Shown here: positions 1 to 64,000 of the stretch, one piece after another
Layout: every line of letters starts with the position of its first letter
Numbering within the stretch: position 1 is the stretch's first letter
Assembly: GCF_021026295.1 (NCBI RefSeq)
Contig: NZ_JAJNDA010000002.1
Span: forward strand, 310,001 to 374,000
Origin: Actinomycetospora soli
GTDB lineage: Bacteria; Actinomycetota; Actinomycetes; Mycobacteriales; Pseudonocardiaceae
Length of the DNA stretch: 64,000 nt
Reading direction: 5' to 3'
Program-made: the position numbers and the translations under genes
The notes under the pieces: model-generated
Told to the model about the DNA's origin: nothing
The model's database searches: none
The model's input: the letters and a program-made list of their open reading frames with translations, nothing else

Positions 1-255
1 ACCCTGCGGGGCGAGGGGCACCGGGCTGATCGACGGGTCGGTCGCGTCCGCCGGCGGCAGGGTCGCCTCCGGGAGGGACGAGACGGCGGCCGCGGGGACG
101 GGCGCCTGCTCGGTCACCGCGATGGCCGCGGGGGCGGCCACCGCGAGGGCCGTGAAGGCGCCCAGTCCCAGCAGGACCCGCCGGAGCCGGCGACGTGGCG
201 GCCCCGACGGGGACACCCGCCGTCGGGAACCGTCCGACTCCGACCACCGCGACAT
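1..255 (-). CDS. Secreted or membrane-anchored protein, N-terminal part only
   Basis: The gene runs off the left edge, so only the first 85 codons are visible. The ATG at 253-255 is preceded by a strong Shine-Dalgarno sequence (GGAGGA at 262-267, six-base spacing). The product starts with a basic region (RRRLRR around residues 19-24), followed by a hydrophobic segment at about residues 25-46 with Ala-rich cleavage-type sequence, then a Pro/Ala/Thr-rich stretch. This is the plan of an exported protein with a disordered linker before its functional domain. The domain itself is outside the window, so no function can be given. Confidence 0.7.
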   Translation of the reverse strand, partial: MSRWSESDGSRRRVSPSGPPRRRLRRVLLGLGAFTALAVAAPAAIAVTEQAPVPAAAVSSLPEATLPPADATDPSISPVPLAPQG

Positions 256-354
256 CCGCCGTCCTCCGCTCCACCGTCGTTCCGCGCCGGGAGCGACTGT
301 GTCACCCACATGCACCTCAGGAGTGCGGCGACGCACCACCCGCGTGGGTGATCT

Positions 355-999
355 CTACGGGGAGCGGGTCCAGAAGGCGACGTCGGCGTAGGTCGCGACC
401 GACCGGGCGGTGATGGAGTCCGCACCGGCACCGATGGGCCCGGCGACGACCGGGATCAGCTTCGTCAGGTTGAGCACCCCGCGGCGACCGGCCCGGCTCG
501 CGAGGCGGTAGCCGATCCGCCGGTCGAGCTGCTCGCGGACCTCCACCGGGAGCCGGCGCAGGCCGGTCAGCAGCGACACCTCCTGCAGGTCGATGCCGGT
601 GTGCTCGGCGAGCTCCGAGCCGTCGGGGCCGAGGACGCAGAGCAGGACCGCCGTCCGCACCACGGGATCGTCGAGGTCGTGGCCGCGGACGTGCGCGATG
701 GAGGCGGCGAGCCGGGTGCACACGAGGTAGAGGCCGGTCGCGCCCGCGGGCGCGGTGAGCAGCATCGTGGCGGCGCCGCCGAGGCTGGTGAGCAGCCCGG
801 AGCTCGCGGCCAGCCGCACGTGGGTCGTGGTCAGGCGCCGGATCGCGGTCCCGACGTCGCCCTCGGCCTCGGCGAGGTGCTCGTCCCCGACGCGGCGCGC
901 GGGCGACCAGGGTCCCGCTCCGCCGATGCCGCGCCGCAGCAGTTCCCGGACGAGCGGGTCGCCGGTCCAGGTCGCGGGGAGTGGGCTGTCCTCGTCCAC
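355..999 (-). CDS. EcsC-like protein
   Basis: The product has 214 residues. It resembles the EcsC family: an amphipathic helix-rich body with a small-residue hydrophobic stretch (about residues 68-85) and, near the C-terminus, the segment KLIPVVAGPIGAGAD followed by a Thr-Ala-Arg-Ser repeat-like helix, which is the family's characteristic end. EcsC proteins are membrane-associated and of unknown biochemical activity. The GTG start at 997-999 has no good ribosome site, but CAGGCT lies six bases upstream in the place expected for a -10 box of a leaderless mRNA. Two longer relatives lie at 27666-29494. Assignment to the family is fairly sure, function is not. Confidence 0.7.
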   Translation of the reverse strand: MDEDSPLPATWTGDPLVRELLRRGIGGAGPWSPARRVGDEHLAEAEGDVGTAIRRLTTTHVRLAASSGLLTSLGGAATMLLTAPAGATGLYLVCTRLAASIAHVRGHDLDDPVVRTAVLLCVLGPDGSELAEHTGIDLQEVSLLTGLRRLPVEVREQLDRRIGYRLASRAGRRGVLNLTKLIPVVAGPIGAGADSITARSVATYADVAFWTRSP

Positions 1000-1030
1000 C
1001 CGCCAAGCCTGTCACGGATCCCGGACGCAC

Positions 1031-1071
1031 GACGGCCCGGTCACCCTGGGGGAAGGGGTGACCGGGCCGTC
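1031..1071 (-). terminator. Terminator of the first small secreted-protein operon
   Basis: A perfect 16-base-pair stem (1031-1046 with 1056-1071) and a 9-base loop lies just after the stop codon of the gene ending at 1089. No T-run follows, as is usual in GC-rich actinobacteria. The stem begins with the same GACGGCCCGG as the terminator at 2090-2123. Confidence 0.85.
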
Positions 1072-1088
1072 GAGCAGCGAGGACGCGA

Positions 1089-1436
1089 CTAGAGCAGGTC
1101 CAGGCCGAGCTCGTTGCCGTTCAGGTTGTGGTTCAACACCGAGTTGCAGGTGAGGTTGGCGGCGTTGAGCCCGCCGACCGGCACCTGGGCGATGATGTTG
1201 CCCAGCAGGGCGTCGCCGTCGACGGGGTTCTCGGCGCCGGCGCTGCCGCCCCCGACCGAGCAGGTGTCCCCGCCGCCACGCTTGCCGTGGTGGTCCCCGT
1301 GACCCTCGTGCGTGGCGTGGTGGCCGTGGTCGCCGCTGTCGTGGCTCGGCATGTCGCCGGCGAACGCGAGCGGCGCCCCGCCGATGAGGCCGGCGCCGGC
1401 GCCCAGCAGCACCGCAGCGATCTTCGTCGTGTTCAT
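1089..1436 (-). CDS. Small secreted chaplin/rodlin-like protein, paralogue 1
   Basis: The 115-residue product has an N-terminal signal peptide (hydrophobic to about residue 26, ending AFA), a His/Gly/Asp-rich spacer (about residues 28-55), and a C-terminal domain with two cysteines. In that domain the pattern GN-x2-AQ-x-P-[VI]-GG-x-N-x2-N-x2-C-N-x2-LN-x-N is shared with the three neighbouring paralogues. It recalls the GN-x2-QVPV...CGN pattern of chaplins and the Asn/Gln-rich end of rodlins, which form amyloid surface layers in filamentous actinobacteria; that link is my inference and is tentative. It is the second gene of an operon, 27 bases after the gene at 1464-1790, and is followed by a strong terminator. 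The His-rich spacer is unique to this copy and paralogue 2. Confidence 0.75.
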   Translation of the reverse strand: MNTTKIAAVLLGAGAGLIGGAPLAFAGDMPSHDSGDHGHHATHEGHGDHHGKRGGGDTCSVGGGSAGAENPVDGDALLGNIIAQVPVGGLNAANLTCNSVLNHNLNGNELGLDLL

Positions 1437-1463
1437 CGTGTCTCCGCGCGCGTCAGCAGGGGG

Positions 1464-1790
1464 TCAGAACGGGAGGCCGGGCAGCTCGGTGCCGAGCACG
1501 CTCACCACGACCGAGTTGCCGTTCAGGTTGTCGTTCAGGATCTCGTTGCAGGTCAGGTTGAGGACGTTCGCGCCCCCGATCGGCGCCTGCGCGACGACGT
1601 TGGCCAGCGAGTCGCCGTTGATCGTGTTGAGGGCGCCGGCCTCGCCACCCGCGACCGAGCAGGTCGAGGAGGCGCCGTGGCCGCCGTGGCCGTGGTGGTC
1701 GCCGTGCGACTCGGAGGCGGAGGCCAGCGGGGCGACGGCCGCGAGGCCGGCCAGCACGCCGACACCGACGATGCCGAACTTGGTGATCAC
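1464..1790 (-). CDS. Small secreted chaplin/rodlin-like protein, paralogue 2
   Basis: The product has 108 residues, with a signal peptide (about residues 1-26, ending ASA), a short His/Gly-rich spacer and the shared two-cysteine Asn-rich domain. The start is GTG at 1788-1790, preceded by AGGAGA at good spacing. Its first 26 residues are nearly the same as those of the protein at 2476-2799 (MITK-GI-GVGV-AGL), so the two operons arose by duplication of a gene pair. It is the first gene of its operon. The upstream dyad at 1868-1882 is the likely control site. A surface or hyphal-coat role is inferred from the resemblance to chaplins; no direct evidence is visible. Confidence 0.75.
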   Translation of the reverse strand: MITKFGIVGVGVLAGLAAVAPLASASESHGDHHGHGGHGASSTCSVAGGEAGALNTINGDSLANVVAQAPIGGANVLNLTCNEILNDNLNGNSVVVSVLGTELPGLPF

Positions 1791-1867
1791 GTTTTCTCCT
1801 GGGGAGCGTCACGGGTGGTGCCGCCGGTCGGCGACGTCACCAGGGAGAACGGGCCTGTACAGAAAAC

Positions 1868-1892
1868 GTGACTCCAGGTCACCGGAAGGCGT
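1868..1892 (-). promoter_or_regulatory. Candidate MtrA-like operator upstream of first small-protein operon
   Basis: The dyad GTGAC-TCCAG-GTCAC (1868-1882) fits the GTnAC-N5-GTnAC pattern known for MtrA response-regulator sites. It overlaps the 15-base block GTCACCGGAAGGCGT (1878-1892) that is repeated exactly upstream of the second operon. The site lies about 80 bases before the start codon at 1790. Binding by MtrA is inference. Confidence 0.55.
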
Positions 1893-2089
1893 TGCCCGCT
1901 GCTGCACCCGTGGAAGAAAGGTGTTGTTCAGCTTCACGGACAGCTCAGGTGGTCCTCGATCCGCCACCGGTTCGAGGGGCCGGACGCGTCGACGGTTCGG
2001 GGAGGCAACCCACGTAGAGCAACCACGCGGAGTGGATCTCCGTCGTGGAAACGTCCCGTTCAGGGGATCGACGGACCCCCGCGGACGCC

Positions 2090-2123
2090 GACGGCCCGGC
2101 CACCGTGCGGTGGCCGGGCCGTC
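2090..2123 (-). terminator. Terminator of the second small secreted-protein operon
   Basis: A perfect 16-base-pair stem (2090-2105 with 2108-2123) lies about 20 bases after the stop codon at 2144. The outer ten bases of the stem (GACGGCCCGG) are the same as in the terminator at 1031-1071, another sign of operon duplication. Confidence 0.85.
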
Positions 2124-2143
2124 GACAGAACGGTGCCCGGGGC

Positions 2144-2449
2144 TCAGAGCAGGTCGAGGACGACCAGGTTCCGGCTGAGGTTGTCGTTCAGGATCGAGTT
2201 GCACAGGATGTTGGCGACGTTGGCGCCGCCGACCGGGGCCTGCGCGACGACGTTGGCGAGCAGGCCGCCCTCGCCGCCGTTGGTGGCGCCGGCGGTGCCA
2301 CCCAGCGCCGAGCAGGTCGAGCTGGGGGCCGGCGCCGGGGCCGGACGGTCGCCGCCGTGGTCGGACTGGTGGGCCGAGGCGAACGGCGCGAGGGCGACGA
2401 GGCCGGCGGTGACGCCGAGGGTGATGACGGCGGGCTTGCGCAGCTGCAT
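2144..2449 (-). CDS. Small secreted chaplin/rodlin-like protein, paralogue 3
   Basis: The product has 101 residues: signal peptide to about residue 26 (ending ASA), a His/Pro/Ala-rich linker, first cysteine at about residue 46 (TCSALGG) and the second in the shared Asn-rich motif (ILCNSILNDN, about residues 81-90). The ATG at 2447-2449 is chosen because it places the signal peptide at the N-terminus and follows AAGGA; the reading frame continues upstream but that part has no export signal. It is the second gene of the operon with 2476-2799 and is followed by a strong terminator. Confidence 0.75.
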   Translation of the reverse strand: MQLRKPAVITLGVTAGLVALAPFASAHQSDHGGDRPAPAPAPSSTCSALGGTAGATNGGEGGLLANVVAQAPVGGANVANILCNSILNDNLSRNLVVLDLL

Positions 2450-2475
2450 GGCGTGTCCTTCCTGGTGGTCGCGGA

Positions 2476-2799
2476 TCAGAGGCCGAGCAGGCCGAGCAGG
2501 TCGAGCCCGTCGCCCAGGACGGAGACGTCGACGACGTTGTCGGTGATGTTGTCGTTCAGGATGCGGTTGCAGACGATGTTGGCGGCGTTGAGCCCGCCCA
2601 CCGGCGCCTGGACGACGGCGTCGATCAGCCCGCCACCCCCGGCGTTGGCCGCCTCGGCGGAGCCACCCGCCACCGAGCAGGTGGAGGAGCCGGCGCCGCC
2701 CTGCGGGCCGCCGTGCGACTCGGTGGCGGACGCGAGCGGCGCGAGCGCGACGAGGCCGGCGGCCACGCCGACACCCGCGATACCGAGCTTCGTGATCAT
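2476..2799 (-). CDS. Small secreted chaplin/rodlin-like protein, paralogue 4
   Basis: The product has 107 residues from the ATG at 2797-2799, which has AGGAG six bases upstream; an upstream ATG at 2863-2865 in the same frame lacks a signal peptide directly behind it and is less likely. The mature part has a Gly-rich linker, two cysteines and the Asn-rich motif, then a hydrophobic Leu/Gly tail (GLDLLGLLGL). It lacks the His-rich spacer of paralogues 1 and 2. It is first in its operon and shares its leader with paralogue 2. The Leu-rich tail suggests a strong tendency to self-associate or bind surfaces (inference). Confidence 0.75.
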   Translation of the reverse strand: MITKLGIAGVGVAAGLVALAPLASATESHGGPQGGAGSSTCSVAGGSAEAANAGGGGLIDAVVQAPVGGLNAANIVCNRILNDNITDNVVDVSVLGDGLDLLGLLGL

Positions 2800-2884
2800 G
2801 GGGAGTCTCCTGAACGGTCGTGTCGTGGGGAGCTGCCGCTCCGGGGTGCGGCGTCGGCAGGTCAACGACCGTTGCGCCCCACCT

Positions 2885-2909
2885 GTGACCCTCCGTCACC
2901 GGAAGGCGT
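2885..2909 (-). promoter_or_regulatory. Candidate MtrA-like operator upstream of second small-protein operon
   Basis: The dyad GTGAC-CCTCC-GTCAC (2885-2899) repeats the arrangement seen at 1868-1882, and the 15-base block GTCACCGGAAGGCGT (2895-2909) is identical. It lies about 86 bases before the start at 2799. The spacer bases differ between the two sites while the half-sites and flank are kept, as expected for a protein-binding site. Confidence 0.55.
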
Positions 2910-3072
2910 CAACAGGTCCCCGACCCGTGCTCGGACGGCTCTCCCGGGCCACGCAGCGGAACGGCGGCGGACCGCGGCCACGACCGGTGTGGGGGGCGGC
3001 GGCACCCCTCGACCCGGCGTTGCGACCACGGTGCGCGGTCACCAAGGGTGGATTGTCCGGAAAACGTTGTCG

Positions 3073-3786
3073 CTAATTCGGGTCGACCGCAAGGAGATCG
3101 AGTGCCGCTCCCAGTGCACCCGCCCACGGCTCGTCGCGGTCCCGCCGCGCCGCCCGGTCGAGGCGCTCGCGCTGCGCCCGTGCCCGCGTCCAGACCACCA
3201 CGGCCGGATCGACCCGGGCGCCGTAGTGCGCGTCGATCACCAGCTCCGCGAGGTGGTGGTCCGCGCTCGCGGTGTCCTTGTACTCCCAGATGCCGAGCAG
3301 GCGGCCGGGTCCGTCGCCGAGCCCGGAGGCGTCGTCGAGGAACGAGGTGGCGGTGGCCACCGGCAGGTCCGGGTGCGGCCCCGGGTGCCGGTCGAGCAGC
3401 GCGACCCAGAGGGTGTCGACGAAGTCGCGCACCGCGGTGCGCTCGGCGGTCGTCCAGTCGCCCCAGAACACCGCGATCCGGGAGAGGACCGAGTGCAGGT
3501 CGACGCGGTCGTCGGTGACGACCGCCCGCAACAGCCAGGGCGTCAGCGCGCGGACGTCGTCCGGGGCGCCGATCGTGGTGCCGAGTCCGAGGGCGAGGGA
3601 CAGCGGATCGGCCTCCGCGAGCACCACCGGCCCCTGGCGCGGGGTGCAGCTCTCCAGGACGTCCCGGGCGGGGTGCGCGACGAAGGCAGCCTCGACCTGC
3701 CACAACGCTGCCGCGACCTCCGCCTCCACGTTCGCGATTCTGGGGCTTGACAAGCCGACACGCCCCACTGATCGGGCGGATCCCAC
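3073..3786 (-). CDS. Protein of unknown function
   Basis: The product has up to 237 residues and I do not recognise its family. It is soluble-looking, with no signal peptide or membrane segment, rich in Ala, Asp and Arg, and has a Trp-rich middle (IAVFWGDWTTAER, GIWEYKDT). The start is uncertain: GTG at 3784-3786 gives the longest form, while GTG at 3727-3729 gives 218 residues beginning VEAEVAAALWQVE. Neither has a clear ribosome site. It is divergent from the carboxylesterase gene at 3863; a perfect TTGACA at 3747-3752 on the plus strand lies in the gap and may belong to that gene. Confidence 0.65.
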   Translation of the reverse strand: MGSARSVGRVGLSSPRIANVEAEVAAALWQVEAAFVAHPARDVLESCTPRQGPVVLAEADPLSLALGLGTTIGAPDDVRALTPWLLRAVVTDDRVDLHSVLSRIAVFWGDWTTAERTAVRDFVDTLWVALLDRHPGPHPDLPVATATSFLDDASGLGDGPGRLLGIWEYKDTASADHHLAELVIDAHYGARVDPAVVVWTRARAQRERLDRAARRDRDEPWAGALGAALDLLAVDPN

Positions 3787-3862
3787 CTGATGGTGTCACT
3801 CTTCGTGTTCTCGCGTACGGCCGAGCGGGGAGCGCCGTCGGGCCGCCACCACGAGTGGCAGA

Positions 3863-5392
3863 GTGGGCGGAGTGGAACGCACGCGTACCGGTGCCGAGGT
3901 GGTCACGACGACGGGTGTGCTGCGGGGCCGCGCCCGCGACGGGCTCGTCACGTGGCGGGGCATCCCCTACGCGGCGCCGCCCGTGGGTCCGCTGCGGTGG
4001 CGCGCCCCCGAGCCACCCGAGCCGTGGGAGGGCGTGCGCGAGGCGTCGAGCTTCGGGCCGGTCCCGCCCCAGGAGAAGACCGGCGAGTTCCTGGGCGCCG
4101 GGAAGCACACCCCGATGGGCGAGGACTGCCTGACGCTCAACGTCGTCGCCCCCGCCGCGCCCGCCGACCGTCCCCGCCCGGTCATGGTGTGGTTCTACGG
4201 CGGCGCCTTCGTCGTCGGCGCCGCCTCCGCGTCGACCTACCGGGGCTACGGACTCGTCGAGCGCGGCGACGTCGTCTACGTCAGCGTCAACTACCGGCTG
4301 GGCGCGCTCGGGTACCTCGACTTCTCCGCGTTCGGCACCGCGGAGCGGCCGGTCGAGTCGAACCTCGGCCTCCGCGACCAGATCGCCGCGCTCGAGTGGG
4401 TCCGCGACAACATCGCCGCGTTCGGCGGCGACCCCGACGACGTCACGATCTTCGGCGAGTCCGCCGGCGCGATCTCGGTGACCACCCTGATGACGGTGCC
4501 GCGGGCGCGCGGGCTGTTCCACCGCGCGATCGCCCAGAGCTCGGCGCCCGGCGTCGCCTACTCCCGCGAGCGGGCCGCGGGCTGGGGCCGGCGCTTCGTC
4601 ACCGAGCTCGAGCACGTCCTCGGCCGGTCCGGCGAGGCCGTGGAGCTCCTCGACGCGGCCTCGACCGACCAGCTCCTGCACGCCGCCCGGCGGTTCCGCC
4701 ACGCCGCCGACGACACGCCCGGCGTCCTGCTCACCGCCCCCGTCGTCGACGGGGACCTGCTGCCCGAGGCCCCGCTCGACGTCTTCGCCGCGGGCGGCGC
4801 CCACCCGGTCCCCCTGATCATCGGGACCAACGACACCGAGGGCCGCCTGTTCGAACTGCCCGGGCTGCGCCTCGACCTGATGGTGACCGACGAGCGCGCC
4901 GAGGCCGTCTTCGCCGCGACCCAGCCCGACCTGCGCGAGCAGGTCCTCGCGGCCTACCGGGGCACGCCGCATCGCAAGGACCTCGGCGGCGACTACCTGT
5001 TCTGGTACCCCTCGGTGCAGGTGATGGAGGGCCACAGCTCGGCCGGGAACCCCGTCTACGCCTACCGCTACGATCTCGCGCCGCGCCTGCTCCGGCTGCT
5101 GGGGCTGCGCGCGACGCACGGCTCCGAGCTGTACGCCGTGTTCGGCCTCGCGAGCTCCCGCGCGGGGCGGGTCCTGACGATGCTCGGCGGACGCCGCGCG
5201 CTGCGCCTGATCTCCCGGAGCGTGCAGCGGGACTGGACCACGTTCGCCCGCACCGGGGCGCCCGCCTCGCACTGGCCGCGCTACACCGCCGAGGACCGGC
5301 TCACCCGGATCATCGACGCCCACGACCGCATCGAGTCCGACCCCCGCCGCGGTCGCCGGCTCGCCTGGGCCGGGTACCGGGGCTACCGGTAG
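3863..5392 (+). CDS. Type B carboxylesterase (para-nitrobenzyl esterase family)
   Basis: This 509-residue cytosolic enzyme should hydrolyse carboxylic esters. It shows the family landmarks in order: WRGIPYAAPPVG near residue 32, EDCLTLNV about residue 90, an oxyanion-hole GGAF about residue 113, the nucleophile elbow GESAG with Ser near residue 200, the acid Glu in NDTEG near residue 326, and the His in THGSEL near residue 418. Length fits the family (about 500). Start is GTG 3863 or GTG 3872; both give a complete domain. No signal peptide. It is monocistronic or reads into the pentapeptide gene 98 bases on. Natural substrate cannot be told from sequence. Confidence 0.88.
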   Translation: MGGVERTRTGAEVVTTTGVLRGRARDGLVTWRGIPYAAPPVGPLRWRAPEPPEPWEGVREASSFGPVPPQEKTGEFLGAGKHTPMGEDCLTLNVVAPAAPADRPRPVMVWFYGGAFVVGAASASTYRGYGLVERGDVVYVSVNYRLGALGYLDFSAFGTAERPVESNLGLRDQIAALEWVRDNIAAFGGDPDDVTIFGESAGAISVTTLMTVPRARGLFHRAIAQSSAPGVAYSRERAAGWGRRFVTELEHVLGRSGEAVELLDAASTDQLLHAARRFRHAADDTPGVLLTAPVVDGDLLPEAPLDVFAAGGAHPVPLIIGTNDTEGRLFELPGLRLDLMVTDERAEAVFAATQPDLREQVLAAYRGTPHRKDLGGDYLFWYPSVQVMEGHSSAGNPVYAYRYDLAPRLLRLLGLRATHGSELYAVFGLASSRAGRVLTMLGGRRALRLISRSVQRDWTTFARTGAPASHWPRYTAEDRLTRIIDAHDRIESDPRRGRRLAWAGYRGYR

Positions 5393-5490
5393 GCGCGCCG
5401 TCCCACCCCGTCCCGCGTGGTCGACCACGCAGGAACCCGGGCCTCCGGACCTGGCGCGGTGACCACTCGAGCGCGGAGGACGATGGCCGC

Positions 5491-6153
5491 GTGACGGAGA
5501 TGACCGGCCCGCAGGTGCGCTCGCTGCTGGCCGCGGGCGGGACTGTGCGCGACGTCGTGGCGGAGGAGCCGGACCTGGCCGGGCTCGACCTCTCGGGGGT
5601 CACGCTCGAGCAGTGCCGGCTCCCGGGGGCCGACCTGCGGGGCGCGACGCTGGACGGGGTGACGGTGCGCGGCGGCTCCCTGGCCGGGGCGCTCCTCGTC
5701 GACGCGGACCTCACCGACGCGGTGTTCGAGTCAGTTGACCTCTCCCGCGTCCGGCTCACCGGGGCGCTGCTCACCGAGACCCGCTTCACGGAGTGCCGCA
5801 TGATCGGCGCCGACCTGTCGGGACTGCGCGGGCTCGCCGTCTCCTACCGGCTCGACGGCTGCAGCCTCGGGCTGGCCAACCTGCAGGACGTCGTGTGGCG
5901 GGGCGTGCACCTGCGCGGCGTGGACCTCTCCGAGGCCGACCTGCGGGGCGCAGACCTCCGCGACGCCGTGCTCGTCGACTGCGTGCTGCGCGACGTCGAC
6001 CTCGGCCACACCCGACTCGTCGGGGCGGACCTGCGCGGGGCCGACCTGGGTGGGCTCTCCGACGATGCCCCGCGCACCCTGCGCGGGGCCATCATCAGCG
6101 AGGCCCAGGCCGCGGCGGTCTGCCGCGCCCTCGGCCTCGTCGTCGTCCGATGA
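5491..6153 (+). CDS. Pentapeptide-repeat protein
   Basis: The product of about 220 residues is made largely of A(D/N)LxG-type five-residue repeats (for example GADLRGATLDGV, SEADLRGADLRDA), interrupted near residues 108-125 by a non-repeat turn (AVSYRLDGCS). Such proteins fold as a right-handed quadrilateral beta-helix; some protect DNA gyrase by mimicking DNA, but many have no known role. The GTG at 5491 has GGAGGA ten bases upstream; the ATG at 5500 is an alternative. It ends four bases before the convergent small membrane protein gene. No quinolone-resistance context is visible. Confidence 0.85.
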   Translation: MTEMTGPQVRSLLAAGGTVRDVVAEEPDLAGLDLSGVTLEQCRLPGADLRGATLDGVTVRGGSLAGALLVDADLTDAVFESVDLSRVRLTGALLTETRFTECRMIGADLSGLRGLAVSYRLDGCSLGLANLQDVVWRGVHLRGVDLSEADLRGADLRDAVLVDCVLRDVDLGHTRLVGADLRGADLGGLSDDAPRTLRGAIISEAQAAAVCRALGLVVVR

Positions 6154-6157
6154 GCGG

Positions 6158-6421
6158 TCAGTGCCCCCCGCCGGAGGAGTTCGCGCGGGCCTTCTTCAGC
6201 CGCCCGTAGAAGCGGAAGGTCACGGCGGCCGAGACGATCGTGACCACGAGGAAGATGATCGCCAGGATCGGCTCGTCGACCGGCGTGAAGAAGATGACCG
6301 CGCTGAACAGCGACAGGATCGTGCCGATGATGCCGATCCCGACGTTGAGCTTCAGCTCGCTCTGCTTCTCCGGCGACGTGTCGGGTGCTGCCGCGGGGTT
6401 CCGGGCCAGGGCGGGGTCCAT
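6158..6421 (-). CDS. Small two-helix membrane protein
   Basis: The 87-residue product has a hydrophilic N-terminus, two hydrophobic helices (about residues 25-45 and 51-68) separated by a short PVDEP turn, and a basic then Ser/Gly-rich C-terminus. I do not recognise a named family. The ATG at 6419-6421 follows a clear promoter (6429-6457) whose predicted start point falls at or next to the ATG, so the mRNA is probably leaderless. The gene is convergent with the pentapeptide gene and its promoter overlaps the last codons of recD, so it can be expressed apart from the rec operon. Confidence 0.75.
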   Translation of the reverse strand: MDPALARNPAAAPDTSPEKQSELKLNVGIGIIGTILSLFSAVIFFTPVDEPILAIIFLVVTIVSAAVTFRFYGRLKKARANSSGGGH

Positions 6422-6428
6422 GGCTGCT

Positions 6429-6457
6429 CTTATACCCGGCCCACCCCGTGCGGTCAC
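6429..6457 (-). promoter_or_regulatory. Promoter of the small membrane protein gene
   Basis: On the minus strand GTGACC (6452-6457) and TATAAG (6429-6434) are spaced by 17 bases, a good match to a SigA-type promoter. The predicted start point is at the ATG, giving a leaderless mRNA. The -35 overlaps the recD stop codon. Confidence 0.65.
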
Positions 6458-8292
6458 CGGTGACGTGCGAAGCCCGACGCCCGTGAGATCGGTCGCTCGA
6501 CCGCGGCGCGCACCGACTCGGCCGAGCCGACCACCCGCACGCGGTCCCGCGCCCGGGTGACCGCGGTGTAGAGCAGCTCCCGGGTGAGCAGCGGCGACTC
6601 CGGCGGGGGGAGCAGCACCGTCACCTTCGTGTACTGGCTGCCCTGCGCCCGATGGACGGTCATGGCGTGGACGGTGCTGACGTCCCCGAGCAGGGCGGGC
6701 ACGCGTTCCAGCGGCACGTCGCCCCGGCTGAACACGGCCACGGTGCGGGAGCCCCGCGCCACGATGACGCCCGTGTCGCCGTTGTAGAGCCCCAGGTCGT
6801 AGTCGTTCTCGGTGATCAGCAGCGGCCGGCCGGGCCACCACACCGCCCCGTCCTCGCGGTCCGCGTCCACCCCGCCGTCCTCGTCGAGCCACCGCTCCAC
6901 CTGCGCGGCCCACCGGGTGACGCCGTAGGGCCCGCGGCGGTGGGCGCACAGCAGCCGGTGCTCCTCCCCGACGAACAGGGCCTGCCGGGCGTCGCCCTCT
7001 CGCGCGGCGGCCGCCACCTCCCGGGCCCCGCCGACGATCTCCTCGCGCAGCCCCTCGAGCCCGGCGGGCTCGCGGTCGGTGAGGTCGGCCGACTCGACGA
7101 ACTCCAGCGAGCCGGCCCCACGCAGGCACGCCAGCGCCCCGTCGGCGTCGCCCTGCCGGATCGCGAGGGCGAGCGCGGCGATGTCGGCGTTGTTGCGGTA
7201 GTTCCGGTCGAGCCGGACGACGCCGTTCGCGCCGGGGCGGGCGCTGCAGCCCACCGCCTCCAGCTCGGCCGGCCCGGGCCGGTGCTCCCCGAGCTCGGGG
7301 GCCGACACGAGGTCACCGAGCACCGCACCGGCCTCGACCGGCGCGAGCTGGTCGGGGTCGCCGACGAACACCACGCGGGCGTCGTCGCGGACCGCCTCGA
7401 GCAGCCGGGCCATCAGCGTCAACGGCACCATCGAGGTCTCGTCGACGATCACCACGTCGTGTGGCAGCCGCCGGTGCCGGTCGTGCTGGAAGCGCGACGA
7501 GGTGTCGGCCCTCGAGCCGAGCAGCCGGTGGATGGTCGAGGCGGTGACCTCCCCGACGCGGTCCCGGTCGCCCGCGGGGAGCGCCTCGGCCGCGACCGCC
7601 TCACCGAGGCGGGCGGCCGCCTTGCCGGTCGGCGCCGCGAGCGCGATGCGGCACGCCGGGTCCTGGTCGCGCAGCACCGCGAGGAGCCGCGACACCGTCG
7701 TCGTCTTGCCGGTGCCCGGGCCGCCCGCGATCACGGCGGTCCAGCGCAGCGTCGCGACCGCGCACGCGAGTCGCTGCCGGTCGTCGGGCGCGGCGTCCAC
7801 GAAGAGCCGGTCGAGGGCGGCCCGCAGCCGGTCGGCGTCGACGGCGGGGGGCGGGGCGGTCGCACGTGCCGTGAGGCTCGCGTGGACCTCGTCCTCCTGG
7901 CGTCGGTAGCGGTCCAGCCACAGCAGCCCGTCGTCGAGCCGTAGCGGCCCGCCGGGCCGGGTGAGCGGGCTCGCGGCCAGCCGCGCCGCCCAGGCGGCCG
8001 GGTCGGCGGGCCAGGGCAGGTCGGAGGTGTCGTCGAGGGTGCCGTCGTCGGTGAGGACGACGCGGTCGACGTCGGCCAGCTCCAGGCACACCGACCCGCT
8101 GCGCAGCGCCCGGACCGTGAGGGCCGCCGCGAGGAGGACCTCGTCGTCGTCCTCCCGGCCGAGCCGGCCGAGCCGCCGGGCCACCGCCGCGTCGGCCGGG
8201 GCGAGGACGCCGCGGTCGGTGAAGGCCGCGAGCAGGCCGGTGGCCCGCACCGCGTGGCGCACGCCCTCCTCGGCCGTGAGGTCCACGGTCAC
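6454..8292 (-). CDS. recD: RecBCD exonuclease V subunit alpha (RecD helicase)
   Basis: The 612-residue product is a superfamily 1 5'-3' helicase subunit. Walker A GGPGTGKTT lies at about residues 190-198, Walker B VDETSM at 283-288, and the C-terminal helicase half has the HRAQGSQY motif and ends with AVTRARDRVRV, typical of RecD/UvrD C-terminal domains. With RecB and RecC it would form the double-strand-break resection and foreign-DNA degradation complex. The GTG start overlaps the recB stop (GTGA), indicating translational coupling; it is last in recC-recB-recD. In actinobacteria AdnAB often does the main resection and RecBCD serves single-strand annealing (family knowledge). Confidence 0.93.
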   Translation of the reverse strand: MTVDLTAEEGVRHAVRATGLLAAFTDRGVLAPADAAVARRLGRLGREDDDEVLLAAALTVRALRSGSVCLELADVDRVVLTDDGTLDDTSDLPWPADPAAWAARLAASPLTRPGGPLRLDDGLLWLDRYRRQEDEVHASLTARATAPPPAVDADRLRAALDRLFVDAAPDDRQRLACAVATLRWTAVIAGGPGTGKTTTVSRLLAVLRDQDPACRIALAAPTGKAAARLGEAVAAEALPAGDRDRVGEVTASTIHRLLGSRADTSSRFQHDRHRRLPHDVVIVDETSMVPLTLMARLLEAVRDDARVVFVGDPDQLAPVEAGAVLGDLVSAPELGEHRPGPAELEAVGCSARPGANGVVRLDRNYRNNADIAALALAIRQGDADGALACLRGAGSLEFVESADLTDREPAGLEGLREEIVGGAREVAAAAREGDARQALFVGEEHRLLCAHRRGPYGVTRWAAQVERWLDEDGGVDADREDGAVWWPGRPLLITENDYDLGLYNGDTGVIVARGSRTVAVFSRGDVPLERVPALLGDVSTVHAMTVHRAQGSQYTKVTVLLPPPESPLLTRELLYTAVTRARDRVRVVGSAESVRAAVERPISRASGFARHR

Positions 8293-11200
8293 GACGACCC
8301 CCCTCCCGCCGCCTCATCGGTCGAGCTCCGCTGCGCTGCGTCTCCCGCTCCCGTGGTCGAGCTCCGCTGCGCTGCGTCTCCCGCTCCCGTGGTCGAGCTC
8401 CGCTGCGCTGCGTCTCCCGCCAACAGGTCCGACAGGGCCACCACCAGCGACGGCGGCGGCGACCACCGGAACACCCCGCTCGTGGTGCCGTCGACGACGG
8501 GCGTGTCGGGCCCGCACATGCCCCGCAGGAACAGGTAGGCGACGCCGCCCAGGTGCCGCGCCGGGTCGTAGCCGCGCACCCGCCAGCGCAGGAAGCGGTG
8601 CAGCGCGACCCCGTAGAGCATCGCCTGCAACGGGTAGTGCGCCCGGATCATCGCGCTGCGCATCTGCTCGGGGCCGTAGTGCGCCGTGGTCAGCGGGTCG
8701 GGCACACCCGTCGTCGAGACCGGACCGAGCCAGTTCGTCTTGTGGTCGACGATGACGAAGCGGCCGTCGGGGTCGCGCAGCACCGCGTCGATGCTGCCGG
8801 TGAGATAGCCCCGCAGCACCTGGCCGGAGAGCCCCTCGAGGACGTCGGCGTAGTCGGCCAGCGGGTCGTCGGCGGGGAGGTGGGCCCGCAGCAGCGCGGC
8901 GGCGCCGCCCAGGGTGACCGTGGTCGACGACGGGTGGTCGCCCCCGGCGAGCGGCAGCTCGAAGTCCAGCTCCGCCAGCCGGTCGGCCGGGGTCACGTCG
9001 CCGTAGGTCCAGGGGCCCGACGAGGACGTGCCCACCGGGGTCCGCAGCACCGGCTCGAGCGCCGCCGCCAGCTCGGCCGCCCCGACCCCCGCGACCGGCC
9101 GGCGCGCGATGGCCTCGGCCGCCGCCTCCACGAGCGCGGGGCCGAACTCCCCGGTGGCGGTGTCGACGGTCTCCAGCACGGTGTGCACGAGCACGCCGAA
9201 CGCCGCCCCGACGGGCAGGTCGGCCATCGGCGAGGGCAGCCCCGCCGCGGACGCGGCGGCCACCTCCAGGTCGGCCTCGTCGGTCAGCGCGGCCTCCTCG
9301 GGCTCGGAGGTCGCGGCGTCGGCCGCGTGCGCCGCGTGCGCGTCGGCGGTCAGCGACGAGTACGACGACCGCCGCCAGGCGAGGTCGAGCTCGCGGTCGA
9401 AGCGGGCGACCCGCAGGGTGCCGTGCTCCTCGGCCGCGGGGACGTAGGGCACCGCGGACCGGGCCACCACGGGCTCGACGGCGAGGTCGGGACCCGCGAG
9501 CGCGGTGAGCTCCTCGAGCACCGCCGCGTCGTCGGCCAACGTCACCATCGCGTCCGGTTCCCGGCCCGGCCCGCGTCCCGGGCTGCGCAGCAGCCGGTTG
9601 AGCGCGGACGCGGCCGTGTGCGTGGACGGCGCCCACCACGCGACCACCTGGCTCCGGGCCCGGGTGAGCGCGACGTAGAGCAGCCGCAGGTCCTCGCCGT
9701 CGTCCTCGTGGCGGTGCACCCGGCAGTGCTCGCCCCAGGCGGCGCCCTCGGTGGGGCCGCCGACCGCGCGGACCCGGTGTCCCGCCGCGTCGTGGTGGAG
9801 CACCTCCTCGGGCGTGTCCCGGACCCAGCGGTCCCAGCCGAACGGCACGTAGACCACCGGGAACTCGAGGCCCTTGCACTTGTGCACGGTGAGGATCTGG
9901 ACCGCGTCCGCGTCCGACTCCAGCCGCCGGGTCCGTTCCGGCCGCGCGTCCGCCCGACGCTGCTCGGCCTCGACGATCCGCAGCCGCAGCCACTCGGTGA
10001 TCGCGACGACGCCGAGCCGGCCCGCCGAGGCCTGCGCGTGCAGCACCTGCCCGACGTGGCGCACGTCGGTGAGCAGCCGCTCCCCGCCGACGGTGCCCAG
10101 CACCCGCCGCGTGAGGTCGGTCGTGGTCGACACGGCCTCCAGCAGCGCCGCGACCCCGCGGTCGCGCAGGACCGCGGCCCACCGGCGCAGGTTCTCGCCG
10201 ACGTCCGCGAGCAGGGCGGCGTTCTCGCCCTCCCATCCGTCGGTGTCGAGGTCCGCCGCGCGGGTGCCGACGAAGCACGTCAGCGCGGCCGCGCGGACCC
10301 GGGTGGCCCGACCGGGCTGCTCGAGGGCCTCCAGCAGCGCGAGCCACTCGCGGGCCGCGGCCGTCGAGAACACGCTGGCCGCCCCCGCGAGCACGGCGGG
10401 CACCCCGGCCTCCGCGAGCCCGTCGCGCACCTGGTCGGCCTGCGCGTTGGTGCGGACCAGGACCGCGACGTCCCCGGGCCCGAGCGACCGGCCGTCCCAG
10501 GTGGAGTCGGCGGCGAGCAGCGCGGTGAGGTCGGCGACGAGGTCCGCGACGACCGCCTCCCGCACCGGGCCGATCTCGGGCAGGCCCGTCCTCCAGTTCG
10601 CACGCAGACCGGCCCGCGGCAGCACCCGGAGCCGGAAGGGCGTGTCGGCCGGGGTGCCCGCGAGCCGCGGCCCGGGGTGGGCGGCGCCGACCGGCCGGAC
10701 GACGATCCGGTCGTCGCCGAGGGCCGCCCCGGCGAAGACCCGGTCGAGGGCGGAGAGCAGTCCGGCGTCGCTGCGGTGGTTGACGGCCAGCGTGGCCCGC
10801 GCGTCCGCGGAGTCGGCGGCGGCGAGGTAGCTGACGACGTCGGCCCCGCGGAAGGCGTAGATGGCCTGCTTGGGGTCGCCGATCACGGTGAGGCGGCAGT
10901 GCCCCTGGAAGGCGACCCGCAGGATCTCCCACTGCATCGGGTCGGTGTCCTGGAACTCGTCGACGAGCACGACGCGGTAGCGCTCCCGCAACCGCGCGCG
11001 GGCCGCCTCGCCGAGGACCCGGTCGGTCAGCGCGGCGTGCAGGCGCGTGAGCATGTCGTCGAAGGTGAAGAGGCGGCGGTCGCGCTTGCGTCGCTCGACC
11101 TCCGTGCGCACGGCGGCGGCGAAGCGCGCGCGGGCGTCGGCGGGACCGGTGGTCTCGCCGGGCGCCGGGGCGAGCCGCGCCGTCGGGTCGCCGATCGCGG

Positions 11201-11780
11201 CCCGCCCGAGCACGAGGGCCGTCGCGTGGTCGAAGGGCGGCGGGCCCGCGGACTCGGGGGCGTAGGCGCGGACGTAGAAGTCGTCGACGACCTCGGACAC
11301 CACGTCGTCGATCGACTCGACGAACACCGCGTCGGCGTCGGTGTCCCCCGCGACCCCGAGCCCGGCCAGCATGTCCTGGCAGAACTGGTGGGTGGTGGCG
11401 ATCGTCGCGGTGTCGAAGTGCGCCAGCGCGTGGGCCAGGCGGCGCCGCCGCCGGGCGCGCTCCGCCGGCTCGACGCCGACCACCAGCGCGGTCACCGGGT
11501 CGGTCGGCGGGTCGTCCGGCCGGGCGTCGGCCCGCAGCGCCCGCTCCACCGCGACGAACCGCTCCCGGACCCGCTCCCGCAGCTCGCGGGTGGCCTCACG
11601 CCCGAAGGTGACGAGCATGAGCTGGTCGAGCGTCGCCCGCCCCTCGGCCACGTGGCGCACGGCCAGGGCGGCGATCGTGTAGGTCTTCCCGGTGCCGGCG
11701 CTGGCCTCGAGCACCGTGGTGCCCTCGGGGAGGTCGCCGAGGACGTCGAACGCCCGCACGGGCGCGGTCGGGGCGGTCAT
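8289..11780 (-). CDS. recB: RecBCD exonuclease V subunit beta (RecB helicase-nuclease)
   Basis: The product has 1163 residues from the ATG at 11778-11780, chosen because it overlaps the recC stop (ATGA) and places Walker A (EASAGTGKT) at residues 25-33. The UvrD-type helicase motifs follow (VDEFQDTDPMQW, GDPKQAIYAFRG, VHKCKGLEFPVV, ALTRARSQVV). The RecB nuclease domain near the C-terminus has GSIDAV and VDHKTNW at about residues 995-1014, the metal-binding Asp and Asp/Lys pair. The last 45 residues are odd: three tandem copies of a 12-residue unit GDAAQRSSTTGA, encoded by a 36-base DNA repeat also found at other gene ends in the window. Confidence 0.93.
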   Translation of the reverse strand: MTAPTAPVRAFDVLGDLPEGTTVLEASAGTGKTYTIAALAVRHVAEGRATLDQLMLVTFGREATRELRERVRERFVAVERALRADARPDDPPTDPVTALVVGVEPAERARRRRRLAHALAHFDTATIATTHQFCQDMLAGLGVAGDTDADAVFVESIDDVVSEVVDDFYVRAYAPESAGPPPFDHATALVLGRAAIGDPTARLAPAPGETTGPADARARFAAAVRTEVERRKRDRRLFTFDDMLTRLHAALTDRVLGEAARARLRERYRVVLVDEFQDTDPMQWEILRVAFQGHCRLTVIGDPKQAIYAFRGADVVSYLAAADSADARATLAVNHRSDAGLLSALDRVFAGAALGDDRIVVRPVGAAHPGPRLAGTPADTPFRLRVLPRAGLRANWRTGLPEIGPVREAVVADLVADLTALLAADSTWDGRSLGPGDVAVLVRTNAQADQVRDGLAEAGVPAVLAGAASVFSTAAAREWLALLEALEQPGRATRVRAAALTCFVGTRAADLDTDGWEGENAALLADVGENLRRWAAVLRDRGVAALLEAVSTTTDLTRRVLGTVGGERLLTDVRHVGQVLHAQASAGRLGVVAITEWLRLRIVEAEQRRADARPERTRRLESDADAVQILTVHKCKGLEFPVVYVPFGWDRWVRDTPEEVLHHDAAGHRVRAVGGPTEGAAWGEHCRVHRHEDDGEDLRLLYVALTRARSQVVAWWAPSTHTAASALNRLLRSPGRGPGREPDAMVTLADDAAVLEELTALAGPDLAVEPVVARSAVPYVPAAEEHGTLRVARFDRELDLAWRRSSYSSLTADAHAAHAADAATSEPEEAALTDEADLEVAAASAAGLPSPMADLPVGAAFGVLVHTVLETVDTATGEFGPALVEAAAEAIARRPVAGVGAAELAAALEPVLRTPVGTSSSGPWTYGDVTPADRLAELDFELPLAGGDHPSSTTVTLGGAAALLRAHLPADDPLADYADVLEGLSGQVLRGYLTGSIDAVLRDPDGRFVIVDHKTNWLGPVSTTGVPDPLTTAHYGPEQMRSAMIRAHYPLQAMLYGVALHRFLRWRVRGYDPARHLGGVAYLFLRGMCGPDTPVVDGTTSGVFRWSPPPSLVVALSDLLAGDAAQRSSTTGAGDAAQRSSTTGAGDAAQRSSTDEAAGGGSS
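8319..8420. repeat. Three tandem 36-base repeats in the 3' end of recB
   Basis: The unit begins GGTCGAGCTCCGCTGCGCTG on the plus strand; copies start at 8319, 8355 and 8391 and are identical over their shared length. They are in frame in recB, adding GDAAQRSSTTGA units. Single copies of the same DNA core lie at 38673-38699 and, slightly changed, at 40180-40207. Confidence 0.9.
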
Positions 11781-14700
11781 CGGTAGTGCTCCTCCCGCCC
11801 GGTCTCGGCCTCGCGCAGCGGCTTCCAGAACCGCACCGCCAGCTCGCCGAACCGGGTCGACTCGACGTCCCCGGCCGGGCCCGCCACGTCGTCGAGCCGC
11901 CGGTCGCGACCCCAGACCAGGACGTGCGGCGGCTCGTTCGCCTCGCCGTACCGCGACGACCACTCGCGCCGCGCGGAGTCGAACGCCTGCTTCGTGGTCC
12001 GACGGGGGCGGTCGGCGACGTAGCGCTCGGAGACCTTCGCGAACAGCGGCAGCGGCTCGCGCAGCCCCTCGGCCCGCAGCGCCACGAGGTCGGCGAGCAC
12101 CGCGCGGGCGTGGTCGGGGTCGAGCCCCGTGATGTCGGCCCGCGCCGTCGGCTCGTCCCGCCCGCCCTTGCCGATGGTGGCGGCCGACCACCGCTCGCCG
12201 GGGTGCGCGGCGGCCAGGGCGAGCAGCTGCACCCAGGCGGCCGCCCGGTGCTTCGGCGCGAGGCGGGAGAAGCTCACCGAGGCGAGCGTCGACCCGCGGA
12301 CCCCGGAGACCGTGCCGACGACGGTGGGGCCGCCGTCGAGGGCGACCGCGACCGTGAGGTCGCGTGCGGGCTCCGCCCACAGCGGATCGGCGGCCACCTT
12401 GATCGCCTCGGCCTGTCGGCCGACCCGGCGCAGCAGGGCCACCCCGAGCGCCCCCGGCGGCAGCGTCCCCCGGCGCCGTTCGGCCTCCATGCAGGCCGTG
12501 ACGTCGTGGCCCGCGAGCCGGTCGGTGAGCAGCCGGTCCCCGATCGCCCAGGTGGCCAGCGCGTCGGGCGCGACCGGCAACGCCTCGTCGGGCTCCTCCT
12601 CCTCGCCGCGCGCGACCAGGGAGAGCCGTTGGCGCAGGAACGCGCGCACCGGGTGCTCGACGAAGCGCACGAGGTCGGTGAGGTCCACCTCGGGTGCCGC
12701 GCGCGGCGGGAGCGGCCCCTCGAGGAACACCGGACGGGTCCGGCGTCCGGTCACGAGCGAGCGGGCGCCGTCGAGGGCGCCGGCGTCGAAGCTGAACGGG
12801 CGCCCCGCCGTCGCGCGGAAGTTGCGGGGCGCGAACGGCTGCAGCGGGTGGCGGCGCACGACGTGCTCGCGCGCGGGGCGGCCGCCGACGGTGGCCGTCG
12901 CGTCGAGGGTGTCGAGCAGCTCGCCGACGGGGACCGCAGGGGGCCGCGGGGCGCCCGTGCGCTCGTCGGCCCCGGAGTGCACGACGACGAGCCGCTCGGT
13001 GGCCGCGAGGACGGCGTCGAGGAACAGCTGGCGGTCCTCCGCCGCGGCGTCCCGCTCACCCACGTGCGGGTCGCGGGCGAGGACGTCGTCGCCGTCGGTG
13101 GCGCGCTGGCGGGGGAACACCTGGTCGTCGAGGCCGAGCAGGCAGACGACGCGGTGCGGGACGCTGCGCATCGGCAGGAGCGTGGCCACCGTCAGCGTGC
13201 CCGTGCGGAAGTTCGCGCGGGTCGGGCGGCCGGCGAGGTGGTCGGACAGCACGGCGCGGACGTCGTGCAGGGTGAGCACCGGCGGGTCGGCGGCGGACGC
13301 GGTGTCGCGGACCTCGGCGAGGACGGCGCGGGCCTGGGTGAGCTGCCAGACGTCGGCCGGGACGGTGGCCGTGAGCGCGTCGAGCGCCCACCCCAGCGCG
13401 TCCAGCCACGCCCCGAGCGGCTGCCCGCCGTCGGCGCCTCCGCGCATCCGCCCGAGCACCTCGGCGACCCGGTCGACCAGCTCGGCGAGACGCCCGACCA
13501 GGTCGGCGTCGCGGGAGTCGACCTCGTCGAGCGGCAGGGCGGAGTCGAGCCACACCTGCTCGTCGCCGGACATCGCGACGCCGACGAGGAGCCGGTCGAG
13601 GCCCGCCTCCCAGGTGTTCTCGCCGACCCGGCCGAGCTTGTAGTCGGCCCGGTGGGCGCGGTCCAGGCCCCAGCGCACCCCGGCGCGCCCGACGAGGACC
13701 CGCAGCCGCTCGAGGTCGTCGGCGTCGAACCGGAAGCGCCGCCGGACCGGCTCGCTCTCCGCGAGGTCGAGGAGCTCGCTCGCGGTGAGCCGGGCGTCGG
13801 CGAGGTCGAGCACCGTGCCGAGGACCCCGAGCACCGGGTTGACCTGGGTGAGCGCACGGTCGGCCACCCGGACCTGCAGGCGGTGGCCCGGGTGCGCGTC
13901 GGGCGCCTCGTCACCGCCGAAGGCCGCCGTGACCAGCGGCGCGAACGTCTCGACGTCCGGGCACATGACGACGACGTCCCGCGGCTCCAGCGTCGGGTCG
14001 TCCGCGAGCAGGCCCAGGACGGCCTCGCGCAGCACCTCGACCTGCCGGTCGGGCCCGTGGCAGGAGTGCACCACCACGCTCTCGTCGGGCGGCAGCGCGA
14101 CCCCGGCCGGCGCCCGGTCGTGGCGCAGGTCGTCCTGCAGCTGCTCCAGGAGCGTCGCGGGGGGCCGTCCCGACGCCGGGTGGTGCACCTCGAGCGCGTC
14201 GGCCGGCAGCCGGAGCTGCAGTTCGCGGGCGTCGCGGGCCAGCGAGCGCAGCAGCGGGTGGGCGGCCACGTCGGCGGTGGGGTCCTCCCGGCGGCACACC
14301 ACCGGCCCGCCGCCGCGCACCGCGTCCCACAGGGCGGGCGAGGGGTGCGGCAGCCAGAGGTGGACCTCGCGGTCGGCGCCGAGCGCGGCGAGGACCGTGA
14401 GCTCGGTGGTGGACAGCCGCGTGGGACCGAACACCGAGACCCGGGCGGGCAGGTCCGTGCCGACCACCCCGGCGGCCGGCGTCTCGGCGGGGTTCGGCTC
14501 CCCCAGCCGCTCGCGCAGGCGCCGGAACAGCTCGGACTGCCAGCGCAGGTCGGCCGGGACGTCCGCGTCGTCCTTCGCCGCCCAGTCGCGCACCATGGCG
14601 GGCCGGTCCTCGGCGTAGGCGTCGAACAGCCGCGCGAGGTGGCGCGCCGCGGCGAAGCGGCGGCCGGCGCGGGTGCCGGTGGCGTCGCCGACCACGCCCA

Positions 14701-15049
14701 GGTAGGTGTCCAGCGGCGCCAGCCAGGGCTCGCCGGCACAGGCGTCGATCGTCTCCAGCAGGGGCCAGACGAGCCGCTCGGGCCGCCACGGCCCGTCGTC
14801 GGGAAGGCCCCTCGCCCGGCGGACCAGCTCCCGCGGCGGCGGGAAGCGCACGTTGGCGCAGACCCCGTCGTCCCCCGCCCCCGCGCCGAGGTGGTGGGAG
14901 AGCCGCTGCGCGAGCCACCGCTCGACACCGCGGGTGGGCACGGCCACGACGTCCGGGGCGAAGGGGTCCTCCGGGGGCGTGGCGAGGACGGCCGCCAGCG
15001 CCTCCGCGAGGGTGTCCGCCCGTTCGGCGCGGTGGACGTGGAGCGCCAT
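11777..15049 (-). CDS. recC: RecBCD exonuclease V subunit gamma (RecC)
   Basis: The 1090-residue product matches RecC: an N-terminal inactive helicase-like fold with RGVERWLAQRLSHHLG (about residues 46-60) and PPPRELVRRA, a middle with VVMCPDVETFAPLV and HPGHRLQVRVADR, the CLLGLDDQVFPRQ segment, and a C-terminal inactive nuclease-like region. RecC senses the recombination hotspot and splits the duplex in the RecBCD complex. It is first in the operon. A -10-like TAGCGT at 15058-15063, eight bases before the ATG, suggests a very short or absent leader. Length is normal for the family. Confidence 0.9.
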   Translation of the reverse strand: MALHVHRAERADTLAEALAAVLATPPEDPFAPDVVAVPTRGVERWLAQRLSHHLGAGAGDDGVCANVRFPPPRELVRRARGLPDDGPWRPERLVWPLLETIDACAGEPWLAPLDTYLGVVGDATGTRAGRRFAAARHLARLFDAYAEDRPAMVRDWAAKDDADVPADLRWQSELFRRLRERLGEPNPAETPAAGVVGTDLPARVSVFGPTRLSTTELTVLAALGADREVHLWLPHPSPALWDAVRGGGPVVCRREDPTADVAAHPLLRSLARDARELQLRLPADALEVHHPASGRPPATLLEQLQDDLRHDRAPAGVALPPDESVVVHSCHGPDRQVEVLREAVLGLLADDPTLEPRDVVVMCPDVETFAPLVTAAFGGDEAPDAHPGHRLQVRVADRALTQVNPVLGVLGTVLDLADARLTASELLDLAESEPVRRRFRFDADDLERLRVLVGRAGVRWGLDRAHRADYKLGRVGENTWEAGLDRLLVGVAMSGDEQVWLDSALPLDEVDSRDADLVGRLAELVDRVAEVLGRMRGGADGGQPLGAWLDALGWALDALTATVPADVWQLTQARAVLAEVRDTASAADPPVLTLHDVRAVLSDHLAGRPTRANFRTGTLTVATLLPMRSVPHRVVCLLGLDDQVFPRQRATDGDDVLARDPHVGERDAAAEDRQLFLDAVLAATERLVVVHSGADERTGAPRPPAVPVGELLDTLDATATVGGRPAREHVVRRHPLQPFAPRNFRATAGRPFSFDAGALDGARSLVTGRRTRPVFLEGPLPPRAAPEVDLTDLVRFVEHPVRAFLRQRLSLVARGEEEEPDEALPVAPDALATWAIGDRLLTDRLAGHDVTACMEAERRRGTLPPGALGVALLRRVGRQAEAIKVAADPLWAEPARDLTVAVALDGGPTVVGTVSGVRGSTLASVSFSRLAPKHRAAAWVQLLALAAAHPGERWSAATIGKGGRDEPTARADITGLDPDHARAVLADLVALRAEGLREPLPLFAKVSERYVADRPRRTTKQAFDSARREWSSRYGEANEPPHVLVWGRDRRLDDVAGPAGDVESTRFGELAVRFWKPLREAETGREEHYR

Positions 15050-15119
15050 GCCCCGGGACGCTAGCCGCGCCCCCCGACGGTCTCGACGACCCCCGCCACG
15101 GCGGGTCGCGGCCGGGACG

Positions 15120-15590
15120 TCAAGGGCAGCCGGAGGACACCTTGACCCGCCACCAGCCGGCGAGCCGCCCCACCACCCCGAGCACCGGGGCCACCTGCCA
15201 GCGGCAGCAGCCGGGCAGGCCGAGGTCGTCGGTGGTGAGCCGGACGCCGCGGTGCGCGTCCGGGTCGTCGAACATCCGCTCGAGCAGGGCGCGGTTCTCC
15301 GCGTGCCGGGCCCGCCGGGCGAGCACGGCCCCACGGACGGCGTCGAGCGCGGCGACGAGGTCGTCGCGGACCCGCTCGAGCTCGCCCAGGTCGAGCAGCC
15401 GGGGCCGCTCCGCGACCGGGACGACGGCCGCCGCGGCGAGCACCTCGGGCGCCCAGTCGACCTCCAGGACCTGCCGGAGCCGCTCCTGCAGCGCCGCGAC
15501 CTGGTCACGCAGCCCGCGGCGCGAGGCGACCGTCTCGGGCGCGTCGAGGATCGCGAGCGCGAGATCCGGTCGCGGTTCGGTGGACGTCAC
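15120..15590 (-). CDS. Conserved protein of unknown function
   Basis: The product of 156 residues has a helical, Arg/Leu-rich body probably forming a coiled coil (about residues 20-105) and a distinctive C-terminal segment, LPGCCRWQVAPVLGVVGRLAGWWRVKVSSGC, of which the Cys pair, the two Trp-rich turns and the terminal Cys stand out. No signal peptide. The GTG start at 15588-15590 has GAGGAGGGG upstream. I believe similar proteins occur in other actinobacteria next to varied genes, but I cannot name a function. It lies 70 bases upstream of recC on the same strand and might be cotranscribed with it. Confidence 0.7.
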   Translation of the reverse strand: MTSTEPRPDLALAILDAPETVASRRGLRDQVAALQERLRQVLEVDWAPEVLAAAAVVPVAERPRLLDLGELERVRDDLVAALDAVRGAVLARRARHAENRALLERMFDDPDAHRGVRLTTDDLGLPGCCRWQVAPVLGVVGRLAGWWRVKVSSGCP

Positions 15591-15651
15591 GACGACCCCT
15601 CCTCACGTGAGACCCCGGTGAGTGTGCGCGCCGGACCCGGGACACGCCAGA

Positions 15652-16281
15652 TCAGGTCCCCGCGAGGTAGTTCGCGGCCCGCCAGACCGCCTCGCTGACC
15701 TCCCAGCTCTCGATCCCGGGCACCCGCACGGCGCAGAGCACCACCTCCCGCGTCCGCGGCCCGGCCGCGAGCCGCCGCGGCGGGTCCCCGACGACGGGTG
15801 TGACGGGTCCGCGTGCGTCCGCCACCACGAGGTCGCCGGCGGTGGTCGGCGTGCCGTCGGAGTAGGGCTCGCCGCGGGTCGCGGTCAGCCGCCAGGGGCC
15901 GATCGTGGCCGCCGCGTCGAGCGCGGTCAGCGGGACGCCGACCTCGGCGAGCACGGCGAGGCGCACGTCGTCGACCGGGTGGGTGGACGCGAGCGCTCCC
16001 GTCACCACGACCTCCCGCGCGCCCCGCTCCAGCGCGGTGGGCGGGACGGCGGGGTCGAGACCGGTCTGCCGCTCGAAGGTCGGGTAGGCGACGTCGAGCA
16101 GCCGCCCGCCCCGCTCGCGGATCCGTTCGGCGGCGTGGAAGGACCCGGACAGCCGCCCCAGCCGTTCCCGGCCGGCCCGGGCGGCCGCGCGGACCACGAC
16201 CACCGTCGCCGTCCACAGCTCCAGCGGCCCGAACTCCGCGAGCAGGACCGGGTCCACCTCCCCCGCGCGGACGTCAGGCAC
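15652..16281 (-). CDS. Protein of unknown function
   Basis: The product has 209 residues. No family is recognised. It is alpha/beta-like, with a Val-rich strand near residues 24-32 (ATVVVVRAAARAG), a central VAYPTFERQTG segment and a C-terminus of VVLCAVRVPGIESWEV. No signal peptide or membrane helix. The GTG start at 16279-16281 is divergent from the deazaflavin-dependent protein gene, with only 17 bases between start codons, so the two promoters must overlap. A small-molecule-binding or transferase-like role would be a guess. Confidence 0.6.
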   Translation of the reverse strand: MPDVRAGEVDPVLLAEFGPLELWTATVVVVRAAARAGRERLGRLSGSFHAAERIRERGGRLLDVAYPTFERQTGLDPAVPPTALERGAREVVVTGALASTHPVDDVRLAVLAEVGVPLTALDAAATIGPWRLTATRGEPYSDGTPTTAGDLVVADARGPVTPVVGDPPRRLAAGPRTREVVLCAVRVPGIESWEVSEAVWRAANYLAGT

Positions 16282-16298
16282 GGGGCCAGGATGAGGTC

Positions 16299-16715
16299 AT
16301 GAGCGACTTCGACCAGCGGGTCATCGAGGAGTTCCGTTCCCACGGCGGACGCGTCGGCGGGCAGTTCGAGGGGGCCCCGCTGCTGCTGCTCCACCACGTC
16401 GGGCGGCGCAGCGGCGCGGAGCGCCTCAGCCCAATGATGTACCAGCAGGTGGGTGACGCGTACGCGGTGTTCGCCTCGAAGGGCGGCGCGCCGGACAACC
16501 CCGACTGGTACCACAACCTGCTCGACCGACCGGACGCGTCGATCGAGGTCGGGGACGGCGGGCGCATCGACACCGTCCCGGTCCGCGCCCGCGAGCTGCC
16601 CGCCGACGAGCGCGACCCGATCTGGGAGACCCAGAAGCAGCGGTACCCGGGCTTCGCCGACTACGAGGCGAGGACGTCCCGGACGATCCCGGTGCTGCTC
16701 CTCGAACGGCGCTGA
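16299..16715 (+). CDS. Deazaflavin (F420)-dependent nitroreductase family protein
   Basis: This 138-residue cytosolic protein resembles the Ddn/DUF385 split beta-barrel family that binds F420H2. The typical landmarks are GAPLLLLHHVGRRSG (about residues 25-39), then a YAVFASKGGAPDNPDWYHNL segment (about residues 55-74) that lines the cofactor site, and the end ...YEARTSRTIPVLLLER. Members reduce quinones, nitro compounds or unsaturated bonds; the substrate here is unknown. The ATG at 16299 has GGATGAGG upstream. Its length is on the short side of the family (about 140-150). Confidence 0.85.
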   Translation: MSDFDQRVIEEFRSHGGRVGGQFEGAPLLLLHHVGRRSGAERLSPMMYQQVGDAYAVFASKGGAPDNPDWYHNLLDRPDASIEVGDGGRIDTVPVRARELPADERDPIWETQKQRYPGFADYEARTSRTIPVLLLERR

Positions 16716-16880
16716 TCGTCGCCGAACGTCCCGACCTGGGGTTTTCGTCCACCCCGATCGAGGGTCGACCCCCGGCCCCGCGCCCGGCGGCGGCGCGGGG
16801 CGTGGCTACCGTGGGTCGGTCCGGGTCGTCGGGGAGAGAGGAGTCGCGCCATCGCCTCCCGCCACTCCGCCCGGACCCGC

Positions 16881-17627
16881 GTGCGGAACCACCGCTCCCC
16901 CGCCCGTCCGACGCCGATCGAGCCCCGCCCGCCGGGACGGGCCACGGGCCGGGGCGTCGACGCCGGGGCCCGACGACCGGCCGCCCCGCGCCGCCCGGTG
17001 GCCTCGCCGGACCGAGCCGTCCCGACGTCGGGTCGGGGGGCTCCCGCGGCCCGTCCCGCCCGCACGCGGCGCACCCTGCCGGTGGCGCTGGCCGCCGTCG
17101 TGGTGCTCCTGGCCATGGGCACGGTGCTCGTGCTGGTCGCCGACCGCCACACCTCGACGCCGGTCGCCGCGGCGGTGACGGCCGCACCGCCGACTCCCGC
17201 CGCCGCCCCGGGACCCCCGCCCGCGGCACCCGCCGTCGTGACCCCGGCGGAGCTCGCCCGGTGCCCGGCGACGGCGAGCGCGTGCGTGGACCTCGCCGCC
17301 CGGAAGGCGTGGTTGCAGCGCGACGGGACGGTGACGGTCGGTCCGGTGACGATGCTGCCCGGCGCGGAGACCTTCCTGCGCCCGCCCGGCCCGACGTCCT
17401 CGGCGACGCCCACGGGCTCCTTCCACGTGCTGTGGAAGGACGCGGACGCGTTCAGCTCCGAGTTCGACGAGCCGATGCACCACGCCGTCTACTTCGCCAA
17501 GGGCGGGATCGCCTTCCACGAGGGCAGCCTGACGACCTCGTCGAACGGCTGCATCCACCTCTCCGCCGCCGACGCGACGACCTTCTTCGATCGCCTGCGT
17601 CCGGGGGACGGGGTCACCGTCTTCTAG
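16881..17627 (+). CDS. L,D-transpeptidase (YkuD fold), membrane-anchored
   Basis: The product carries one N-terminal membrane helix (about residues 67-88), a Pro/Ala-rich linker and a C-terminal YkuD domain with the catalytic pattern FHEG...SNGCIHL, the nucleophilic Cys near residue 224. Such enzymes form 3-3 cross-links in peptidoglycan outside the membrane. The GTG at 16881 is the first ordinary start codon in frame but has no ribosome site. Ten codons upstream, ATC at 16851-16853 sits seven bases after a near-perfect AGAGAGGAG, and the intervening codons read on without stop, so translation may start there (see findings). Its stop overlaps that of the convergent ctpE-like gene. Confidence 0.85.
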   Translation: MRNHRSPARPTPIEPRPPGRATGRGVDAGARRPAAPRRPVASPDRAVPTSGRGAPAARPARTRRTLPVALAAVVVLLAMGTVLVLVADRHTSTPVAAAVTAAPPTPAAAPGPPPAAPAVVTPAELARCPATASACVDLAARKAWLQRDGTVTVGPVTMLPGAETFLRPPGPTSSATPTGSFHVLWKDADAFSSEFDEPMHHAVYFAKGGIAFHEGSLTTSSNGCIHLSAADATTFFDRLRPGDGVTVF

Positions 17628-20155
17628 TGGTGGGTGCGCGTCCCCGCGCGCTCGTCGCCCGCCGGGGTCAGCCCCACGGCCCGCTCGAGGAGCCGGTACC
17701 GCAGGGTCACCGTGAGCACCGCGAACCAGGCGGCGAGCGCGATCCCGCTGACGTAGAGCACGGGCGGATCGGGCGCGGTCAGGCCGAAGTACGAGCGCGT
17801 CGCCGGCACCACCAGCACCACGGCGAAGGCCACGAACAGACCGAGCGCGAGCCACGTCGGGCGCCGGTCGTCGGACACCGGCCGCCACGCCGTGAAGATC
17901 CGGTGCGGGGGCTCCAGGAGCAGGATCAGCACGATCGCGGTGGTGGAGACGAACACCGACAGCCCGCTCTGCGCGCCGAGGGTGGCCGAGGCGGTGACGA
18001 AGTCGGGGTCGGTGCGGGCGAGGCCGGTGTAGTCCTCCCAGAGCTCGACCCCGCGCGTCCCCCCGCTCGCCAGGCCGTCCGAGACGAGGCGGTAGAGGTA
18101 GGCGTAGACGGCGGTGGCGAACCCCGCGGTCAGGATGCCGACCGGTAGCACGAAGCGGGCCAGGGAGACCAGCAGGTCCTCGGACGGCGGCGCCGGGCGG
18201 GCCCACATCGTCAGGAAGAACGTGGGCAGGCCGACCGTGAACAGCGTCAGGCCCACCTGCGTCGGCGTGTACGGGAAGCCCAGCCCGAGCAGGGTGACCG
18301 TGAGGATCACCAGCATCTGCGTCGTCACGCGGGCGAGGAACAGGTACATCGACGATCCGACCCCGGCGACGATCCGCCGGCCCTCGGTCCGCGCGGGCGG
18401 CAACGTGGCGAAGGAGTCGTCGAGCAGCACGATGTCGGCCACGTCGCGGGTCACGGCGCTGCCCGAGCGCATCGCGACGCCGACGTGGGCGCGCTTGAGC
18501 GCGCGGGCGTCGTTGACGCCGTCCCCGACCATCGCCACGTGGTGCCCGCGGCGGCGCAGCGCGGCGACGATCTCCTCCTTCTGCTCCGGCGCGATCCGCC
18601 CGAACACCGTGGTCGCGTCGACCGCGTCGTCGAACGCGTCGCCGGTCAGGGCCGCGAGCTGCGCGCCCGTCAGCGACGCCCCGACCAGCCCGGCCCGGCG
18701 TGCGAGGGCCGCGACGGTCACCGGGTCGTCGCCGGAGATCACCTTGACCGCCACCCCGTCGGCCGCGAGCACCGCGAGGGTGTCCTCGACGCCGGGCCGC
18801 AGCTCGTCACCGAGCACCACCAGGGCCTCGGCGCGCAGCCGCGGGAGGGTCGGGCGGCCGTCGGCGTCGCGCAGGGGCCCCGACGACGAGGCCAGCACGA
18901 GGACGCGGAAGCCGCGCTCGGCGCGGGCGCGGGACTCGCGCTCGACCAGGTCGACGGTCACCTCGTCGTCGGCGAGCCGGTCCAGCACCGCCGAGGGCGC
19001 ACCGAGCACGAGCGTGCGGCGCGCGGACGCCTCCGGCGCCGCCGCAGCAGGCAGCACCAGGCCGCTCCAGCGCAGCGCGGACCGGAACTCGACCTCGTCG
19101 TCGGGGACGACCCGCCGTCCGGGGAGGTCGACGAGCGCCGCGGTGGTGGCGTTGGTGCTGCGGACCGAGCGGGCGAACGTGCCCAGCAGCTCGGGCACCG
19201 GTGACTCGCCGATCGGGAGCGTCTCGACGAGCGCGAGGTCGCCGCTGGTGAGCGTGCCGGTCTTGTCGGTGCAGACGACGTCGACGCGACTGACGGCCTC
19301 CACCGCGTTGGTCTGCTGCACCAGGGCGCCCTGACCCGCGATCCGCGCGCCGCCCACCGAGTACGCGACCGCGATGAGGAAGAACAGGCCGTAGGGCACG
19401 AGCCCGGAGAGCACCGCGGAGGTCTGGACGAAGCGCAGCACCGTGGAGCCCTCGAGCAGGGCCTGGGCGAGGATCGCGCCGCTCATGAGCAGCACGAGCA
19501 GGATGACCAGTCGGACGACGAGGTCGATGCGCCACTGCAGCGGCGTGACGTCGGTCGTGTCGGCCCGCGCGGCCAGCGTGAGCCGCCCGGCGTGGCTCGC
19601 GGTGCCGACCGCCGCGGCCTCCTGCCATCCCTCGCCCGAGGCGATCGCGCTGCCCGAGAGCAGCGTGGCCCCGACGGCCTTGGGCACCGGGTCGGCCTCC
19701 CCGGTCAGCAGCGACTCGTCGGCCTCGACGGCGCCCTCGACGAGCGGCCCGTCGACCACCACCTGGGCCCCGCCGCGCACCCGCAGCACGTCGCCCTCCA
19801 CGACGTCGGCCGGGGACACCTCGGTCTCCACCCCGTCGCGCAGCACGGTGACCGGTTCGCGGGCGAGCAGCTGCAGCCGGTCGAGCGCGCGGCGGGCCCG
19901 CAGCTCCTGCACCGCCGACAGCGCGGCGTTGATGATGCCGAGCCCGACGCTGACCAGGGCGTCCGAGTACCGGCCGAGCGCGAGCAGCGCGATGCCGATG
20001 ACGAACAGGATGTTGTTGTAGAAGGAGAAGACGGTGGTCCGCAGGATGGTCGCGGTGGTCCGGCTCGAGCCGCGGACCGGGGTGTTCGCCCGACCCTCGC
20101 GGGCCCGCCGTGCGGCCTCGGCGGCGGTGAGACCCGCCGTCGTCACGGTGGTCAT
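17624..20155 (-). CDS. ctpE: CtpE-like P-type cation-transporting ATPase
   Basis: The 843-residue product is a P-type ATPase: TGEADPVPK actuator loop (TGES-type) near residue 145, phosphorylation site DKTGTLT with Asp at residue 297, MVGDGVNDARALK hinge near residue 540, and about ten membrane helices. There is no N-terminal metal-binding domain, and the sequence is closest in character to mycobacterial CtpE, a calcium-handling ATPase; that name is therefore probable, not certain. The ATG overlaps the stop of the apbE-like gene (ATGA), making it last in a long overlapping operon. A cation pump at the end of a flavin electron-transfer operon is an unusual partner. Confidence 0.85.
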   Translation of the reverse strand: MTTVTTAGLTAAEAARRAREGRANTPVRGSSRTTATILRTTVFSFYNNILFVIGIALLALGRYSDALVSVGLGIINAALSAVQELRARRALDRLQLLAREPVTVLRDGVETEVSPADVVEGDVLRVRGGAQVVVDGPLVEGAVEADESLLTGEADPVPKAVGATLLSGSAIASGEGWQEAAAVGTASHAGRLTLAARADTTDVTPLQWRIDLVVRLVILLVLLMSGAILAQALLEGSTVLRFVQTSAVLSGLVPYGLFFLIAVAYSVGGARIAGQGALVQQTNAVEAVSRVDVVCTDKTGTLTSGDLALVETLPIGESPVPELLGTFARSVRSTNATTAALVDLPGRRVVPDDEVEFRSALRWSGLVLPAAAAPEASARRTLVLGAPSAVLDRLADDEVTVDLVERESRARAERGFRVLVLASSSGPLRDADGRPTLPRLRAEALVVLGDELRPGVEDTLAVLAADGVAVKVISGDDPVTVAALARRAGLVGASLTGAQLAALTGDAFDDAVDATTVFGRIAPEQKEEIVAALRRRGHHVAMVGDGVNDARALKRAHVGVAMRSGSAVTRDVADIVLLDDSFATLPPARTEGRRIVAGVGSSMYLFLARVTTQMLVILTVTLLGLGFPYTPTQVGLTLFTVGLPTFFLTMWARPAPPSEDLLVSLARFVLPVGILTAGFATAVYAYLYRLVSDGLASGGTRGVELWEDYTGLARTDPDFVTASATLGAQSGLSVFVSTTAIVLILLLEPPHRIFTAWRPVSDDRRPTWLALGLFVAFAVVLVVPATRSYFGLTAPDPPVLYVSGIALAAWFAVLTVTLRYRLLERAVGLTPAGDERAGTRTHH

Positions 20156-20919
20156 GCCGGAGATCGTCCCAGAGCCTCCCCGAACGGCGCGGCGGTGCCG
20201 TCGGCCCACACCACGAGACCGGTCCGCCCCACGCGCCGTCGCAGCCAGGAGAGCGCGTCGCGACCGAGGGCGTAGGCCGCGGTGGCGTCGACGTCCGCGT
20301 CGGTCAGCGAGCCGGCGAGCACCGTCACACCGGCGATGCCGGTGGGCGCGGCGCCGGTGCGGGCATCGACGAGGTGCGCGCCGCGGTGGGCGGTGCCCGA
20401 GGACGCGACGGCGCCGTCGGTCACGGGCACCGTCGCCACGAGGCGGGTCGGGTCGCGGGGGTCCTCGATCCCGACGTGCCACGGCACGGTGTCCGACCAC
20501 GCCACGAGGTCCCCGCCGGCGGAGAGGCAGACGTCGGTGTCGGGCAGGTCGCGCAGGAGCGCCGATGCCCGTTGCACCGCCCACCCCTTGACCACGCCGC
20601 TCGGGTCGAGGCGGCCGTCGCGCCACACCGAGAACGCGCCGTCGGTGGTCCGCGCGGCCCGCGCGGCGATCGCCAGCACCTCGTGCACCTCGGCCGGGGC
20701 GTCGTCGAGGCCCAGCTCCCCCCGGTCGATCCGGCGGACCACGGAGTCGGCCCGATAGGTGCTGAACACCCGGTCGGCCTCGCGCAGGGAGGCGAGGACG
20801 GCCGCCCACGCCGCGTCCGCCGCCGGTCCCGCGGCATGCCGACCGCGCAGCGCCAGGCCGATCGGCAGGCCCATGACGTGCTCCACGCGGCGGGCGACGG
20901 GCGCGGTCGCGGCGGTCAC
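20152..20919 (-). CDS. apbE: ApbE-like FAD:protein FMN transferase
   Basis: The 255-residue product shows ApbE features: HVMGLPIGLAL at the start (MGT-type motif), FSTYRADSVVRRID, LDPSGVVKGWAV (about residue 115) and SAGGDLVAWS (about residue 140), with the metal/FAD-binding DADVDATAAYALG segment (ADALAT-like) near residue 215. ApbE transfers FMN from FAD onto a Ser/Thr of exported proteins. No signal peptide is apparent, unlike many ApbE proteins, so flavin transfer may happen before export or on the inner side. The GTG start overlaps the stop of the FMN-binding protein gene, its obvious substrate. Length is about 80 residues shorter than E. coli ApbE. Confidence 0.88.
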   Translation of the reverse strand: MTAATAPVARRVEHVMGLPIGLALRGRHAAGPAADAAWAAVLASLREADRVFSTYRADSVVRRIDRGELGLDDAPAEVHEVLAIAARAARTTDGAFSVWRDGRLDPSGVVKGWAVQRASALLRDLPDTDVCLSAGGDLVAWSDTVPWHVGIEDPRDPTRLVATVPVTDGAVASSGTAHRGAHLVDARTGAAPTGIAGVTVLAGSLTDADVDATAAYALGRDALSWLRRRVGRTGLVVWADGTAAPFGEALGRSPA

Positions 20920-21398
20920 GCCAGCCCCGCCTGGTCGAGGGCGCTCTGCAGGGACTGCACGTAGCCCTCGGAGGTGTAGGTCGCGCCGCTGACCACGTCG
21001 ACCTGGGCGCTCTGGGCCTGCAGCGTCTCGCTGACGAGCTCCGGGACGGCCTGGGCGTTGATCTCCTCGTCGCGGCCGTTGCTGTCCGGCTGCTGCACGA
21101 CGTCGACCGCCGTGATCGTCCCGCTCGCGACGGTGACGCGGACCTGGACCGGCCCCCACCGGGTGTCGGCCGCGGCGCCGGTCACGGTCCCCGAGTAGGT
21201 GCTGGTGCTCGCCGTCGAGGGCGCGGCGGCCGTGGTCGTGGTGGCGCCCGAGGTGGTCGGGGCCGCCTCGGCGGCCGTCGAGGACGAGGTCGACGTCCTG
21301 TAGGAGAACAGCAGCGCCACCGTGCTGAGGGTGGTCAGGCCCCAGAGGGCGATACGGCGGGCGCCGCGGTCGAAGCGCAGGGGAGGCACGCTCACCAT
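20916..21398 (-). CDS. Exported FMN-binding domain protein, predicted ApbE substrate
   Basis: The 160-residue product has an N-terminal membrane segment (about residues 15-33), a Ser/Thr/Ala-rich linker (about 35-66) and a C-terminal FMN-binding domain. The domain ends with VDVVSGATYTSEGY; the Thr of SGAT (about residue 137) is the residue that ApbE enzymes flavinylate in such domains (family knowledge). It should act outside the membrane as a one-domain electron carrier. It overlaps the ferric-reductase-like gene by seven bases and the apbE-like gene by four, so all three are tightly coupled. The start is ATG 21398, or GTG one codon later. Confidence 0.88.
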   Translation of the reverse strand: MVSVPPLRFDRGARRIALWGLTTLSTVALLFSYRTSTSSSTAAEAAPTTSGATTTTAAAPSTASTSTYSGTVTGAAADTRWGPVQVRVTVASGTITAVDVVQQPDSNGRDEEINAQAVPELVSETLQAQSAQVDVVSGATYTSEGYVQSLQSALDQAGLA

Positions 21399-22798
21399 CC
21401 GAAGGTCTCGGTGTGGATGCGGTCGGCGGGGACGCCGGCCGCGCGGAGGGTCCCGACGACGAGGCGGGTCCAGGACTCGGGACCGCAGACGTAGGTCTCG
21501 CGCTCCGCGACGTCGGGGACGCGGGCGCGCAGGGCGGCCAGGTCGTCGACGGCCCCGACGCCCGAGCCGAGCCACGAGTCGTGCGCCCGGCGGGGTCCGG
21601 GCAGGGGCACGAGACCGAAGCCGCGTTCGGCGGCGAGGACGGCGAACTCGCGGGCGAAGACGGCGCTGCCGGTGAAGCGGTGCAGGACGACGACGTCGCC
21701 GGTGAGCTCCTCGGCGAGTGCCCGCATCGGGGTGATGCCGATGCCGGCGCCGACCAAGGCGACCTTCGGCGCCGTCCGGACCCGGTCGGTCAGCCGGCCG
21801 TAGGGGCCCTCGACGAGCGCGCGGGTCCCGGGACGCAGTCCGGCGACCCGGCCGCTGCCGTCCCCGAGGTTCTTGACGGTGATGCGCAGGCTGCGCCCGT
21901 CGGGAGCCGCGGACAGCGAGTACGGGTGTGCCCGGCTCCAGCCGGTCCCGGACAGGAAGCGCCAGGTGAGGAACTGCCCGGCGCGCACCGGCAGGTCGTC
22001 GAGGTGCCGGCCCGCGAGGTAGACCGACGAGCAGCCGTCGCCCTCGTCCACGACCGAGGTCACGACGAGGCGGTGGCGCAGCGTGCGCCGGAGGGGCAGG
22101 GCGACCCGGTGGACGAGGACCGCAGCGGCGGTGACCGCCCACAGCGTCCACCAGAACACCGTCCGGGCGGTGGAGGCGAGGAACTCCTGCCCGGTCCAGA
22201 GCTGGTGGGGCAGGGCGAGCCCGACGCCGAGGTAGGCGTAGAGGTGCAGCAGGTGCCACGACTCGTAGCGCAGCGCCGCCCGGGCCGCCTTCACGCTCGT
22301 GACGACGACGAGCACCAGGCACGCCGTCCCGGCGGCGGCGAGCAGCATGCCGGGGTAGGAGACGGTCAGGCCCCACAGCTCGCCGGGGGTCGCGGCGAGG
22401 TCGCCGGCCGCGTAGCCCCAGGTGATCAGGCCGATGTGGGCGAGCATGCCGGTGAACGAGGTGAAGCCGACGAGCCGGTGGATCACCGCCAGCCGGTCCT
22501 GGCCGAAGGCGCGCTCGAGCACGGGGATCCGGGCCATGAGCAGGACCTGGACCAGCAGCAGGACCGAGGCGAGCAGGCCGGTCAGCCGGCCGAGCGAGGT
22601 GAGGCCGGTGGCCCAGCCGCCGAGGTCGGAGAGCCCGCCTCCGGTGGCCCACCAGAAGGTGACCAGGACCAGCGCGGCGCACAGGGCGGCCTCGGCCGCG
22701 GTGCGGACGCGACGGTCGACGACGGCGGGTGCGGTGGAGGGGGCCGACGGGCCCGGCGGCGCCGCGTGCCGGGCGGGGCCGTGCACGACGGCGGTCAT
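21392..22798 (-). CDS. Ferric-reductase-like membrane flavoprotein with NAD(P)H-binding domain
   Basis: The product has 468 residues: an N-terminal six-helix ferric reductase-like membrane domain with paired His for b-type haem (HRLVGFTSFTGMLAHIG and SWHLLHLYAYLGVGLALPH, about residues 95-205) and a C-terminal ferredoxin-reductase domain. The latter has the FAD motif HPYSLSAAP (about residue 300) and an NAD(P)H-binding GAGIGITPMRAL (about residue 350) and CGPESW. It would take electrons from cytosolic NAD(P)H and pass them across the membrane, here most likely to the flavinylated exported protein encoded next. ATG overlaps the stop of the upstream repeat protein gene. Confidence 0.88.
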   Translation of the reverse strand: MTAVVHGPARHAAPPGPSAPSTAPAVVDRRVRTAAEAALCAALVLVTFWWATGGGLSDLGGWATGLTSLGRLTGLLASVLLLVQVLLMARIPVLERAFGQDRLAVIHRLVGFTSFTGMLAHIGLITWGYAAGDLAATPGELWGLTVSYPGMLLAAAGTACLVLVVVTSVKAARAALRYESWHLLHLYAYLGVGLALPHQLWTGQEFLASTARTVFWWTLWAVTAAAVLVHRVALPLRRTLRHRLVVTSVVDEGDGCSSVYLAGRHLDDLPVRAGQFLTWRFLSGTGWSRAHPYSLSAAPDGRSLRITVKNLGDGSGRVAGLRPGTRALVEGPYGRLTDRVRTAPKVALVGAGIGITPMRALAEELTGDVVVLHRFTGSAVFAREFAVLAAERGFGLVPLPGPRRAHDSWLGSGVGAVDDLAALRARVPDVAERETYVCGPESWTRLVVGTLRAAGVPADRIHTETFGW

Positions 22799-23445
22799 GC
22801 GCCCGTGACGGCGACGCCGGGCTGCACGGCCCCGGGCTGGGCGGGCAGGCCGGGCTGGGCGGGCTGGCCGGGCACCGCGGGCTGGCCGGGCACCGCGGGC
22901 TGGCCGGGCACCGCGGGCTGGCCGGGCACCGCGGGCTGGCCGGGCACCGCGGGCTGGCCGGGCACCGCGGGCTGGCCGGGCACGGCGGGCTGGGCGGGCT
23001 GGACCGGCTGGACCGGCGCTCCCTGCTGCCCGGGGCCCCCACGGCCGCGCTCGGCACGGTCACGGTCGCGACCGCCCCCGCGGCCGCCACCGTCGCCGTC
23101 GTGCTGACGCCCGATGCCCGGGCCCCCGCCGCGCGGCCCGTCGTGGTCGCCGACCGCGAGCCCGGCCAGGAAGCCGCCACCGACGAGCACCAGGGCGGCG
23201 ACGACCGCGCCGACCACGCGCAACCAGCGCGGGCGCGGACGCGATGACGCAGCCGGGGCAGCCGGCGCACCCTGGGCGGCGACCGGGGTCGTCTCCTGGG
23301 CGCCCGGCTCCCACCGCGACCCGCTGCGCTGCTCCGCGGTCGTCTCGGCGGTGGGCTCGGCGGTGGGCTCGGCGCTCGTCTCGGCGGTGGGCTCGTCGGC
23401 GGGACCGGGGGTGGGCTCGCGGTCGGGCTGGTCGTCGGCGCTCAC
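22795..23445 (-). CDS. Single-pass membrane protein with Pro/Gly repeat tail
   Basis: The 216-residue product has a cytosolic acidic N-terminus with PTAE repeats (about residues 10-40), one membrane helix (about residues 75-95), a Gly/Arg/Asp-rich outer region and a long tail with seven exact AVPGQP units flanked by QPAQPG variants. It has no recognisable catalytic domain. The tail looks like a flexible, collagen- or elastin-like spacer that could reach through the cell wall. Its stop overlaps the start of the ferric-reductase-like gene, so it is a fixed partner of that system. It might tether or space the electron-transfer proteins, which is inference. Confidence 0.7.
   Translation of the reverse strand: MSADDQPDREPTPGPADEPTAETSAEPTAEPTAETTAEQRSGSRWEPGAQETTPVAAQGAPAAPAASSRPRPRWLRVVGAVVAALVLVGGGFLAGLAVGDHDGPRGGGPGIGRQHDGDGGGRGGGRDRDRAERGRGGPGQQGAPVQPVQPAQPAVPGQPAVPGQPAVPGQPAVPGQPAVPGQPAVPGQPAVPGQPAQPGLPAQPGAVQPGVAVTGA
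22861..22986. repeat. Seven tandem 18-base repeats encoding AVPGQP units
   Basis: The unit GGGCTGGCCGGGCACCGC occurs seven times head to tail, the last with one change. It lies wholly in the gene at 22795-23445. Identical units at DNA level suggest recent slippage and a length likely to vary between strains. Confidence 0.92.
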
Positions 23446-23487
23446 GGCGGGGACCTCTCGTGGACGTGATCGCCCACGGCGGGTCGA

Positions 23488-24990
23488 TCAGGTGCCACCC
23501 ACGGTCGTGTCCTGCGGTGAAGTCCCGACGTGGTCCGCTTCGGAGTCCGGTAAGAGCCGCTCCGGCGCCACCGTGAAGCCGACCTGCGCGCCGCCGCCGG
23601 CGGGGGAGGTCACGAACGCCTCGCCGCCGTGACGGTCGGCGACGTCGCGGACGATGGCCAGGCCCAGCCCGGAGCCGGGCAGGCCCCGGGCGGCGGGCGC
23701 GCGGTAGAACCGGTCGAAGACCCGCTCGACGTCCCCGACGTCGATGCCGGGCCCGTGGTCGCGGACGGTGACGCCGCCCGCGTGCACGCGGACCTCCAGC
23801 GGCCGGTCCGAGGGATCGAACTTGGCGGCGTTCTCGACGAGGTTGCCGACCGCCCGTTCCAGCGCTGCCGGGAGCCCCCGCACCACCGAGCCGTCGGAGT
23901 CGACCTCGACCTGTCGGCCGGTGCGGCGGCCGATGCGGGCCGCGACGTGGCGGACCACCGCGTCGAGGTCGACGGCGTCCTCGGGCTCGTCGGCGTCCCC
24001 GCCGGAGAGCGCGAGCGCGACGAGCTCGTCGACGAGGTGCGACAGTTCGCGGGTCTCGCCCCGGACGTCGGCGATCAGCCGGTCACGGGCCTCGGGTGAG
24101 AGCTCCGCGAACCGCTGCAGCACGCTGGCGTTGGTGCGCAGGCTGGTCAGCGGCGTGCGGAGCTCGTGCGCGGCGTCCTGCACGAGCCGGTCCTGCGCCT
24201 CCCGCGACGCCGCCAGCCGGCCCACCATGGTCGCGAACGAGGCGCCGAGCCGGCCCACCTCGTCACGGCCGTCGACCGGCACCTCCGCGGGACTGCCGCC
24301 GCGGGCGGTGACCTGCTCCGCGAGCCCGGTCAGCCGCTCCAGACGTCGGGTGATGCGCCACGCGACCAGCCACCCGGCCCCGGCGGCGACCACCAGCACG
24401 ACGAGGCTCACCACCGCGATCTCGTTCGCCATGCCGCGCAGCACGCGGCGGCTCAGGTCGATGTCCATCGCGACCTGCCACGCGCCCCGGCCCGCGCCCT
24501 GCGAGGTGGTGAGCACCCGGTAGGTGTCGTCCCCGATCGTGGTCTGCGCGGTGTCGGTGACGCCCGCGACCGAGGTCGTCGCGAGCGCCCGGGCGGAGTC
24601 GGTGACCGGGATCGCGACGTCGCGCCCGCCGAGGAAGGTCGGTGTCCCGTCCGGGGCGATGCTGCGTCCGACGAGCTCCTGGAGCCGGCCGTGGTCGTCC
24701 CCGCGGCCGGGGCGGCCGTCGCGCGGTCCGCCACCGGGTCCGCCCCCGGGTCCGCCCCCGGGTCCGCCACGCGGGCCGCCGCCGGACCCGTCGTCGGAGG
24801 CCGGCGGGGCGATCGGCGCGAGGACCCCGGTCTGCCCGTCCGCCACCGCCGTGGTGGCCGCGGCGAGCGTGGTGTCGGTCGCCTGGGTGATCCGTTCGGC
24901 GGCCGCGTGGTAGCTCAGCACCCCGACCAGCCCCGCCACGATGACGCTGACCAGGGCGAAGGCCAGCGCGAAGCGGGTCCGCAGACTCAT
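23488..24990 (-). CDS. Sensor histidine kinase, MprB-like
   Basis: The 500-residue membrane kinase has helix 1 at about residues 7-28, an extracytoplasmic sensor with a low-complexity GPGGGPGGG stretch (about residues 75-95), helix 2 at about 190-213, a HAMP domain, a dimerisation domain with phospho-acceptor His275 (AAHELRTP), and an ATPase domain with N box (NLVENAAKF), DHGPGID and SGLGLAI. It should phosphorylate the response regulator encoded just upstream, with which it overlaps by ATGA. The family includes envelope-stress kinases such as MprB. It lies 42 bases before the electron-transfer genes, in the same direction, and may sense the state of that system. Confidence 0.9.
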   Translation of the reverse strand: MSLRTRFALAFALVSVIVAGLVGVLSYHAAAERITQATDTTLAAATTAVADGQTGVLAPIAPPASDDGSGGGPRGGPGGGPGGGPGGGPRDGRPGRGDDHGRLQELVGRSIAPDGTPTFLGGRDVAIPVTDSARALATTSVAGVTDTAQTTIGDDTYRVLTTSQGAGRGAWQVAMDIDLSRRVLRGMANEIAVVSLVVLVVAAGAGWLVAWRITRRLERLTGLAEQVTARGGSPAEVPVDGRDEVGRLGASFATMVGRLAASREAQDRLVQDAAHELRTPLTSLRTNASVLQRFAELSPEARDRLIADVRGETRELSHLVDELVALALSGGDADEPEDAVDLDAVVRHVAARIGRRTGRQVEVDSDGSVVRGLPAALERAVGNLVENAAKFDPSDRPLEVRVHAGGVTVRDHGPGIDVGDVERVFDRFYRAPAARGLPGSGLGLAIVRDVADRHGGEAFVTSPAGGGAQVGFTVAPERLLPDSEADHVGTSPQDTTVGGT

Positions 24991-25694
24991 GGCCGCCGCA
25001 CCGTGTAGCCGACCCCGCGCACGGTGTGGATCAGGGCCGGCGCCCCCGCCGCGGCGAGCTTGCGGCGCAGGTAGCCGACGTACACGGCGAGGTTCTTCGA
25101 GTCCGCGCCGAAGTCGTAGCCCCAGATGCGCTCGTACACGGTGGTGTGGTCGAGCACGATGCCCTCGTTGCGCACCAGCAGCTCGAGCAGGTCGAACTCG
25201 GTCTTCGACAGGGCCAGCTCCTCGTCCGCCCACCAGGCGCGGCGGGCCGCCGGGTCGACGTGCAGCGCCCCGACCCGCAGCGCCCCGCGCTCCTCGTGCT
25301 CGTCGGTCGGGGCGAACGAGGCCCGGCGCAGCAGCGCGCGGAGCCGGGCGAGCAGCTCGTCGAGCTCGAAGGGCTTGGGCAGGTAGTCGTCCGCGCCCGC
25401 GTCGAGGCCCGCGACCCGGTCCGCGGTCTCCTGGCGGGCGGTCAGCATCAGCACCGGTGTGCGGTCGCCGTCGGCGCGCAGCACGCGGCACACCGCGAGC
25501 CCGTCGACCCCCGGCATCATCACGTCCAGCACCAGCGCGTCGAAGCTCTCCCGGCGCACCCGGGTCAGCGACTCGACGCCGTCGACCGCCCCCACCACGT
25601 CGTACCCCTCGAGCTCGAGGGCGCGGGCGAGCGACTCCCGGATGGCGCGGTCGTCGTCGGCGACCAGCACTCGCTGTGGCACGCCGACCAGCAT
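24987..25694 (-). CDS. OmpR/PhoB-family response regulator, MprA-like
   Basis: The 235-residue product has a receiver domain with ADDD at the acidic pocket (about residues 12-15), phospho-acceptor Asp57 (LVLDVMMPG), a Thr in LMLTAR and Lys in LPKPF, followed by a winged-helix DNA-binding domain (about residues 140-232) with TEFDLLELLVRNEGIV and VYVGYLRRKL. It is the partner of the kinase at 23488-24990. It begins 12 bases after the P450 gene, so the P450, the two-component genes and the redox genes may share one mRNA. Targets are unknown; self-control of the operon is likely. Confidence 0.9.
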   Translation of the reverse strand: MLVGVPQRVLVADDDRAIRESLARALELEGYDVVGAVDGVESLTRVRRESFDALVLDVMMPGVDGLAVCRVLRADGDRTPVLMLTARQETADRVAGLDAGADDYLPKPFELDELLARLRALLRRASFAPTDEHEERGALRVGALHVDPAARRAWWADEELALSKTEFDLLELLVRNEGIVLDHTTVYERIWGYDFGADSKNLAVYVGYLRRKLAAAGAPALIHTVRGVGYTVRRP

Positions 25695-25706
25695 GCACCC
25701 CGTCGC

Positions 25707-26972
25707 TCAGCGGGCCTCCGGCGTGAACGCCACCGGCTGGCGCTTCACCCCGTGGATGAAGTTCGTCCCGAGCAGCTCCGGGTCGGCGGTGACCCGGATG
25801 TCGGGCACGCGGGTGAGGAGCTGGCGGAACAGCGCCCGCAGCATCGTCTTCGCGAGCTGGTTGCCCAGGCAGTAGTGCGTCCCGCCGCCGCCGAACCCGA
25901 CGTGCGGGTTCTTCTCCCGGGACAGGTCGAACACCTCGGGGCGGTCGAACACCTCGGCGTCCCGGTTGCCCGACGCGTAGAACATGACGACCTTGTCGCC
26001 CTCGGCGATCGGCCGGCCGCCGAGCTCGGTGTCCCGCGTCGCCGTCCGGCGGAACGTCATCACCGGCGAGGCGTACCGGATGAACTCCTCGACCGCGGTC
26101 CCGATCCGCTCCTCGAGGTCCCCCGCGAGCCAGTCGCGCTGGTCCGGGTGCTCGGTGAGGTGTTTGACCGTCAGGGTCGAGGTGTGCTTCGTGGTGTCGT
26201 TGCCCGCCACCGCGAGGAGCACGAAGAAGGCGCCGATCTCGGCGTCGGTGAGCCGTTGCCCGTCGACCTCGGCCTGCGCCAGACCGGTGAACAGGTCGTC
26301 GCCGGGGTGCTCGCGGCGGTCCGCGACGATCTCGGCCGCGATCCGGTGCAGCGTCTGCGCCGCCTCGACCTGCACCTGCGCCGGTTCGCGGCCCGCGAGG
26401 TGCTCGGGGTCGGCCCAGCTGACGATGTCCTGCGCGGCGGCCGCCGTCTGCTCCTGCAGGTGCTCCGGCACCCCGAACATGGCCGAGAACATCCGCAGCG
26501 GCAGCCGCGAGGCGCAGCCCTCGACGAACTCGAGCTCACCCGACGGGTCGCCGGCGAACGCGTCGACGACCTCCCGTGCGGCCTGCTCCACCTGGTCGTC
26601 GATCCGGCGGATCCGCTTCGGGGTGAACGCCGCCTGCACGAGCTTGCGCAGGTCGTTGTGGCGCGGGTTGTCCATCGCGAGGAACGACTGCGTCATCTCG
26701 AGGAACTCCGGGGTCAGCTGGTCGAACATGACGCCCTGCCCGGAGCAGAAGACGTCGCTCGAGGTGCTGACCTCGCTGATGTCGGCGTGCCGGACCACCG
26801 CCCACCAGCCCCGGTCCTCCGGGTCGGGGGCGACCGCGTTCTCGATCGGGCGTTGCCAGGACACCGGCTCGTGCTCGCGCAGGTACGCGAACGTGCGCTC
26901 CCGCTCCTCCGCGGTCCCCTCCCAGAAGGTGGCGGCGGAGATGTCGGTGGTCGAGTATTGGCGCCCGGTCAT
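25707..26972 (-). CDS. Cytochrome P450 monooxygenase
   Basis: The 421-residue soluble P450 has the I-helix oxygen-binding motif AGNDTTK (about residue 250), the K-helix ExxR motif EEFIRYAS (about residue 287) and the haem-ligand loop FGGGGTHYCLG with Cys368. The sequence style (FGGGG loop, NPRH-N-LRKLVQ near residue 100, HVGFGGGG) recalls the CYP124/125/142 clade that oxidises branched lipids and sterol side chains; the substrate is not proven. Start is ATG at 26970-26972 with GGGAGCAGCG upstream. It needs a ferredoxin and reductase, neither of which is adjacent. Divergent from the small kinase gene. Confidence 0.88.
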   Translation of the reverse strand: MTGRQYSTTDISAATFWEGTAEERERTFAYLREHEPVSWQRPIENAVAPDPEDRGWWAVVRHADISEVSTSSDVFCSGQGVMFDQLTPEFLEMTQSFLAMDNPRHNDLRKLVQAAFTPKRIRRIDDQVEQAAREVVDAFAGDPSGELEFVEGCASRLPLRMFSAMFGVPEHLQEQTAAAAQDIVSWADPEHLAGREPAQVQVEAAQTLHRIAAEIVADRREHPGDDLFTGLAQAEVDGQRLTDAEIGAFFVLLAVAGNDTTKHTSTLTVKHLTEHPDQRDWLAGDLEERIGTAVEEFIRYASPVMTFRRTATRDTELGGRPIAEGDKVVMFYASGNRDAEVFDRPEVFDLSREKNPHVGFGGGGTHYCLGNQLAKTMLRALFRQLLTRVPDIRVTADPELLGTNFIHGVKRQPVAFTPEAR

Positions 26973-27008
26973 CGCTGCTCCCGACGGTCGTGTCGTCCGT
27001 GCCCCATC

Positions 27009-27024
27009 TGTGCCACCGGTCACA
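27009..27024. promoter_or_regulatory. Candidate CRP-type operator between P450 and kinase genes
   Basis: TGTGC-CACCGG-TCACA matches nine of ten positions of the TGTGA-N6-TCACA pattern bound by CRP-family regulators. It sits in the divergent promoter region, 37 bases before the P450 start. A chance match is possible. Confidence 0.35.
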
Positions 27025-27165
27025 GCGGTCGGAAACCCGGTGGCTCTCGAACGGGGGAGGACGGGTCACCCCTGGGGGTAGGGTCCGCCCATCGAGACGA
27101 TCACCCCCGCGGACCTGCTCACGTCGGCGCGCTCCTCCGGGCGCCGGGTCGGGTCGACCGTCGTC

Positions 27166-27669
27166 GTGGTGGTCGACGGGTTCTCCGGAGCGGGCAAGAC
27201 GACCCTCGCCCGCGCGCTGCGCCGCGTCGACCCGGCGGTCACCGTCCAGTCGATCGAGGCCTTCTACCTGGGGTGGGACGGCCTCGCCGCCGGCCCGCGG
27301 CGGGCCGCCGAACAGCTGCTCGAGCCGCTGCGGCGCGGCGCGGTCCCGGAGGTCGCGCCCTGGGACTGGCGGCGCGGCGAGGTCGCGGCCCCCCGACGGC
27401 GGGCCGTGTCCGGGCTGCTCGTCCTCGAGGGCGTGGGCGCGGCCGCGCGACCGCTGCGGGACCTGGCCTCGCTCTCGGTCTGGGTGGACGCAGCGGCCGC
27501 GGACCGCGACGCCCGCCTGCGGGAACGGGAGGACTGGGCCGGCTACGCCCCGCACCGCGCGGCCTTCGAACGCCAGGAGCAGGCCCTCGCCGCCGCCGAG
27601 GGCACCCGGGACGCGGTGGACGTCGTGGTGACGCAGGTGGGCGCCGAGTGGGTACGTTCCGTGACGTGA
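27166..27669 (+). CDS. Small P-loop kinase, uridine kinase-like
   Basis: The protein has a Walker A loop GFSGAGKTT at its N-terminus, a Ser-Ile-Glu-Ala-Phe-Tyr segment (YxGWD, phosphate-acceptor region), LVLEGVGAAA as Walker B-like strand, and a lid-like REREDWAGY. This is the plan of small uridine/cytidine or related nucleoside kinases. The GTG at 27166 directly before the P-loop leaves no room for the usual first helix; the frame is open back to an in-frame stop at 27079, and the intervening codons encode a sensible leader (ETITPADLL...). No ATG, GTG or TTG exists there; ATC at 27091 follows a TAGGGT hexamer by six bases. The stop overlaps the next gene (GTGA). Confidence 0.75.
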   Translation: MVVDGFSGAGKTTLARALRRVDPAVTVQSIEAFYLGWDGLAAGPRRAAEQLLEPLRRGAVPEVAPWDWRRGEVAAPRRRAVSGLLVLEGVGAAARPLRDLASLSVWVDAAAADRDARLREREDWAGYAPHRAAFERQEQALAAAEGTRDAVDVVVTQVGAEWVRSVT

Positions 27670-28628
27670 CGGTCGAAACGACGGAGCCCGCGCCGGCCAC
27701 CGACGCCGACCAGTGGCGTGAGGTGCAGGAGTGGAAGGAGCGCGTCAACTCGACGAGCCCGCTCCTGTCGCCCCTGCGCGACTCGTTCGGGGAGATCCGC
27801 GCGCTCGTGCAGTCCGGGCTGCGCCGGATCCCCGGGATCCAGCAGGTCGACGACGGCGTGCACGACGTGCTGCACCAGCTCGCCGCGGCCGGCGCCGGGG
27901 CGGGCGCGGCGACGGTCCGCCGGGAGGCGGTGTTCGCCCGCTACCGCGCGCTCGGACACGACGTCGCCGAGTTCAAGGACATCCGTCGGCTCGAGGTGAC
28001 CGACGTCCAGGCCGCGATGCCGCGCCTCGACCTCGCCTACCCCGTGTTCGCGGCGGTCCAGGGCGGGACCACCTCGCTGCTGCTGACCTCCGGCGCCAGC
28101 GCGGCCACCGGCGGCTCCTCGCTGCTGGGGATCGGCGGCCTGCCCGGCGTGGCGGTGATCGCGGCGTCGCTGACCGGGGACGCGCTGCTGACCGTCGCCG
28201 CCTGCACCCGCGCGGTCGCGCACGTCGGGGCGTACTACGGCTACGACGTCACCAAGCGGTCCGAGCAGGTCCTCGCCCTCGCCGTGCTCGCCGTCGGGCT
28301 CTCCAGCGACGCCGACGCGCCGGGCGCCTACGAGGAGGTCGCCGGGCTGATCAGCCAGGCCGCCGAGGGCGTCAAGAAGAAGCGCCGCCAGCGACAGCTG
28401 CGCCGGCTGGCCGCCGCGGTGCACCAGCGACTGCTCTCCCAGATCGGGCAGCGCGAGCTCGCCCAGCTCGTCCCGGTGGCCGGGATCGGGATCGGCGCGG
28501 TGCTCTCGGCACGCCTGCTCGCACGGGTCGTCGACGCCGCCGAGCACCTCTACCGCGAACGGTTCCTGCACGAGAAGTACGACGTGCCGTTCGCCGAGGA
28601 TCCGCCCGACTGGGTGACCGTGGGCTGA
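27666..28628 (+). CDS. EcsC-like membrane-associated protein
   Basis: The 320-residue product is EcsC-like: a helical N-terminal half, a Gly/Ala/Ser-rich hydrophobic stretch (about residues 135-180), ACTRAVAHVGAYYGYDV, and an end with LVPVAGIGIGAVLSARLLARVVDAAEHLYRERF. It has a very basic segment (KKKRRQRQLRR, about residues 236-246). The family's biochemical role is not known; it is usually linked to membranes. GTG start overlaps the kinase stop. A shorter paralogue follows at 28715. Compared with the 214-residue relative at 355-999, it carries a long N-terminal extension. Confidence 0.75.
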   Translation: MTVETTEPAPATDADQWREVQEWKERVNSTSPLLSPLRDSFGEIRALVQSGLRRIPGIQQVDDGVHDVLHQLAAAGAGAGAATVRREAVFARYRALGHDVAEFKDIRRLEVTDVQAAMPRLDLAYPVFAAVQGGTTSLLLTSGASAATGGSSLLGIGGLPGVAVIAASLTGDALLTVAACTRAVAHVGAYYGYDVTKRSEQVLALAVLAVGLSSDADAPGAYEEVAGLISQAAEGVKKKRRQRQLRRLAAAVHQRLLSQIGQRELAQLVPVAGIGIGAVLSARLLARVVDAAEHLYRERFLHEKYDVPFAEDPPDWVTVG

Positions 28629-28714
28629 CCTGCTGCCGGAGCGATACCGCCGGTTCACCCGCCGTCCACGTGTCCTCCACGGCGACGCCCTCCGGCGTGC
28701 CTACCGTGCGCTCC

Positions 28715-29494
28715 GTGACCGTCGGGGCCGGCTGCATGTCCACCGGTGACGCGCGCGCCTGGGAGGCCGCGGAGCGCTGGCGGACGCGGGCCGAGGCCGG
28801 GCCGGGGTGGTGGGGCCGCCTCGGCTCGTGGGTCGTCACGGGGCTGCGGCACGTGCCGGGAGCCGGGCTCGTGGACGAGGTCGTCGGTACCGCGGTGGTC
28901 GGTGTGGTCGGGGAGCCGCTGCGCGACGCCGGGCTCGCGCTGGGCTGGTGGACCGCGGGCCGCGCGGACCGGGTGCTCGCCGTGCTCGTCGAGGCCGGTC
29001 ACGACGTGGCGGCGCTGCCCGACCTGCGCCGGCTCGACGTCGAGGACCTCCGGGCCGTGCGGGGCTCGCTCGCGCGGGTCCACGTGGCCGCGGCCGGGGT
29101 CCGCGGCGGGCTGAGCGGGGCGGCGGCCGGGGCCGCCGCGGGTGCGTCGAGCGCCGCCGCCGGCCTCGTCGCGGGCGCCGCGGCGCTCGCCCTGGACACC
29201 GTGCTCACCACCGCGACCTGCGCCCGCGCCGTGGCCCGCGTGGCCGCGCACTACGGCTACGACTGCGCCGAGCCCCCGGAGCGGGAGTTCGCCCTCGCCG
29301 TCCTCGCCGCCGGGCTCGCCCCGGCCCCGCCCGTCGTCGTGACGCCGGTGCCCGCCGTCGGGATCGGGCTCGGGGTGTGGCTCTCCGCCCGCCAGGTCGG
29401 GCGGGTCCTCGAGGCGGCCGAGCACCTCTACACCGAGCGGTTCCTGCGCGAGAAGTACGCCCTTCCCGACGACAGGTCGGCGGCGGTCGCGTAG
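28715..29494 (+). CDS. EcsC-like protein, paralogue
   Basis: The 259-residue product is a diverged copy of its upstream neighbour: the segments TCARAVARVAAHYGYDC and AEHLYTERFLREKYALP match ACTRAVAHVGAYYGYDV and AEHLYRERFLHEKYDVP there. A Gly/Ala-rich hydrophobic region spans about residues 125-160. A TACCGT hexamer at 28702-28707 lies seven bases before GTG 28715, so a leaderless mRNA starting at this GTG is likely; ATG at 28736 is the alternative start. It is followed by a palindromic repeat that probably ends transcription. Function unknown. Confidence 0.72.
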   Translation: MTVGAGCMSTGDARAWEAAERWRTRAEAGPGWWGRLGSWVVTGLRHVPGAGLVDEVVGTAVVGVVGEPLRDAGLALGWWTAGRADRVLAVLVEAGHDVAALPDLRRLDVEDLRAVRGSLARVHVAAAGVRGGLSGAAAGAAAGASSAAAGLVAGAAALALDTVLTTATCARAVARVAAHYGYDCAEPPEREFALAVLAAGLAPAPPVVVTPVPAVGIGLGVWLSARQVGRVLEAAEHLYTERFLREKYALPDDRSAAVA

Positions 29495-29508
29495 GCCGCT
29501 CCCCGGGC

Positions 29509-29557
29509 CGTGAGGGGAGGATTCGAGCGCTCCTGCGGCACGAGGGTTCCCCTCACG
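29509..29557 (+). repeat. 49-base palindromic repeat, copy A (likely bidirectional terminator)
   Basis: CGTGAGGGGA (29509-29518) pairs with TCCCCTCACG (29548-29557), with an inner GAGCGCTC palindrome. About 40 of 49 bases match copy B at 36146-36194 read on the minus strand. It lies between two convergent genes and runs into the stop codon of the minus-strand one. Confidence 0.8.
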
Positions 29558-31463
29558 CCTCCCGGGGCGCGGTCGACAGCACGAGCAGGCGCAACCCGTC
29601 GTCGGGGAAGCCCGGGAGGTCCGCGACGCGCTCGGGGAGGTCGAACCCGGCCGGCACCTCGTCGCGCAGGGGGCCGACGACGAGCAGGTCGGCCCCGGCG
29701 CGGTCGCCGACCAGGGACGGCACCGTGACCACCGAGTCGACCGCCTCCTGTCGGGCCAGCCACGCGACCGCCCGGCGGTACGACCAGGCCTGCGACCAGC
29801 GGCTCTCCCGCGGCGCCCAGGTCTCGTCCGAGGTGTCGGCGTCGAGGGCCTCGAGCAGTGCCGGCCACTCCGCGAGGCGGGCGGCGAGACGGTCGGAGCG
29901 ACGCAGGTCGCGCTGCTCGGCGCGGGCGTCGTCCACCGCGTCGGCCGCGGCGGCGTAGGCGTCGACGTCGAGGCGCAGCAGGGCGGCGAGCAGGGCCCGC
30001 AGCTCCGGCGCCTGCTCGGCGGGCAGCGCCCCGTCCTGGAGCCGGGCCACGACGTCGCCGAGCTCGCGCCGGGCCAGGTCGGCGCTCGGCCGCGAGGTCA
30101 GCCGGCGCCCGGTGGCGACGACGCGGCCGACGGCGGGCAGCGAGTCCGTCGCCGGGCGGACCTCACCGGGCAGGCCGACGAGCAGGCCCCGGAGCACCCC
30201 GACCGCGTCGAGGACGTCCGCGACACGGCGTCCGACCTCCTGCAGCGACAGCAGCCGGTGCACGAGGATCGCCCGCTGCTCGGCGGGCCGCACGACGCGG
30301 CCGAGCGGCACGAGCGCGGCGGCGACGCCGGTCTCGACCTGGCGCAGGCGCAGGTGGTGGGCCACCGCCGTGGCGCCCTCGGCCGTCAGGGGCTCCACCC
30401 GGTTGATCGCCAGGGACGGCAGGAGGGCCTCGGCGGCGCGCTGCTCCTCGGACTTGAACATGCGCCGCAGCGAGCCACCCGCCGTCAGGAAGCCGGCGAG
30501 GGCGTCGAAGGTCGCGGCGGCCGCCTCGAGGTCGAGGGACTCGTCGGTGACGCGGACCTGGGCGGCGCCGGAGCCGCGGTCGAGCTCGGGCACCCGGTCG
30601 ACGGCGGCGAGCGCCGCGACGGCGCGGGTCCAGGCCGGCGCGGCGCGACCGTCGAGGACGGCGTCGATCGTCGCCCGGGCCCAGGCCGCGTCCTCGCCGC
30701 CCCGGCCGAGCGCGACGACGGCCGCGTCGATGCGCACCAGCGCGGGTCCGAGGGCGACCGCGGCGTCGGGCGGGAGGCACGCGAGCGCGGCGATCAGGGG
30801 CCGGGCGGCCTCGCGGGCGGGCGCGCCGGCGGGGCCGACCACGTCGAGCAGCTCGGCGGCGAGCTGATCGACGTGCGGCTCGGGCGGCAGCTCCGCCGGG
30901 GGCGGGAGGACCTGGTGGCGCCGCGCGGGGTCGAGCGAGCGGACCCCGCGTCCGCCGGGGACGCCGTGCTCGGCGACGAGGAGTCGGCGCAGGGTGGCGA
31001 GGTCGGCGGCGTCGAGGGGCGGCGTGGGGCCCGTGGCCGTCGGCGGGTCGAGCGGGTCGTCGGGGCCGAGCAGCTCGGTCAGCCACGCGTCCTCGGGGTG
31101 CGCGGCGAGCTGCTCGGCGATGTCCTCGACCGTCCCGACGACGCCGGCCGCGACCCGGTGCGACCCGAGCGGCTCCTCGCCGAGGGCGGTGCGCCAGCGA
31201 CGGGCGAGCGCGGGGGTCGGGGCGACCACCCGGACCCGGCGGCCGGCGCCCTGCAGGCCCTCGACCAGCGCGGTCCGGTGCTCGGCATCGAGGCCGGTGA
31301 CCACGAGCGGTCCGGCCTCGAGGCGGTCGAGCACGGTGCGGTGCGGGGGCGGCGGCTCGCTCGGGCGCACCGCGGTGGTGGGCGCGGCCAGCTCCGCCCC
31401 GGAGGTCTCGGTCGGTCCGGGCACGTCGTCCCCCGTCCGGCTCCGCTCCGCCATCGCCGTCAC
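29553..31463 (-). CDS. Large helical protein of unknown function, possibly helicase-derived
   Basis: The product has 636 residues (633 from the ATG at 31452-31454). The N-terminal part reads GPLVVTGLDAEHRTALVEGLQGAGRRVRVVAPTPALARRW, which has the shape of a helicase motif I region but lacks the Walker A Gly-Lys-Thr. The middle has GGSLRRMFKSEEQRAAEALLPSLAINR, a pattern I associate with large DNA2/NAM7-type helicases, and the C-terminal end (SVVTVPSLVGDRAGADLLVVGPLRDEVP) resembles a Walker B-like strand. It may be a catalytically dead helicase relative; this is inference. It is divergent from the DUF2786 gene and convergent with the EcsC pair. Confidence 0.65.
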   Translation of the reverse strand: MTAMAERSRTGDDVPGPTETSGAELAAPTTAVRPSEPPPPHRTVLDRLEAGPLVVTGLDAEHRTALVEGLQGAGRRVRVVAPTPALARRWRTALGEEPLGSHRVAAGVVGTVEDIAEQLAAHPEDAWLTELLGPDDPLDPPTATGPTPPLDAADLATLRRLLVAEHGVPGGRGVRSLDPARRHQVLPPPAELPPEPHVDQLAAELLDVVGPAGAPAREAARPLIAALACLPPDAAVALGPALVRIDAAVVALGRGGEDAAWARATIDAVLDGRAAPAWTRAVAALAAVDRVPELDRGSGAAQVRVTDESLDLEAAAATFDALAGFLTAGGSLRRMFKSEEQRAAEALLPSLAINRVEPLTAEGATAVAHHLRLRQVETGVAAALVPLGRVVRPAEQRAILVHRLLSLQEVGRRVADVLDAVGVLRGLLVGLPGEVRPATDSLPAVGRVVATGRRLTSRPSADLARRELGDVVARLQDGALPAEQAPELRALLAALLRLDVDAYAAAADAVDDARAEQRDLRRSDRLAARLAEWPALLEALDADTSDETWAPRESRWSQAWSYRRAVAWLARQEAVDSVVTVPSLVGDRAGADLLVVGPLRDEVPAGFDLPERVADLPGFPDDGLRLLVLSTAPREA

Positions 31464-31600
31464 TGCGATCCACCTCCTGCGGGCTCAACGGCGCAGGGCC
31501 GTCCGCGGTTCGGCCCAAGTTCATCATCCGGGGCGGGATCGGTGGGAACCGTGGGGGACGTCGTGGAGTCGGAGCCCGTGACGACGATGATCGGAGCCCG

Positions 31601-32749
31601 ATGCCTGCTGGTGAGTCCCGAGACCAGGTCGCGGTGGCGGCCGCGCTGATCACCGAGCTGGCCCGCGGTCCGCTCACCGCCGAGGGCCTCGCCGGGGCCC
31701 GGGCGGTGCTCGACCGGCGGGTCCCGGCCGCCGTGCTCGACCACGCGGCCGAGAGGGCCCTGCTGGCCGCGGTCGACCCGCTGTGGTCGCGCGGGTGGAC
31801 CCCGCGCGACCTCGTGGAGGTCGTCCGGCGCCGGACCGGTGCCGGGGTGGCGTCGCTCGCCGCGGACGTGGTCGCCGCCGACGCGGCACGCCGGCCCGCC
31901 ACCTGGTCCACCGCGGGCGTGGAGGCGGTGGACCGGGAGGTGCCGCTGTTGACGAACCGGCGCGGGCGCCCGGGCGTGGACGGCCTCGACGCCGTGCTGC
32001 GGCTCGTCGGCACGATGCTCGGCCTGCCACCCCTGCCGGGGGTGCCTGCGGAGGAGCCCGACGTCTCCGGGATCGACCCGAAGGTGCTCGCGCGGGTCCG
32101 CGGCCTGCTCGCGAAGGCGGAGTCGACGACGTTCGCCGAGGAGGCCGAGGCCCTCTCCGCCAAGGCCCAGGAGCTCATGGCCCGGCACGCGCTGGCGGCG
32201 GCGGTGGTCACCGGGGGCCCGGAGGCCGTCCCGACGGCGGGTGTGCGCCGGCTCTGGCTCGACGCGCCCTACACGTCGGCGAAGTCGTCGCTGGTGCACC
32301 AGGTCGCCACCGCCAACCGGTGCCGGGCGGTGAGCCTGGACGCGCTCGACCTCGTCACCGTGGTGGGCCACCCGACCGACCTCGACACCGTCGAGCTGCT
32401 CGCCACGTCCCTGCTGGTCCAGGCCGGGCGGGCCATGGCCGGCGCGGGGACCGGGTCGCGCACCCGGTCCTTCCGGCACGCCTTCCTGCTCTCCTACGCC
32501 ACGCGGATCGGGGAACGCCTCCGCGCGGCGGGCGAGGCGGCGGAGGCGGCGGCCCGGGCGGAGAGCGGCGAGGCGCTCCTGCCGATGCTCGCGGCGCGCG
32601 GCGAGGTGGTGGAGCGGACGGTTGCCGACCTGTTCCCGCGTCTCACCACCAGGCGGTTCACGGTCGGCAACGCGGCGGGCTGGGCGGCGGGCCGGGAGGC
32701 CGCCGACGCCGCGAGCCTGCGGGTGGGCCGGGAGGCGCTGCAGGAGTAG
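31601..32749 (+). CDS. DUF2786 domain protein
   Basis: The 382-residue product contains a DUF2786 segment, KVLARVRGLLAKAESTTFAEEAEALSAKAQELMARH, at about residues 164-199. The part after it (about residues 215-345) matches the domain usually found behind it, with HQVATANRCRAVSL and RAFRHAFLLSYA-like stretches. The N-terminal 150 residues are Ala/Arg/Leu-rich and helical. The family has no established function. ATG 31601 has CGGAG upstream. The small basic protein gene 16 bases on is probably in the same operon. Confidence 0.8.
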   Translation: MPAGESRDQVAVAAALITELARGPLTAEGLAGARAVLDRRVPAAVLDHAAERALLAAVDPLWSRGWTPRDLVEVVRRRTGAGVASLAADVVAADAARRPATWSTAGVEAVDREVPLLTNRRGRPGVDGLDAVLRLVGTMLGLPPLPGVPAEEPDVSGIDPKVLARVRGLLAKAESTTFAEEAEALSAKAQELMARHALAAAVVTGGPEAVPTAGVRRLWLDAPYTSAKSSLVHQVATANRCRAVSLDALDLVTVVGHPTDLDTVELLATSLLVQAGRAMAGAGTGSRTRSFRHAFLLSYATRIGERLRAAGEAAEAAARAESGEALLPMLAARGEVVERTVADLFPRLTTRRFTVGNAAGWAAGREAADAASLRVGREALQE

Positions 32750-32765
32750 GTGCCACCATCGCGGC

Positions 32766-33164
32766 ATGGGCCTGTCGAATCGCGAGCGGCGCGCGGCCAA
32801 GCAGCGCAAGCGGGACGCCAAGCGCGGGGTCACGGCGCCGGCCGCCCGGGACGACACCGGGCGCGGGCTGCCGCCGGAGACCCTGCAGGCCCTGCTCCGT
32901 CGGGCGGGGGCGGACGTCGCCGCCGGCCGCGAGGAGGCCGTGGCCGAGCTGCGCGGGGTGCTCGCCGAGCACCTCGCCCGTCGTCGGGCCGAGATCCTGG
33001 CGGCGTGCGACGCGGTGCTCGCCGACCTCGCGGCGCAATCCGGCGAGGGCCTCGCCGGCGCCCTCGGCGGGGACGCCGCGGCGTCCTCGTGGGCGGCGGC
33101 GACCGGGGCGACGACCGAGGAGACCGCGATCGCGACGGTCCGCGTCCTGGCCGCGGTGGGCTGA
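32766..33164 (+). CDS. Small basic protein of unknown function
   Basis: The product has 132 residues. Its first 25 are strongly basic (GLSNRERRAAKQRKRDAKRG), which suggests nucleic-acid binding; the rest is helical and Ala-rich. I do not recognise a family. It follows the DUF2786 gene closely, suggesting joint action. Start at ATG 32766-32768. Two hairpins follow at 33256-33312. Confidence 0.65.
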   Translation: MGLSNRERRAAKQRKRDAKRGVTAPAARDDTGRGLPPETLQALLRRAGADVAAGREEAVAELRGVLAEHLARRRAEILAACDAVLADLAAQSGEGLAGALGGDAAASSWAAATGATTEETAIATVRVLAAVG

Positions 33165-33255
33165 GGACACGTCTTCCGCACACTCCCGCTCGCCCGACCG
33201 GGCGACATCGCGTCGCGGCCCGTGCTCCCCGACCGCCCCGTCCGTTGGGGGGCCT

Positions 33256-33312
33256 GTGGGTGGAGGGCGAGCTCCCGCCCACGACCGGGGGACATCCGCC
33301 GTCACGCGGCGG
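33256..33312 (+). terminator. Two hairpins after the DUF2786 operon
   Basis: GTGGG (33256-33260) pairs with CCCAC (33278-33282) around an inner GGAG/CTCC stem, and CCGCCG (33296-33301) pairs with CGGCGG (33307-33312). They lie 90-150 bases after the last stop codon and may end transcription before soxR; neither has a T-run. Confidence 0.4.
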
Positions 33313-33361
33313 ACCCGGGCGCAGGCGGGACCGGGGGGTCCGCCGACCGCCCGGGCCGGAT

Positions 33362-33396
33362 CCGGTGACCGGACGTGTGGTGCGTCCGGTCACCGG
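33362..33396. promoter_or_regulatory. Perfect 14-base inverted repeat upstream of soxR
   Basis: CCGGTGACCGGACG (33362-33375) is mirrored exactly at 33383-33396 with a 7-base spacer. It ends 12 bases before the soxR -35 box. It could be an operator for a second regulator or the final terminator hairpin of the upstream operon. Confidence 0.55.
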
Positions 33397-33407
33397 TCCG
33401 GACTCCC

Positions 33408-33437
33408 TTGACCTCGACCATGCTCGACGTCCACGGT
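33408..33437 (+). promoter_or_regulatory. soxR promoter with SoxR-type operator
   Basis: TTGACC (33408-33413) and CACGGT (33432-33437) are spaced by 18 bases, and between them lies the dyad GAC-n-TCGA-n-CATG-n-TCGA-n-GTC (33410-33431, 18 of 22 positions symmetric). This layout, with a long spacer filled by the operator, is typical of MerR-family autoregulation. The predicted start point coincides with the ATG at 33444, so soxR is probably leaderless. Confidence 0.6.
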
Positions 33438-33443
33438 CGGCAC

Positions 33444-33887
33444 ATGACGCCAGGCGCGGGCGAGCTGTCGGTCGGGGAGGTCGCGCAGCGCAGCGGGGTC
33501 GCGGTCTCGGCGCTGCACTTCTACGAGCGCGAGGGGCTGATCGCCAGCCGCCGCACCGCGGGCAACCAACGCCGCTTCCGGCGGGACGTGCTGCGGCGCA
33601 TCGCCTTCATCCGGATCGCCCAGCGGGTCGGGATCCCGCTGGCGCAGGTCCGGGAGGCCCTCGAGGAGCTGCCGGACGCGCGCACCCCCACCCGCGCGGA
33701 CTGGGAGCGCCTCTCCGCGTCGTGGCGCGCGGAGCTCGACGACCGCATCCGCCGGCTCGAACAGCTCCGCGACGACTTCACCGGCTGCATCGGGTGCGGC
33801 TGCCTGTCGATCGACCGGTGCCAGCTGGTGAACCCGGGCGACACCCTGGGAGCGGGCGGCCCGGGGCCGAGGGTGCTCCGCAGGTGA
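33444..33887 (+). CDS. soxR: Redox-sensitive MerR-family regulator SoxR
   Basis: The 147-residue product has an N-terminal MerR helix-turn-helix ([25 protein letters not shown], about residues 8-32), a coiled-coil dimerisation helix and the [2Fe-2S] motif [12 protein letters not shown] near residues 114-125. Oxidation of the cluster, in actinobacteria mainly by redox-active compounds, turns on target promoters. ATG 33444 is chosen over upstream in-frame starts because those would place the operator and promoter within the coding sequence. Targets in this window are unclear: the next gene is convergent. Other SoxR boxes were not spotted. Confidence 0.93.
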
Positions 33888-33925
33888 GCACTAACGGTCG
33901 CTATAGCGACCGTTGGTGCTCACCT
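33882..33925. terminator. Bidirectional terminator, 44-base near-perfect palindrome
   Basis: The palindrome is centred on GCTATAGC and differs from its reverse complement at a single base pair position (T opposite G). It covers the stop codons of soxR and of the convergent BtuF-like gene, so the coding ends are built from it. Confidence 0.85.
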
Positions 33926-34784
33926 GCGCGCAGCGCACCTCCCCCGGCGCCGGCACCGCCCGCGGGTGCAGCGCGTGGGCGAGCGCCTCGATCCCGTCCA
34001 CCAGCCGGGGGCCGGCACGCACCACGTAGGCCGCCGAGTCGATCGCGATGACGGGCACGTCGGGGAACCGCTCCGCGATCGGTCCGGCCTGGGCGACCGC
34101 GCCCGCCAGGTCGTAGCCGCAGGGCGTCACGACCACCGCGTCCGGGGACTCCAGGTCCTCCCAGGCCACCGCGCGGCTGCGCCCCCCGTCCGCACCCGCC
34201 GTCGGGACGGCTCCCGCGCGGCGGACGAGCTCGGGCACCCAGTGCCCCGGCAGGAACGGCGGGTCGGTCCACTCGAGCACGAGGGTCCGTGGCCGGGCCT
34301 CGTCGGCGAGGGCGTCGTCGACGGCGGCGAGACGTCGACGCAGGTCGGAGAGCATCGGGGCGGCGTCCGCGCCGATCGCGGCGGCCAGGTCGGCGATCCC
34401 GGTGAGGACCTCGTCGAGGGTGTGCGGGTCGAACGAGTGCACCGCCACGTCCGGTAGGCCGATCTCGGCGAGCGCCTCGGTGACGGTGTGGCCGGGCAGC
34501 GCGCAGACCCCGCAGAGGTCCTGGGTGAGCACGACGTCGGGGGCGGCGGCGCGCAGCGCCTCCCGGTCGAGGTCGTACAGCGGCAGGCCCGCGGCGGCGC
34601 GCTCGCGCACGGTGGCGTCGATCGCCGCCGGCGTCATGCCGGGCTCCAGGGCGGACCGCACGACCACGGGTGCGGCGAGGCCGGGCGGGTGGTCGCACTC
34701 GAAGGTGATCGCGACGAGGTCGTCCGCGCGGCCGAGCGCGGCGACGATCTCGGTGGTGGCGGGCAGCAGCGACGCGATCCGCAT
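33891..34784 (-). CDS. BtuF-like cobalamin-binding protein, cytosolic form
   Basis: The 297-residue product has the BtuF/periplasmic-binding class III layout: RIASLLPATTEIVAALGRADDLV at the start, VLTQDLCGVCALP (about residues 109-121), VHSFDPHTLDEVL and a second lobe with VLEWTDPPFLPGHWVPELV and VVTPCGYDL. There is no signal peptide or lipobox, so it probably stays in the cytosol, unlike transport-linked BtuF; such forms are widespread but not well studied. TAACCT at 34791-34796 lies six bases before the ATG, giving a probable leaderless mRNA. No BtuCD genes are nearby. Confidence 0.8.
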   Translation of the reverse strand: MRIASLLPATTEIVAALGRADDLVAITFECDHPPGLAAPVVVRSALEPGMTPAAIDATVRERAAAGLPLYDLDREALRAAAPDVVLTQDLCGVCALPGHTVTEALAEIGLPDVAVHSFDPHTLDEVLTGIADLAAAIGADAAPMLSDLRRRLAAVDDALADEARPRTLVLEWTDPPFLPGHWVPELVRRAGAVPTAGADGGRSRAVAWEDLESPDAVVVTPCGYDLAGAVAQAGPIAERFPDVPVIAIDSAAYVVRAGPRLVDGIEALAHALHPRAVPAPGEVRCAQVSTNGRYSDR

Positions 34785-34790
34785 ACCCCG

Positions 34791-34796
34791 AGGTTA
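34791..34796 (-). promoter_or_regulatory. -10 box of the BtuF-like gene (leaderless)
   Basis: TAACCT on the minus strand, six bases before the ATG at 34784. The TAnnnT-N6-start spacing is the standard leaderless arrangement in actinobacteria. Confidence 0.55.
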
Positions 34797-35330
34797 GGGG
34801 CGACGGCGTCCGCGCGGCACCGGCCAGGTGAACCGCAGACCCGGGCCGTCGACGGCCAGGGCCGACCAGTCGGCCCGCAGCCGCCGGAGCTCCCGGACGG
34901 CACGCTCCGCCTGCTCGACGGTGAACGGGCTCCGGCCGGTGTGCGTCACGGCCCAGGCCCGGTCGAGCTCCCGGTGGGTCGCGGCACCGTCGCGATCCAG
35001 GCAGTGCTGCAGCGTCCCGACCACGACCTCGGCCTGCCGCAACCACGCCTCGTTGCGGCGCCGCACCTCGGCGGAGCGGCGGTGGCGGTCGTGGCGCTGC
35101 CGGCCCCCGACGACCTCGACGCTCGCGAACACCGCGCCCGCCGCGATCGAGCCCCACAAGCCGTCGGTGATGCCGAGGGCCCGCTCACCGATCAGGTGGA
35201 CGGCGTCGTGCGGGACCTCGTTCGTGACGTCGTAGGAGCGCATCCGCAGCCGGACGCCGTCGGCGCGGGCGATCTCGGCGACCGACCCGTCGTCGGCGCG
35301 CCGCCGGAACTCGACCTCCACGCCGTGCAT
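34794..35330 (-). CDS. Protein of unknown function
   Basis: The 178-residue product has no recognised family. It contains VPHDAVHLIGERALGITDGLWGSIAAGAVFAS at about residues 39-70, a pattern of helix and small hydrophobic residues that may form a membrane-touching helix, then a very basic region (RQRHDRHRRSAEVRRR). I think close relatives occur in other actinobacteria but cannot name them. ATG 35330 is preceded by GACCGT at six bases (leaderless style). It is divergent from the EI24 gene, about 67 bases apart. Confidence 0.6.
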   Translation of the reverse strand: MHGVEVEFRRRADDGSVAEIARADGVRLRMRSYDVTNEVPHDAVHLIGERALGITDGLWGSIAAGAVFASVEVVGGRQRHDRHRRSAEVRRRNEAWLRQAEVVVGTLQHCLDRDGAATHRELDRAWAVTHTGRSPFTVEQAERAVRELRRLRADWSALAVDGPGLRFTWPVPRGRRRP

Positions 35331-35397
35331 GTCAGCACGGTCGCGCCGGGGCCGTCGCGGGATTTCCCGGGTCGTCGCGGGGTGGGACGATCCGGAC

Positions 35398-36171
35398 GTG
35401 TCCGACCTGCTGCTCGGTCTCCGGCTCTACGCGCGCGGCGCCGGGACGGTGCTGCGGTCGCCGCGGCTGCTGCGCCTCGGGGCGCTGCCCGCGCTGGCGA
35501 CCGCGGTCCTCTACGTCGGCGCGCTCGTGGTGTTCGTGCGGTACCTGGGCGACCTGGTCGGGCTGCTGACGTCCTTCGCCGCCGCGTGGTCCCCGGGCGC
35601 GCGGGACCTGGCCGAGGTCGTCGTCGGGACCGCGCTCGTGGCCGCGGTGGCGCTGGTGGCGGTCCTGACGTTCGTGGCCGTGACGCTCGCGATCGGCGGG
35701 CCGTTCTACGAGAAGCTGTCGGAGATCGTGGACGACACGGTCGGGTCGGTGCCGGACGGGCCGGGACGGTCGTGGTTCGGCTCCGTCCGGGACGGACTGC
35801 TGCTCGTGGCGCTCTCGGTGCTGGTGGCGATCCCCCTGTTCGTGGCCGGGTTCGTACCGGTGGTGGGGCAGACGGTGGTGCCGGTGGTCGCGGCGCTGGT
35901 GGGCGGGCGCCTGCTGGTGCTGGAGCTGACCGCGCCGGCCCTGGAGCGGCGGGGGCTGGGCCTCGCGGCCCGACGGCGGGTCGTGCGGTCCCGTCGGCTG
36001 CTCGGCTGGGCGGTGGGCGTGCCGACGTACCTGCTCTGCCTGATCCCGCTCGTCGGCATCGTGGCGGTGCCGATCGGTGCCGCCGCGGCGACGTTGGTGG
36101 CGCGCGAGCTGCAGGGCGAACCGACCGGGGTGCCGACCCGTCCCGCGCGAGGGGAACCCGCGCGCCACTAG
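35398..36171 (+). CDS. EI24/CysZ-like membrane protein
   Basis: The 257-residue integral membrane protein resembles the EI24 domain family, which includes the sulfate transporter CysZ. Landmarks are GPFYEKLSEIVDD after the second helix pair (about residues 100-112) and about four to six membrane helices (around residues 28-50, 75-98, 140-165, 200-230). Whether it moves sulfate or serves another role cannot be told. GTG 35398 has GACGAT six bases upstream. Its stop codon overlaps that of jetD in the centre of a palindromic repeat. Confidence 0.8.
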   Translation: MSDLLLGLRLYARGAGTVLRSPRLLRLGALPALATAVLYVGALVVFVRYLGDLVGLLTSFAAAWSPGARDLAEVVVGTALVAAVALVAVLTFVAVTLAIGGPFYEKLSEIVDDTVGSVPDGPGRSWFGSVRDGLLLVALSVLVAIPLFVAGFVPVVGQTVVPVVAALVGGRLLVLELTAPALERRGLGLAARRRVVRSRRLLGWAVGVPTYLLCLIPLVGIVAVPIGAAAATLVARELQGEPTGVPTRPARGEPARH

Positions 36172-36194
36172 AGCGCTCGCCGCCTCCCCTCACG
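36146..36194 (-). repeat. 49-base palindromic repeat, copy B (likely bidirectional terminator)
   Basis: TCCCCTCACG/CGTGAGGGGA and CGCGAGGGGA arms enclose GAGCGCTC, matching copy A at 29509-29557 in reverse orientation. The element contains the overlapping stop codons of the EI24 gene and jetD and codes for the last residues of both. Confidence 0.8.
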
Positions 36195-37376
36195 AACGGC
36201 CGCGTCCAGCAGCTCGTCCATCACCCGCTCCTCGTCGACGGCCCGGCCGTGCTCGCTCATCGCGTGCTGCAGGTCGGGGTCCCACGGCGTGGGCGGCACC
36301 GGACCGTCGAACGGGCGCAGGTCGGGCGACACCGCCGCGCGGTAGTCGGCGGCGGTCATGCGCCAGGGCACGACGCCGAGCCGGGCGAGGCGGGCCGTGA
36401 TCGCCACGCCGGAGGGGTCGAGGTCGCCGTGGTGGCGGACCTCCGCCCCGGCGGCGAGCAGGCCACGGACGAGCGTGAGGGGCGCGGTCGTCGGGTTGCC
36501 GAGGGTGCACAGCATCGGCACCGGCAGCGCCCGCTGGACGGCGGCCTCGAGCAGACGCGGGTTCTCGACGCTGAGCACCACCGTGCCGGGCGGGACCTCG
36601 AGCGCCGGCTCGCGGAGCGTCAGCGTGGCGAGGTAGCCCGGCGCGCCCGCGGCCGTGGCGGCCCGGACAGCGGCCGCCGCACCGTCCCCGAGCAGCGGCA
36701 ACGACCACGTCGGCACCGGGGTCGCGACCAGGTCGCCGGGCAGGCCCGCGTCCGCCCACAGCTCGGCGTCGTCCCGGTGGCCCCGCCCGGCGCGCAGCGC
36801 GAGCGCCGTCCCGACGAGGCGGCGGGTCGGCTCACCACGGTCGAGCGCGTGGGCGTCCCCCAGCACCCGGGCGGCGACCTCCGCGCGGCTGCGCAGCCCC
36901 GGTTCGTCGGCCGCGGCGAGCACCCGCGCGACGGCGTCGACGGCGGCCCGCGCCGACCCGTCGTCGGGAAGGCCCGGCCGCACGGCCTCGGCCCAGGCGA
37001 CGACCCACGGCTGCAGGCCGAGCGCCTCCGTGGCTGCGGCCGTGAGCGCCTCGTCGCGGCGGGCCCGACGGTCGCGCTCGGCGTCGCGGGCCTCCCGGCG
37101 GCCGGTCGGCGGGCAGCCGGCCGCGGCGAGCAGGGCGAGGAGGTCGGCGCCGTGGCGCTCGAGTGCGGCGTCGAGTGCCGAGAGGTCGAGGCGGCGACGG
37201 GTGCTGGGGAACCGGACCCGGAGCAGCTCGCCGAGCCGGGCGAACACCGTGTCGGGCAACCCCTGCGGCAGGGCGACGGCCCGACGGTCGTCCAGGCCGC
37301 GTTGATCGAGCGTCCTCGCGACGCGCTGCCACACGGGGAGGAACTCGTCGCCGAGGAGCACCGCCGGGACGGTCAC
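36168..37376 (-). CDS. jetD: Wadjet nuclease subunit JetD (DUF2399/Toprim type)
   Basis: The 402-residue product fits the DUF2399 (TIGR02679-type) family. The C-terminal half is a Toprim-like nuclease: catalytic Glu in SVENPRL (about residue 269) and the Asp pair in HHGDLDPSG (about residues 315-323), after GNPTTAPLTLVRGL. The N-terminal half is a DNA-binding/dimerisation region. In Wadjet, the Jet SMC complex extrudes plasmid DNA and JetD cuts it (family knowledge). GTG 37376 has GAGGAGG upstream, and 120 bases holding a repeat element separate it from jetB, so it may be expressed apart. All expected catalytic residues are present. Confidence 0.85.
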   Translation of the reverse strand: MTVPAVLLGDEFLPVWQRVARTLDQRGLDDRRAVALPQGLPDTVFARLGELLRVRFPSTRRRLDLSALDAALERHGADLLALLAAAGCPPTGRREARDAERDRRARRDEALTAAATEALGLQPWVVAWAEAVRPGLPDDGSARAAVDAVARVLAAADEPGLRSRAEVAARVLGDAHALDRGEPTRRLVGTALALRAGRGHRDDAELWADAGLPGDLVATPVPTWSLPLLGDGAAAAVRAATAAGAPGYLATLTLREPALEVPPGTVVLSVENPRLLEAAVQRALPVPMLCTLGNPTTAPLTLVRGLLAAGAEVRHHGDLDPSGVAITARLARLGVVPWRMTAADYRAAVSPDLRPFDGPVPPTPWDPDLQHAMSEHGRAVDEERVMDELLDAAVREGRRRAL

Positions 37377-37414
37377 GGTGCCTCCTCGCCTCGTCGTCTC
37401 GTCGACGTCGTGGG

Positions 37415-37455
37415 TTTCCTGCCACTGGACGACAGCAACGACGCTTTCCTGCCAC
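37415..37455. repeat. Interspersed 41-base repeat between jetB and jetD
   Basis: The element carries two direct TTTCCTGCCAC copies (37415-37425 and 37445-37455) around GGACGACAGCAACGACGC. Related copies lie at 46102-46158 (as a 23-base inverted repeat) and 61127-61166. Confidence 0.85.
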
Positions 37456-37496
37456 GGGTGGGAACGGGGTGGGGCGAGGTGGGCGACGTGCGAGAA

Positions 37497-38657
37497 CTAC
37501 AGCAGCGTCGGCTGCTCCTCGACGTCCTCCCCCTCGACCACGGTCACGTCCGGCGTGTACCGCGCCGCGGGCGGCAGCACCCGCACCGCGCCGTCGCCCT
37601 CCACCGCCACCAGCCGCATCGACGTCAGGAGCGCCAGCACGTCCGCGGCGAAGCGGTCCCGGTCGGCCAACGCCGCCTTCGACCAGTACCGCCCGTGCTC
37701 GGCGACCAGCTCGTCGAGCACCTCACGCACCGACGCCCACGGGATCGCCTCCGGGTCGTCGGCCGGCCGGAACTGGTACACCAGCTCGCTGACCAGCAGC
37801 AACGCCGCGTGCGGCACGGTGCCGCCGGACGGGAACGCGATGTCCGAGCACCCCCCGTCGACGTCGAGCGCGGCGAACCCCTCGGCGCGCGCCTCCAGCA
37901 CCAGCCCCGTCCGGGCCTCGACCCGCCGCCCCTCGTCGCCCGCGCGCCGCCGCAGCTCGGCGAACCGGGCGGGGTCGAGGTCGGACGCGAGCACCACCGG
38001 GTCCTCGACGAGCCGGCGCCGGGCCGCGGTCGCCGCCGACCCCCGCTCGCGGGCGCGGTCGACCAGCTCCTCCGGGGACTCCGCCCCCACCACCGCGCCG
38101 GTCGGCAGCAGCGCCATCCGGTCCTGACGCACCTCGAGCAGCGCGTCGGCGTCCGCGTCGTGCTCGTAGACCGCGACGCCCCGGTCGAGCTCGCGGAGCA
38201 TCCCCTGCGCGATCAGCCAGCGCAGCGCCGTCACGAGCGCGCGCCGCGACGCCGCGTCGGTGTCCAGCACGACACCCGCCTCGGCGGCCGCGGAGTGCAC
38301 CGCGTTGACCAGGTCGCGCAGGCTCGTGCGGTCGGGCCCCGACGTCGTCGCCGCCAGCACCAGCGCCAGCGCCGTGTACTCGGCCGACGTGAACGGCCGC
38401 GGCGACGCCGACACCGTCCGCAACGGCCGATCGGCGGGCACGTGCCCCGTCTTCACCAGGCGCGCCGTGTCCGCGGTGACGACGAGCCGGTAGTTCAGTT
38501 CCTGGGTGAACCACGCGTCCAGCGCGTCGACGTGCCGACGGATCGACGCGACGAGCTCCGGATCCGTCTCGACCGTCCGCCACGGGCGGGCGAGCAGGGC
38601 CCGCGTCGCCGCGACGAGCTCGCCGTCGCGCTGCGGGTCGGTGGCGGGCGTGCTCAC
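37497..38657 (-). CDS. jetB: Wadjet accessory subunit JetB (DUF2398 type)
   Basis: The 386-residue product fits the DUF2398 (TIGR02678-type) family: RALLARPWRTVETDPELVASIRRHVDALDAWFTQELNYRLVV at the start (about residues 17-60), RPFTSAEYTALALVLAA, then tandem winged-helix segments (ALRWLIAQGMLREL) and a C-terminal ALLTSMRLVAVEGDGAVRVLP. By analogy with other SMC systems it would be the KITE-like subunit (MukE/MksE position). The assignment of A and B letters in type II loci is from memory. GTG start overlaps the upstream gene's stop (GTGA). Confidence 0.83.
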   Translation of the reverse strand: MSTPATDPQRDGELVAATRALLARPWRTVETDPELVASIRRHVDALDAWFTQELNYRLVVTADTARLVKTGHVPADRPLRTVSASPRPFTSAEYTALALVLAATTSGPDRTSLRDLVNAVHSAAAEAGVVLDTDAASRRALVTALRWLIAQGMLRELDRGVAVYEHDADADALLEVRQDRMALLPTGAVVGAESPEELVDRARERGSAATAARRRLVEDPVVLASDLDPARFAELRRRAGDEGRRVEARTGLVLEARAEGFAALDVDGGCSDIAFPSGGTVPHAALLLVSELVYQFRPADDPEAIPWASVREVLDELVAEHGRYWSKAALADRDRFAADVLALLTSMRLVAVEGDGAVRVLPPAARYTPDVTVVEGEDVEEQPTLL

Positions 38658-40165
38658 GGCGCTGCCTCTGATGGTCGAGCTCCGCTGCGCTGCGTCTCCG
38701 GCTCCACCGTCAGCGCCAGCCCCTCGACCCGCAGGGCCCCCGCGTGGGTGGGCACACTCGTCGTCGTGCCGGGGGCGCGGCGCACCTCGCAGCGCACGCC
38801 GTCGAGGACGATGCTCCCCGTTCCCGACGACGAGGCCGGGCCGAGATCCGCGACCGCGCGGGTCAGGACCCGCTGCAGCTCACGCAACGCGGGCTCGGAG
38901 AGCCGGGCCGTGAACCCGCCTGCGCCGACCTCGAGCAGCTCCGCCCGGGCGGCCGCGGCCCGCTTCTCGACCTCCGCCCTGCGCGCCAGCAGGTGTCGCC
39001 GCTCCTGGGTGCGGTCCTGCACGCGGGACGTCCGGCCCCGGCTCGTCGTGTCGCCGCGCTCGCGCAGCGACACCGGCACGGTCGCCACCGGCGCGTCCCA
39101 CCACGAGACGGAGCCGTCGACGGGGTCGGTGTCGTCGCCGCCGGCCACCCCGAGGTGCCGTGCGCCGTAGAGCCCGAACGCGGCCGCCGCGAGCTCGTGC
39201 GCGCGCGGGGCCGGGGCGTGCGCGAAGAACCCGGCCAACCGCAGGAAGTCGACGCGCCGCGACGAGCCCGCGGTGCCGGTGCGGGAGAGCCTGGTCAGGT
39301 TCTGGGTGAGCGTCCGGACCGCGTCGACCGCGTCCCGCTCCAGCGTCTGCACCCGGCTCGGGCGACCCGTCGTCGAGACGAACCACGACGCGAGGTTCTC
39401 CCAGTCCGCCGTCGCCGCGCCCGGCTCGCGGCGGACCCGCACCGTGGACAGCCCGGCCGCGGCGACCCGCGCGGCGAGACCGTCGGCGGCCCGGTCGACG
39501 ATCGTCCCGACGGCGGGTGCGAGTTCCGTGAGCAGGCCCGCGATCGGGCGGGCCGCGCGGTGCAGCGTCTCCAGCCGCTCGCCGACGTAGCCGACGAGCA
39601 CCTCGGAGAAGAACGCGAACTCGTCCTCGTCGAGGTCGAAGCGCGACTGCCACTGGTTGATCGCGGCGAAGAACTGCGTGATCTCGGCGGAGAACGCGAC
39701 GTGCGGGTCGAACACCGCGCGCACCGCCGCGGCGAGCCGGCCGGGCGGGGCGGTCGCCGCGTCGAGCCGGGCCAGGTCCTCCAGGGCGGCCCGCAGCTGG
39801 TCGAGGCGGCCCAGCGACACGTCGCGGACGTCGTCGACCTGCGCGAGGACCCCCTCGACGAGGTCGTGCACCTCCTGCCCGACGCGCGTGATCAGGTAGC
39901 GGTCGCGGCGCCGGTAGTAGTCCTCGACCGTCCCGACCTGCCCGACCGAGGCCGAGACCTCCAGGTTCCCCCACACCCGCAGCTGGTCGAGGCGGATCTT
40001 CACGGTCGCCTCGTCCAGCTCGTGCCCGCTCTCCGCCAGCCGCGCGGTGACCTCCCCCGGCGTGAGCTCCGCGAAGAAGGTGCCCGCGAAGACGCCGAGG
40101 ATCCACCGGTACTCCGGCGACTCGGTGACGTAGGAGAAGACGACCGGCCGGATCGTCGTGCTCAT
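38654..40165 (-). CDS. jetA: Wadjet kleisin-like subunit JetA (DUF2397 type)
   Basis: The 503-residue product fits the DUF2397 (TIGR02677-type) family, beginning VFSYVTESPEYRWILGVFAGTFF (about residues 9-31), then a winged-helix-like LDQLRVWGNLEV, a long helical middle and VQTLERDAVDAVRTLTQNL. It would bridge the SMC heads as kleisin does (MukF/MksF position). ATG overlaps the jetC stop (ATGA) and its own stop overlaps the jetB start. Its last residues (ETQRSGARPSEAAP) are encoded by one copy of the interspersed repeat seen in recB, but in a different reading frame. Confidence 0.83.
   Translation of the reverse strand: MSTTIRPVVFSYVTESPEYRWILGVFAGTFFAELTPGEVTARLAESGHELDEATVKIRLDQLRVWGNLEVSASVGQVGTVEDYYRRRDRYLITRVGQEVHDLVEGVLAQVDDVRDVSLGRLDQLRAALEDLARLDAATAPPGRLAAAVRAVFDPHVAFSAEITQFFAAINQWQSRFDLDEDEFAFFSEVLVGYVGERLETLHRAARPIAGLLTELAPAVGTIVDRAADGLAARVAAAGLSTVRVRREPGAATADWENLASWFVSTTGRPSRVQTLERDAVDAVRTLTQNLTRLSRTGTAGSSRRVDFLRLAGFFAHAPAPRAHELAAAAFGLYGARHLGVAGGDDTDPVDGSVSWWDAPVATVPVSLRERGDTTSRGRTSRVQDRTQERRHLLARRAEVEKRAAAARAELLEVGAGGFTARLSEPALRELQRVLTRAVADLGPASSSGTGSIVLDGVRCEVRRAPGTTTSVPTHAGALRVEGLALTVEPETQRSGARPSEAAP
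38673..38699. repeat. Single copy of the recB-type repeat core at the end of jetA
   Basis: The 27 bases match the core of the tandem repeat at 8319-8420 exactly. Here it is read in another frame (ETQRSGARP instead of GDAAQRSST). Confidence 0.88.
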
Positions 40166-43100
40166 ACGCCCCGGCCCGGGGTCGAGCTCCGCTCCGCTGC
40201 GTCTCCCACCGACAGCTCGGACCCGTTCCAGCGGTAGTGCACGAGGGCGATCGCCTTCAGCTCCGGGTCGCGCAGCACCTCGGTGATGGCGAGCGCCGGG
40301 ACGCTCGGGTGCGTGCCCCACAGCCGCTCGGAGGTCACGACGAAGTCCACGTCGAGGTCCACGAGCAGGCCGAACAGCTTCGCGTGGTTGTCCTCGGAGA
40401 CCTTCGCGAACGCGTCGTCGAGCAGCACCAGCCGCGGGGCGCCGACGCCGTGCGGGTCGTGCGCCGCGGCGCTCGCGGCGGCGGCACTGGCCATCGGCAG
40501 CACCGTGACCAGCTTCTTCTCGCCCTCGCTCAACGTGGTCCGGCGCGTCAGCAGCTCGTCGTTGCGCCCCGGGCGGCGCAGGTAGATCCGCATCTCGTGC
40601 CAGGTCCGGTAGTCCAGGACCTCGGAGATCACCGAGCGGTACGACGCCTCCGGGTCCGCCGTGCGCGCCTGCTCGACGAGGCTCTTCACGGCCTCGCGGA
40701 CCTGGTCGTCCTCGTCGGGCGACCGCAGGTCGGGGTGCTTGCCCAGCAGCGCCAGCGCCGTCGCCGTCTCGGGCGCCAGGTCGCCGCGGGGCCGCCACTG
40801 CAGGCGGACGCCGATGCCCTGGCTCGACGTCACGCCGCGCAGGATGCGGTTCATCCGCTCCACGAGCTCGGACGCCGCGAACAGCGCGTCGGCCACCTCG
40901 CGGGCGATCCTGCCGTGCAGGAGGTTGCGCAGCGCCTGGTCCTGCTGCGCCGAGAGCAGGCTCGTCGCGCGCCGCCGCTGGACCGCGACGCGGTGCACCA
41001 TCTGCGCGAGCACCGCGCGGGTCGGCCCGGTGACGTGCACGGCGAGGGGCGTGCCGTCCGCCCCGCGCCGGGACTCGATGTCCCAACCCGACGCCAGGTG
41101 GTCGCGGGTCTCGCGCAGGGCCTTCTCCAGCGCGTCCTCGGTGACCTGACGACGCGGCGCCGCCAGCCGGGCGCGCAGGGCGTCGACCAGCTCCGCGGCG
41201 CCCTCGACGGTGTCCGGGGTGGCCGGGATCGGCTCCTCGGACCAGTCGACGGGACCGTCCGCGGCCCCGCCGTCCTCCCTCTCCGGGACGACCGGGTCGT
41301 TCGTCCCCGTCGAGGCGTCGGCCCGCTCCGCCGCGGCGAGCAGCCCCGGCACGTCGAGCGCCTCGACCAGACGCCCCCGGCCACCGACGGCCGCGGACTC
41401 CCGCTCGGCGAGCGTCTCCCGCGCCGACTCCACGCGCAGCTCCGCCTCGCGGAGGCCGACCGTCGCGGTCGTCTGCTCCTCGCGGGCCGCGTCGAGCCGG
41501 GTGGCGGTCTCCCGCAGGTGCGTGTCGAGCTCGCCGACCCGCGCGGCGATCTTCGCCGGTTCCTCCCCGAGGGCCGACTCGGCGGTGTCGAGCTCGGTCC
41601 GCAGCGACGCGGCGTGCCCCGCGGCGACGCGGTGGTCGGCGATGGCCGCGCCGAGGTCGGCGACCTCCCGCTCCCAGCCCGCGACCGCCTCGCGCCAGGA
41701 CCGCGCGCTGCGGCGGGCCCGTTCGACGGCCGCGTCGACGGCGGACAGCGCCCGCTCGGCGTCGGCGACCGCCTCCAGCAGGCCCTCGAGCCGCTCGGCG
41801 TCGGTCGACAGCCCGGCGTCCGCCGCCTCCTGCTGCAGGCGGGCCACGGCGTCGTCCGCCCGACGGCGGGCCTCGGCGGCCGCGGCGGCCCGCTCGGCGG
41901 AGCGGCCCTGCGCCTCCTGCGCGTACCGGGCGGCGCCGGTCGCGGCGACCACCGCGTCGTCGACGGTGCGCGTGCCCGGCAGCTCGCGGACGAGGCGGCG
42001 CAGCGTCTCGGCGTGCGCGTCGAGCGCCCCGGCCACCGTGCGGACGGCCACGAGGCGGGTCTCGGCGTCGTCGACCTGCGCCGCGAGCTCGGCCAGCCGG
42101 CGCGCCCGGGCCTGCTCCCGCGCGCCCGCGCCGACGTACTCGGCGGCGGGCTTCGTGTGCCGGCCCCGCAGCGGGCCCGCCCCGAACGACCCGTCCTCGG
42201 CGACCCAGAGGGCGTCGCCGGGCGTCGTCCCGATGCTGCCGAGGACCCCGGCGACGACCTCCACCGGCACCGCGCCGGTGTCGACCGGCACCAGCCGCGG
42301 CCCGGCCCCGGACCCGGCGGCACCCGGCGTCAGGAGGAGCTCGCCGTCGCCGCCGCGGACCCCGCCGTCTGGCTCGACCCGGGCCGCGAGCAGGCCCGAC
42401 GCCTCCAGCGCGGCCTCGAGCCCGGCGCGGCCGGCGTCGTCCAGGTCGTCGGCGAAGTCGACGAGCGACGCGAACAGCACCGCGTCGTCCACGCCGGTGT
42501 CGGTGCGCCAGGGCTCGCGGGGCAGCGGCAGCTCGCCCGCCGCCTCGACGCGGGCGTGCTCGGCGCGCAGCGCGCCCAGCTCGTCGTCCACCTCGCCGAC
42601 CCGCGCCGTGGCCCGGGCACGTGCGGCGGCCAGCGCCCCCGAGGCGTCGTCGGCCGCCCGGCGGGCGGCACCGACGAGGGCCTCCGCGTGCGCCCGCAGG
42701 TCGTCGACCGGCTCGGCGTCCGGCTCCCCGCCGGGGACCGGCAGCCACCCCGTCGGGCCGTCCGGCTCGGTCGCGGGCACGGCGGCGAGGTGGGCGGCCA
42801 GCCGCTCGCGCCAGGTCGCGACGGCCGTGACGTGCTCGTCGGCGGCGACGCGGGCGGCCCGGCGGGCGACGTCGGCCTGCTCGGCCGCCTCGGCGGCGCG
42901 CTCGCCCGCCTCGGCCGCCTCCACGCCGGCGCGGTCGGCGGCCGCGGTCTCCCGGTCGGCCGCGGCGGCGCGTTCCCGCAGCTCGCGCACGGTCGACCGG
43001 TGGGCACGCAGCCCGTCGGCGGCGGCCAGCAGCGCGGGCGGGAGGTCGTCGACGGGGTCGGTGTCGTCCTCCGGGACGTCCACGGTGGTGCCGCTCGCGG

Positions 43101-44325
43101 CGTCGTCCCGCGGCTCGGTGGCGAGGGTGGGCGGGTCCGGGAGCCGGACCGGCGCGGACGCGGCCCGGGCGGCCGTGGCCACGCCGCGCAGGTGGTCGGC
43201 GACACCGGCGAGGTCGGACTCGACCTGGCCCCGCGCGGCCGTCACGCTGCCGGCGGCGGTGGTCACGCGGGCGAGGGCGCGGCCGCGGACGGCGTCCAGG
43301 GTGCGCGCGGACTCGTCGGCCCGGACCAGCTCGTCGCGGCGGCGCAGGAGGTCGGCGTGCGCGGCGTACTCCGGCAGGCTCACCAGGCCCTGCCGCTCCG
43401 AGGAGGCACGGGCGTGCTCGTCGGCCAGCTCACCGACGGCGCGGACGGCGTCGTCGCGGGCGGTCGCCGCCCGCTGCGTCCCGGCCCGGTCGCGCTCCAC
43501 GCGCCGCTCGGCGGTCCGCGCGGCGTCGACGGCCGACGCCGCGCCCTCCACGGCCGTCATCAGCACCCGGCGGGCGTAGTCGGTGTAGACCTCGACGACC
43601 GCGTCGAGCGCCGTCGCCGTCGCCGCCAGGTCGGTGACGTTGCGGCGGTGGTCCTCCAGGTCCTCCAGCGGCTGGGCGGCGTCGTTCACCGCGTCCTCGG
43701 GCACCGGCGGCAGCGCCTCGCGCAGGGTGCGCGGCAGGTCGGTGTCGATGCGGTCGCCGACGCGCGGGTTCCGGACCTGGTGCAGCAGCCGGAAGTACGC
43801 CGTCGGGTCGGTGCCGCCGAAGAAGCGGCGGGCGATCTCCGCGCGGTACTCGGCGGTGGAGGTGAACACCTGCCCGCGGACGCCCAGCTCGGCGCGCAGC
43901 GCGTCGACCGAGAACGGGACGTCGGCCTCGGTGAGCCGGAAGTCGAGGCGGGCGCGGCGGTCGGTGGAGAACCACCAGGTCGTGACGCGGTCGGTCGACC
44001 GGTTGGCCCGGATCCCGCAGCCCACCGTCCGGTACTCGCCCCCGCGGACGAACTCGATCCACAGGTAGCCGGTGCGCTGCGTGTCGTCGTTGTCGGAGAG
44101 CATCCAGGAGCGCAGCACGCCGCGCTGCTCCCCGGCCGCGTCGATCTTGCGGACGTCGGCCTCGAGCAGGAACGGCAGCAGCATGTTCATCGCCGTCGAC
44201 TTGCCCGAGCCGTTCACGCCGCGCAGCAGCAGGCGGCCGCCGCCGAACTCCAGCACCTCGTCCTGGTACTGGTAGACGTTCAGGATCCCGGCGCGCGAGG
44301 GCTGCCAGCGGGCGGGGGAATCCAC
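40162..44325 (-). CDS. jetC: Wadjet SMC-like ATPase JetC (TIGR02680 type)
   Basis: This 1387-residue SMC/MukB-like motor starts with RWQPSRAGILNVYQYQDE (about residues 6-23) and Walker A GVNGSGKST at residues 36-44. Long Ala/Glu/Arg-rich coiled coils fill about residues 240-1150. The ABC signature LSEGEKK (about residue 1262) and Walker B LVLLDDAF (about residue 1297) with SERLWGTHP follow. It would form the loop-extruding core that recognises plasmids. Length is typical. It is the first gene; GTG 44325 follows a -10-like TACCCT by seven bases (leaderless). The extreme C-terminus carries the recB-type repeat (GDAAERSST). Confidence 0.9.
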   Translation of the reverse strand: MDSPARWQPSRAGILNVYQYQDEVLEFGGGRLLLRGVNGSGKSTAMNMLLPFLLEADVRKIDAAGEQRGVLRSWMLSDNDDTQRTGYLWIEFVRGGEYRTVGCGIRANRSTDRVTTWWFSTDRRARLDFRLTEADVPFSVDALRAELGVRGQVFTSTAEYRAEIARRFFGGTDPTAYFRLLHQVRNPRVGDRIDTDLPRTLREALPPVPEDAVNDAAQPLEDLEDHRRNVTDLAATATALDAVVEVYTDYARRVLMTAVEGAASAVDAARTAERRVERDRAGTQRAATARDDAVRAVGELADEHARASSERQGLVSLPEYAAHADLLRRRDELVRADESARTLDAVRGRALARVTTAAGSVTAARGQVESDLAGVADHLRGVATAARAASAPVRLPDPPTLATEPRDDAASGTTVDVPEDDTDPVDDLPPALLAAADGLRAHRSTVRELRERAAAADRETAAADRAGVEAAEAGERAAEAAEQADVARRAARVAADEHVTAVATWRERLAAHLAAVPATEPDGPTGWLPVPGGEPDAEPVDDLRAHAEALVGAARRAADDASGALAAARARATARVGEVDDELGALRAEHARVEAAGELPLPREPWRTDTGVDDAVLFASLVDFADDLDDAGRAGLEAALEASGLLAARVEPDGGVRGGDGELLLTPGAAGSGAGPRLVPVDTGAVPVEVVAGVLGSIGTTPGDALWVAEDGSFGAGPLRGRHTKPAAEYVGAGAREQARARRLAELAAQVDDAETRLVAVRTVAGALDAHAETLRRLVRELPGTRTVDDAVVAATGAARYAQEAQGRSAERAAAAAEARRRADDAVARLQQEAADAGLSTDAERLEGLLEAVADAERALSAVDAAVERARRSARSWREAVAGWEREVADLGAAIADHRVAAGHAASLRTELDTAESALGEEPAKIAARVGELDTHLRETATRLDAAREEQTTATVGLREAELRVESARETLAERESAAVGGRGRLVEALDVPGLLAAAERADASTGTNDPVVPEREDGGAADGPVDWSEEPIPATPDTVEGAAELVDALRARLAAPRRQVTEDALEKALRETRDHLASGWDIESRRGADGTPLAVHVTGPTRAVLAQMVHRVAVQRRRATSLLSAQQDQALRNLLHGRIAREVADALFAASELVERMNRILRGVTSSQGIGVRLQWRPRGDLAPETATALALLGKHPDLRSPDEDDQVREAVKSLVEQARTADPEASYRSVISEVLDYRTWHEMRIYLRRPGRNDELLTRRTTLSEGEKKLVTVLPMASAAAASAAAHDPHGVGAPRLVLLDDAFAKVSEDNHAKLFGLLVDLDVDFVVTSERLWGTHPSVPALAITEVLRDPELKAIALVHYRWNGSELSVGDAAERSSTPGRGV
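40180..40207. repeat. Diverged copy of the recB-type repeat core at the end of jetC
   Basis: The sequence differs from the core at 38673-38699 by one base in the first 26 (CTCCGCTC for CTCCGCTG). It encodes GDAAERSST in jetC, the same frame as in recB. Confidence 0.8.
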
Positions 44326-44332
44326 CCGGAGG

Positions 44333-44338
44333 AGGGTA
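44333..44338 (-). promoter_or_regulatory. -10 box of the Wadjet operon (leaderless)
   Basis: TACCCT on the minus strand, seven bases before the jetC GTG at 44325. It lies in the 24 bases between jetC and the stop codon of the upstream phosphotransferase gene, so it is the likely dedicated promoter. Confidence 0.5.
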
Positions 44339-44349
44339 CGGAACCGCTC

Positions 44350-45318
44350 TCAGGCCGCCGCGAAGGGCGACGGGTCGTCCCACCGCGCGAGGGTCTCGCG
44401 GGCCGCGCCGGCGAGCGGGTGGTCGGGGCCGGCGTCGCCGACGGCGCGCTGCCAGGTCAGGGCGCGGGCGACGACGGCCGCCCGGCAGGCGAGCTCGCAG
44501 GTGGCGACCAGCTCGGCGTGCGGGGCGAGGTCGGCGAACACGTCGAGGTAGGCGTCCCGGGCGGTGTGGACCACGGGCTCGTCGGGCTCCACGCCGAGCG
44601 TGCGGGCCAGCCCGCCGAGCCCGACGAGCATGCTCGCGAAGGGGTGCGCGACGACCGCGTCGCCCCAGTCGTAGAACCGCCCGGAAGCGAGCACGTTCCC
44701 CGGGTGCAGGTCCTGGTGGTCGACCGTGACGAGGTCCGCGGCCGGGGCGTCCGCCAGCCGGGCGGCCCACCCGGCGACGGCGGCCCGGCAGGACCCGCCG
44801 TCGGGAAGGCCCGTGACCGCCACCGCCTCGGCGCAGCGTGCGTCGAGGGCCTCCGGGGCGGCGTCCGGCACGCCGAGCGCGAGCATCTCGGCCCGCCGCG
44901 GCGCCATCGCCCGCTGCAGCCGGCCGTAGCGGGCGAGCGCCCCGGCCAGGGCCGGACCGAGCTGCGGGCGCGGGGCGTCGGCGAGCGTCGGCCCGCCGTC
45001 GGGGAGCAGGAGCAGGCCGCGCGCCTCGTCGTGCGCGAGCGGCACGAGCACCGCGTCGGGGGCCGTCGCGACGAGCAGTCGGTAGAGCCCGACCTCGGCG
45101 CGCGTCCGCGGGGTGGTGACCTTCAGCCAGACCGGGCCCGCGGCCGTGGGGAGGCGCAGCACCGACGCCCACGACCGCTCGCGCGCGTCCGGCGGCCCGG
45201 TCCGCCGCACATGCCCGTCGGCCCAGGCGAGCTCGGCGGCGAACCGCACCTCCACGGATCCGCCGGGCACGACGACGGGTTCACCGTCCTCGGAGGAGAC
45301 CCGCACCACGTGACCCAT
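44350..45318 (-). CDS. Aminoglycoside phosphotransferase-fold protein
   Basis: The 322-residue product has a protein-kinase-like fold of the APH family: WLKVTTPRTRAEVGLYRLL with the ATP-binding Lys (about residue 66), catalytic loop VDHQDLHPGNVL (about residues 198-209) and metal-binding FYDWGDAV (about residues 214-221). These residues are intact, so kinase activity is likely, but APH-fold enzymes act on many small molecules and no resistance role can be read from sequence. It lies 24 bases upstream of jetC on the same strand; it is not a known Wadjet part. Start ATG 45318 is divergent from yaaA. Confidence 0.8.
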   Translation of the reverse strand: MGHVVRVSSEDGEPVVVPGGSVEVRFAAELAWADGHVRRTGPPDARERSWASVLRLPTAAGPVWLKVTTPRTRAEVGLYRLLVATAPDAVLVPLAHDEARGLLLLPDGGPTLADAPRPQLGPALAGALARYGRLQRAMAPRRAEMLALGVPDAAPEALDARCAEAVAVTGLPDGGSCRAAVAGWAARLADAPAADLVTVDHQDLHPGNVLASGRFYDWGDAVVAHPFASMLVGLGGLARTLGVEPDEPVVHTARDAYLDVFADLAPHAELVATCELACRAAVVARALTWQRAVGDAGPDHPLAGAARETLARWDDPSPFAAA

Positions 45319-45355
45319 CGGTCTCCTCCTCGTCGTCGAGGGGAATCATGCCCGC

Positions 45356-46087
45356 GTGCTCGTCGTCCTCCCACCCTCCGAGACGAAGGCGGCCGGGGGA
45401 CGCGGCGCGCCGCTGGACCTCGACGCCCTGTCCTTCCCCGCGCTCACCGCCACCCGCGCCGCCCTGGTCGACGACGTGGTCGCGCTCGCCGACGACGTCC
45501 CCGCCGCCCGCGCGGCGCTCGGGGTCAGCGAACGCCAGGACGACGAGATCGAGCGCAACGCCGCGCTCCGCGCCTCCCGCACCGCGCCGGCGCTGCGCCG
45601 CTACACCGGCGTGCTCTACGACGCGCTCGACGCCGGGTCCCTGACGCCGGGTGCCCGCCGCCGGATCGCGGTGTGCTCGGCGCTGTTCGGCCTCGTCATG
45701 GGGACCGACCCGATCCCCGCCTACCGGCTCTCCGCCGACTCCGCGCTGCCCGGACGCGGCGGCCTGCGCACGGTCTGGCGCCCGGTGCTCGGCCCCGTCC
45801 TCGCCGATCTCGACGAACACGTGGTCGACCTGCGCTCGGGGGGCTACATGGCCCTCGCCCCCGCACCCGGGGCGACGACGCTGGACGTGGTCTCCGAGGC
45901 CGACGACGGGTCACGCAGCACGGTCAGCCACGCGAACAAGTCGTTCAAGGGCCGCGCCGCGCGCCTGCTCGCCTCCACCCGCCGTCGCCCGAAGGACACC
46001 GGCGGCGTCCTGGCCGTCCTCGCCGACGCCGGGCTGCGCGTGGAGCAGGCCGACGAGACGTCGCTGCTGCTGGTCGTGCCGCGCTGA
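45356..46087 (+). CDS. yaaA: YaaA-family peroxide-stress protein
   Basis: The 243-residue product matches the YaaA (DUF328) family: it starts LVVLPPSETKA, has RYTGVLYDALD (about residues 82-92), the central VCSALFGLVMGTDPIPAYRLSADSALPG (about residues 108-135) and the C-terminal SHANKSFKGRAARLL. YaaA binds DNA and lowers intracellular iron under peroxide stress in E. coli. GTG 45356 is preceded at six bases by AATCAT, a plausible -10 of a leaderless mRNA. It is monocistronic and followed by a 23-base inverted repeat shared with other sites in the window. Confidence 0.88.
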   Translation: MLVVLPPSETKAAGGRGAPLDLDALSFPALTATRAALVDDVVALADDVPAARAALGVSERQDDEIERNAALRASRTAPALRRYTGVLYDALDAGSLTPGARRRIAVCSALFGLVMGTDPIPAYRLSADSALPGRGGLRTVWRPVLGPVLADLDEHVVDLRSGGYMALAPAPGATTLDVVSEADDGSRSTVSHANKSFKGRAARLLASTRRRPKDTGGVLAVLADAGLRVEQADETSLLLVVPR

Positions 46088-46101
46088 CGGGCTCCCCCTT
46101 C

Positions 46102-46158
46102 GTGGCAGGAAAGCGTCGTTGCTGCCACAGGACGACAGCAACGACGCTTTCCTGCCAC
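46102..46158. repeat. Interspersed repeat as 23-base inverted repeat between convergent genes
   Basis: The arms 46102-46124 and 46136-46158 are perfect reverse complements with an 11-base spacer. The right arm equals the core of the elements at 37415-37455 and 61127-61166. Between yaaA and a convergent gene it should act as a bidirectional terminator. Confidence 0.9.
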
Positions 46159-46168
46159 CGGGGGTCGC

Positions 46169-46978
46169 TCAGGAACGCAGCTCCGCGAGGACGGCGTCGG
46201 TGAACGGCGGCCAGGCCTCCTTGGACCAGTCGCCGAAGTCGCGGTCGGTGAGCGCCACGCAGGCGGCGCGGGCGTCCGGGTCGACCCACAGGAACGTGCC
46301 GGACTGCCCGAAGTGCCCGAACGTCGCCGGTGAGCTGTCGACCCCGGTCCAGTGCGGCGACTTGTGGTCGCGCAGCTCGAAGCCGAGCCCCCAGTCGTTG
46401 GGCTTCTGGTGGCCGAGCCCGGGCAGCACGCCGGTGAGGCCGGGGAACTGCACCGACGTCGCCTCGGCGAGGGTCTCGGGTGCGAGCAGCGTCGGGGTGA
46501 GCAGCTCGCGGGCGAGCAGCACGAGGTCGTCGACGGTGGACGTGGCGCCGTGGCCGGCCGAGCCCTCGAGCGTCGTCGACCCCATGCCCAGCGGCTCGCA
46601 CACCGCCTCGTGCAGGTAGTCCGGGAAGTCGATGCCGGTGGAGGCCGCGACGTGGTCGGCCAGCACCTCGAAGCCCGCCGAGGAGTAGAGCCGCCGCGTC
46701 CCGGGTGCGGCCATCGCCTTCTGCTCGTTGAACGCGAGGCCCGAGGTGTGGGCCAGCAGGTGGCGGACCGTCGAGCCCTCGGGCCCGGCCGGGTCGTCGA
46801 GGGAGATCGCCTCCTCCTCGACCGCGAGGAGCACCGCCACCGCCACGAGCGGCTTCGTCACCGACGCCAGCCGGAAGCGGCGGTCGGTGGGGCCGTGGGT
46901 GGCGGTGTCTCCGGCGGTCACCACCGCCGCCGCCACGTGCTCGACCGGCCAGTCGTCCACCCGCGCGAGGCTCTCCAC
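46169..46978 (-). CDS. Class C beta-lactamase-fold serine hydrolase
   Basis: The 269-residue product has the SxxK motif as SVTK (about residues 39-42), YSS at the YxN position (about residue 98) and HFGQSG at the HxG position (about residue 225), with HLLAHTSGLAF typical of this family. There is no signal peptide, so it is probably a cytosolic esterase or peptidase, not a resistance enzyme. It is shorter than typical class C proteins (about 350). A TAGGGT hexamer at 46987-46992 lies eight bases before the GTG start. Confidence 0.82.
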   Translation of the reverse strand: MESLARVDDWPVEHVAAAVVTAGDTATHGPTDRRFRLASVTKPLVAVAVLLAVEEEAISLDDPAGPEGSTVRHLLAHTSGLAFNEQKAMAAPGTRRLYSSAGFEVLADHVAASTGIDFPDYLHEAVCEPLGMGSTTLEGSAGHGATSTVDDLVLLARELLTPTLLAPETLAEATSVQFPGLTGVLPGLGHQKPNDWGLGFELRDHKSPHWTGVDSSPATFGHFGQSGTFLWVDPDARAACVALTDRDFGDWSKEAWPPFTDAVLAELRS

Positions 46979-47085
46979 GGCGGAGGACCCTAGTTCCCGA
47001 CGTCGGGTCGGTGCCGGTCCACGGTGCCGCCTCTCCTGTCACCGGATGGACGCCGTGACGCATGGCCGGAACCGGGAGGTGCCCC

Positions 47086-48162
47086 TCAGACCAGGACCTC
47101 GCGCAGCGCCCCCACCGCGTCGTCGAGCACCGCGCGGGCCGCCGCGTAGCCGAAGGGCTGGTTCGAGAGCACGGCCACGACGAAGCGGCCCTCCGGGTCG
47201 AGCACCCCGGCGCTGTGCAGGTCGACCGAGCTCTGCAGGCAGCACAGCCAGCCCTGCTTCGCCGCGACCCCGCGCTGCTCCGGGGCGAGCAGGCCGAACG
47301 CCTGGTCGAACCCGTCGGACGCGGTCGCCGGGGCGGCGGACATCGCGCCGAGCACGAGGTCGCGGTCGGCGGGTGCCATCGTCTCGAGGACGTGCCGGAA
47401 CACCGTCGTCATGTCGCGGGCGGAGAGCTGCACCTCGCCCCACTGCGACGGGTCGGCGGGCACCTCGGTGTCCTCGAGCCCGAGCCGCTCGATGACCCGC
47501 GTGATGCCGGACTGCCCGCCGAAGCGGGTCCAGAGGGCGTTCATGGCCGGGTCGTCGCTGGGCCCGAGCGCGGCGCGGACGAGGCGCCGGTCCGCGGCCG
47601 TCACCGGCACCCGGCCCGCCGCGCCCCGGTCGAGGAGGTCGACGGCGGTGAGGAGCTTGGACAGCGACGCCGAGTTCATGGCGTCGTCGGCCTCGTCGTT
47701 CAGCGCGAGCGCCCCGGTGGTGCGGTCCAGCACGGCGATCCCGACGTCCGCGCCGCGGCGGGTGACGGTGGCGTCCGCCGCCTCGACCGCGGCCTGCACC
47801 GGCGAGGACTGCGGGGCCGGCGCGGGGACGGGCACCGGGTCCGGGGCGCGGGAGGGCGCCGCCACCGGCGTCGGCGACGGCGCCACCTGCTCGGTCTCCA
47901 CCGGCGGGTCGAGCAGCCCGACGAGCAGCGGCCCGCCGAGGGCGAGGACCACCAGCAGGGTGGTGCCGAGCAGCGCCCGCCGGGACCGGGCGTACCCGGG
48001 TGTCCGCGACGGCCGCAGCAGGCCCCGGCGGCGCGCCGGCGCGGCACGGTGCCCGAGCCGCTCGGTCCGCCCGCGTGCCGCCACCCGACGATGATGCGCA
48101 CCCGCGTGTGCCGCCCCGGTGACGGACCGGGCGGAACGTGACGGATCGGACAGCAGGGTCAT
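47086..48162 (-). CDS. Membrane-anchored class A beta-lactamase/D,D-peptidase-like serine hydrolase
   Basis: The 358-residue product has a basic cytosolic N-terminus, one membrane helix (about residues 63-86), a Pro-rich linker (about 88-122) and an extracytoplasmic beta-lactamase-like domain with SLSK (SxxK, about residue 168) and KQGW in place of KTG (about residue 305). The replaced Thr and absence of a clear class A Glu suggest a cell-wall peptidase-like or non-catalytic role, not antibiotic hydrolysis (inference). Similar domains occur in mycobacterial lipoproteins. It is divergent from the exchanger gene, 127 bases apart. Confidence 0.78.
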   Translation of the reverse strand: MTLLSDPSRSARSVTGAAHAGAHHRRVAARGRTERLGHRAAPARRRGLLRPSRTPGYARSRRALLGTTLLVVLALGGPLLVGLLDPPVETEQVAPSPTPVAAPSRAPDPVPVPAPAPQSSPVQAAVEAADATVTRRGADVGIAVLDRTTGALALNDEADDAMNSASLSKLLTAVDLLDRGAAGRVPVTAADRRLVRAALGPSDDPAMNALWTRFGGQSGITRVIERLGLEDTEVPADPSQWGEVQLSARDMTTVFRHVLETMAPADRDLVLGAMSAAPATASDGFDQAFGLLAPEQRGVAAKQGWLCCLQSSVDLHSAGVLDPEGRFVVAVLSNQPFGYAAARAVLDDAVGALREVLV

Positions 48163-48276
48163 CGGGATGCTCTGAACGGTCGGGGGCGGCCACGATCACG
48201 GTGCCGCACGGCGATCCGCGGCCGGACACCGGGGGTGATCCGGCGATTCCGGGGGGTGGAGCACCGCCGACTCGGG

Positions 48277-48282
48277 TAGGGA
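48277..48282 (+). promoter_or_regulatory. -10 box of the exchanger gene (leaderless)
   Basis: TAGGGA followed seven bases later by ATG 48290, with no ribosome site between, indicates a leaderless mRNA. Confidence 0.45.
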
Positions 48283-48289
48283 TTCGGAC

Positions 48290-49621
48290 ATGGCTGCCCC
48301 CAGCTCGCCCCTCCTCGTGGCGGGCGCCGTCGCCGTCGCGGTCCCCGGTGTCGCGATGAGCCTCGGCGGGCTCTCGATCTCCCCGCCCGTCGACGCCCTG
48401 CTCTACGGGCTCGCGATCGTCGGCGCCGCCTTCCTGCTCTCGTGGGCGGCGGAGGCGGCCCAGGTGGACATCTCCGCCGGACTCGCCATCGCCCTGCTCG
48501 CGCTGGTCGCGGTGCTGCCCGAGTACGCCGTGGACTTCGTCTTCACCATCCAGGGCGGCAACGCCTACGCCCAGTACGGGCCGACGTGTCTTCCGCCGGG
48601 CTCGACCGACCAGTCCCCGTGCGGCCTCGCGCTCGCCAACATGACCGGCGCCAACCGGATCCTGGTCGGCGTCGGCTGGGCGCTGGTCGTGCTGCTCGCC
48701 GCGGTCCGCCTGCGCACCTCGGCCGGGCGCTCGGGCGAGATCGGCGACGGCGGCACCGCGCACCGGGAGGGTCACGCCACCCGTGTGACGCTGCAGCGCA
48801 CCGACTCCGTGCCGCTGATGTTCCTGCTCCTGGCCACGCTCTACTCGCTGACCCTGCCGCTGCGCGTCAGCATCACCCTGGTCGACCTGGTGGTGCTGGT
48901 CGGCATCTTCGTGGCCTACAGCATCCGCGTGGCCCGCGCCCCCGCCGAGGAACCCGACCTCATCGGTCCCTCCGCCTGGATCGGCGAGAAGGGCACGACA
49001 CCGCGCCGCGCCTGGTACATCGGCCTGTTCGTGCTCGCCGCGGCCATCATCATCGCCTGCGCCGAGCACTTCGCCGACTCCCTCGTCGAGACCGGCACCG
49101 AGCTCGGCATCAGCCAGTTCTTCCTCGTCCAGTGGCTCGCCCCGCTGGCCTCCGAGGCGCCCGAGCTGCTCGTGGCGGGCCTCTACGCCTGGCGGCTCAA
49201 GACCACCGACGCGCTCGCCACCCTGGTCTCGTCCAAGGTCAACCAGTGGTCGCTGCTGGTGGGCACGCTGCCGCTCGTCTTCGCCCTCGCCGCCGGGTCG
49301 CTCAACGGCCTGCCCATCGACGTCGACCAGCGCGAGGAGCTGCTCCTCACCGCCGCGCAGTCGCTGTTCGCGGTGGCGCTGCTGGTGACGCTCTCGATCA
49401 CGGTGAAGGGCGCGCTCGCCCTCCTCGGCCTGTTCGTCGCGCAGTTCCTGCTCGCCGCCTTCCTCCCGACCGCGCTGCAGGAGACCGAGCTGCTCATCCT
49501 CTCGGCCGTCTACGTGGTCCTGGCGATCGTGCTGTTCGTGCGGCAGCGCAAGGCCCTGGTGCGGCTGGTCTCCGACGGGCTGCGCACCCCCTACTCCGAG
49601 CTGACGAAGGAGAACGCGTGA
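48290..49621 (+). CDS. Sodium/calcium exchanger (CaCA) family membrane protein
   Basis: The 443-residue protein has about 11 membrane helices in two related halves separated by a hydrophilic loop (about residues 145-165 and 205-235). The inverted repeat motifs contain the expected acidic ion-binding sites: LPEYAVDFVF in the first half (about residues 76-85) and SEAPELLVAGLYA in the second (about residues 285-297). It probably exchanges Ca2+ or another cation for Na+ or H+. It is coupled to the hydrolase gene by a GTGA overlap. A cysteine-containing loop follows the first motif. Confidence 0.83.
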   Translation: MAAPSSPLLVAGAVAVAVPGVAMSLGGLSISPPVDALLYGLAIVGAAFLLSWAAEAAQVDISAGLAIALLALVAVLPEYAVDFVFTIQGGNAYAQYGPTCLPPGSTDQSPCGLALANMTGANRILVGVGWALVVLLAAVRLRTSAGRSGEIGDGGTAHREGHATRVTLQRTDSVPLMFLLLATLYSLTLPLRVSITLVDLVVLVGIFVAYSIRVARAPAEEPDLIGPSAWIGEKGTTPRRAWYIGLFVLAAAIIIACAEHFADSLVETGTELGISQFFLVQWLAPLASEAPELLVAGLYAWRLKTTDALATLVSSKVNQWSLLVGTLPLVFALAAGSLNGLPIDVDQREELLLTAAQSLFAVALLVTLSITVKGALALLGLFVAQFLLAAFLPTALQETELLILSAVYVVLAIVLFVRQRKALVRLVSDGLRTPYSELTKENA

Positions 49622-50613
49622 CGCGGTTGGCCGTGATGTGGGTCCACGGCGTGGAGATCGCCGACGACCGGTTCGCGGACACCTCGATGGACCTGCTGCG
49701 CGAGGAGTTCACCCGCATCGCGGGGGTGGACGCCGACGAGGCGCTCTGCCTGCGGACGGCGTTCTGGGCCCCGGTCTACGAGCGTCGCCAGGACAAGCTG
49801 CTGCGACGGATGGGCGGCGAGCGCGCCGAGGGCGTGTTCGACCTGCTCGACTCGCTGGGCGGTGCGACCGACCGCGGGTCCGTCGCCGCGCTGCTCGGGC
49901 TGGTCGCCTCGGGCCTGGTCCGCAACCTGCCGGGCAGCCCGGAGTTCCACTTCCCGACGCTGCGGTGGCTGGTGGTGCACTACCTGGGCGACGCCATCAG
50001 CTACCAGGCCGGCGCGGTCGACCGCACCCTCTACGACCGGGTGCACCAGGTGCTCGCCCGCTCGTTGCACGACCTCGCGACCGAAGCCGGCCCGGACGCG
50101 CCGCTGTGCGTGCTCGCCCACTCGCTCGGCTCGGTCGTCGCGAGCAACTTCTTCTACGACCTGCAGGTCGCGGCCGGCCTGCACCCCGACGGGTCGGCCG
50201 GGGTCGCCCCGGAGGTCGCCGCCGAGCTCGGCGACACCGCGGCCGAGCGCGGCGAGACCCTCGGCTGGCTCTACACGCTGGGGTCGCCGCTCGCCCTGTT
50301 CGCCCAGCGCCACCCCGACTTCGGCACGCCCATCACGGTGCCCCACCCCGAGCTCGGGCGGCTGCACCCCCGCATCGGCGGCGAGTGGGTCAACGTCTGG
50401 GACCCCGACGACGTCATCGCGGCGCCGATCCGCCCGCTCAACGACGCCTACGCCCGGGCCGTGGTCGAGGACCGGTCGGTCGCGGTGGGGCCGTGGTGGC
50501 TCGGCTGGACCCCGCTGGTGCACCCCTTCTACTGGAACGACGTCCGCGTGATCCGCCCCGTCGCCACCCAGCTCGCGATGGCCTGGCACCGGCTGCGCGT
50601 CACGGCCGGGTAA
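49618..50613 (+). CDS. Alpha/beta hydrolase-like protein
   Basis: The 331-residue product has a central VLAHSLGSVVASN (nucleophile Ser about residue 165), the GxSxG elbow of lipases and esterases, a preceding MWVHGVEI strand at the N-terminus where the oxyanion hole would lie, and a late WVNVWDPDDVIAAP with candidate acid residue (about residue 265) and His in LVHPFYW. It has no signal peptide. Substrate unknown; similar proteins are annotated as hypothetical. Translation is coupled to the exchanger gene, an association worth noting because no link is established. Confidence 0.72.
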   Translation: MTRLAVMWVHGVEIADDRFADTSMDLLREEFTRIAGVDADEALCLRTAFWAPVYERRQDKLLRRMGGERAEGVFDLLDSLGGATDRGSVAALLGLVASGLVRNLPGSPEFHFPTLRWLVVHYLGDAISYQAGAVDRTLYDRVHQVLARSLHDLATEAGPDAPLCVLAHSLGSVVASNFFYDLQVAAGLHPDGSAGVAPEVAAELGDTAAERGETLGWLYTLGSPLALFAQRHPDFGTPITVPHPELGRLHPRIGGEWVNVWDPDDVIAAPIRPLNDAYARAVVEDRSVAVGPWWLGWTPLVHPFYWNDVRVIRPVATQLAMAWHRLRVTAG

Positions 50614-50678
50614 CGCCGCCGCGGCCCGCGTCGATCTTCCTCACGCCGCGTCCGCCGTCCGGAGGAGAACCCGCACCC

Positions 50679-51383
50679 ATGTCGCGCCCGTCGAACCGTC
50701 GCGGCCCCGGGCGGGTGTCGGTCCAGGTGGCGCGACCCGGGAGCGCCGGTGGCGCCGGAGGGGCGGACGAGGTGCCGACGAGGGGCCGGCACCGCAGTCC
50801 CGACGCCGAGGGCGCGCCGGTCCTCGCCGCGTCGTCCCTGGTCGGGGCCCCGCGGCACCGCCGCGCCCGGCGGGACCCCGCGGACGAGCCCGCGCCCGGC
50901 CCGGCCGGGCTGCCCGCGCGCTCGCTCGAACGTGTCGACGCGGCCCGCGAGGCCGCCGCGCGCCCCGCGACGGTCCCGCCCGCCCCCGGCGTCGCCGCGG
51001 CCCGCGCCGTCCCGACGACGGGTGCCGCCGGCAGCGAGCCGACCGCGCCGGTGGTCCCGGCCGAGGACGCCGTCACCGACCTCGTGGCCCGGCCCGGCCG
51101 GGGCGCCCTGCCCGACGGTCCCGGGACCGGCCCGCAGCCGGCCGTGCTCGGCTGCGCGGTGTCCGTGGTGGCCCTGGTCGCCACCGTGGTGGCGGCGGCC
51201 GTCCCCGCCCCGGGCGGATCGGCGGTGACGCTCTACGGCGTGCTCGCGGTCGCCCTGCTCGGCACCGCGACCGCCGCGCTCGGGCTCGGCCGGCAGCGGC
51301 CGCGGCGGGCCCTGGCGGCCACCGGCGTCGTCGTCGGCGCCGCGGCCGTCGTCGCCGGGGTGCTCCCGCTGCTCGCCCTGTAG
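50679..51383 (+). CDS. Membrane protein with long disordered N-terminus, unknown function
   Basis: The 234-residue product has about 145 residues of Pro/Ala/Arg-rich, probably disordered, cytosolic sequence, followed by a membrane part of three hydrophobic helices (about residues 153-175, 180-197 and 207-230) and no outer domain. I do not recognise it. The ATG at 50679 has a perfect GGAGGAG at 50661-50667. A strong hairpin follows the stop. Confidence 0.68.
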   Translation: MSRPSNRRGPGRVSVQVARPGSAGGAGGADEVPTRGRHRSPDAEGAPVLAASSLVGAPRHRRARRDPADEPAPGPAGLPARSLERVDAAREAAARPATVPPAPGVAAARAVPTTGAAGSEPTAPVVPAEDAVTDLVARPGRGALPDGPGTGPQPAVLGCAVSVVALVATVVAAAVPAPGGSAVTLYGVLAVALLGTATAALGLGRQRPRRALAATGVVVGAAAVVAGVLPLLAL

Positions 51384-51393
51384 ACGCGCGGAC

Positions 51394-51426
51394 GGCGGGC
51401 CGCGTCCCCGGGGGACGCGACCCGCC
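51394..51426. terminator. Bidirectional terminator between convergent genes
   Basis: A 15-base-pair stem (51394-51408 with 51412-51426, one G-T wobble) and a three-base loop lies between the membrane protein gene and the sugar ABC operon. Confidence 0.85.
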
Positions 51427-51437
51427 CTACCGGTTCG

Positions 51438-52682
<1,245 letters not shown>

Positions 52683-52684
52683 TG

Positions 52685-53518
52685 CTATCCCTTCACGGCG
52701 CCGTTGGTCAGACCGGCGACGATGCGCCGTTGGAAGATCAGGACGAGGACGACGACCGGGATCGTCACGATCACCGCCGCCGCCGCGATCGGCCCGGTCG
52801 GCGACTCGAACTGCGACGCGCCGGTGAACAGACCGAGCGCGGCCGGCACCGGCCGCGACGCGCTGGTCGAGGTCAGCGAGATGCCGTAGACGAAGTCGTT
52901 CCAGGCCAGGAAGAACGCGATGATCGCGGTGGTGAACACCCCGGGAGCGGCCAGCGGCACGATCACCTTGCGGAACGCCTGCCACGGCGTCGCGCCGTCG
53001 ACCTGCGCCGCCTGCTCCATCTCCCACGGGATCTCGCGGAAGAACGCCGACAGCGTCCAGATCGAGATCGGCAGGGTCAGCGAGAGGTAGGGCAGGATCA
53101 GGCCGGGCCACGTGTCGTAGAGCCCGATCTCGCGCCACAGGTTGAACAGCGGCGTGACGATCGAGATCACCGGGAAGATCGCCACCGCGAGCGCGGTGGA
53201 CAGGATGATCTTCTTGCCGGGGAAGTCCAGCCGCGCGATCGCGTAGGCGGCGAACATCGCGAGCAGGCAGGCCAGCGCGGTGGCGATCAGGCAGATGCCG
53301 AACGAGTTGCGCAGGGCCGGCAGGAACAGTTCCGCGGCGTCCCCGGTGAGGATCGTCGCGTAGTTCTCCGAGGTCGCCGACGTCGGCAGGAACTCGCCGT
53401 TCGAGATGTCCGAGGACGACTTGAACGACAGGGACACGATCCACGCGATCGGGAACAGGCAGTAGATGATGATCAGCAGCCCGCCGATCCCCCATCCGAC
53501 CTTCTCACGGGTCGACAT
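52685..53518 (-). CDS. sugB: Sugar ABC transporter permease, SugB/MalG-like
   Basis: The 277-residue protein has six membrane helices and the EAA loop that docks on the ATPase (AQVDGATPWQAFRKVIVPLAAP, about residues 167-188). It starts MSTREKVGWGIGGLLIIIYC, typical of MalG-type permeases. Its start is three bases after the SugA-like stop. Function: inner-membrane half of the sugar channel. Confidence 0.92.
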   Translation of the reverse strand: MSTREKVGWGIGGLLIIIYCLFPIAWIVSLSFKSSSDISNGEFLPTSATSENYATILTGDAAELFLPALRNSFGICLIATALACLLAMFAAYAIARLDFPGKKIILSTALAVAIFPVISIVTPLFNLWREIGLYDTWPGLILPYLSLTLPISIWTLSAFFREIPWEMEQAAQVDGATPWQAFRKVIVPLAAPGVFTTAIIAFFLAWNDFVYGISLTSTSASRPVPAALGLFTGASQFESPTGPIAAAAVIVTIPVVVLVLIFQRRIVAGLTNGAVKG

Positions 53519-53521
53519 CGC

Positions 53522-54469
53522 TCACTCCCCCCGAGCCTGGGACAGGTCGACCTTGAAGCCCTTGATGAACAGGGCGCAGATCAGGACGACTGAGACGAAC
53601 AGCAGCACCGAGACCGCCGACCCGAGCCCGATCTCGAGGCGCGCGATCGTCTGGCGGTAGGCGAGGAACGAGAGCACCTCGGTGCCGTTCGCCCCCGCCG
53701 TCATGACGTAGACCGAGTCGAAGACGCGGAACGCGTCGAGGGTCCGGAAGAGCAGGGCGACCATGATGGCCGCCTTCATGTTCGGGATCGTCACCTTGCG
53801 CATCCGCTGCCACCAGGTGGCCCCGTCGACCTTCGCGGCCTCCTGCAGCACCTCCGGCACCTGGGCGAGGCCCGCGAGCAGCAGCAGCGAGATGAACGGC
53901 GTGGTCTTCCAGATCTCGGCCAGGCAGATCACGAAGATCGCCGAGCCGGGGCTGCCGAACCAGTCGGTGTCCGGCGCGAGCCCGGCGAAGGAGAACCAGG
54001 AGTTGACGAAGCCCGAGTCCGGCGCGAACGCGAACTGCCACGCGAACGCCGAGACCACCGTGATCACGGCGTAGGGGATGAGGATCGCCGCGCGAAGGAC
54101 CGGGCGCAGGGCCTTGAGCGCCTGCACCATGACCAGCGCCAGGGCGAACCCGAGCACCAGCTCGACGGCCACGGTGACCACCGTGATGAGCACGGTGACG
54201 CCGAAGGCGTCCCACCACACGGAGTCGGTGAGGATGACGCCGTAGTTGGTGAGGCCGGTGAACGAGCGGTTCGCCGGGTCGGTGAGCCGGTAGTCGAACA
54301 GCGACTCGTAGAAGGCCTGCAGGATCGGGTAGGCGGTGACCAGCAGCATCACCGCGAACGCCGGACCGGCGAGGAACCAGCCGAGGCGTGCCTCGGACCG
54401 GGACTTGTCGCTCGCCGCGTGCCTCGGGGAGGCCGAGGTCGCGGTCTCCTTCTCGACGGTGGTCGTCAC
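53522..54469 (-). CDS. sugA: Sugar ABC transporter permease, SugA/MalF-like
   Basis: The 315-residue product has six membrane helices, GPAFAVMLLVTAYPILQAFYESLF near the start and the EAA loop AAKVDGATWWQRMRKVTIPNMK (about residues 215-236). GTG 54469 is chosen because it overlaps the binding-protein stop (GTGA) and leaves a 30-residue Ser/Thr/Lys-rich cytosolic start before helix 1. It pairs with the SugB-like permease. Confidence 0.92.
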   Translation of the reverse strand: MTTTVEKETATSASPRHAASDKSRSEARLGWFLAGPAFAVMLLVTAYPILQAFYESLFDYRLTDPANRSFTGLTNYGVILTDSVWWDAFGVTVLITVVTVAVELVLGFALALVMVQALKALRPVLRAAILIPYAVITVVSAFAWQFAFAPDSGFVNSWFSFAGLAPDTDWFGSPGSAIFVICLAEIWKTTPFISLLLLAGLAQVPEVLQEAAKVDGATWWQRMRKVTIPNMKAAIMVALLFRTLDAFRVFDSVYVMTAGANGTEVLSFLAYRQTIARLEIGLGSAVSVLLFVSVVLICALFIKGFKVDLSQARGE

Positions 54470-55779
54470 AGCAGCCGCTCCTTCCGCAGCACGCCGAGGA
54501 TGAGATCCTGGGCCGCCTGGTTGGTCGGGCCGGGGACGATCGCCTCCGGCGGGTGGAAGGTGCGCTGCAGCCCGCCGGAGACCTCGGCGTAGTACGGGGT
54601 CTGCGGCCGCGGCTTGGCCATCGTCAGCGACTGCAGGATCACCGGGGCCATCGGGTACTTCGCGAGCACGGCCGGGTCGGAGTAGCTCGCGACGCGCGCC
54701 GACGGGTTGCCGTTGGACTCGAAGTAGTAGGCCGTGTTCTGGGCGCTCGTGATGCACTCGGTCGCCTGGTAGGCGAGGTCCGGGTAGCGGCTCGAGTGCC
54801 CGACGCCGAGGTTGATCCCGCCGTAGGGCGGCGCCGACGGCAGGTCGGCCCGGGTCTGCGGGAAGAGCGCCCAGCCGTAGTCGGGCGGGACGTTCGCCGG
54901 GACGGTGCCCTCCTCGGCGGCGCCGGTCACCTTCGACCAGACGAACGGCCAGTTGACCATGAAGGCCGCCTCGCCGTTCTGCAGCGACTCGGAGTTCGTG
55001 TCCTCGTCGCTGGTCGAGAAGGCCGGGACCGCGGCGGGCGAGGTCGCCAGCTTGCGCATGATCCTCGCGGCGTCGACGGCCGGCGGGTCGAGCAGGCCGA
55101 GCTGGACCAGCTTCGGGTTGGCCTCGCCCGGGTTGGTGATGATCTGGCCACCGCCGGAGCGGATCAGCGCGTTCGTCCACACCATGAGCGACTCGGCCCG
55201 GCGGCCCTGCGCGGCGACCTTCGTCCCGCGCGCCACGGCGGCGTCGATGATCTGGTCCCAGGTGACCGGCCGCGACAGGTCGAGGCCCATGTCGGCGACG
55301 AGCGACTTGCGGTACCAGAGCAGCTGCGTGTTGGCCCAGAACGGGACGGTGACGAGCTGGCCCTGCCAGGACGCGCCCTCGATGGCCGACGGGACCACGC
55401 CCTCGGTCACCCGCGCGCCCACCCCGGGCGGCAGCGGGGCCAGGAAGCCGGCCTCGGCGAACTCCGGGATGTAGGGCGGGTCGAGGCTCATGATGTCGAT
55501 CGACGAGTCGTTGGCCGCCAGCCGGCGCACGAGCTCCTGGCGCTGGTCGGAGGACTCGCGCGGCAGCGTCGAGGTCGCGATGCGGTACGCGCCGCCCGCG
55601 GCATCGGTGCAGCGCTTCGCGATCTCCGCCTGCCCGCCGTCGTCGGGGTTGATGTACCAGGTCAGCGTGGGCGGTCCGGCCGGCCCGCCCGCGCAGCCCG
55701 CGAGCAGGGCCAGCAGGGAGAGCACCGTGACGCCCAGAGCGAGGGCTGCCGGTCTCCGCCGCCGGGGTGGGAAGCGCAT
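54466..55779 (-). CDS. lpqY: Sugar-binding lipoprotein, LpqY-like
   Basis: The 437-residue product has a lipoprotein signal with lipobox LLAGC (Cys about residue 28). The mature part aligns by eye with mycobacterial LpqY: AEIAKRCTDAAGGAYRIATSTLPR, RRLAANDSSIDIMSLDPPYIPEFAEAGF, FWANTQLLWYRKSLV, MVNWPFVWSKV and a C-terminal LAKYPMAPVILQSLTMAKPRPQTPYY. LpqY delivers trehalose to SugABC, so trehalose is the first guess; a related alpha-glucoside is possible given the neighbouring GH13 enzyme. It is first in the operon, with GGAGGA before ATG 55779 and a LacI-type operator upstream. Confidence 0.9.
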   Translation of the reverse strand: MRFPPRRRRPAALALGVTVLSLLALLAGCAGGPAGPPTLTWYINPDDGGQAEIAKRCTDAAGGAYRIATSTLPRESSDQRQELVRRLAANDSSIDIMSLDPPYIPEFAEAGFLAPLPPGVGARVTEGVVPSAIEGASWQGQLVTVPFWANTQLLWYRKSLVADMGLDLSRPVTWDQIIDAAVARGTKVAAQGRRAESLMVWTNALIRSGGGQIITNPGEANPKLVQLGLLDPPAVDAARIMRKLATSPAAVPAFSTSDEDTNSESLQNGEAAFMVNWPFVWSKVTGAAEEGTVPANVPPDYGWALFPQTRADLPSAPPYGGINLGVGHSSRYPDLAYQATECITSAQNTAYYFESNGNPSARVASYSDPAVLAKYPMAPVILQSLTMAKPRPQTPYYAEVSGGLQRTFHPPEAIVPGPTNQAAQDLILGVLRKERLL

Positions 55780-55814
55780 GGGCGTGGGTCCTCCGGCCTG
55801 TCGTCGGGCGTCGT

Positions 55815-55861
55815 GGAAGCGCTTGCGGTGAGACTGTGGTGACCTGTGTCTCAGATGTCAA
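55815..55861 (-). promoter_or_regulatory. lpqY promoter with LacI-type operator
   Basis: On the minus strand TTGACA (55856-55861) and CACAGT (55833-55838) are spaced by 17 bases. The predicted start point falls at about 55826, at the edge of GGAAGCGCTTGC (55815-55826), which matches 11 of 12 bases of the perfect palindrome at 60027-60038. A second dyad, TGAGAC-N3-GGTGACC-N3-GTCTCA (55829-55853), fills the spacer. Confidence 0.7.
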
Positions 55862-55944
55862 CCCGAGAGGGTGCGCAAGGAGCTTGAACCGTCACCGAAC
55901 GGACGGGAGGGGCCACGCTCTGCGCCGGACGGCCCATCCGAGCC

Positions 55945-55971
55945 GGGAGCGCTTGCGGCGTGCCCTAGGCT
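55945..55971 (+). promoter_or_regulatory. LacI-type operator and -10 box upstream of the repressor gene
   Basis: GGGAGCGCTTGC (55945-55956) is the second copy of the operator. TAGGCT (55966-55971) follows and lies seven bases before the GTG at 55979, giving a leaderless repressor mRNA under its own control. Confidence 0.65.
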
Positions 55972-55978
55972 GAGTGAC

Positions 55979-57055
55979 GTGGTTCACGAACCCTCCGCCC
56001 CGGCCGGGCGCCGGGTGGTGGAGGAGGAGCGCCGGGGGGCGGGCTCCGGGGCCAGCCTGGACGACGTCGCGCGTCTGGCCGGGGTCTCCGCGTCCACCGC
56101 CTCCCGGGCGCTCAACAACCATCCGCAGGTCGCCGCGGCGACCCGGGAGCGGGTGCTCACGGCCGCGGCGGGGCTGGACTACGTCGTCTCCCCGGAGGCC
56201 TCGCGGCTGGCCGGCGGGGCCTCGCGCACCCGGGTCGCGGTGGTGGTGCCGCACCTCTCGCGCTGGTTCTTCGGCCGGCTGCTCGAGGGCCTGGAGGCCG
56301 GACTGCGCGAGGAGGGCGGCACGACGGTGGACGTGCTGCTGTTCCTCGTCGGGGACGTCGGCGGGCGGCGCGCCTTCTTCGAGCACCTCCCCGCCCGACG
56401 GCGGGTGGACGCCGCCGTCGTCGTCGGCTTCGAGGTCGACGAGGCCGAGCGGGCGCGCCTGGAGCTCCTCGGGGTGCACATCGTGTCCGCGGGGGGCCCG
56501 CGCGAGCCGTTCCCGTCGGTGACGGTCGACGACCACCGGGCCGGCCGCCAGGCCGTGGACCACCTCGTGCACCTCGGTCACCGCCGGATCGCCCTGCTGG
56601 CCTCGGAGGACCCCGACGACCGCGGGCCGGACCTGCGGTCCGCGGCCTACCGGGACGCCCTCGCCGACGCGGGCCTGCCCGTCGACGACGACCTCGTCGT
56701 CCGGGTGCCCTTCGGCGGGCCGGGCGGGGCGGACGGCATGGGGCGGCTGCTGGGCCTGCGGCACCCGCCGACCGCGGTGTTCGCCACCGCCGACGAGATC
56801 GCCGCCGGGGCGGTGCGCACGCTGCGGCGTGCGGGCCTGCGGGTCGGCGGCGACGTGTCCGTGGTCGGGATCGACGACCACCCGGTCGCCGAGATGCTCG
56901 ACCTGACCACGGTCGCGCAGCCGGTGCACGAGCAGGGGGTGGCCGCGGGACGGATGGTGCGGGCGCTGGTCGGCGGGGGCGGCCCCGGCGCGGTGGCCTC
57001 CCGGGTCCTCCCCACGCACCTGGTGCTGCGCGGCACGACCGGTCCGCCGCCGTGA
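55979..57055 (+). CDS. LacI-family transcriptional regulator of the sugar regulon
   Basis: The 358-residue product has a LacI helix-turn-helix (SLDDVARLAGVSASTASRALNN, about residues 26-47) and a sugar-binding regulatory domain (VVVPHLSRWFFGRLLEGLEAG, IVSAGGPREPFPSVTVDDHRAG, VSVVGIDDHPVAEMLDLTTV). It should bind GCAAGCGCTTGC-type sites and release them on binding a sugar. Three such sites lie in front of the transporter, of itself and of the GH13 gene. GTG 55979 is chosen because upstream in-frame starts would put the operator and -10 in coding sequence. It is divergent from lpqY. Confidence 0.9.
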   Translation: MVHEPSAPAGRRVVEEERRGAGSGASLDDVARLAGVSASTASRALNNHPQVAAATRERVLTAAAGLDYVVSPEASRLAGGASRTRVAVVVPHLSRWFFGRLLEGLEAGLREEGGTTVDVLLFLVGDVGGRRAFFEHLPARRRVDAAVVVGFEVDEAERARLELLGVHIVSAGGPREPFPSVTVDDHRAGRQAVDHLVHLGHRRIALLASEDPDDRGPDLRSAAYRDALADAGLPVDDDLVVRVPFGGPGGADGMGRLLGLRHPPTAVFATADEIAAGAVRTLRRAGLRVGGDVSVVGIDDHPVAEMLDLTTVAQPVHEQGVAAGRMVRALVGGGGPGAVASRVLPTHLVLRGTTGPPP

Positions 57056-58305
57056 CCGCCCCGGAGCTGCGGCTGCGGACGTCCTCCCCGCAGCTGCTCG
57101 CGCTGCCCTGGGACGTGCCGCTGGAGGCGTGGGACCCGGCCACGGTCCCGCTGCGCACACTCGCCGTCGGGCCGAGCCGCCACCTCGTGCGGTTCGTCGT
57201 GGCCGACGGGGTGCTCTGGGCGCTCAAGGAACTGCCCGTGCGGCTCGCCGGCAAGGAGTACGAGGCGCTGCGCCGGATGGAGGCGATGGGCCTGCCGACG
57301 GTCCGGGCGGCCGGCCTCGTCGTCCGCTCCGTTGCCGAGGACTCCGCGGTGCTCGTGACCCGGTTCCTCACCGGCTCGTGGCAGTACCGGCGCCTGTTCG
57401 CCCGGCTGCCCCCGGACCGGGCGGCGCACCGGGCGCGGCTGCTCGACGCCATGGCGGGGCTGCTGGTCGAGCTGCACCGCCACGGCGTGTTCTGGGGCGA
57501 CTGCTCGCTGGCCAACACGCTGTTCTCGCGCGACGGGCAGGCGTTGCAGGCCCACCTCGTCGACGCCGAGACCGCCGAGATCCACCCGTCGCTCTCCGAC
57601 GGGCAACGACAGTGGGACCTGGAGATCCTCGTCGAGAACGTCGCCGCGGGGCTGATCGACGTCGCCGCCTCCCTCGGGCGCCCGCCGGAGATCGAGCCGC
57701 GGCTGATGGAGGAGGCGCTGAGCGTGCCGGAGCGCTACCAGGCGCTGTGGGACGCCCTGCACGCCGAGCCGCGGTTCGCCTTCTCCGACCGCTACCGCGT
57801 GGAGTCCACCGTCCGCGGCCTCGAGGACCTGGGGTTCGTGGTCGACGAGGTGTCGCTCGTGCCCGAGGGCGACGCGGTGCGGCTGCGCGTCGGCGTCGGC
57901 GACCGCCGCTTCCACGCGCAGCGCCTACGGGAGCTGACCGGGCTCGACGTCGGGGAGGGGCAGGCCCGGGTGCTGCTCGGCGACCTGCAGGCGCACCGCG
58001 GGTGGCTCTCCCGCACCCAGGGTCGGGCTCTGTCCGAGGACGAGGCCGCGGCGAGCTGGCTGCACGACGTGCTCACCCCCGGGATGCGGCGCGCGCACGC
58101 CGCGGTGGGGCACGTCGGGACCGCGGTGCAGGCCTGGTGCGACCTGCTGGAGGTCCGCTGGCTGCTCTCCGAGGCGGCCGGTGGGGACGTCGGCACCGAC
58201 GCCGCCCTGGAGGCCCTCGCCGAGAAGGCGCCCACCGACTCCGCCGCCCGCGCCCTGGTGGCCGACACGCGCTCGGACCTGCCGGTGGTGGGCGAGCCCC
58301 TGTGA
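57052..58305 (+). CDS. DUF4032 protein with kinase-like N-terminal domain
   Basis: The 417-residue product has a kinase-like fold: LWALKELPVRLAGKEYEAL with the candidate ATP-binding Lys (about residue 60), HGVFWGDCSLANTLFSRD as catalytic loop (about residues 145-162; D-x4-N) and HLVDAETAE as metal-binding segment (about residue 170). The C-terminal part (about residues 220-390) matches DUF4032. The role of the family is not known. GTG overlaps the repressor stop (GTGA), so it is translated with the LacI-type regulator, though a role in sugar use is not obvious. Confidence 0.8.
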   Translation: MTAPELRLRTSSPQLLALPWDVPLEAWDPATVPLRTLAVGPSRHLVRFVVADGVLWALKELPVRLAGKEYEALRRMEAMGLPTVRAAGLVVRSVAEDSAVLVTRFLTGSWQYRRLFARLPPDRAAHRARLLDAMAGLLVELHRHGVFWGDCSLANTLFSRDGQALQAHLVDAETAEIHPSLSDGQRQWDLEILVENVAAGLIDVAASLGRPPEIEPRLMEEALSVPERYQALWDALHAEPRFAFSDRYRVESTVRGLEDLGFVVDEVSLVPEGDAVRLRVGVGDRRFHAQRLRELTGLDVGEGQARVLLGDLQAHRGWLSRTQGRALSEDEAAASWLHDVLTPGMRRAHAAVGHVGTAVQAWCDLLEVRWLLSEAAGGDVGTDAALEALAEKAPTDSAARALVADTRSDLPVVGEPL

Positions 58306-58340
58306 GCACTGTCCGTGGTCAGAGCACGGACAGTGTTCAC
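58302..58340. terminator. Bidirectional terminator between convergent genes
   Basis: A 16-base-pair stem with one mismatch (58302-58317 with 58325-58340) includes the stop codon of the DUF4032 gene. Its ends (GTGAGCACT...GTGTTCAC) resemble those of the palindrome at 33882-33925. Confidence 0.85.
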
Positions 58341-58353
58341 ACGGCGGAGCCAC

Positions 58354-59991
58354 CTAGTGGGCCGCCAGCCAGACCGCCGTGTCCGGCGGCAGCCGCCGAC
58401 CGTCGAGCGGGCCGCTCGCGAGCAGCACCCCGTCGTGGTCGGGCAGGTCCACGGGCTCCGTCGAGAGGTTCACGACGGCGAGGAAGGCCGGTGAACGCCG
58501 GAACGCCAGCACCGCGTCGCCCGGGGCCGACACCCAGTCCAGGTCGCCCTCGCCCAGCGCCGGGTGCCGACGACGGGTCGCGAGGGCCGCGCGGACGAGC
58601 TCCAGGAAGGAGCCGTCCACCCCCTCCTCGACCGCGGCCGCGTAGTCGGCGAACCAGGCCGGCTGCGGCAGCCAGGGGGACGACCCGCCGTCGGGACCGA
58701 ACCCGAAGCTCGACCCCTCCGCCGTCCAGGGGATCGGCACCCGGCAGCCGTCGCGGCCCCGCTCGGTGCGCCCGGAGCGCTCCCAGGTCGGGTCCTGCAG
58801 CGCGGCCTCGGGGATGTCGTCGACCTGCGGCAGCCCGAGCTCCTGCCCCTGGTAGACGTACATGCCGCCGGGCAGGGCGGAGGAGAGCAGGAACGCCGCG
58901 CGGGCGCGCCGGATCCCGAGCGGGACGTCGACGGGGTCGGACTCGTCGAACGTGGCGTTGCCGTGCCGCCGGACGGTCGGGCGGCCGTAGCGGCTCGGGG
59001 CGCGGACCACGTCGTGGTTCTCCAGCACCCAGGTGGCCGGGGCGCCGACCGAGGACAGGAACCCCGTCGTCGTGTCGATGGTGTCCCGCAGCGCGGCCGG
59101 GTCCCAGGGCGCCACGAGGTAGTCGAAGTTGAACGCCGTGTGCAGCCGCCCCGCGCCGACGTAGCGGGCGAGGCGCTCCGGGCTCGGCGTCCACGCCTCG
59201 GCGACGAACATCCGGGCGCCGTCGTAGGAGTCCGCGACGCGCCGCCACGACTCGTAGATCGCGAGCACGTCGTCGCGGTCGACGTAGGGGTGCTCGCCCG
59301 GGCCGGTGGAGAGGCCGATGAAGTCGCTCGAGTCCACGAGGTCGGGCAGCGCCGGGTCCTTGACGAGGCCGTGCGCGACGTCGATGCGGAACCCGTCGAC
59401 GCCGCGGTCGAACCAGAACCGCAGCACCGCCTCGAACTCGGCCGCCACGTCGGGGTTCTCCCAGTTCACGTCCGGCTGTCCGGGCGCGAAGAGGTGCAGG
59501 TACCACTGCCCGTCGTCGACCCGCGTCCACGCCGGGCCGCCGAAGTGGGAGAGCCAGTTGTTGGGCGGCTCCGCCCCGTCGGGGCCCCGGCCGTCGCGGA
59601 AGACGAACCGCGCGCGGGCGGGCGAGCCGGGACCGGCCGCGAGCGCCTCGACGAACCAGGCGTGGTGGTCGGAGAGGTGGTTGGGGACGATGTCCGGGAT
59701 GATCCGCAGCCCGTACTCGTGCGCCTCGGCGATCAGCTTCTCGGCGTCGGCGACCGTGCCGTACGCGGGCTCGATGGCCCGGTAGTCGGCGACGTCGTAC
59801 CCGGCGTCCACCTGGGGCGAGGCGTACCAGGGGTTGATCCACAGGGCGTCGACCCCGAGGTCGCGCAGGTAGGGCAGCCGGTCGCGGAGGCCGGCGAGAT
59901 CCCCGATCCCGTCGCCGTCGGCGTCGGCGAAGCTGCGGATGTAGACCTGGTAGATGACGGCGTCGCGCCACCACAGTGCATCGGTCGTCAC
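58354..59991 (-). CDS. GH13 alpha-glucosidase (oligo-1,6-glucosidase/trehalose-active type)
   Basis: The 545-residue cytosolic enzyme opens WWRDAVIYQVYIRSFADADGDGIGDLAG, has the conserved DIVPNHLSDHHAWF region, GFRIDVAH with nucleophile Asp204, FVAEAW with acid/base Glu near residue 261 and ENHD near residue 321, and GGMYVYQGQELGLPQV. It should hydrolyse terminal alpha-glucosidic bonds of imported oligosaccharides. GTG 59991 is chosen to match the usual N-terminus. TACGCT (60000-60005) is a likely -10, and the operator at 60027-60038 overlaps the expected -35 region, so the LacI-type repressor should block it. Confidence 0.9.
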   Translation of the reverse strand: MTTDALWWRDAVIYQVYIRSFADADGDGIGDLAGLRDRLPYLRDLGVDALWINPWYASPQVDAGYDVADYRAIEPAYGTVADAEKLIAEAHEYGLRIIPDIVPNHLSDHHAWFVEALAAGPGSPARARFVFRDGRGPDGAEPPNNWLSHFGGPAWTRVDDGQWYLHLFAPGQPDVNWENPDVAAEFEAVLRFWFDRGVDGFRIDVAHGLVKDPALPDLVDSSDFIGLSTGPGEHPYVDRDDVLAIYESWRRVADSYDGARMFVAEAWTPSPERLARYVGAGRLHTAFNFDYLVAPWDPAALRDTIDTTTGFLSSVGAPATWVLENHDVVRAPSRYGRPTVRRHGNATFDESDPVDVPLGIRRARAAFLLSSALPGGMYVYQGQELGLPQVDDIPEAALQDPTWERSGRTERGRDGCRVPIPWTAEGSSFGFGPDGGSSPWLPQPAWFADYAAAVEEGVDGSFLELVRAALATRRRHPALGEGDLDWVSAPGDAVLAFRRSPAFLAVVNLSTEPVDLPDHDGVLLASGPLDGRRLPPDTAVWLAAH

Positions 59992-60026
59992 GCTGCCCCA
60001 GCGTACGGGCCGACCACCGGGGCACC

Positions 60027-60038
60027 GCAAGCGCTTGC
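60027..60038. promoter_or_regulatory. Perfect LacI-type operator before the GH13 gene
   Basis: GCAAGCGCTTGC is a perfect 12-base palindrome 36 bases before the start codon at 59991. It is the best of three copies (also 55815-55826 and 55945-55956) and may also affect the divergent HNH gene. Confidence 0.75.
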
Positions 60039-60106
60039 AGCGGACGATCCCGGCACCACCCGTCGGAGCGGGCGATCTTCGCGGGTGCGAGGCATCCTGG
60101 AGACCG

Positions 60107-60487
60107 ATGCAACCCGGTCGTCTCCAGCGCCTCCACGCCGCGCACGCGCGCGACGGCGCCAGCTGCGTGTGGTGCGGCCGGGCGCTGGACGCGCGGACGC
60201 CGGCCACCACCGACCACGTCATCCCGAAGGTCAAGGGCGGGCCGTCGTGGTTGGAGAACGAGGTCGCCGCCTGCCGCCGCTGCAACGGCGAGCGCGGGCA
60301 CCGCGGCGTGGTCGACTGGTTGGAGGAGTGCGAGCGGCGCGGCTGGGCCCCGGACGTGGACCGGCTCGTGCGGGTCCTCGACGACCTCGCCGACGCCATC
60401 GTCGAACGCGGCGGTCAGCGCCGGGCCCGCCCGCACCTGGACGCGCAGCGGCGGCGGCTCGCGAAGCGCGGCGCGCGGGCGGCCTGA
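60107..60487 (+). CDS. HNH endonuclease-like protein
   Basis: The 126-residue product has an HNH core: zinc-type CVWCG (about residues 20-24), TTDHVIPKVKGGPSWLENEVAACRRCNGERG (about residues 34-64) with the catalytic His and Asn and the second CxxC. It is a free-standing short HNH protein with a helical basic tail. Such genes are common in actinobacterial chromosomes; whether it acts in repair, defence or RNA processing is not known. ATG 60107 has GGAG upstream. It is convergent with the TenA-like gene. Confidence 0.85.
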   Translation: MQPGRLQRLHAAHARDGASCVWCGRALDARTPATTDHVIPKVKGGPSWLENEVAACRRCNGERGHRGVVDWLEECERRGWAPDVDRLVRVLDDLADAIVERGGQRRARPHLDAQRRRLAKRGARAA

Positions 60488-60500
60488 GCGGTCCCGGGCC

Positions 60501-61103
60501 TCAGCGGTACGCCGCGTCGAAGAACGCCAGTTCGAGCTGCGCGGTGCGGGCGAACGCGGCCTCGTCGACCCCGACCCGGTCCGCCTCCTCGCGCAGGAAT
60601 CCGACCCACGCCGCGAACGCCGGGCCGCGGTGCAGCTCGATCCACTCCGCGTACAGCCAGTCGGCGGGCGCGGCTCCCAGCCGCTGCGCCCAGTCCAGGT
60701 AGAGCCACTCGGCGACGAGCAGCACCGTCAGCACCCGCCCGTAGTCGGCGGACCGCCGGGCGTCGTCCATCAGCGCGAGGAACGCCGCCGTCGGCCGGGC
60801 CGGCTCGGCGGGAGCCCGGACCCCGAGGCGGTCGAGGGCGCGCGTGAAGTAGTCGTCCTCGTCGCCCGCGACCAGCCCGAGCTGGCGGGCGAGGACGAGA
60901 CGCGGACCCGGCCGGTCGGCCGCCGCGACCGCCGCGCCGAGCAGGGCGACGAACGCGTCGAGGAAGAGCGCGTCCTGGGCGAGGTAGCCGGCCAGCACGG
61001 CGTCGTCCACGGTGCCCGCCCCGAGTTCGTCGACGAACCGGTGGCCGACGGCCGCGTCCCACACCTCGGCGTGCCGCTCACGGAGCTCGGCGCTGGTGGT
61101 CAC
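60501..61103 (-). CDS. TenA/PqqC-family protein
   Basis: The 200-residue all-helical product resembles TenA: RHAEVWDAAVGHRFVDELGAGTVDDAVLAGYLAQDALFLDAFVALLGAAV at the start (about residues 10-60) and WLYLDWAQRL and YAEWIELHRGPAFAAWVGFL near residues 130-165. TenA enzymes hydrolyse aminopyrimidines in thiamine salvage. The catalytic Cys of classical TenA (in a C-x3-E region) is not apparent, so it may belong to the Cys-less TenA_E-like group. No thiamine genes are nearby. GTG 61103 follows CAGACT by six bases. Confidence 0.78.
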   Translation of the reverse strand: MTTSAELRERHAEVWDAAVGHRFVDELGAGTVDDAVLAGYLAQDALFLDAFVALLGAAVAAADRPGPRLVLARQLGLVAGDEDDYFTRALDRLGVRAPAEPARPTAAFLALMDDARRSADYGRVLTVLLVAEWLYLDWAQRLGAAPADWLYAEWIELHRGPAFAAWVGFLREEADRVGVDEAAFARTAQLELAFFDAAYR

Positions 61104-61126
61104 CCGCCGAGTCTGACGATGCGGCG

Positions 61127-61166
61127 ATCCTCCCGCTGGATGACGGCAACGACGCTTTCCTGCCAC
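61127..61166. repeat. Interspersed repeat, diverged copy
   Basis: The right half (GGCAACGACGCTTTCCTGCC) equals that of the copies at 37415-37455 and 46136-46158 apart from one base; the left half is more diverged. It lies just upstream of the TenA-like gene. Confidence 0.8.
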
Positions 61167-61184
61167 CCGGGGGCCGGGCAGGCG

Positions 61185-61231
61185 AACGGCCCGGGCACCG
61201 CCGTGGGGGCGACGGCGGTACCCGGGCCGTT
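61185..61231 (-). terminator. Terminator of the aldo/keto reductase gene
   Basis: A 20-base-pair stem with one mismatch (61185-61204 with 61212-61231) and a 7-base loop lies 40 bases after the stop at 61272. Confidence 0.85.
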
Positions 61232-61271
61232 CCGGCGTCCTCCTCGACGAGGGAGTGCGAGGAGGAGGGTC

Positions 61272-62102
61272 TCAGCGGTCGAACTGGTCGGGGTCGGGCC
61301 CGAGCCGCTCGGCCCGCTCGAGCTCGGCGATCGAGGACATCTCCTCGTCGGAGAGCTCGAAGTCGAAGATGTCGAAGTTCTCCTGGATGCGCGACGGCGT
61401 CACCGACTTCGGGAACACGATGTTGCCGAGCTGGACGTGCCAGCGCAGCGTCACCTGTGCCCCGGTCTTGTCGTGCTTCTTCGCGATGCCGGTGATCGTC
61501 GGCTCGTCGATGACGCCCTGGCCCTGGCCGATCGGGCTCCACGCCTCGGTCGCGATGCCGTGGCGCTCGTCGAAGGAGCGCATCGCGAGCTGCTGCAGGT
61601 GCGGGTGCAGCTCGATCTGGTTGACCGCAGGCACCGTCTCGGTCTCGGCGAAGAGCCGCTCGAGGTGGTGGTCCTGGAAGTTCGAGACGCCGATGGACCG
61701 CGCCTTGCCGTCCTTCGCGGCCTCCTCGAAGCCCTTCCAGGTGTCGACGTAGAGGTCCTTGCCGGGCAGCGGCCAGTGGATCAGGTAGAGGTCCACGTGG
61801 TCGAGGCCGAGCTTCTCCAGGCTCTCGTCGAGCGCCTTCTGGGAGTCCAACCGGCCGTGGTTGGAGTTGTTGCACTTGGTGGTGACGAACAGCTCGTCAC
61901 GCCCGATCCCCGAGCTGCGGATGGCCTCGCCGACCTCCGCCTCGTTGCCGTACATCTGCGCGGTGTCGATGTGCCGGTAGCCGATCTCCAGGGCCTTCGC
62001 CACGGTCTCGGCGGTCTGGGACCGGTCGATCTGGAACACACCGAACCCGAGCTGGGGGATCGTCGCGCCACTGTTCAGCTCGATGCCGGGGACGTCAGTC
62101 AT
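61272..62102 (-). CDS. Aldo/keto reductase
   Basis: The 276-residue NADPH-dependent oxidoreductase has the catalytic tetrad Asp46 and Tyr51 (IDTAQMYGNE), Lys76 (VTTKCNN) and His109 (LYLIHWPLP), plus GVSNF (about residues 138-142) and the C-terminal cofactor motif FPKSVTPSRIQEN. It fits the 2,5-diketo-gluconate reductase-like AKR5 group. Physiological substrate unknown. Start ATG 62102; it is monocistronic with its own strong terminator. Confidence 0.92.
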   Translation of the reverse strand: MTDVPGIELNSGATIPQLGFGVFQIDRSQTAETVAKALEIGYRHIDTAQMYGNEAEVGEAIRSSGIGRDELFVTTKCNNSNHGRLDSQKALDESLEKLGLDHVDLYLIHWPLPGKDLYVDTWKGFEEAAKDGKARSIGVSNFQDHHLERLFAETETVPAVNQIELHPHLQQLAMRSFDERHGIATEAWSPIGQGQGVIDEPTITGIAKKHDKTGAQVTLRWHVQLGNIVFPKSVTPSRIQENFDIFDFELSDEEMSSIAELERAERLGPDPDQFDR

Positions 62103-62157
62103 GCCCTGCGGATACCCGGGTCCGCGCCGTCCGGAACGGCCGGACCCGGGTCCGCGC

Positions 62158-63723
62158 TCAGGCCGTGGCGAACGCGCCCAGCGTCGCGTTGGGCTTCACT
62201 CCCGCGAACGACCGGTGCCACGTCCGGTAGTACGCGACCTCCTCGTCGCTGCGCAGTTCCCAGCCGTTCTCGACGACGGGCGGCTCGGCGCCCTGCGCGC
62301 CCTCCTTCGCCTTCTCCTTCTCGACGAGTCTGGCGAGCACGTCGCCGGCGCCGGAGCCGTCGCCGAACTGCTCCTTGCCGCGCCAGAGGATGTCGTCGAG
62401 GACCATGTCCTGGAACGCCTCGCGCAGCAGCTGCTTCTCGGTGCGGCCCTCGCCCATGAGCTTCCACTCGGCGGGGATCGCGAGCATCTCCTCCATGACC
62501 GTGGCGTCGAGGAACGGCACGCGGGCCTCGAGGCCGTAGTTCATGGTGGTGCGGTCGCAGCGCTGCAGGTTCAGCTCGTGCAGCGTCTCGATCGAGCGCA
62601 CGAGCTCGGCCTGGAGAGCGTCCGGGGTCGCGAAGGCCGGGTCGGTGTGCACGTAGGAGTAGCCGGCGAACAGCTCGTCGGCGCCCTCGCCGGTGAGCAC
62701 CACCTTGACGTGCTTCACCGCCTCCCGGGCCAGCAGCAGGTTCGGCACCGCCGAGCGCACCAGCGCCGGGTCGAAGTGCTCGATGACCGTGACGGCCTCG
62801 TCGAGGGCCTCCTCGAGGTCCTCCGCGGTCGGCACGATCTCGTGGTGGTCGGTGCCGAGGTACTCGGCGACCGCCCGGGCCGCGAGCAGGTCGGCACTGG
62901 TCTCGGTCCCGACCGCGAAGGTCGGCAGCTTCTCGCCCTTCTCCGCGGCGACCTGCGCGGCCACGGCCGCCACGATCGCCGAGTCGAGGCCGCCGGAGAG
63001 GAACACGCCGACCGGGACGTCGGACATCATGTGCCGGCGCACCGAGTCGGACAGCACCCCGCGCACGTGGGCGAGCACGTCGTCGTCCCACTGCTTGTCC
63101 GGGGCGTAGCGCGCGGGGCGCACGTGCACCGGCACGGCGTCGGCGAACCGGACCATCGTGCCCTCGGCGACGTCGATCCCGGAGTCGGGCAGGCCCGGGC
63201 TCCAGACGTACCCGGGCGGGAACGCCTCGACCAGCGGCTGGTCGGCCTCGTCGAAGGCCCGCAGCTCGGAGGCGAACAGCGTGAGGCCCGGCAGCTTCGC
63301 CCAGTAGAGCGGCTTGATGCCGATCGGGTCGCGGGCGACGACGCCGTGGCCGTCGGTGTGCGCCATGGCGAGCGCGTACATGCCGCGCAGGTCGTGCAGC
63401 GCGGCCGAACCGTCGCGCAGGACCAGCCGGAACGCCGACTCGGTGTCCGAGTCGGTGGCGAACCGGACCTCCGAGAGCGCCTCGCGGATGTCGGCGTGGT
63501 TGTAGATCTCGCCGTTGCCCACGACGTACGCCGAGTCGGTCTCGTCGGCGATCGGCTGCTTGCCGCCGGTCACGTCCATGATCGAGAGGCGCTGGTGGCC
63601 GAGCCACGCGCTCTCCAACCGGACCCGCCCGGAGTCGTCCGGGCCGCGGTGGTGGATCCGCGCGAGCATCCGCTCGCACTTCTCGGGGTCGATGTCACCG
63701 TACGCAGCAACGATTCCGCACAC
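62158..63723 (-). CDS. asnB: Asparagine synthetase B (glutamine-hydrolysing)
   Basis: The 521-residue product starts MCGIV with the amidotransferase nucleophile Cys at position 2, followed by HHRGPDDSG and GNGEIYNH of the glutaminase domain. The synthetase domain has SGGLDSA (about residues 245-251), FAVGTE, LTGEGADELFAGYSY and LEARVPFLD. It makes asparagine from aspartate, glutamine and ATP. GTG 63721-63723 is the only start that keeps Cys at position 2. It is compact compared with E. coli AsnB (554). No leader peptide or T-box is seen upstream. Confidence 0.95.
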   Translation of the reverse strand: MCGIVAAYGDIDPEKCERMLARIHHRGPDDSGRVRLESAWLGHQRLSIMDVTGGKQPIADETDSAYVVGNGEIYNHADIREALSEVRFATDSDTESAFRLVLRDGSAALHDLRGMYALAMAHTDGHGVVARDPIGIKPLYWAKLPGLTLFASELRAFDEADQPLVEAFPPGYVWSPGLPDSGIDVAEGTMVRFADAVPVHVRPARYAPDKQWDDDVLAHVRGVLSDSVRRHMMSDVPVGVFLSGGLDSAIVAAVAAQVAAEKGEKLPTFAVGTETSADLLAARAVAEYLGTDHHEIVPTAEDLEEALDEAVTVIEHFDPALVRSAVPNLLLAREAVKHVKVVLTGEGADELFAGYSYVHTDPAFATPDALQAELVRSIETLHELNLQRCDRTTMNYGLEARVPFLDATVMEEMLAIPAEWKLMGEGRTEKQLLREAFQDMVLDDILWRGKEQFGDGSGAGDVLARLVEKEKAKEGAQGAEPPVVENGWELRSDEEVAYYRTWHRSFAGVKPNATLGAFATA

Positions 63724-63847
63724 GAGCGCTCACGCTTCCTTCGTCAGGGTGCCTGACCACAGATACACGGGGGATACCCGGGACGCATGGGAACGGGGCG
63801 CTCGTCACGCATCGTTAACGGTCAAGGCTCCCGACGACGACGCCGGA

Positions 63848-64000
63848 TCAGCGCCAGGCGAACACCGGCTGCTCGAGTCCGTCGACCCGCGTGGGGCGGT
63901 CGTGCAGCGCCACCTCGGTGAACTGCAGCAGCACCGCGGCCGTCGGCGCGTGCACCCGGTGCCCGACGATCGGCAGCTGCACCACCGGCCGGTCGGACTC
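63848..64000 (-). CDS. C-terminal end of a protein of unknown function
   Basis: The last 50 codons are visible, running in from the right edge and ending with TGA at 63848-63850. The segment ([20 protein letters not shown]...VFAWR) looks like a soluble enzyme's C-terminus but is too short to identify. The 124 bases between it and asnB hold the asnB promoter region, with a TTGACC-like box near 63824 on the minus strand, but no clear -10. Confidence 0.6.

Follow-up and report, generated by a model that had tools for sequence, protein, structure and literature searches.

A predicted complete type II Wadjet locus with the SMC gene first in Actinomycetospora soli, and recurrent loss of jetD among its relatives

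RESULTS

Genes and family matches of the locus

The window, a stretch of 64,000 nucleotides from Actinomycetospora soli, carries four adjacent Wadjet genes on the same strand (Table 1), one of the traits by which type II Wadjet membership is judged. The jetC stop and the jetA start overlap by 4 bp (ATGA), jetA and jetB likewise overlap by 4 bp, and jetD begins 120 bp past jetB with no overlap between the two. An element resembling the jetB-jetD gap also lies 3' of jetB in a locus that has jetD (L184) and in two that are without it (L032 and L033).

Table 1. Features of the jet locus in the window
Feature	Positions	Strand	Remarks
Whole locus, jetC-jetA-jetB-jetD	36168-44325	minus	Four genes, all intact
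jetC, SMC-like ATPase, first gene of the operon	40162..44325	minus	GTG start, 1387 aa; TIGR02680, PADLOC JetC2
jetA, DUF2397 kleisin	38654..40165	minus	ATG start, 503 aa; TIGR02677, PF09660, PADLOC JetA2
jetB, DUF2398 KITE-like	37497..38657	minus	GTG start, 386 aa; TIGR02678, PF09661, PADLOC JetB2
jetD, DUF3323 + DUF2399 Toprim nuclease	36168..37376	minus	GTG start, 402 aa; PF09664, PF11796, PADLOC JetD2
jetB-jetD gap, 120 bp, two TGGCAGGAAA copies	37377..37496	minus	Not a defined Wadjet part

Three of the predicted proteins exceeded the curated cut-offs of their type II families: JetC (TIGR02680, 693 bits versus 463; PADLOC JetC2, 1024 bits), JetA (TIGR02677, 202 bits versus 166; PF09660, 374 bits; JetA2, 518 bits), and JetB (TIGR02678, 133 bits versus 125; PF09661, 282 bits; JetB2, 315 bits). 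JetC also matched the solved JetC 9qe0, presumably that of Neobacillus vireti (E 2.4e-58). JetD scored 180.7 bits against TIGR02679, below the cut-off of 196, with an E value of 4.6e-53, which suggests a related but divergent JetD. The same protein surpassed the Pfam cut-offs for DUF2399 (PF09664, 115 bits) and DUF3323 (PF11796, 79 bits), scored 279 bits against PADLOC JetD2, and carries the Toprim acids E271, D318, D320, and E383 of the DUF2399 domain, which are invariant among 23 sequences. Its AlphaFold2 model (pLDDT 94.5) found MksG of Corynebacterium glutamicum as the best Foldseek match (8b7f; E 1.6e-7) and also JetD 7til, the TM-scores being low (0.33-0.38). Despite the TIGR02679 shortfall, the Pfam and PADLOC matches and the predicted fold secure the identification of this predicted protein as JetD.

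A sequence-only reading had described the locus as a complete type II-like Wadjet of four overlapping or adjacent genes with intact motifs, in the order jetC-jetA-jetB-jetD, and had staked this on matches to DUF2397, DUF2398, and DUF2399. All three matched (PF09660, PF09661, and PF09664), PADLOC recognized all four proteins, and the order is as read from the minus-strand coordinates; of the TIGR02677 to TIGR02680 models proposed as a check, only TIGR02679 fell short. On HMM matches and predicted fold, we assign the locus to type II Wadjet.

JetC has the motifs GVNGSGKS (Walker A), LSEGE (signature), and LVLLDD (Walker B). The DD of Walker B, in which Asp replaces the usual catalytic Glu, occurs in all 21 records of JetC from loci with jetC first (C-first loci) in which the motif was read. 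It is also present in some A-B-C-D loci (L059, L139, L150, L156, and L159), and thus need not abolish activity. The JetCs of the sister clade described below read DE, with the signature LSSGE in the members printed. A canonical Smc (914.6 bits) is encoded in the window genome apart from JetC.

The SMC-first order belongs to one clade

Among 138 distinct places with readable gene order, 18 were C-first (15 in Actinomycetospora and 3 in metagenome-assembled genomes [MAGs]), and jetB lay directly upstream of jetC in the remaining 120 of 120, all outside the C-first group. The window order C-A-B-D therefore departs from the usual jetB-before-jetC trait and is not the common one, in agreement with the sequence-only reading, which gave third place as the usual position of the SMC gene. 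Gene order is a common trait of type II Wadjet, not a criterion of membership. The further suggestion of a distinct layout was upheld by phylogeny, the C-first loci forming a single clade with a support of 1.0 in the trees of JetC and JetA (16 loci each) and of 0.992 in that of JetB (15 loci); these trees omit L047, L048 was too fragmentary, and L184 was obtained after the JetC tree. Being confined to one clade, the C-A-B-D layout probably had a single origin. No C-first layout was found among readable loci in 66 genomes of the class of G379, which may be Acidimicrobiia. Judging from these counts and trees, the SMC-first order is a real and rare layout of one clade. In the literature searched, with few subscription journals covered, no title or opening abstract reported a C-first Wadjet or jetD loss in Pseudonocardiaceae.

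All three trees placed the C-first clade together with a group of A-B-C-(D) loci from other Pseudonocardiaceae (support 0.993 with L059 included); the 52-locus sister group on its own had low support (0.307).

Whether the order means anything in itself is evenly poised. It may be an old neutral rearrangement, which would make the locus just another type II Wadjet: other orders exist (D-A-B-C in L122, L124, and L125), and the family features are kept in all subunits. Against this, the clade that shares the layout is a deep one with a Walker B variant of its own, and jetD is uncoupled and lost within it, a correlation that is not proof of function.

Genomic surroundings

Of 30 flanking ORFs, 18 matched Pfam, all to ordinary cellular families, and 12 were unmatched, several of which are probably not genes. 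As the sequence-only reading had noted, no phage or integrase family was found among these 30 ORFs by Pfam; the window contains no tRNA. Residence in the chromosome, which that reading had proposed, fits the presence of JetA in 15/15 Actinomycetospora genomes with a completeness of 90% or more and of the flanking EI24-type gene at 13 of the 17 C-first loci examined. A defense island was considered and rejected, as ten flanking ORFs yielded no credible PADLOC match, the one call being a weak Cas2 (18.7 bits).

jetD is repeatedly lost in Actinomycetospora

DUF2399 was detected in 7 of the same 15 genomes. Among the 16 Actinomycetospora genomes having JetA, jetD was missing at the locus in 9, absence meaning none within ~4.5 kb before the start of jetC or ~10.5 kb past its end (less at contig ends); in G204, one of the 16, JetA belongs to another Wadjet locus and the C-A-B copy (taken as L047) is broken. 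No JetD domain was found anywhere in the genome in 8 of these 9. When loci with and without jetD were compared, jetD was gone and the neighboring sequence was common to both in 7/7 comparisons (three further comparisons set loci with jetD against each other). Between the sister species A. chibensis (L043, with jetD) and A. callitridis (L036, without), the difference at the same site is a single clean deletion of jetD. The ~0.95 kb immediately past jetB is common to these two loci and to L039, which also lacks jetD.

Dollo counting gave 5 losses; the JetD and JetC trees conflict on L042, so some jetD copies may have recombined and the count is approximate. Two MAG loci inside the C-first clade (L045 and L046) also carry CABD, and the L045 JetD is sister to those of Actinomycetospora, which argues that JetD is probably ancestral. 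In some species of the genus, jetD is set apart from jetCAB by unrelated genes. A weakly TPR-like protein is encoded 3' of jetB in L033 (A. chiangmaiensis) and L041 (A. termitidis), with jetD lying beyond it in L041, and an ArsR-type regulator and an AHSA1 protein in L035. Taken together, these comparisons identify jetD as the apparently unstable part of the Actinomycetospora C-first locus.

Two candidate substitutes were rejected. As to a borrowed type I JetD, PF09983 matched only the JetDs of G135, G204, and G205, already known from PF09664, and had no match in the eight genomes without DUF2399. As to a replacement effector, neighbor-ORF clusters at 69 loci, read from the 40 largest families (each in at least 6 loci), included none common to most jetD-less loci and missing from jetD loci.

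jetD in the sister group

The loci compared were hand-picked (60 sister or genus regions and 20 higher-scoring regions) and are neither random nor exhaustive; leaving out 5 Actinomycetospora regions and 3 outside the sister clade (L056, L059, and L108) gave 52 sister loci from 24 genera. We found jetD intact, that is, a JetD match carrying the acids, in 21, full-length without the catalytic Glu in 9, reduced to the N-terminal half in 6, and not found in 16. L075, with an N-terminal remnant, was counted as partial, and L094 as absent, genome G029 having a weak DUF2399 match at an unlisted position. The proportion of intact jetD (21/52) differed from that in higher-scoring loci (19/20; Fisher p = 1.5e-5, shared ancestry ignored). 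The JetC match spanned at least 4008 bp at 52/52 sister loci, and a CobD-family gene lay near 49/52. All sampled loci of two genera (g22, 5/5; g17, 2/2) lacked jetD with ABC intact.

Constraint on JetA, JetB, and JetC without JetD

Pairwise Nei-Gojobori dN/dS values, which are rough in such very GC-rich genomes, were 0.05-0.28 for jetA, jetB, and jetC in pairs without jetD, like those in other pairs, and 0.09-0.25 in the g22 and g17 pairs without jetD that were tested with enough divergence. Near-identical pairs gave unreliable values (L106/L109 jetB, 0.36; L050/L051 jetA, 0.57). Full-length JetDs that had lost the Glu were themselves constrained (0.15-0.20, three pairs). These values indicate that JetA, JetB, and JetC are under purifying selection even without JetD.

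The same data bear on whether jetD-less loci are young relics of a costly defense gene undergoing ordinary decay, in which jetD goes first and jetCAB next. Within Actinomycetospora, at least one of the losses seems to be recent (L036 versus L043, dS about 0.13-0.16), jetC is damaged at two Actinomycetospora loci (L044, a C-terminal piece in another frame; L047, a heavily broken MAG locus), and the six N-terminal halves in the sister group are what a decaying gene would leave. However, the intact ABC of g22 and g17, the long JetC match throughout the sister group, and the constraint on Glu-lost JetDs stand against decay, which we regard as unlikely.

Alternatively, JetCAB may be mainly a nuclease-independent, MksBEF-like complex for chromosome or DNA maintenance, with JetD an optional accessory giving plasmid cutting where kept, the window species included. 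In favor of this are the universal JetA and patchy DUF2399 of near-complete Actinomycetospora genomes, the minority of sister loci with intact jetD and their recurrent CobD-family neighbor, the purifying selection, and the lack of a shared replacement effector in the 40 largest neighbor families; such a route has been proposed for MukBEF and MksBEF in a section of PMC10586767. However, a different, unlinked nuclease may serve instead, and some genomes without jetD at the locus own a second complete Wadjet (G166 has L126, an A-B-C-D locus with jetD). We put this alternative slightly short of an even chance.

DISCUSSION

The window very probably holds a complete, resident type II Wadjet in an SMC-first operon whose order belongs to one clade, with jetD uncoupled and lost in several lineages, and the system is most likely active against small plasmids. 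With jetD intact here and lost over and over in relatives, the locus appears to be a type II Wadjet that is still whole within a nuclease-shedding lineage. By analogy with what is reported or proposed for other Wadjets, the loop-extruding motor would consist of the SMC ATPase JetC, the kleisin JetA, and the KITE subunit JetB. It would reel in small closed circles of DNA until extrusion has run to completion, whereupon the JetD Toprim nuclease would be activated and cut them. Cleavage of circular DNA by Wadjet is described in parts of PMC10586767, and for a type II system, nvJET, in parts of PMC12647877; most Wadjet work to date, according to the former, concerns type I. In Actinomycetospora, jetD would no longer be translationally coupled to jetCAB, and several lineages seem to have dropped it while keeping jetCAB. 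That relatives keep the motor, often without the cutting enzyme, suggests that it has a job of its own; in many of them it would have to work without a nuclease or with another one.

Like nvJET of N. vireti, the window locus encodes four subunits, all belonging to the type II families. It differs in that the SMC gene comes first (the usual order being judged from genome loci, not from N. vireti), in the Walker B DD of JetC where 9qe0 reads DE, and in that jetD does not overlap jetB. MksBEFG of C. glutamicum likewise combines SMC, kleisin, and KITE with a Toprim nuclease, but is a type I system, and its genome reaches TIGR02680 only under the cut-off; its operon order is given as mksFEBG in the relevant part of PMC10123090.

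Counted against the reading of the window locus as a complete, active Wadjet were the sub-cut-off TIGR02679 score of JetD, the Walker B DD, the tree conflict on L042, and the jetC decay in L044 and L047.

Tentatively, and with rather less than even confidence, we suggest that in Pseudonocardiaceae a type II Wadjet is turning into a resident nuclease-free SMC complex: the Actinomycetospora C-A-B and the mostly cobD-linked A-B-C lineages would independently and repeatedly have shed JetD or its catalytic Glu with the motor kept, the window representing the ancestral complete form. Section 7 of PMC10586767 speculates that MukBEF, which organizes the chromosome, and likely also MksBEF, derive from Wadjet, and that source has MksBEF likely arising via JetD loss. 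In relatives without JetD, JetCAB matches MksBEF and MukBEF in consisting of three subunits, but belongs to the type II families and, as seen in the window genome only, occurs together with canonical Smc; the window itself, unlike MksBEF and MukBEF, retains an intact nuclease subunit. If the suggestion is true, Pseudonocardiaceae would show in living species how MukBEF and MksBEF are proposed to have arisen from a defense system. Species pairs such as A. chibensis and A. callitridis, differing by one jetD deletion, would allow the role of the SMC motor without its nuclease to be asked directly.

The A-B-C-(D) group resembles the C-first clade in its recurrent jetD loss and differs from it in gene order, in its chromosomal site (mostly near cobD), and in its Walker B DE. 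Loss of jetD is not peculiar to the C-first layout.

A complete type II Wadjet locus with the SMC gene first

The window carries a true, complete type II Wadjet locus with a rare SMC-first layout, its four genes lying on the minus strand across 44325-36168. JetC (the SMC-like ATPase), JetA (kleisin) and JetB (KITE-like) passed the NCBIfam cut-offs for TIGR02680, TIGR02677 and TIGR02678, and those of Pfam for DUF2397, DUF2398, DUF2399 and DUF3323 were all passed; JetD, the Toprim nuclease, scored 180.7 bits against TIGR02679, under the cut-off of 196. Overlaps of 4 bp join jetC to jetA (ATGA) and jetA to jetB, and 120 bp separate jetB from the jetD start.

Features of the Wadjet locus and its surroundings in the window
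Feature	Position	Strand	State and matches
jetC	44325-40162	minus	intact; TIGR02680, PADLOC JetC2
jetA	40165-38654	minus	intact; TIGR02677, Pfam DUF2397, PADLOC JetA2
jetB	38657-37497	minus	intact; TIGR02678, Pfam DUF2398, PADLOC JetB2
jetD	37376-36168	minus	intact; Pfam DUF2399 and DUF3323, PADLOC JetD2
322-aa ORF directly upstream of jetC	44350-45318	minus	no Pfam or PADLOC match
TGGCAGGAAA repeat	37415-37454, 46103-46157, 61156-61165		dispersed copies

By sequence search, 9qe0 (a JetC; E 2.4e-58) was the sole solved relative of JetC at E 0.01, and none credible was returned for JetD. The AlphaFold2 model of JetD (pLDDT 94.5, 23-sequence alignment) matched the Corynebacterium glutamicum nuclease MksG (8b7f, E 1.6e-7), then Pseudomonas aeruginosa JetD (7til, E 2.4e-5) and next Spo11 core complexes (E 0.008). 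As TM-scores were low (0.33-0.38), the fold match stands on E-value and rank; a differing domain arrangement may be one reason. Residues E271, D318, D320 and E383 were invariant in 23/23 sequences.

Gene order across Wadjet loci

Gene order at the fetched loci (L-numbers) was read with HMMs made from the window's proteins, L093 and L099-L102 being treated as repeats of the same genomes. In the first locus set, jetB lay directly upstream of jetC in 106 locus records (89 distinct places), as it did without exception at 24 further places among 396 sampled genomes of the phylum and 7 among 66 genomes of one class. The SMC-first order was found at 18 places (the window, L032-L046, L048 and L184), 15 in Actinomycetospora and three in MAGs (L045; L046, titled Acidimicrobiales; L048, titled Poriferisocius), and is thus a rare layout. 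Sixteen of these loci formed a single clade in the JetC tree (support 1.0), with which the JetA and JetB trees concurred. Actinomycetospora also has the other layout, genome G166 carrying a second locus ordered A-B-C-D (L126). Another type II variant, D-A-B-C, occurred at L122, L124 and L125, so gene order is not frozen otherwise either.

The Walker B motif near the C terminus reads LLDD in every SMC-first JetC read, with Asp for the usual Glu, against DE in 9qe0 and the sister clade; DD is also present in five A-B-C-D loci, some of them from other families. A type II complex, nvJET, is described as cleaving circular DNA too (PMC12647877), and by analogy the window complex would do the same, an expectation for which the DD motif counsels caution.

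Repeated loss of jetD in Actinomycetospora

The comparative result is more interesting than the window locus itself: in the SMC-first clade and its sister lineage, selection maintains the SMC motor, and the nuclease is repeatedly lost or altered. Of 18 Actinomycetospora genomes, counting that of the window, 16 had DUF2397 (JetA; 15/15 of those at least 90% complete) and eight had DUF2399 (JetD). The latter include G166, with DUF2399 only at its A-B-C-D locus, and G204, which is incomplete and carries a broken C-A-B copy (L047). DUF2399 was absent from eight JetA-bearing genomes (G178, G098, G151, G201, G202, G075, G189 and G207), and a type I JetD domain was found in 0/8 of them. Hence, 9/16 JetA-bearing genomes lack jetD at the SMC-first locus.

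Downstream of jetB, jetD was gone and the adjoining sequence common in 7/7 comparisons of loci with and without the gene (window vs L032, L033 and L037; L034 vs L037; L041 vs L033; L043 vs L036 and L039). Between A. chibensis (L043) and A. callitridis (L036), ~1.3 kb is swapped for 6 bp; in L032 and L033 the common sequence starts ~40-50 bp ahead of the jetD stop, the pattern expected of a remnant. Dollo counting on the JetC tree gave five losses. The JetD tree, in which the genus held together with MAG L045 as sister, is in line with a jetD that was ancestral; L042 is placed differently in the JetD and JetC trees.

State of jetD in the sister lineage

TIGR02680 matched in 148/200 genomes sampled from the family, in two score classes. 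The sister sample comprised 52 fetched loci of the lower-score class (within L050-L109; 24 genera), and 49/52 have a nearby gene of a single family, whose L050 member is CobD/CbiB (308 bits), a near-fixed chromosomal position for JetABC that would be surprising in a mobile defence system. Sister and higher-score loci were hand-picked from listed places, and the following frequencies are not population estimates: jetD was intact in 21/52 sister loci, full-length without the catalytic Glu (Q, R, M or A instead, in the Toprim domain) in 9/52 (L070, L076, L077, L086, L079, L083, L089, L090, L096), cut to the N-terminal half or less, without the Toprim half, in 6/52 (L055, L058, L063, L068, L085, L075) and not found in 16/52, as against 19/20 higher-score loci having jetD with its acids.

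Selection on the Jet genes

Across the 11 pairs computed, dN/dS of jetA, jetB and jetC was 0.05-0.28 in pairs without jetD (L032/L033, L039/L040, L035/L044, L035/L039, L036/L038) and 0.07-0.23 in pairs with it (window/L041, L034/L041), the remaining, mixed pairs falling within 0.05-0.25; jetD itself gave 0.26-0.38 in window/L041 and L034/L041. Sister-lineage pairs without intact jetD gave 0.07-0.25 for jetA, jetB and jetC (dS at least 0.2). A nuclease-independent role for the SMC motor is a live but hypothetical reading. The full-length JetDs lacking the Glu showed dN/dS of 0.15-0.20 in three pairs, and a non-nucleolytic JetD is possible.

Genomic setting

The closest relatives of the window's JetC are all from Actinomycetospora (71-88% identity, best segment), which points to that genus, and the 6.5-Mb genome codes elsewhere for a canonical Smc (914.6 bits). 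Pfam-matched flanking ORFs belong to ordinary families: EI24/CysZ-like, MerR-type regulator, YaaA, beta-lactamase-family proteins, a cation exchanger, a periplasmic-binding-protein-like protein (slightly below cut-off) and, in the outer flank, ABC transport and alpha-amylase proteins. No tRNA was found in the 64-kb window, and PADLOC gave no credible match among ten flanking ORFs. The family of the 322-aa ORF is present at 8/17 SMC-first loci examined, the window counted. The short repeat TGGCAGGAAA has five copies in the window vs 0 expected; the genome has two pairs with the spacing found between jetB and jetD, and comparable elements lie after jetB in L184, L032 and L033.
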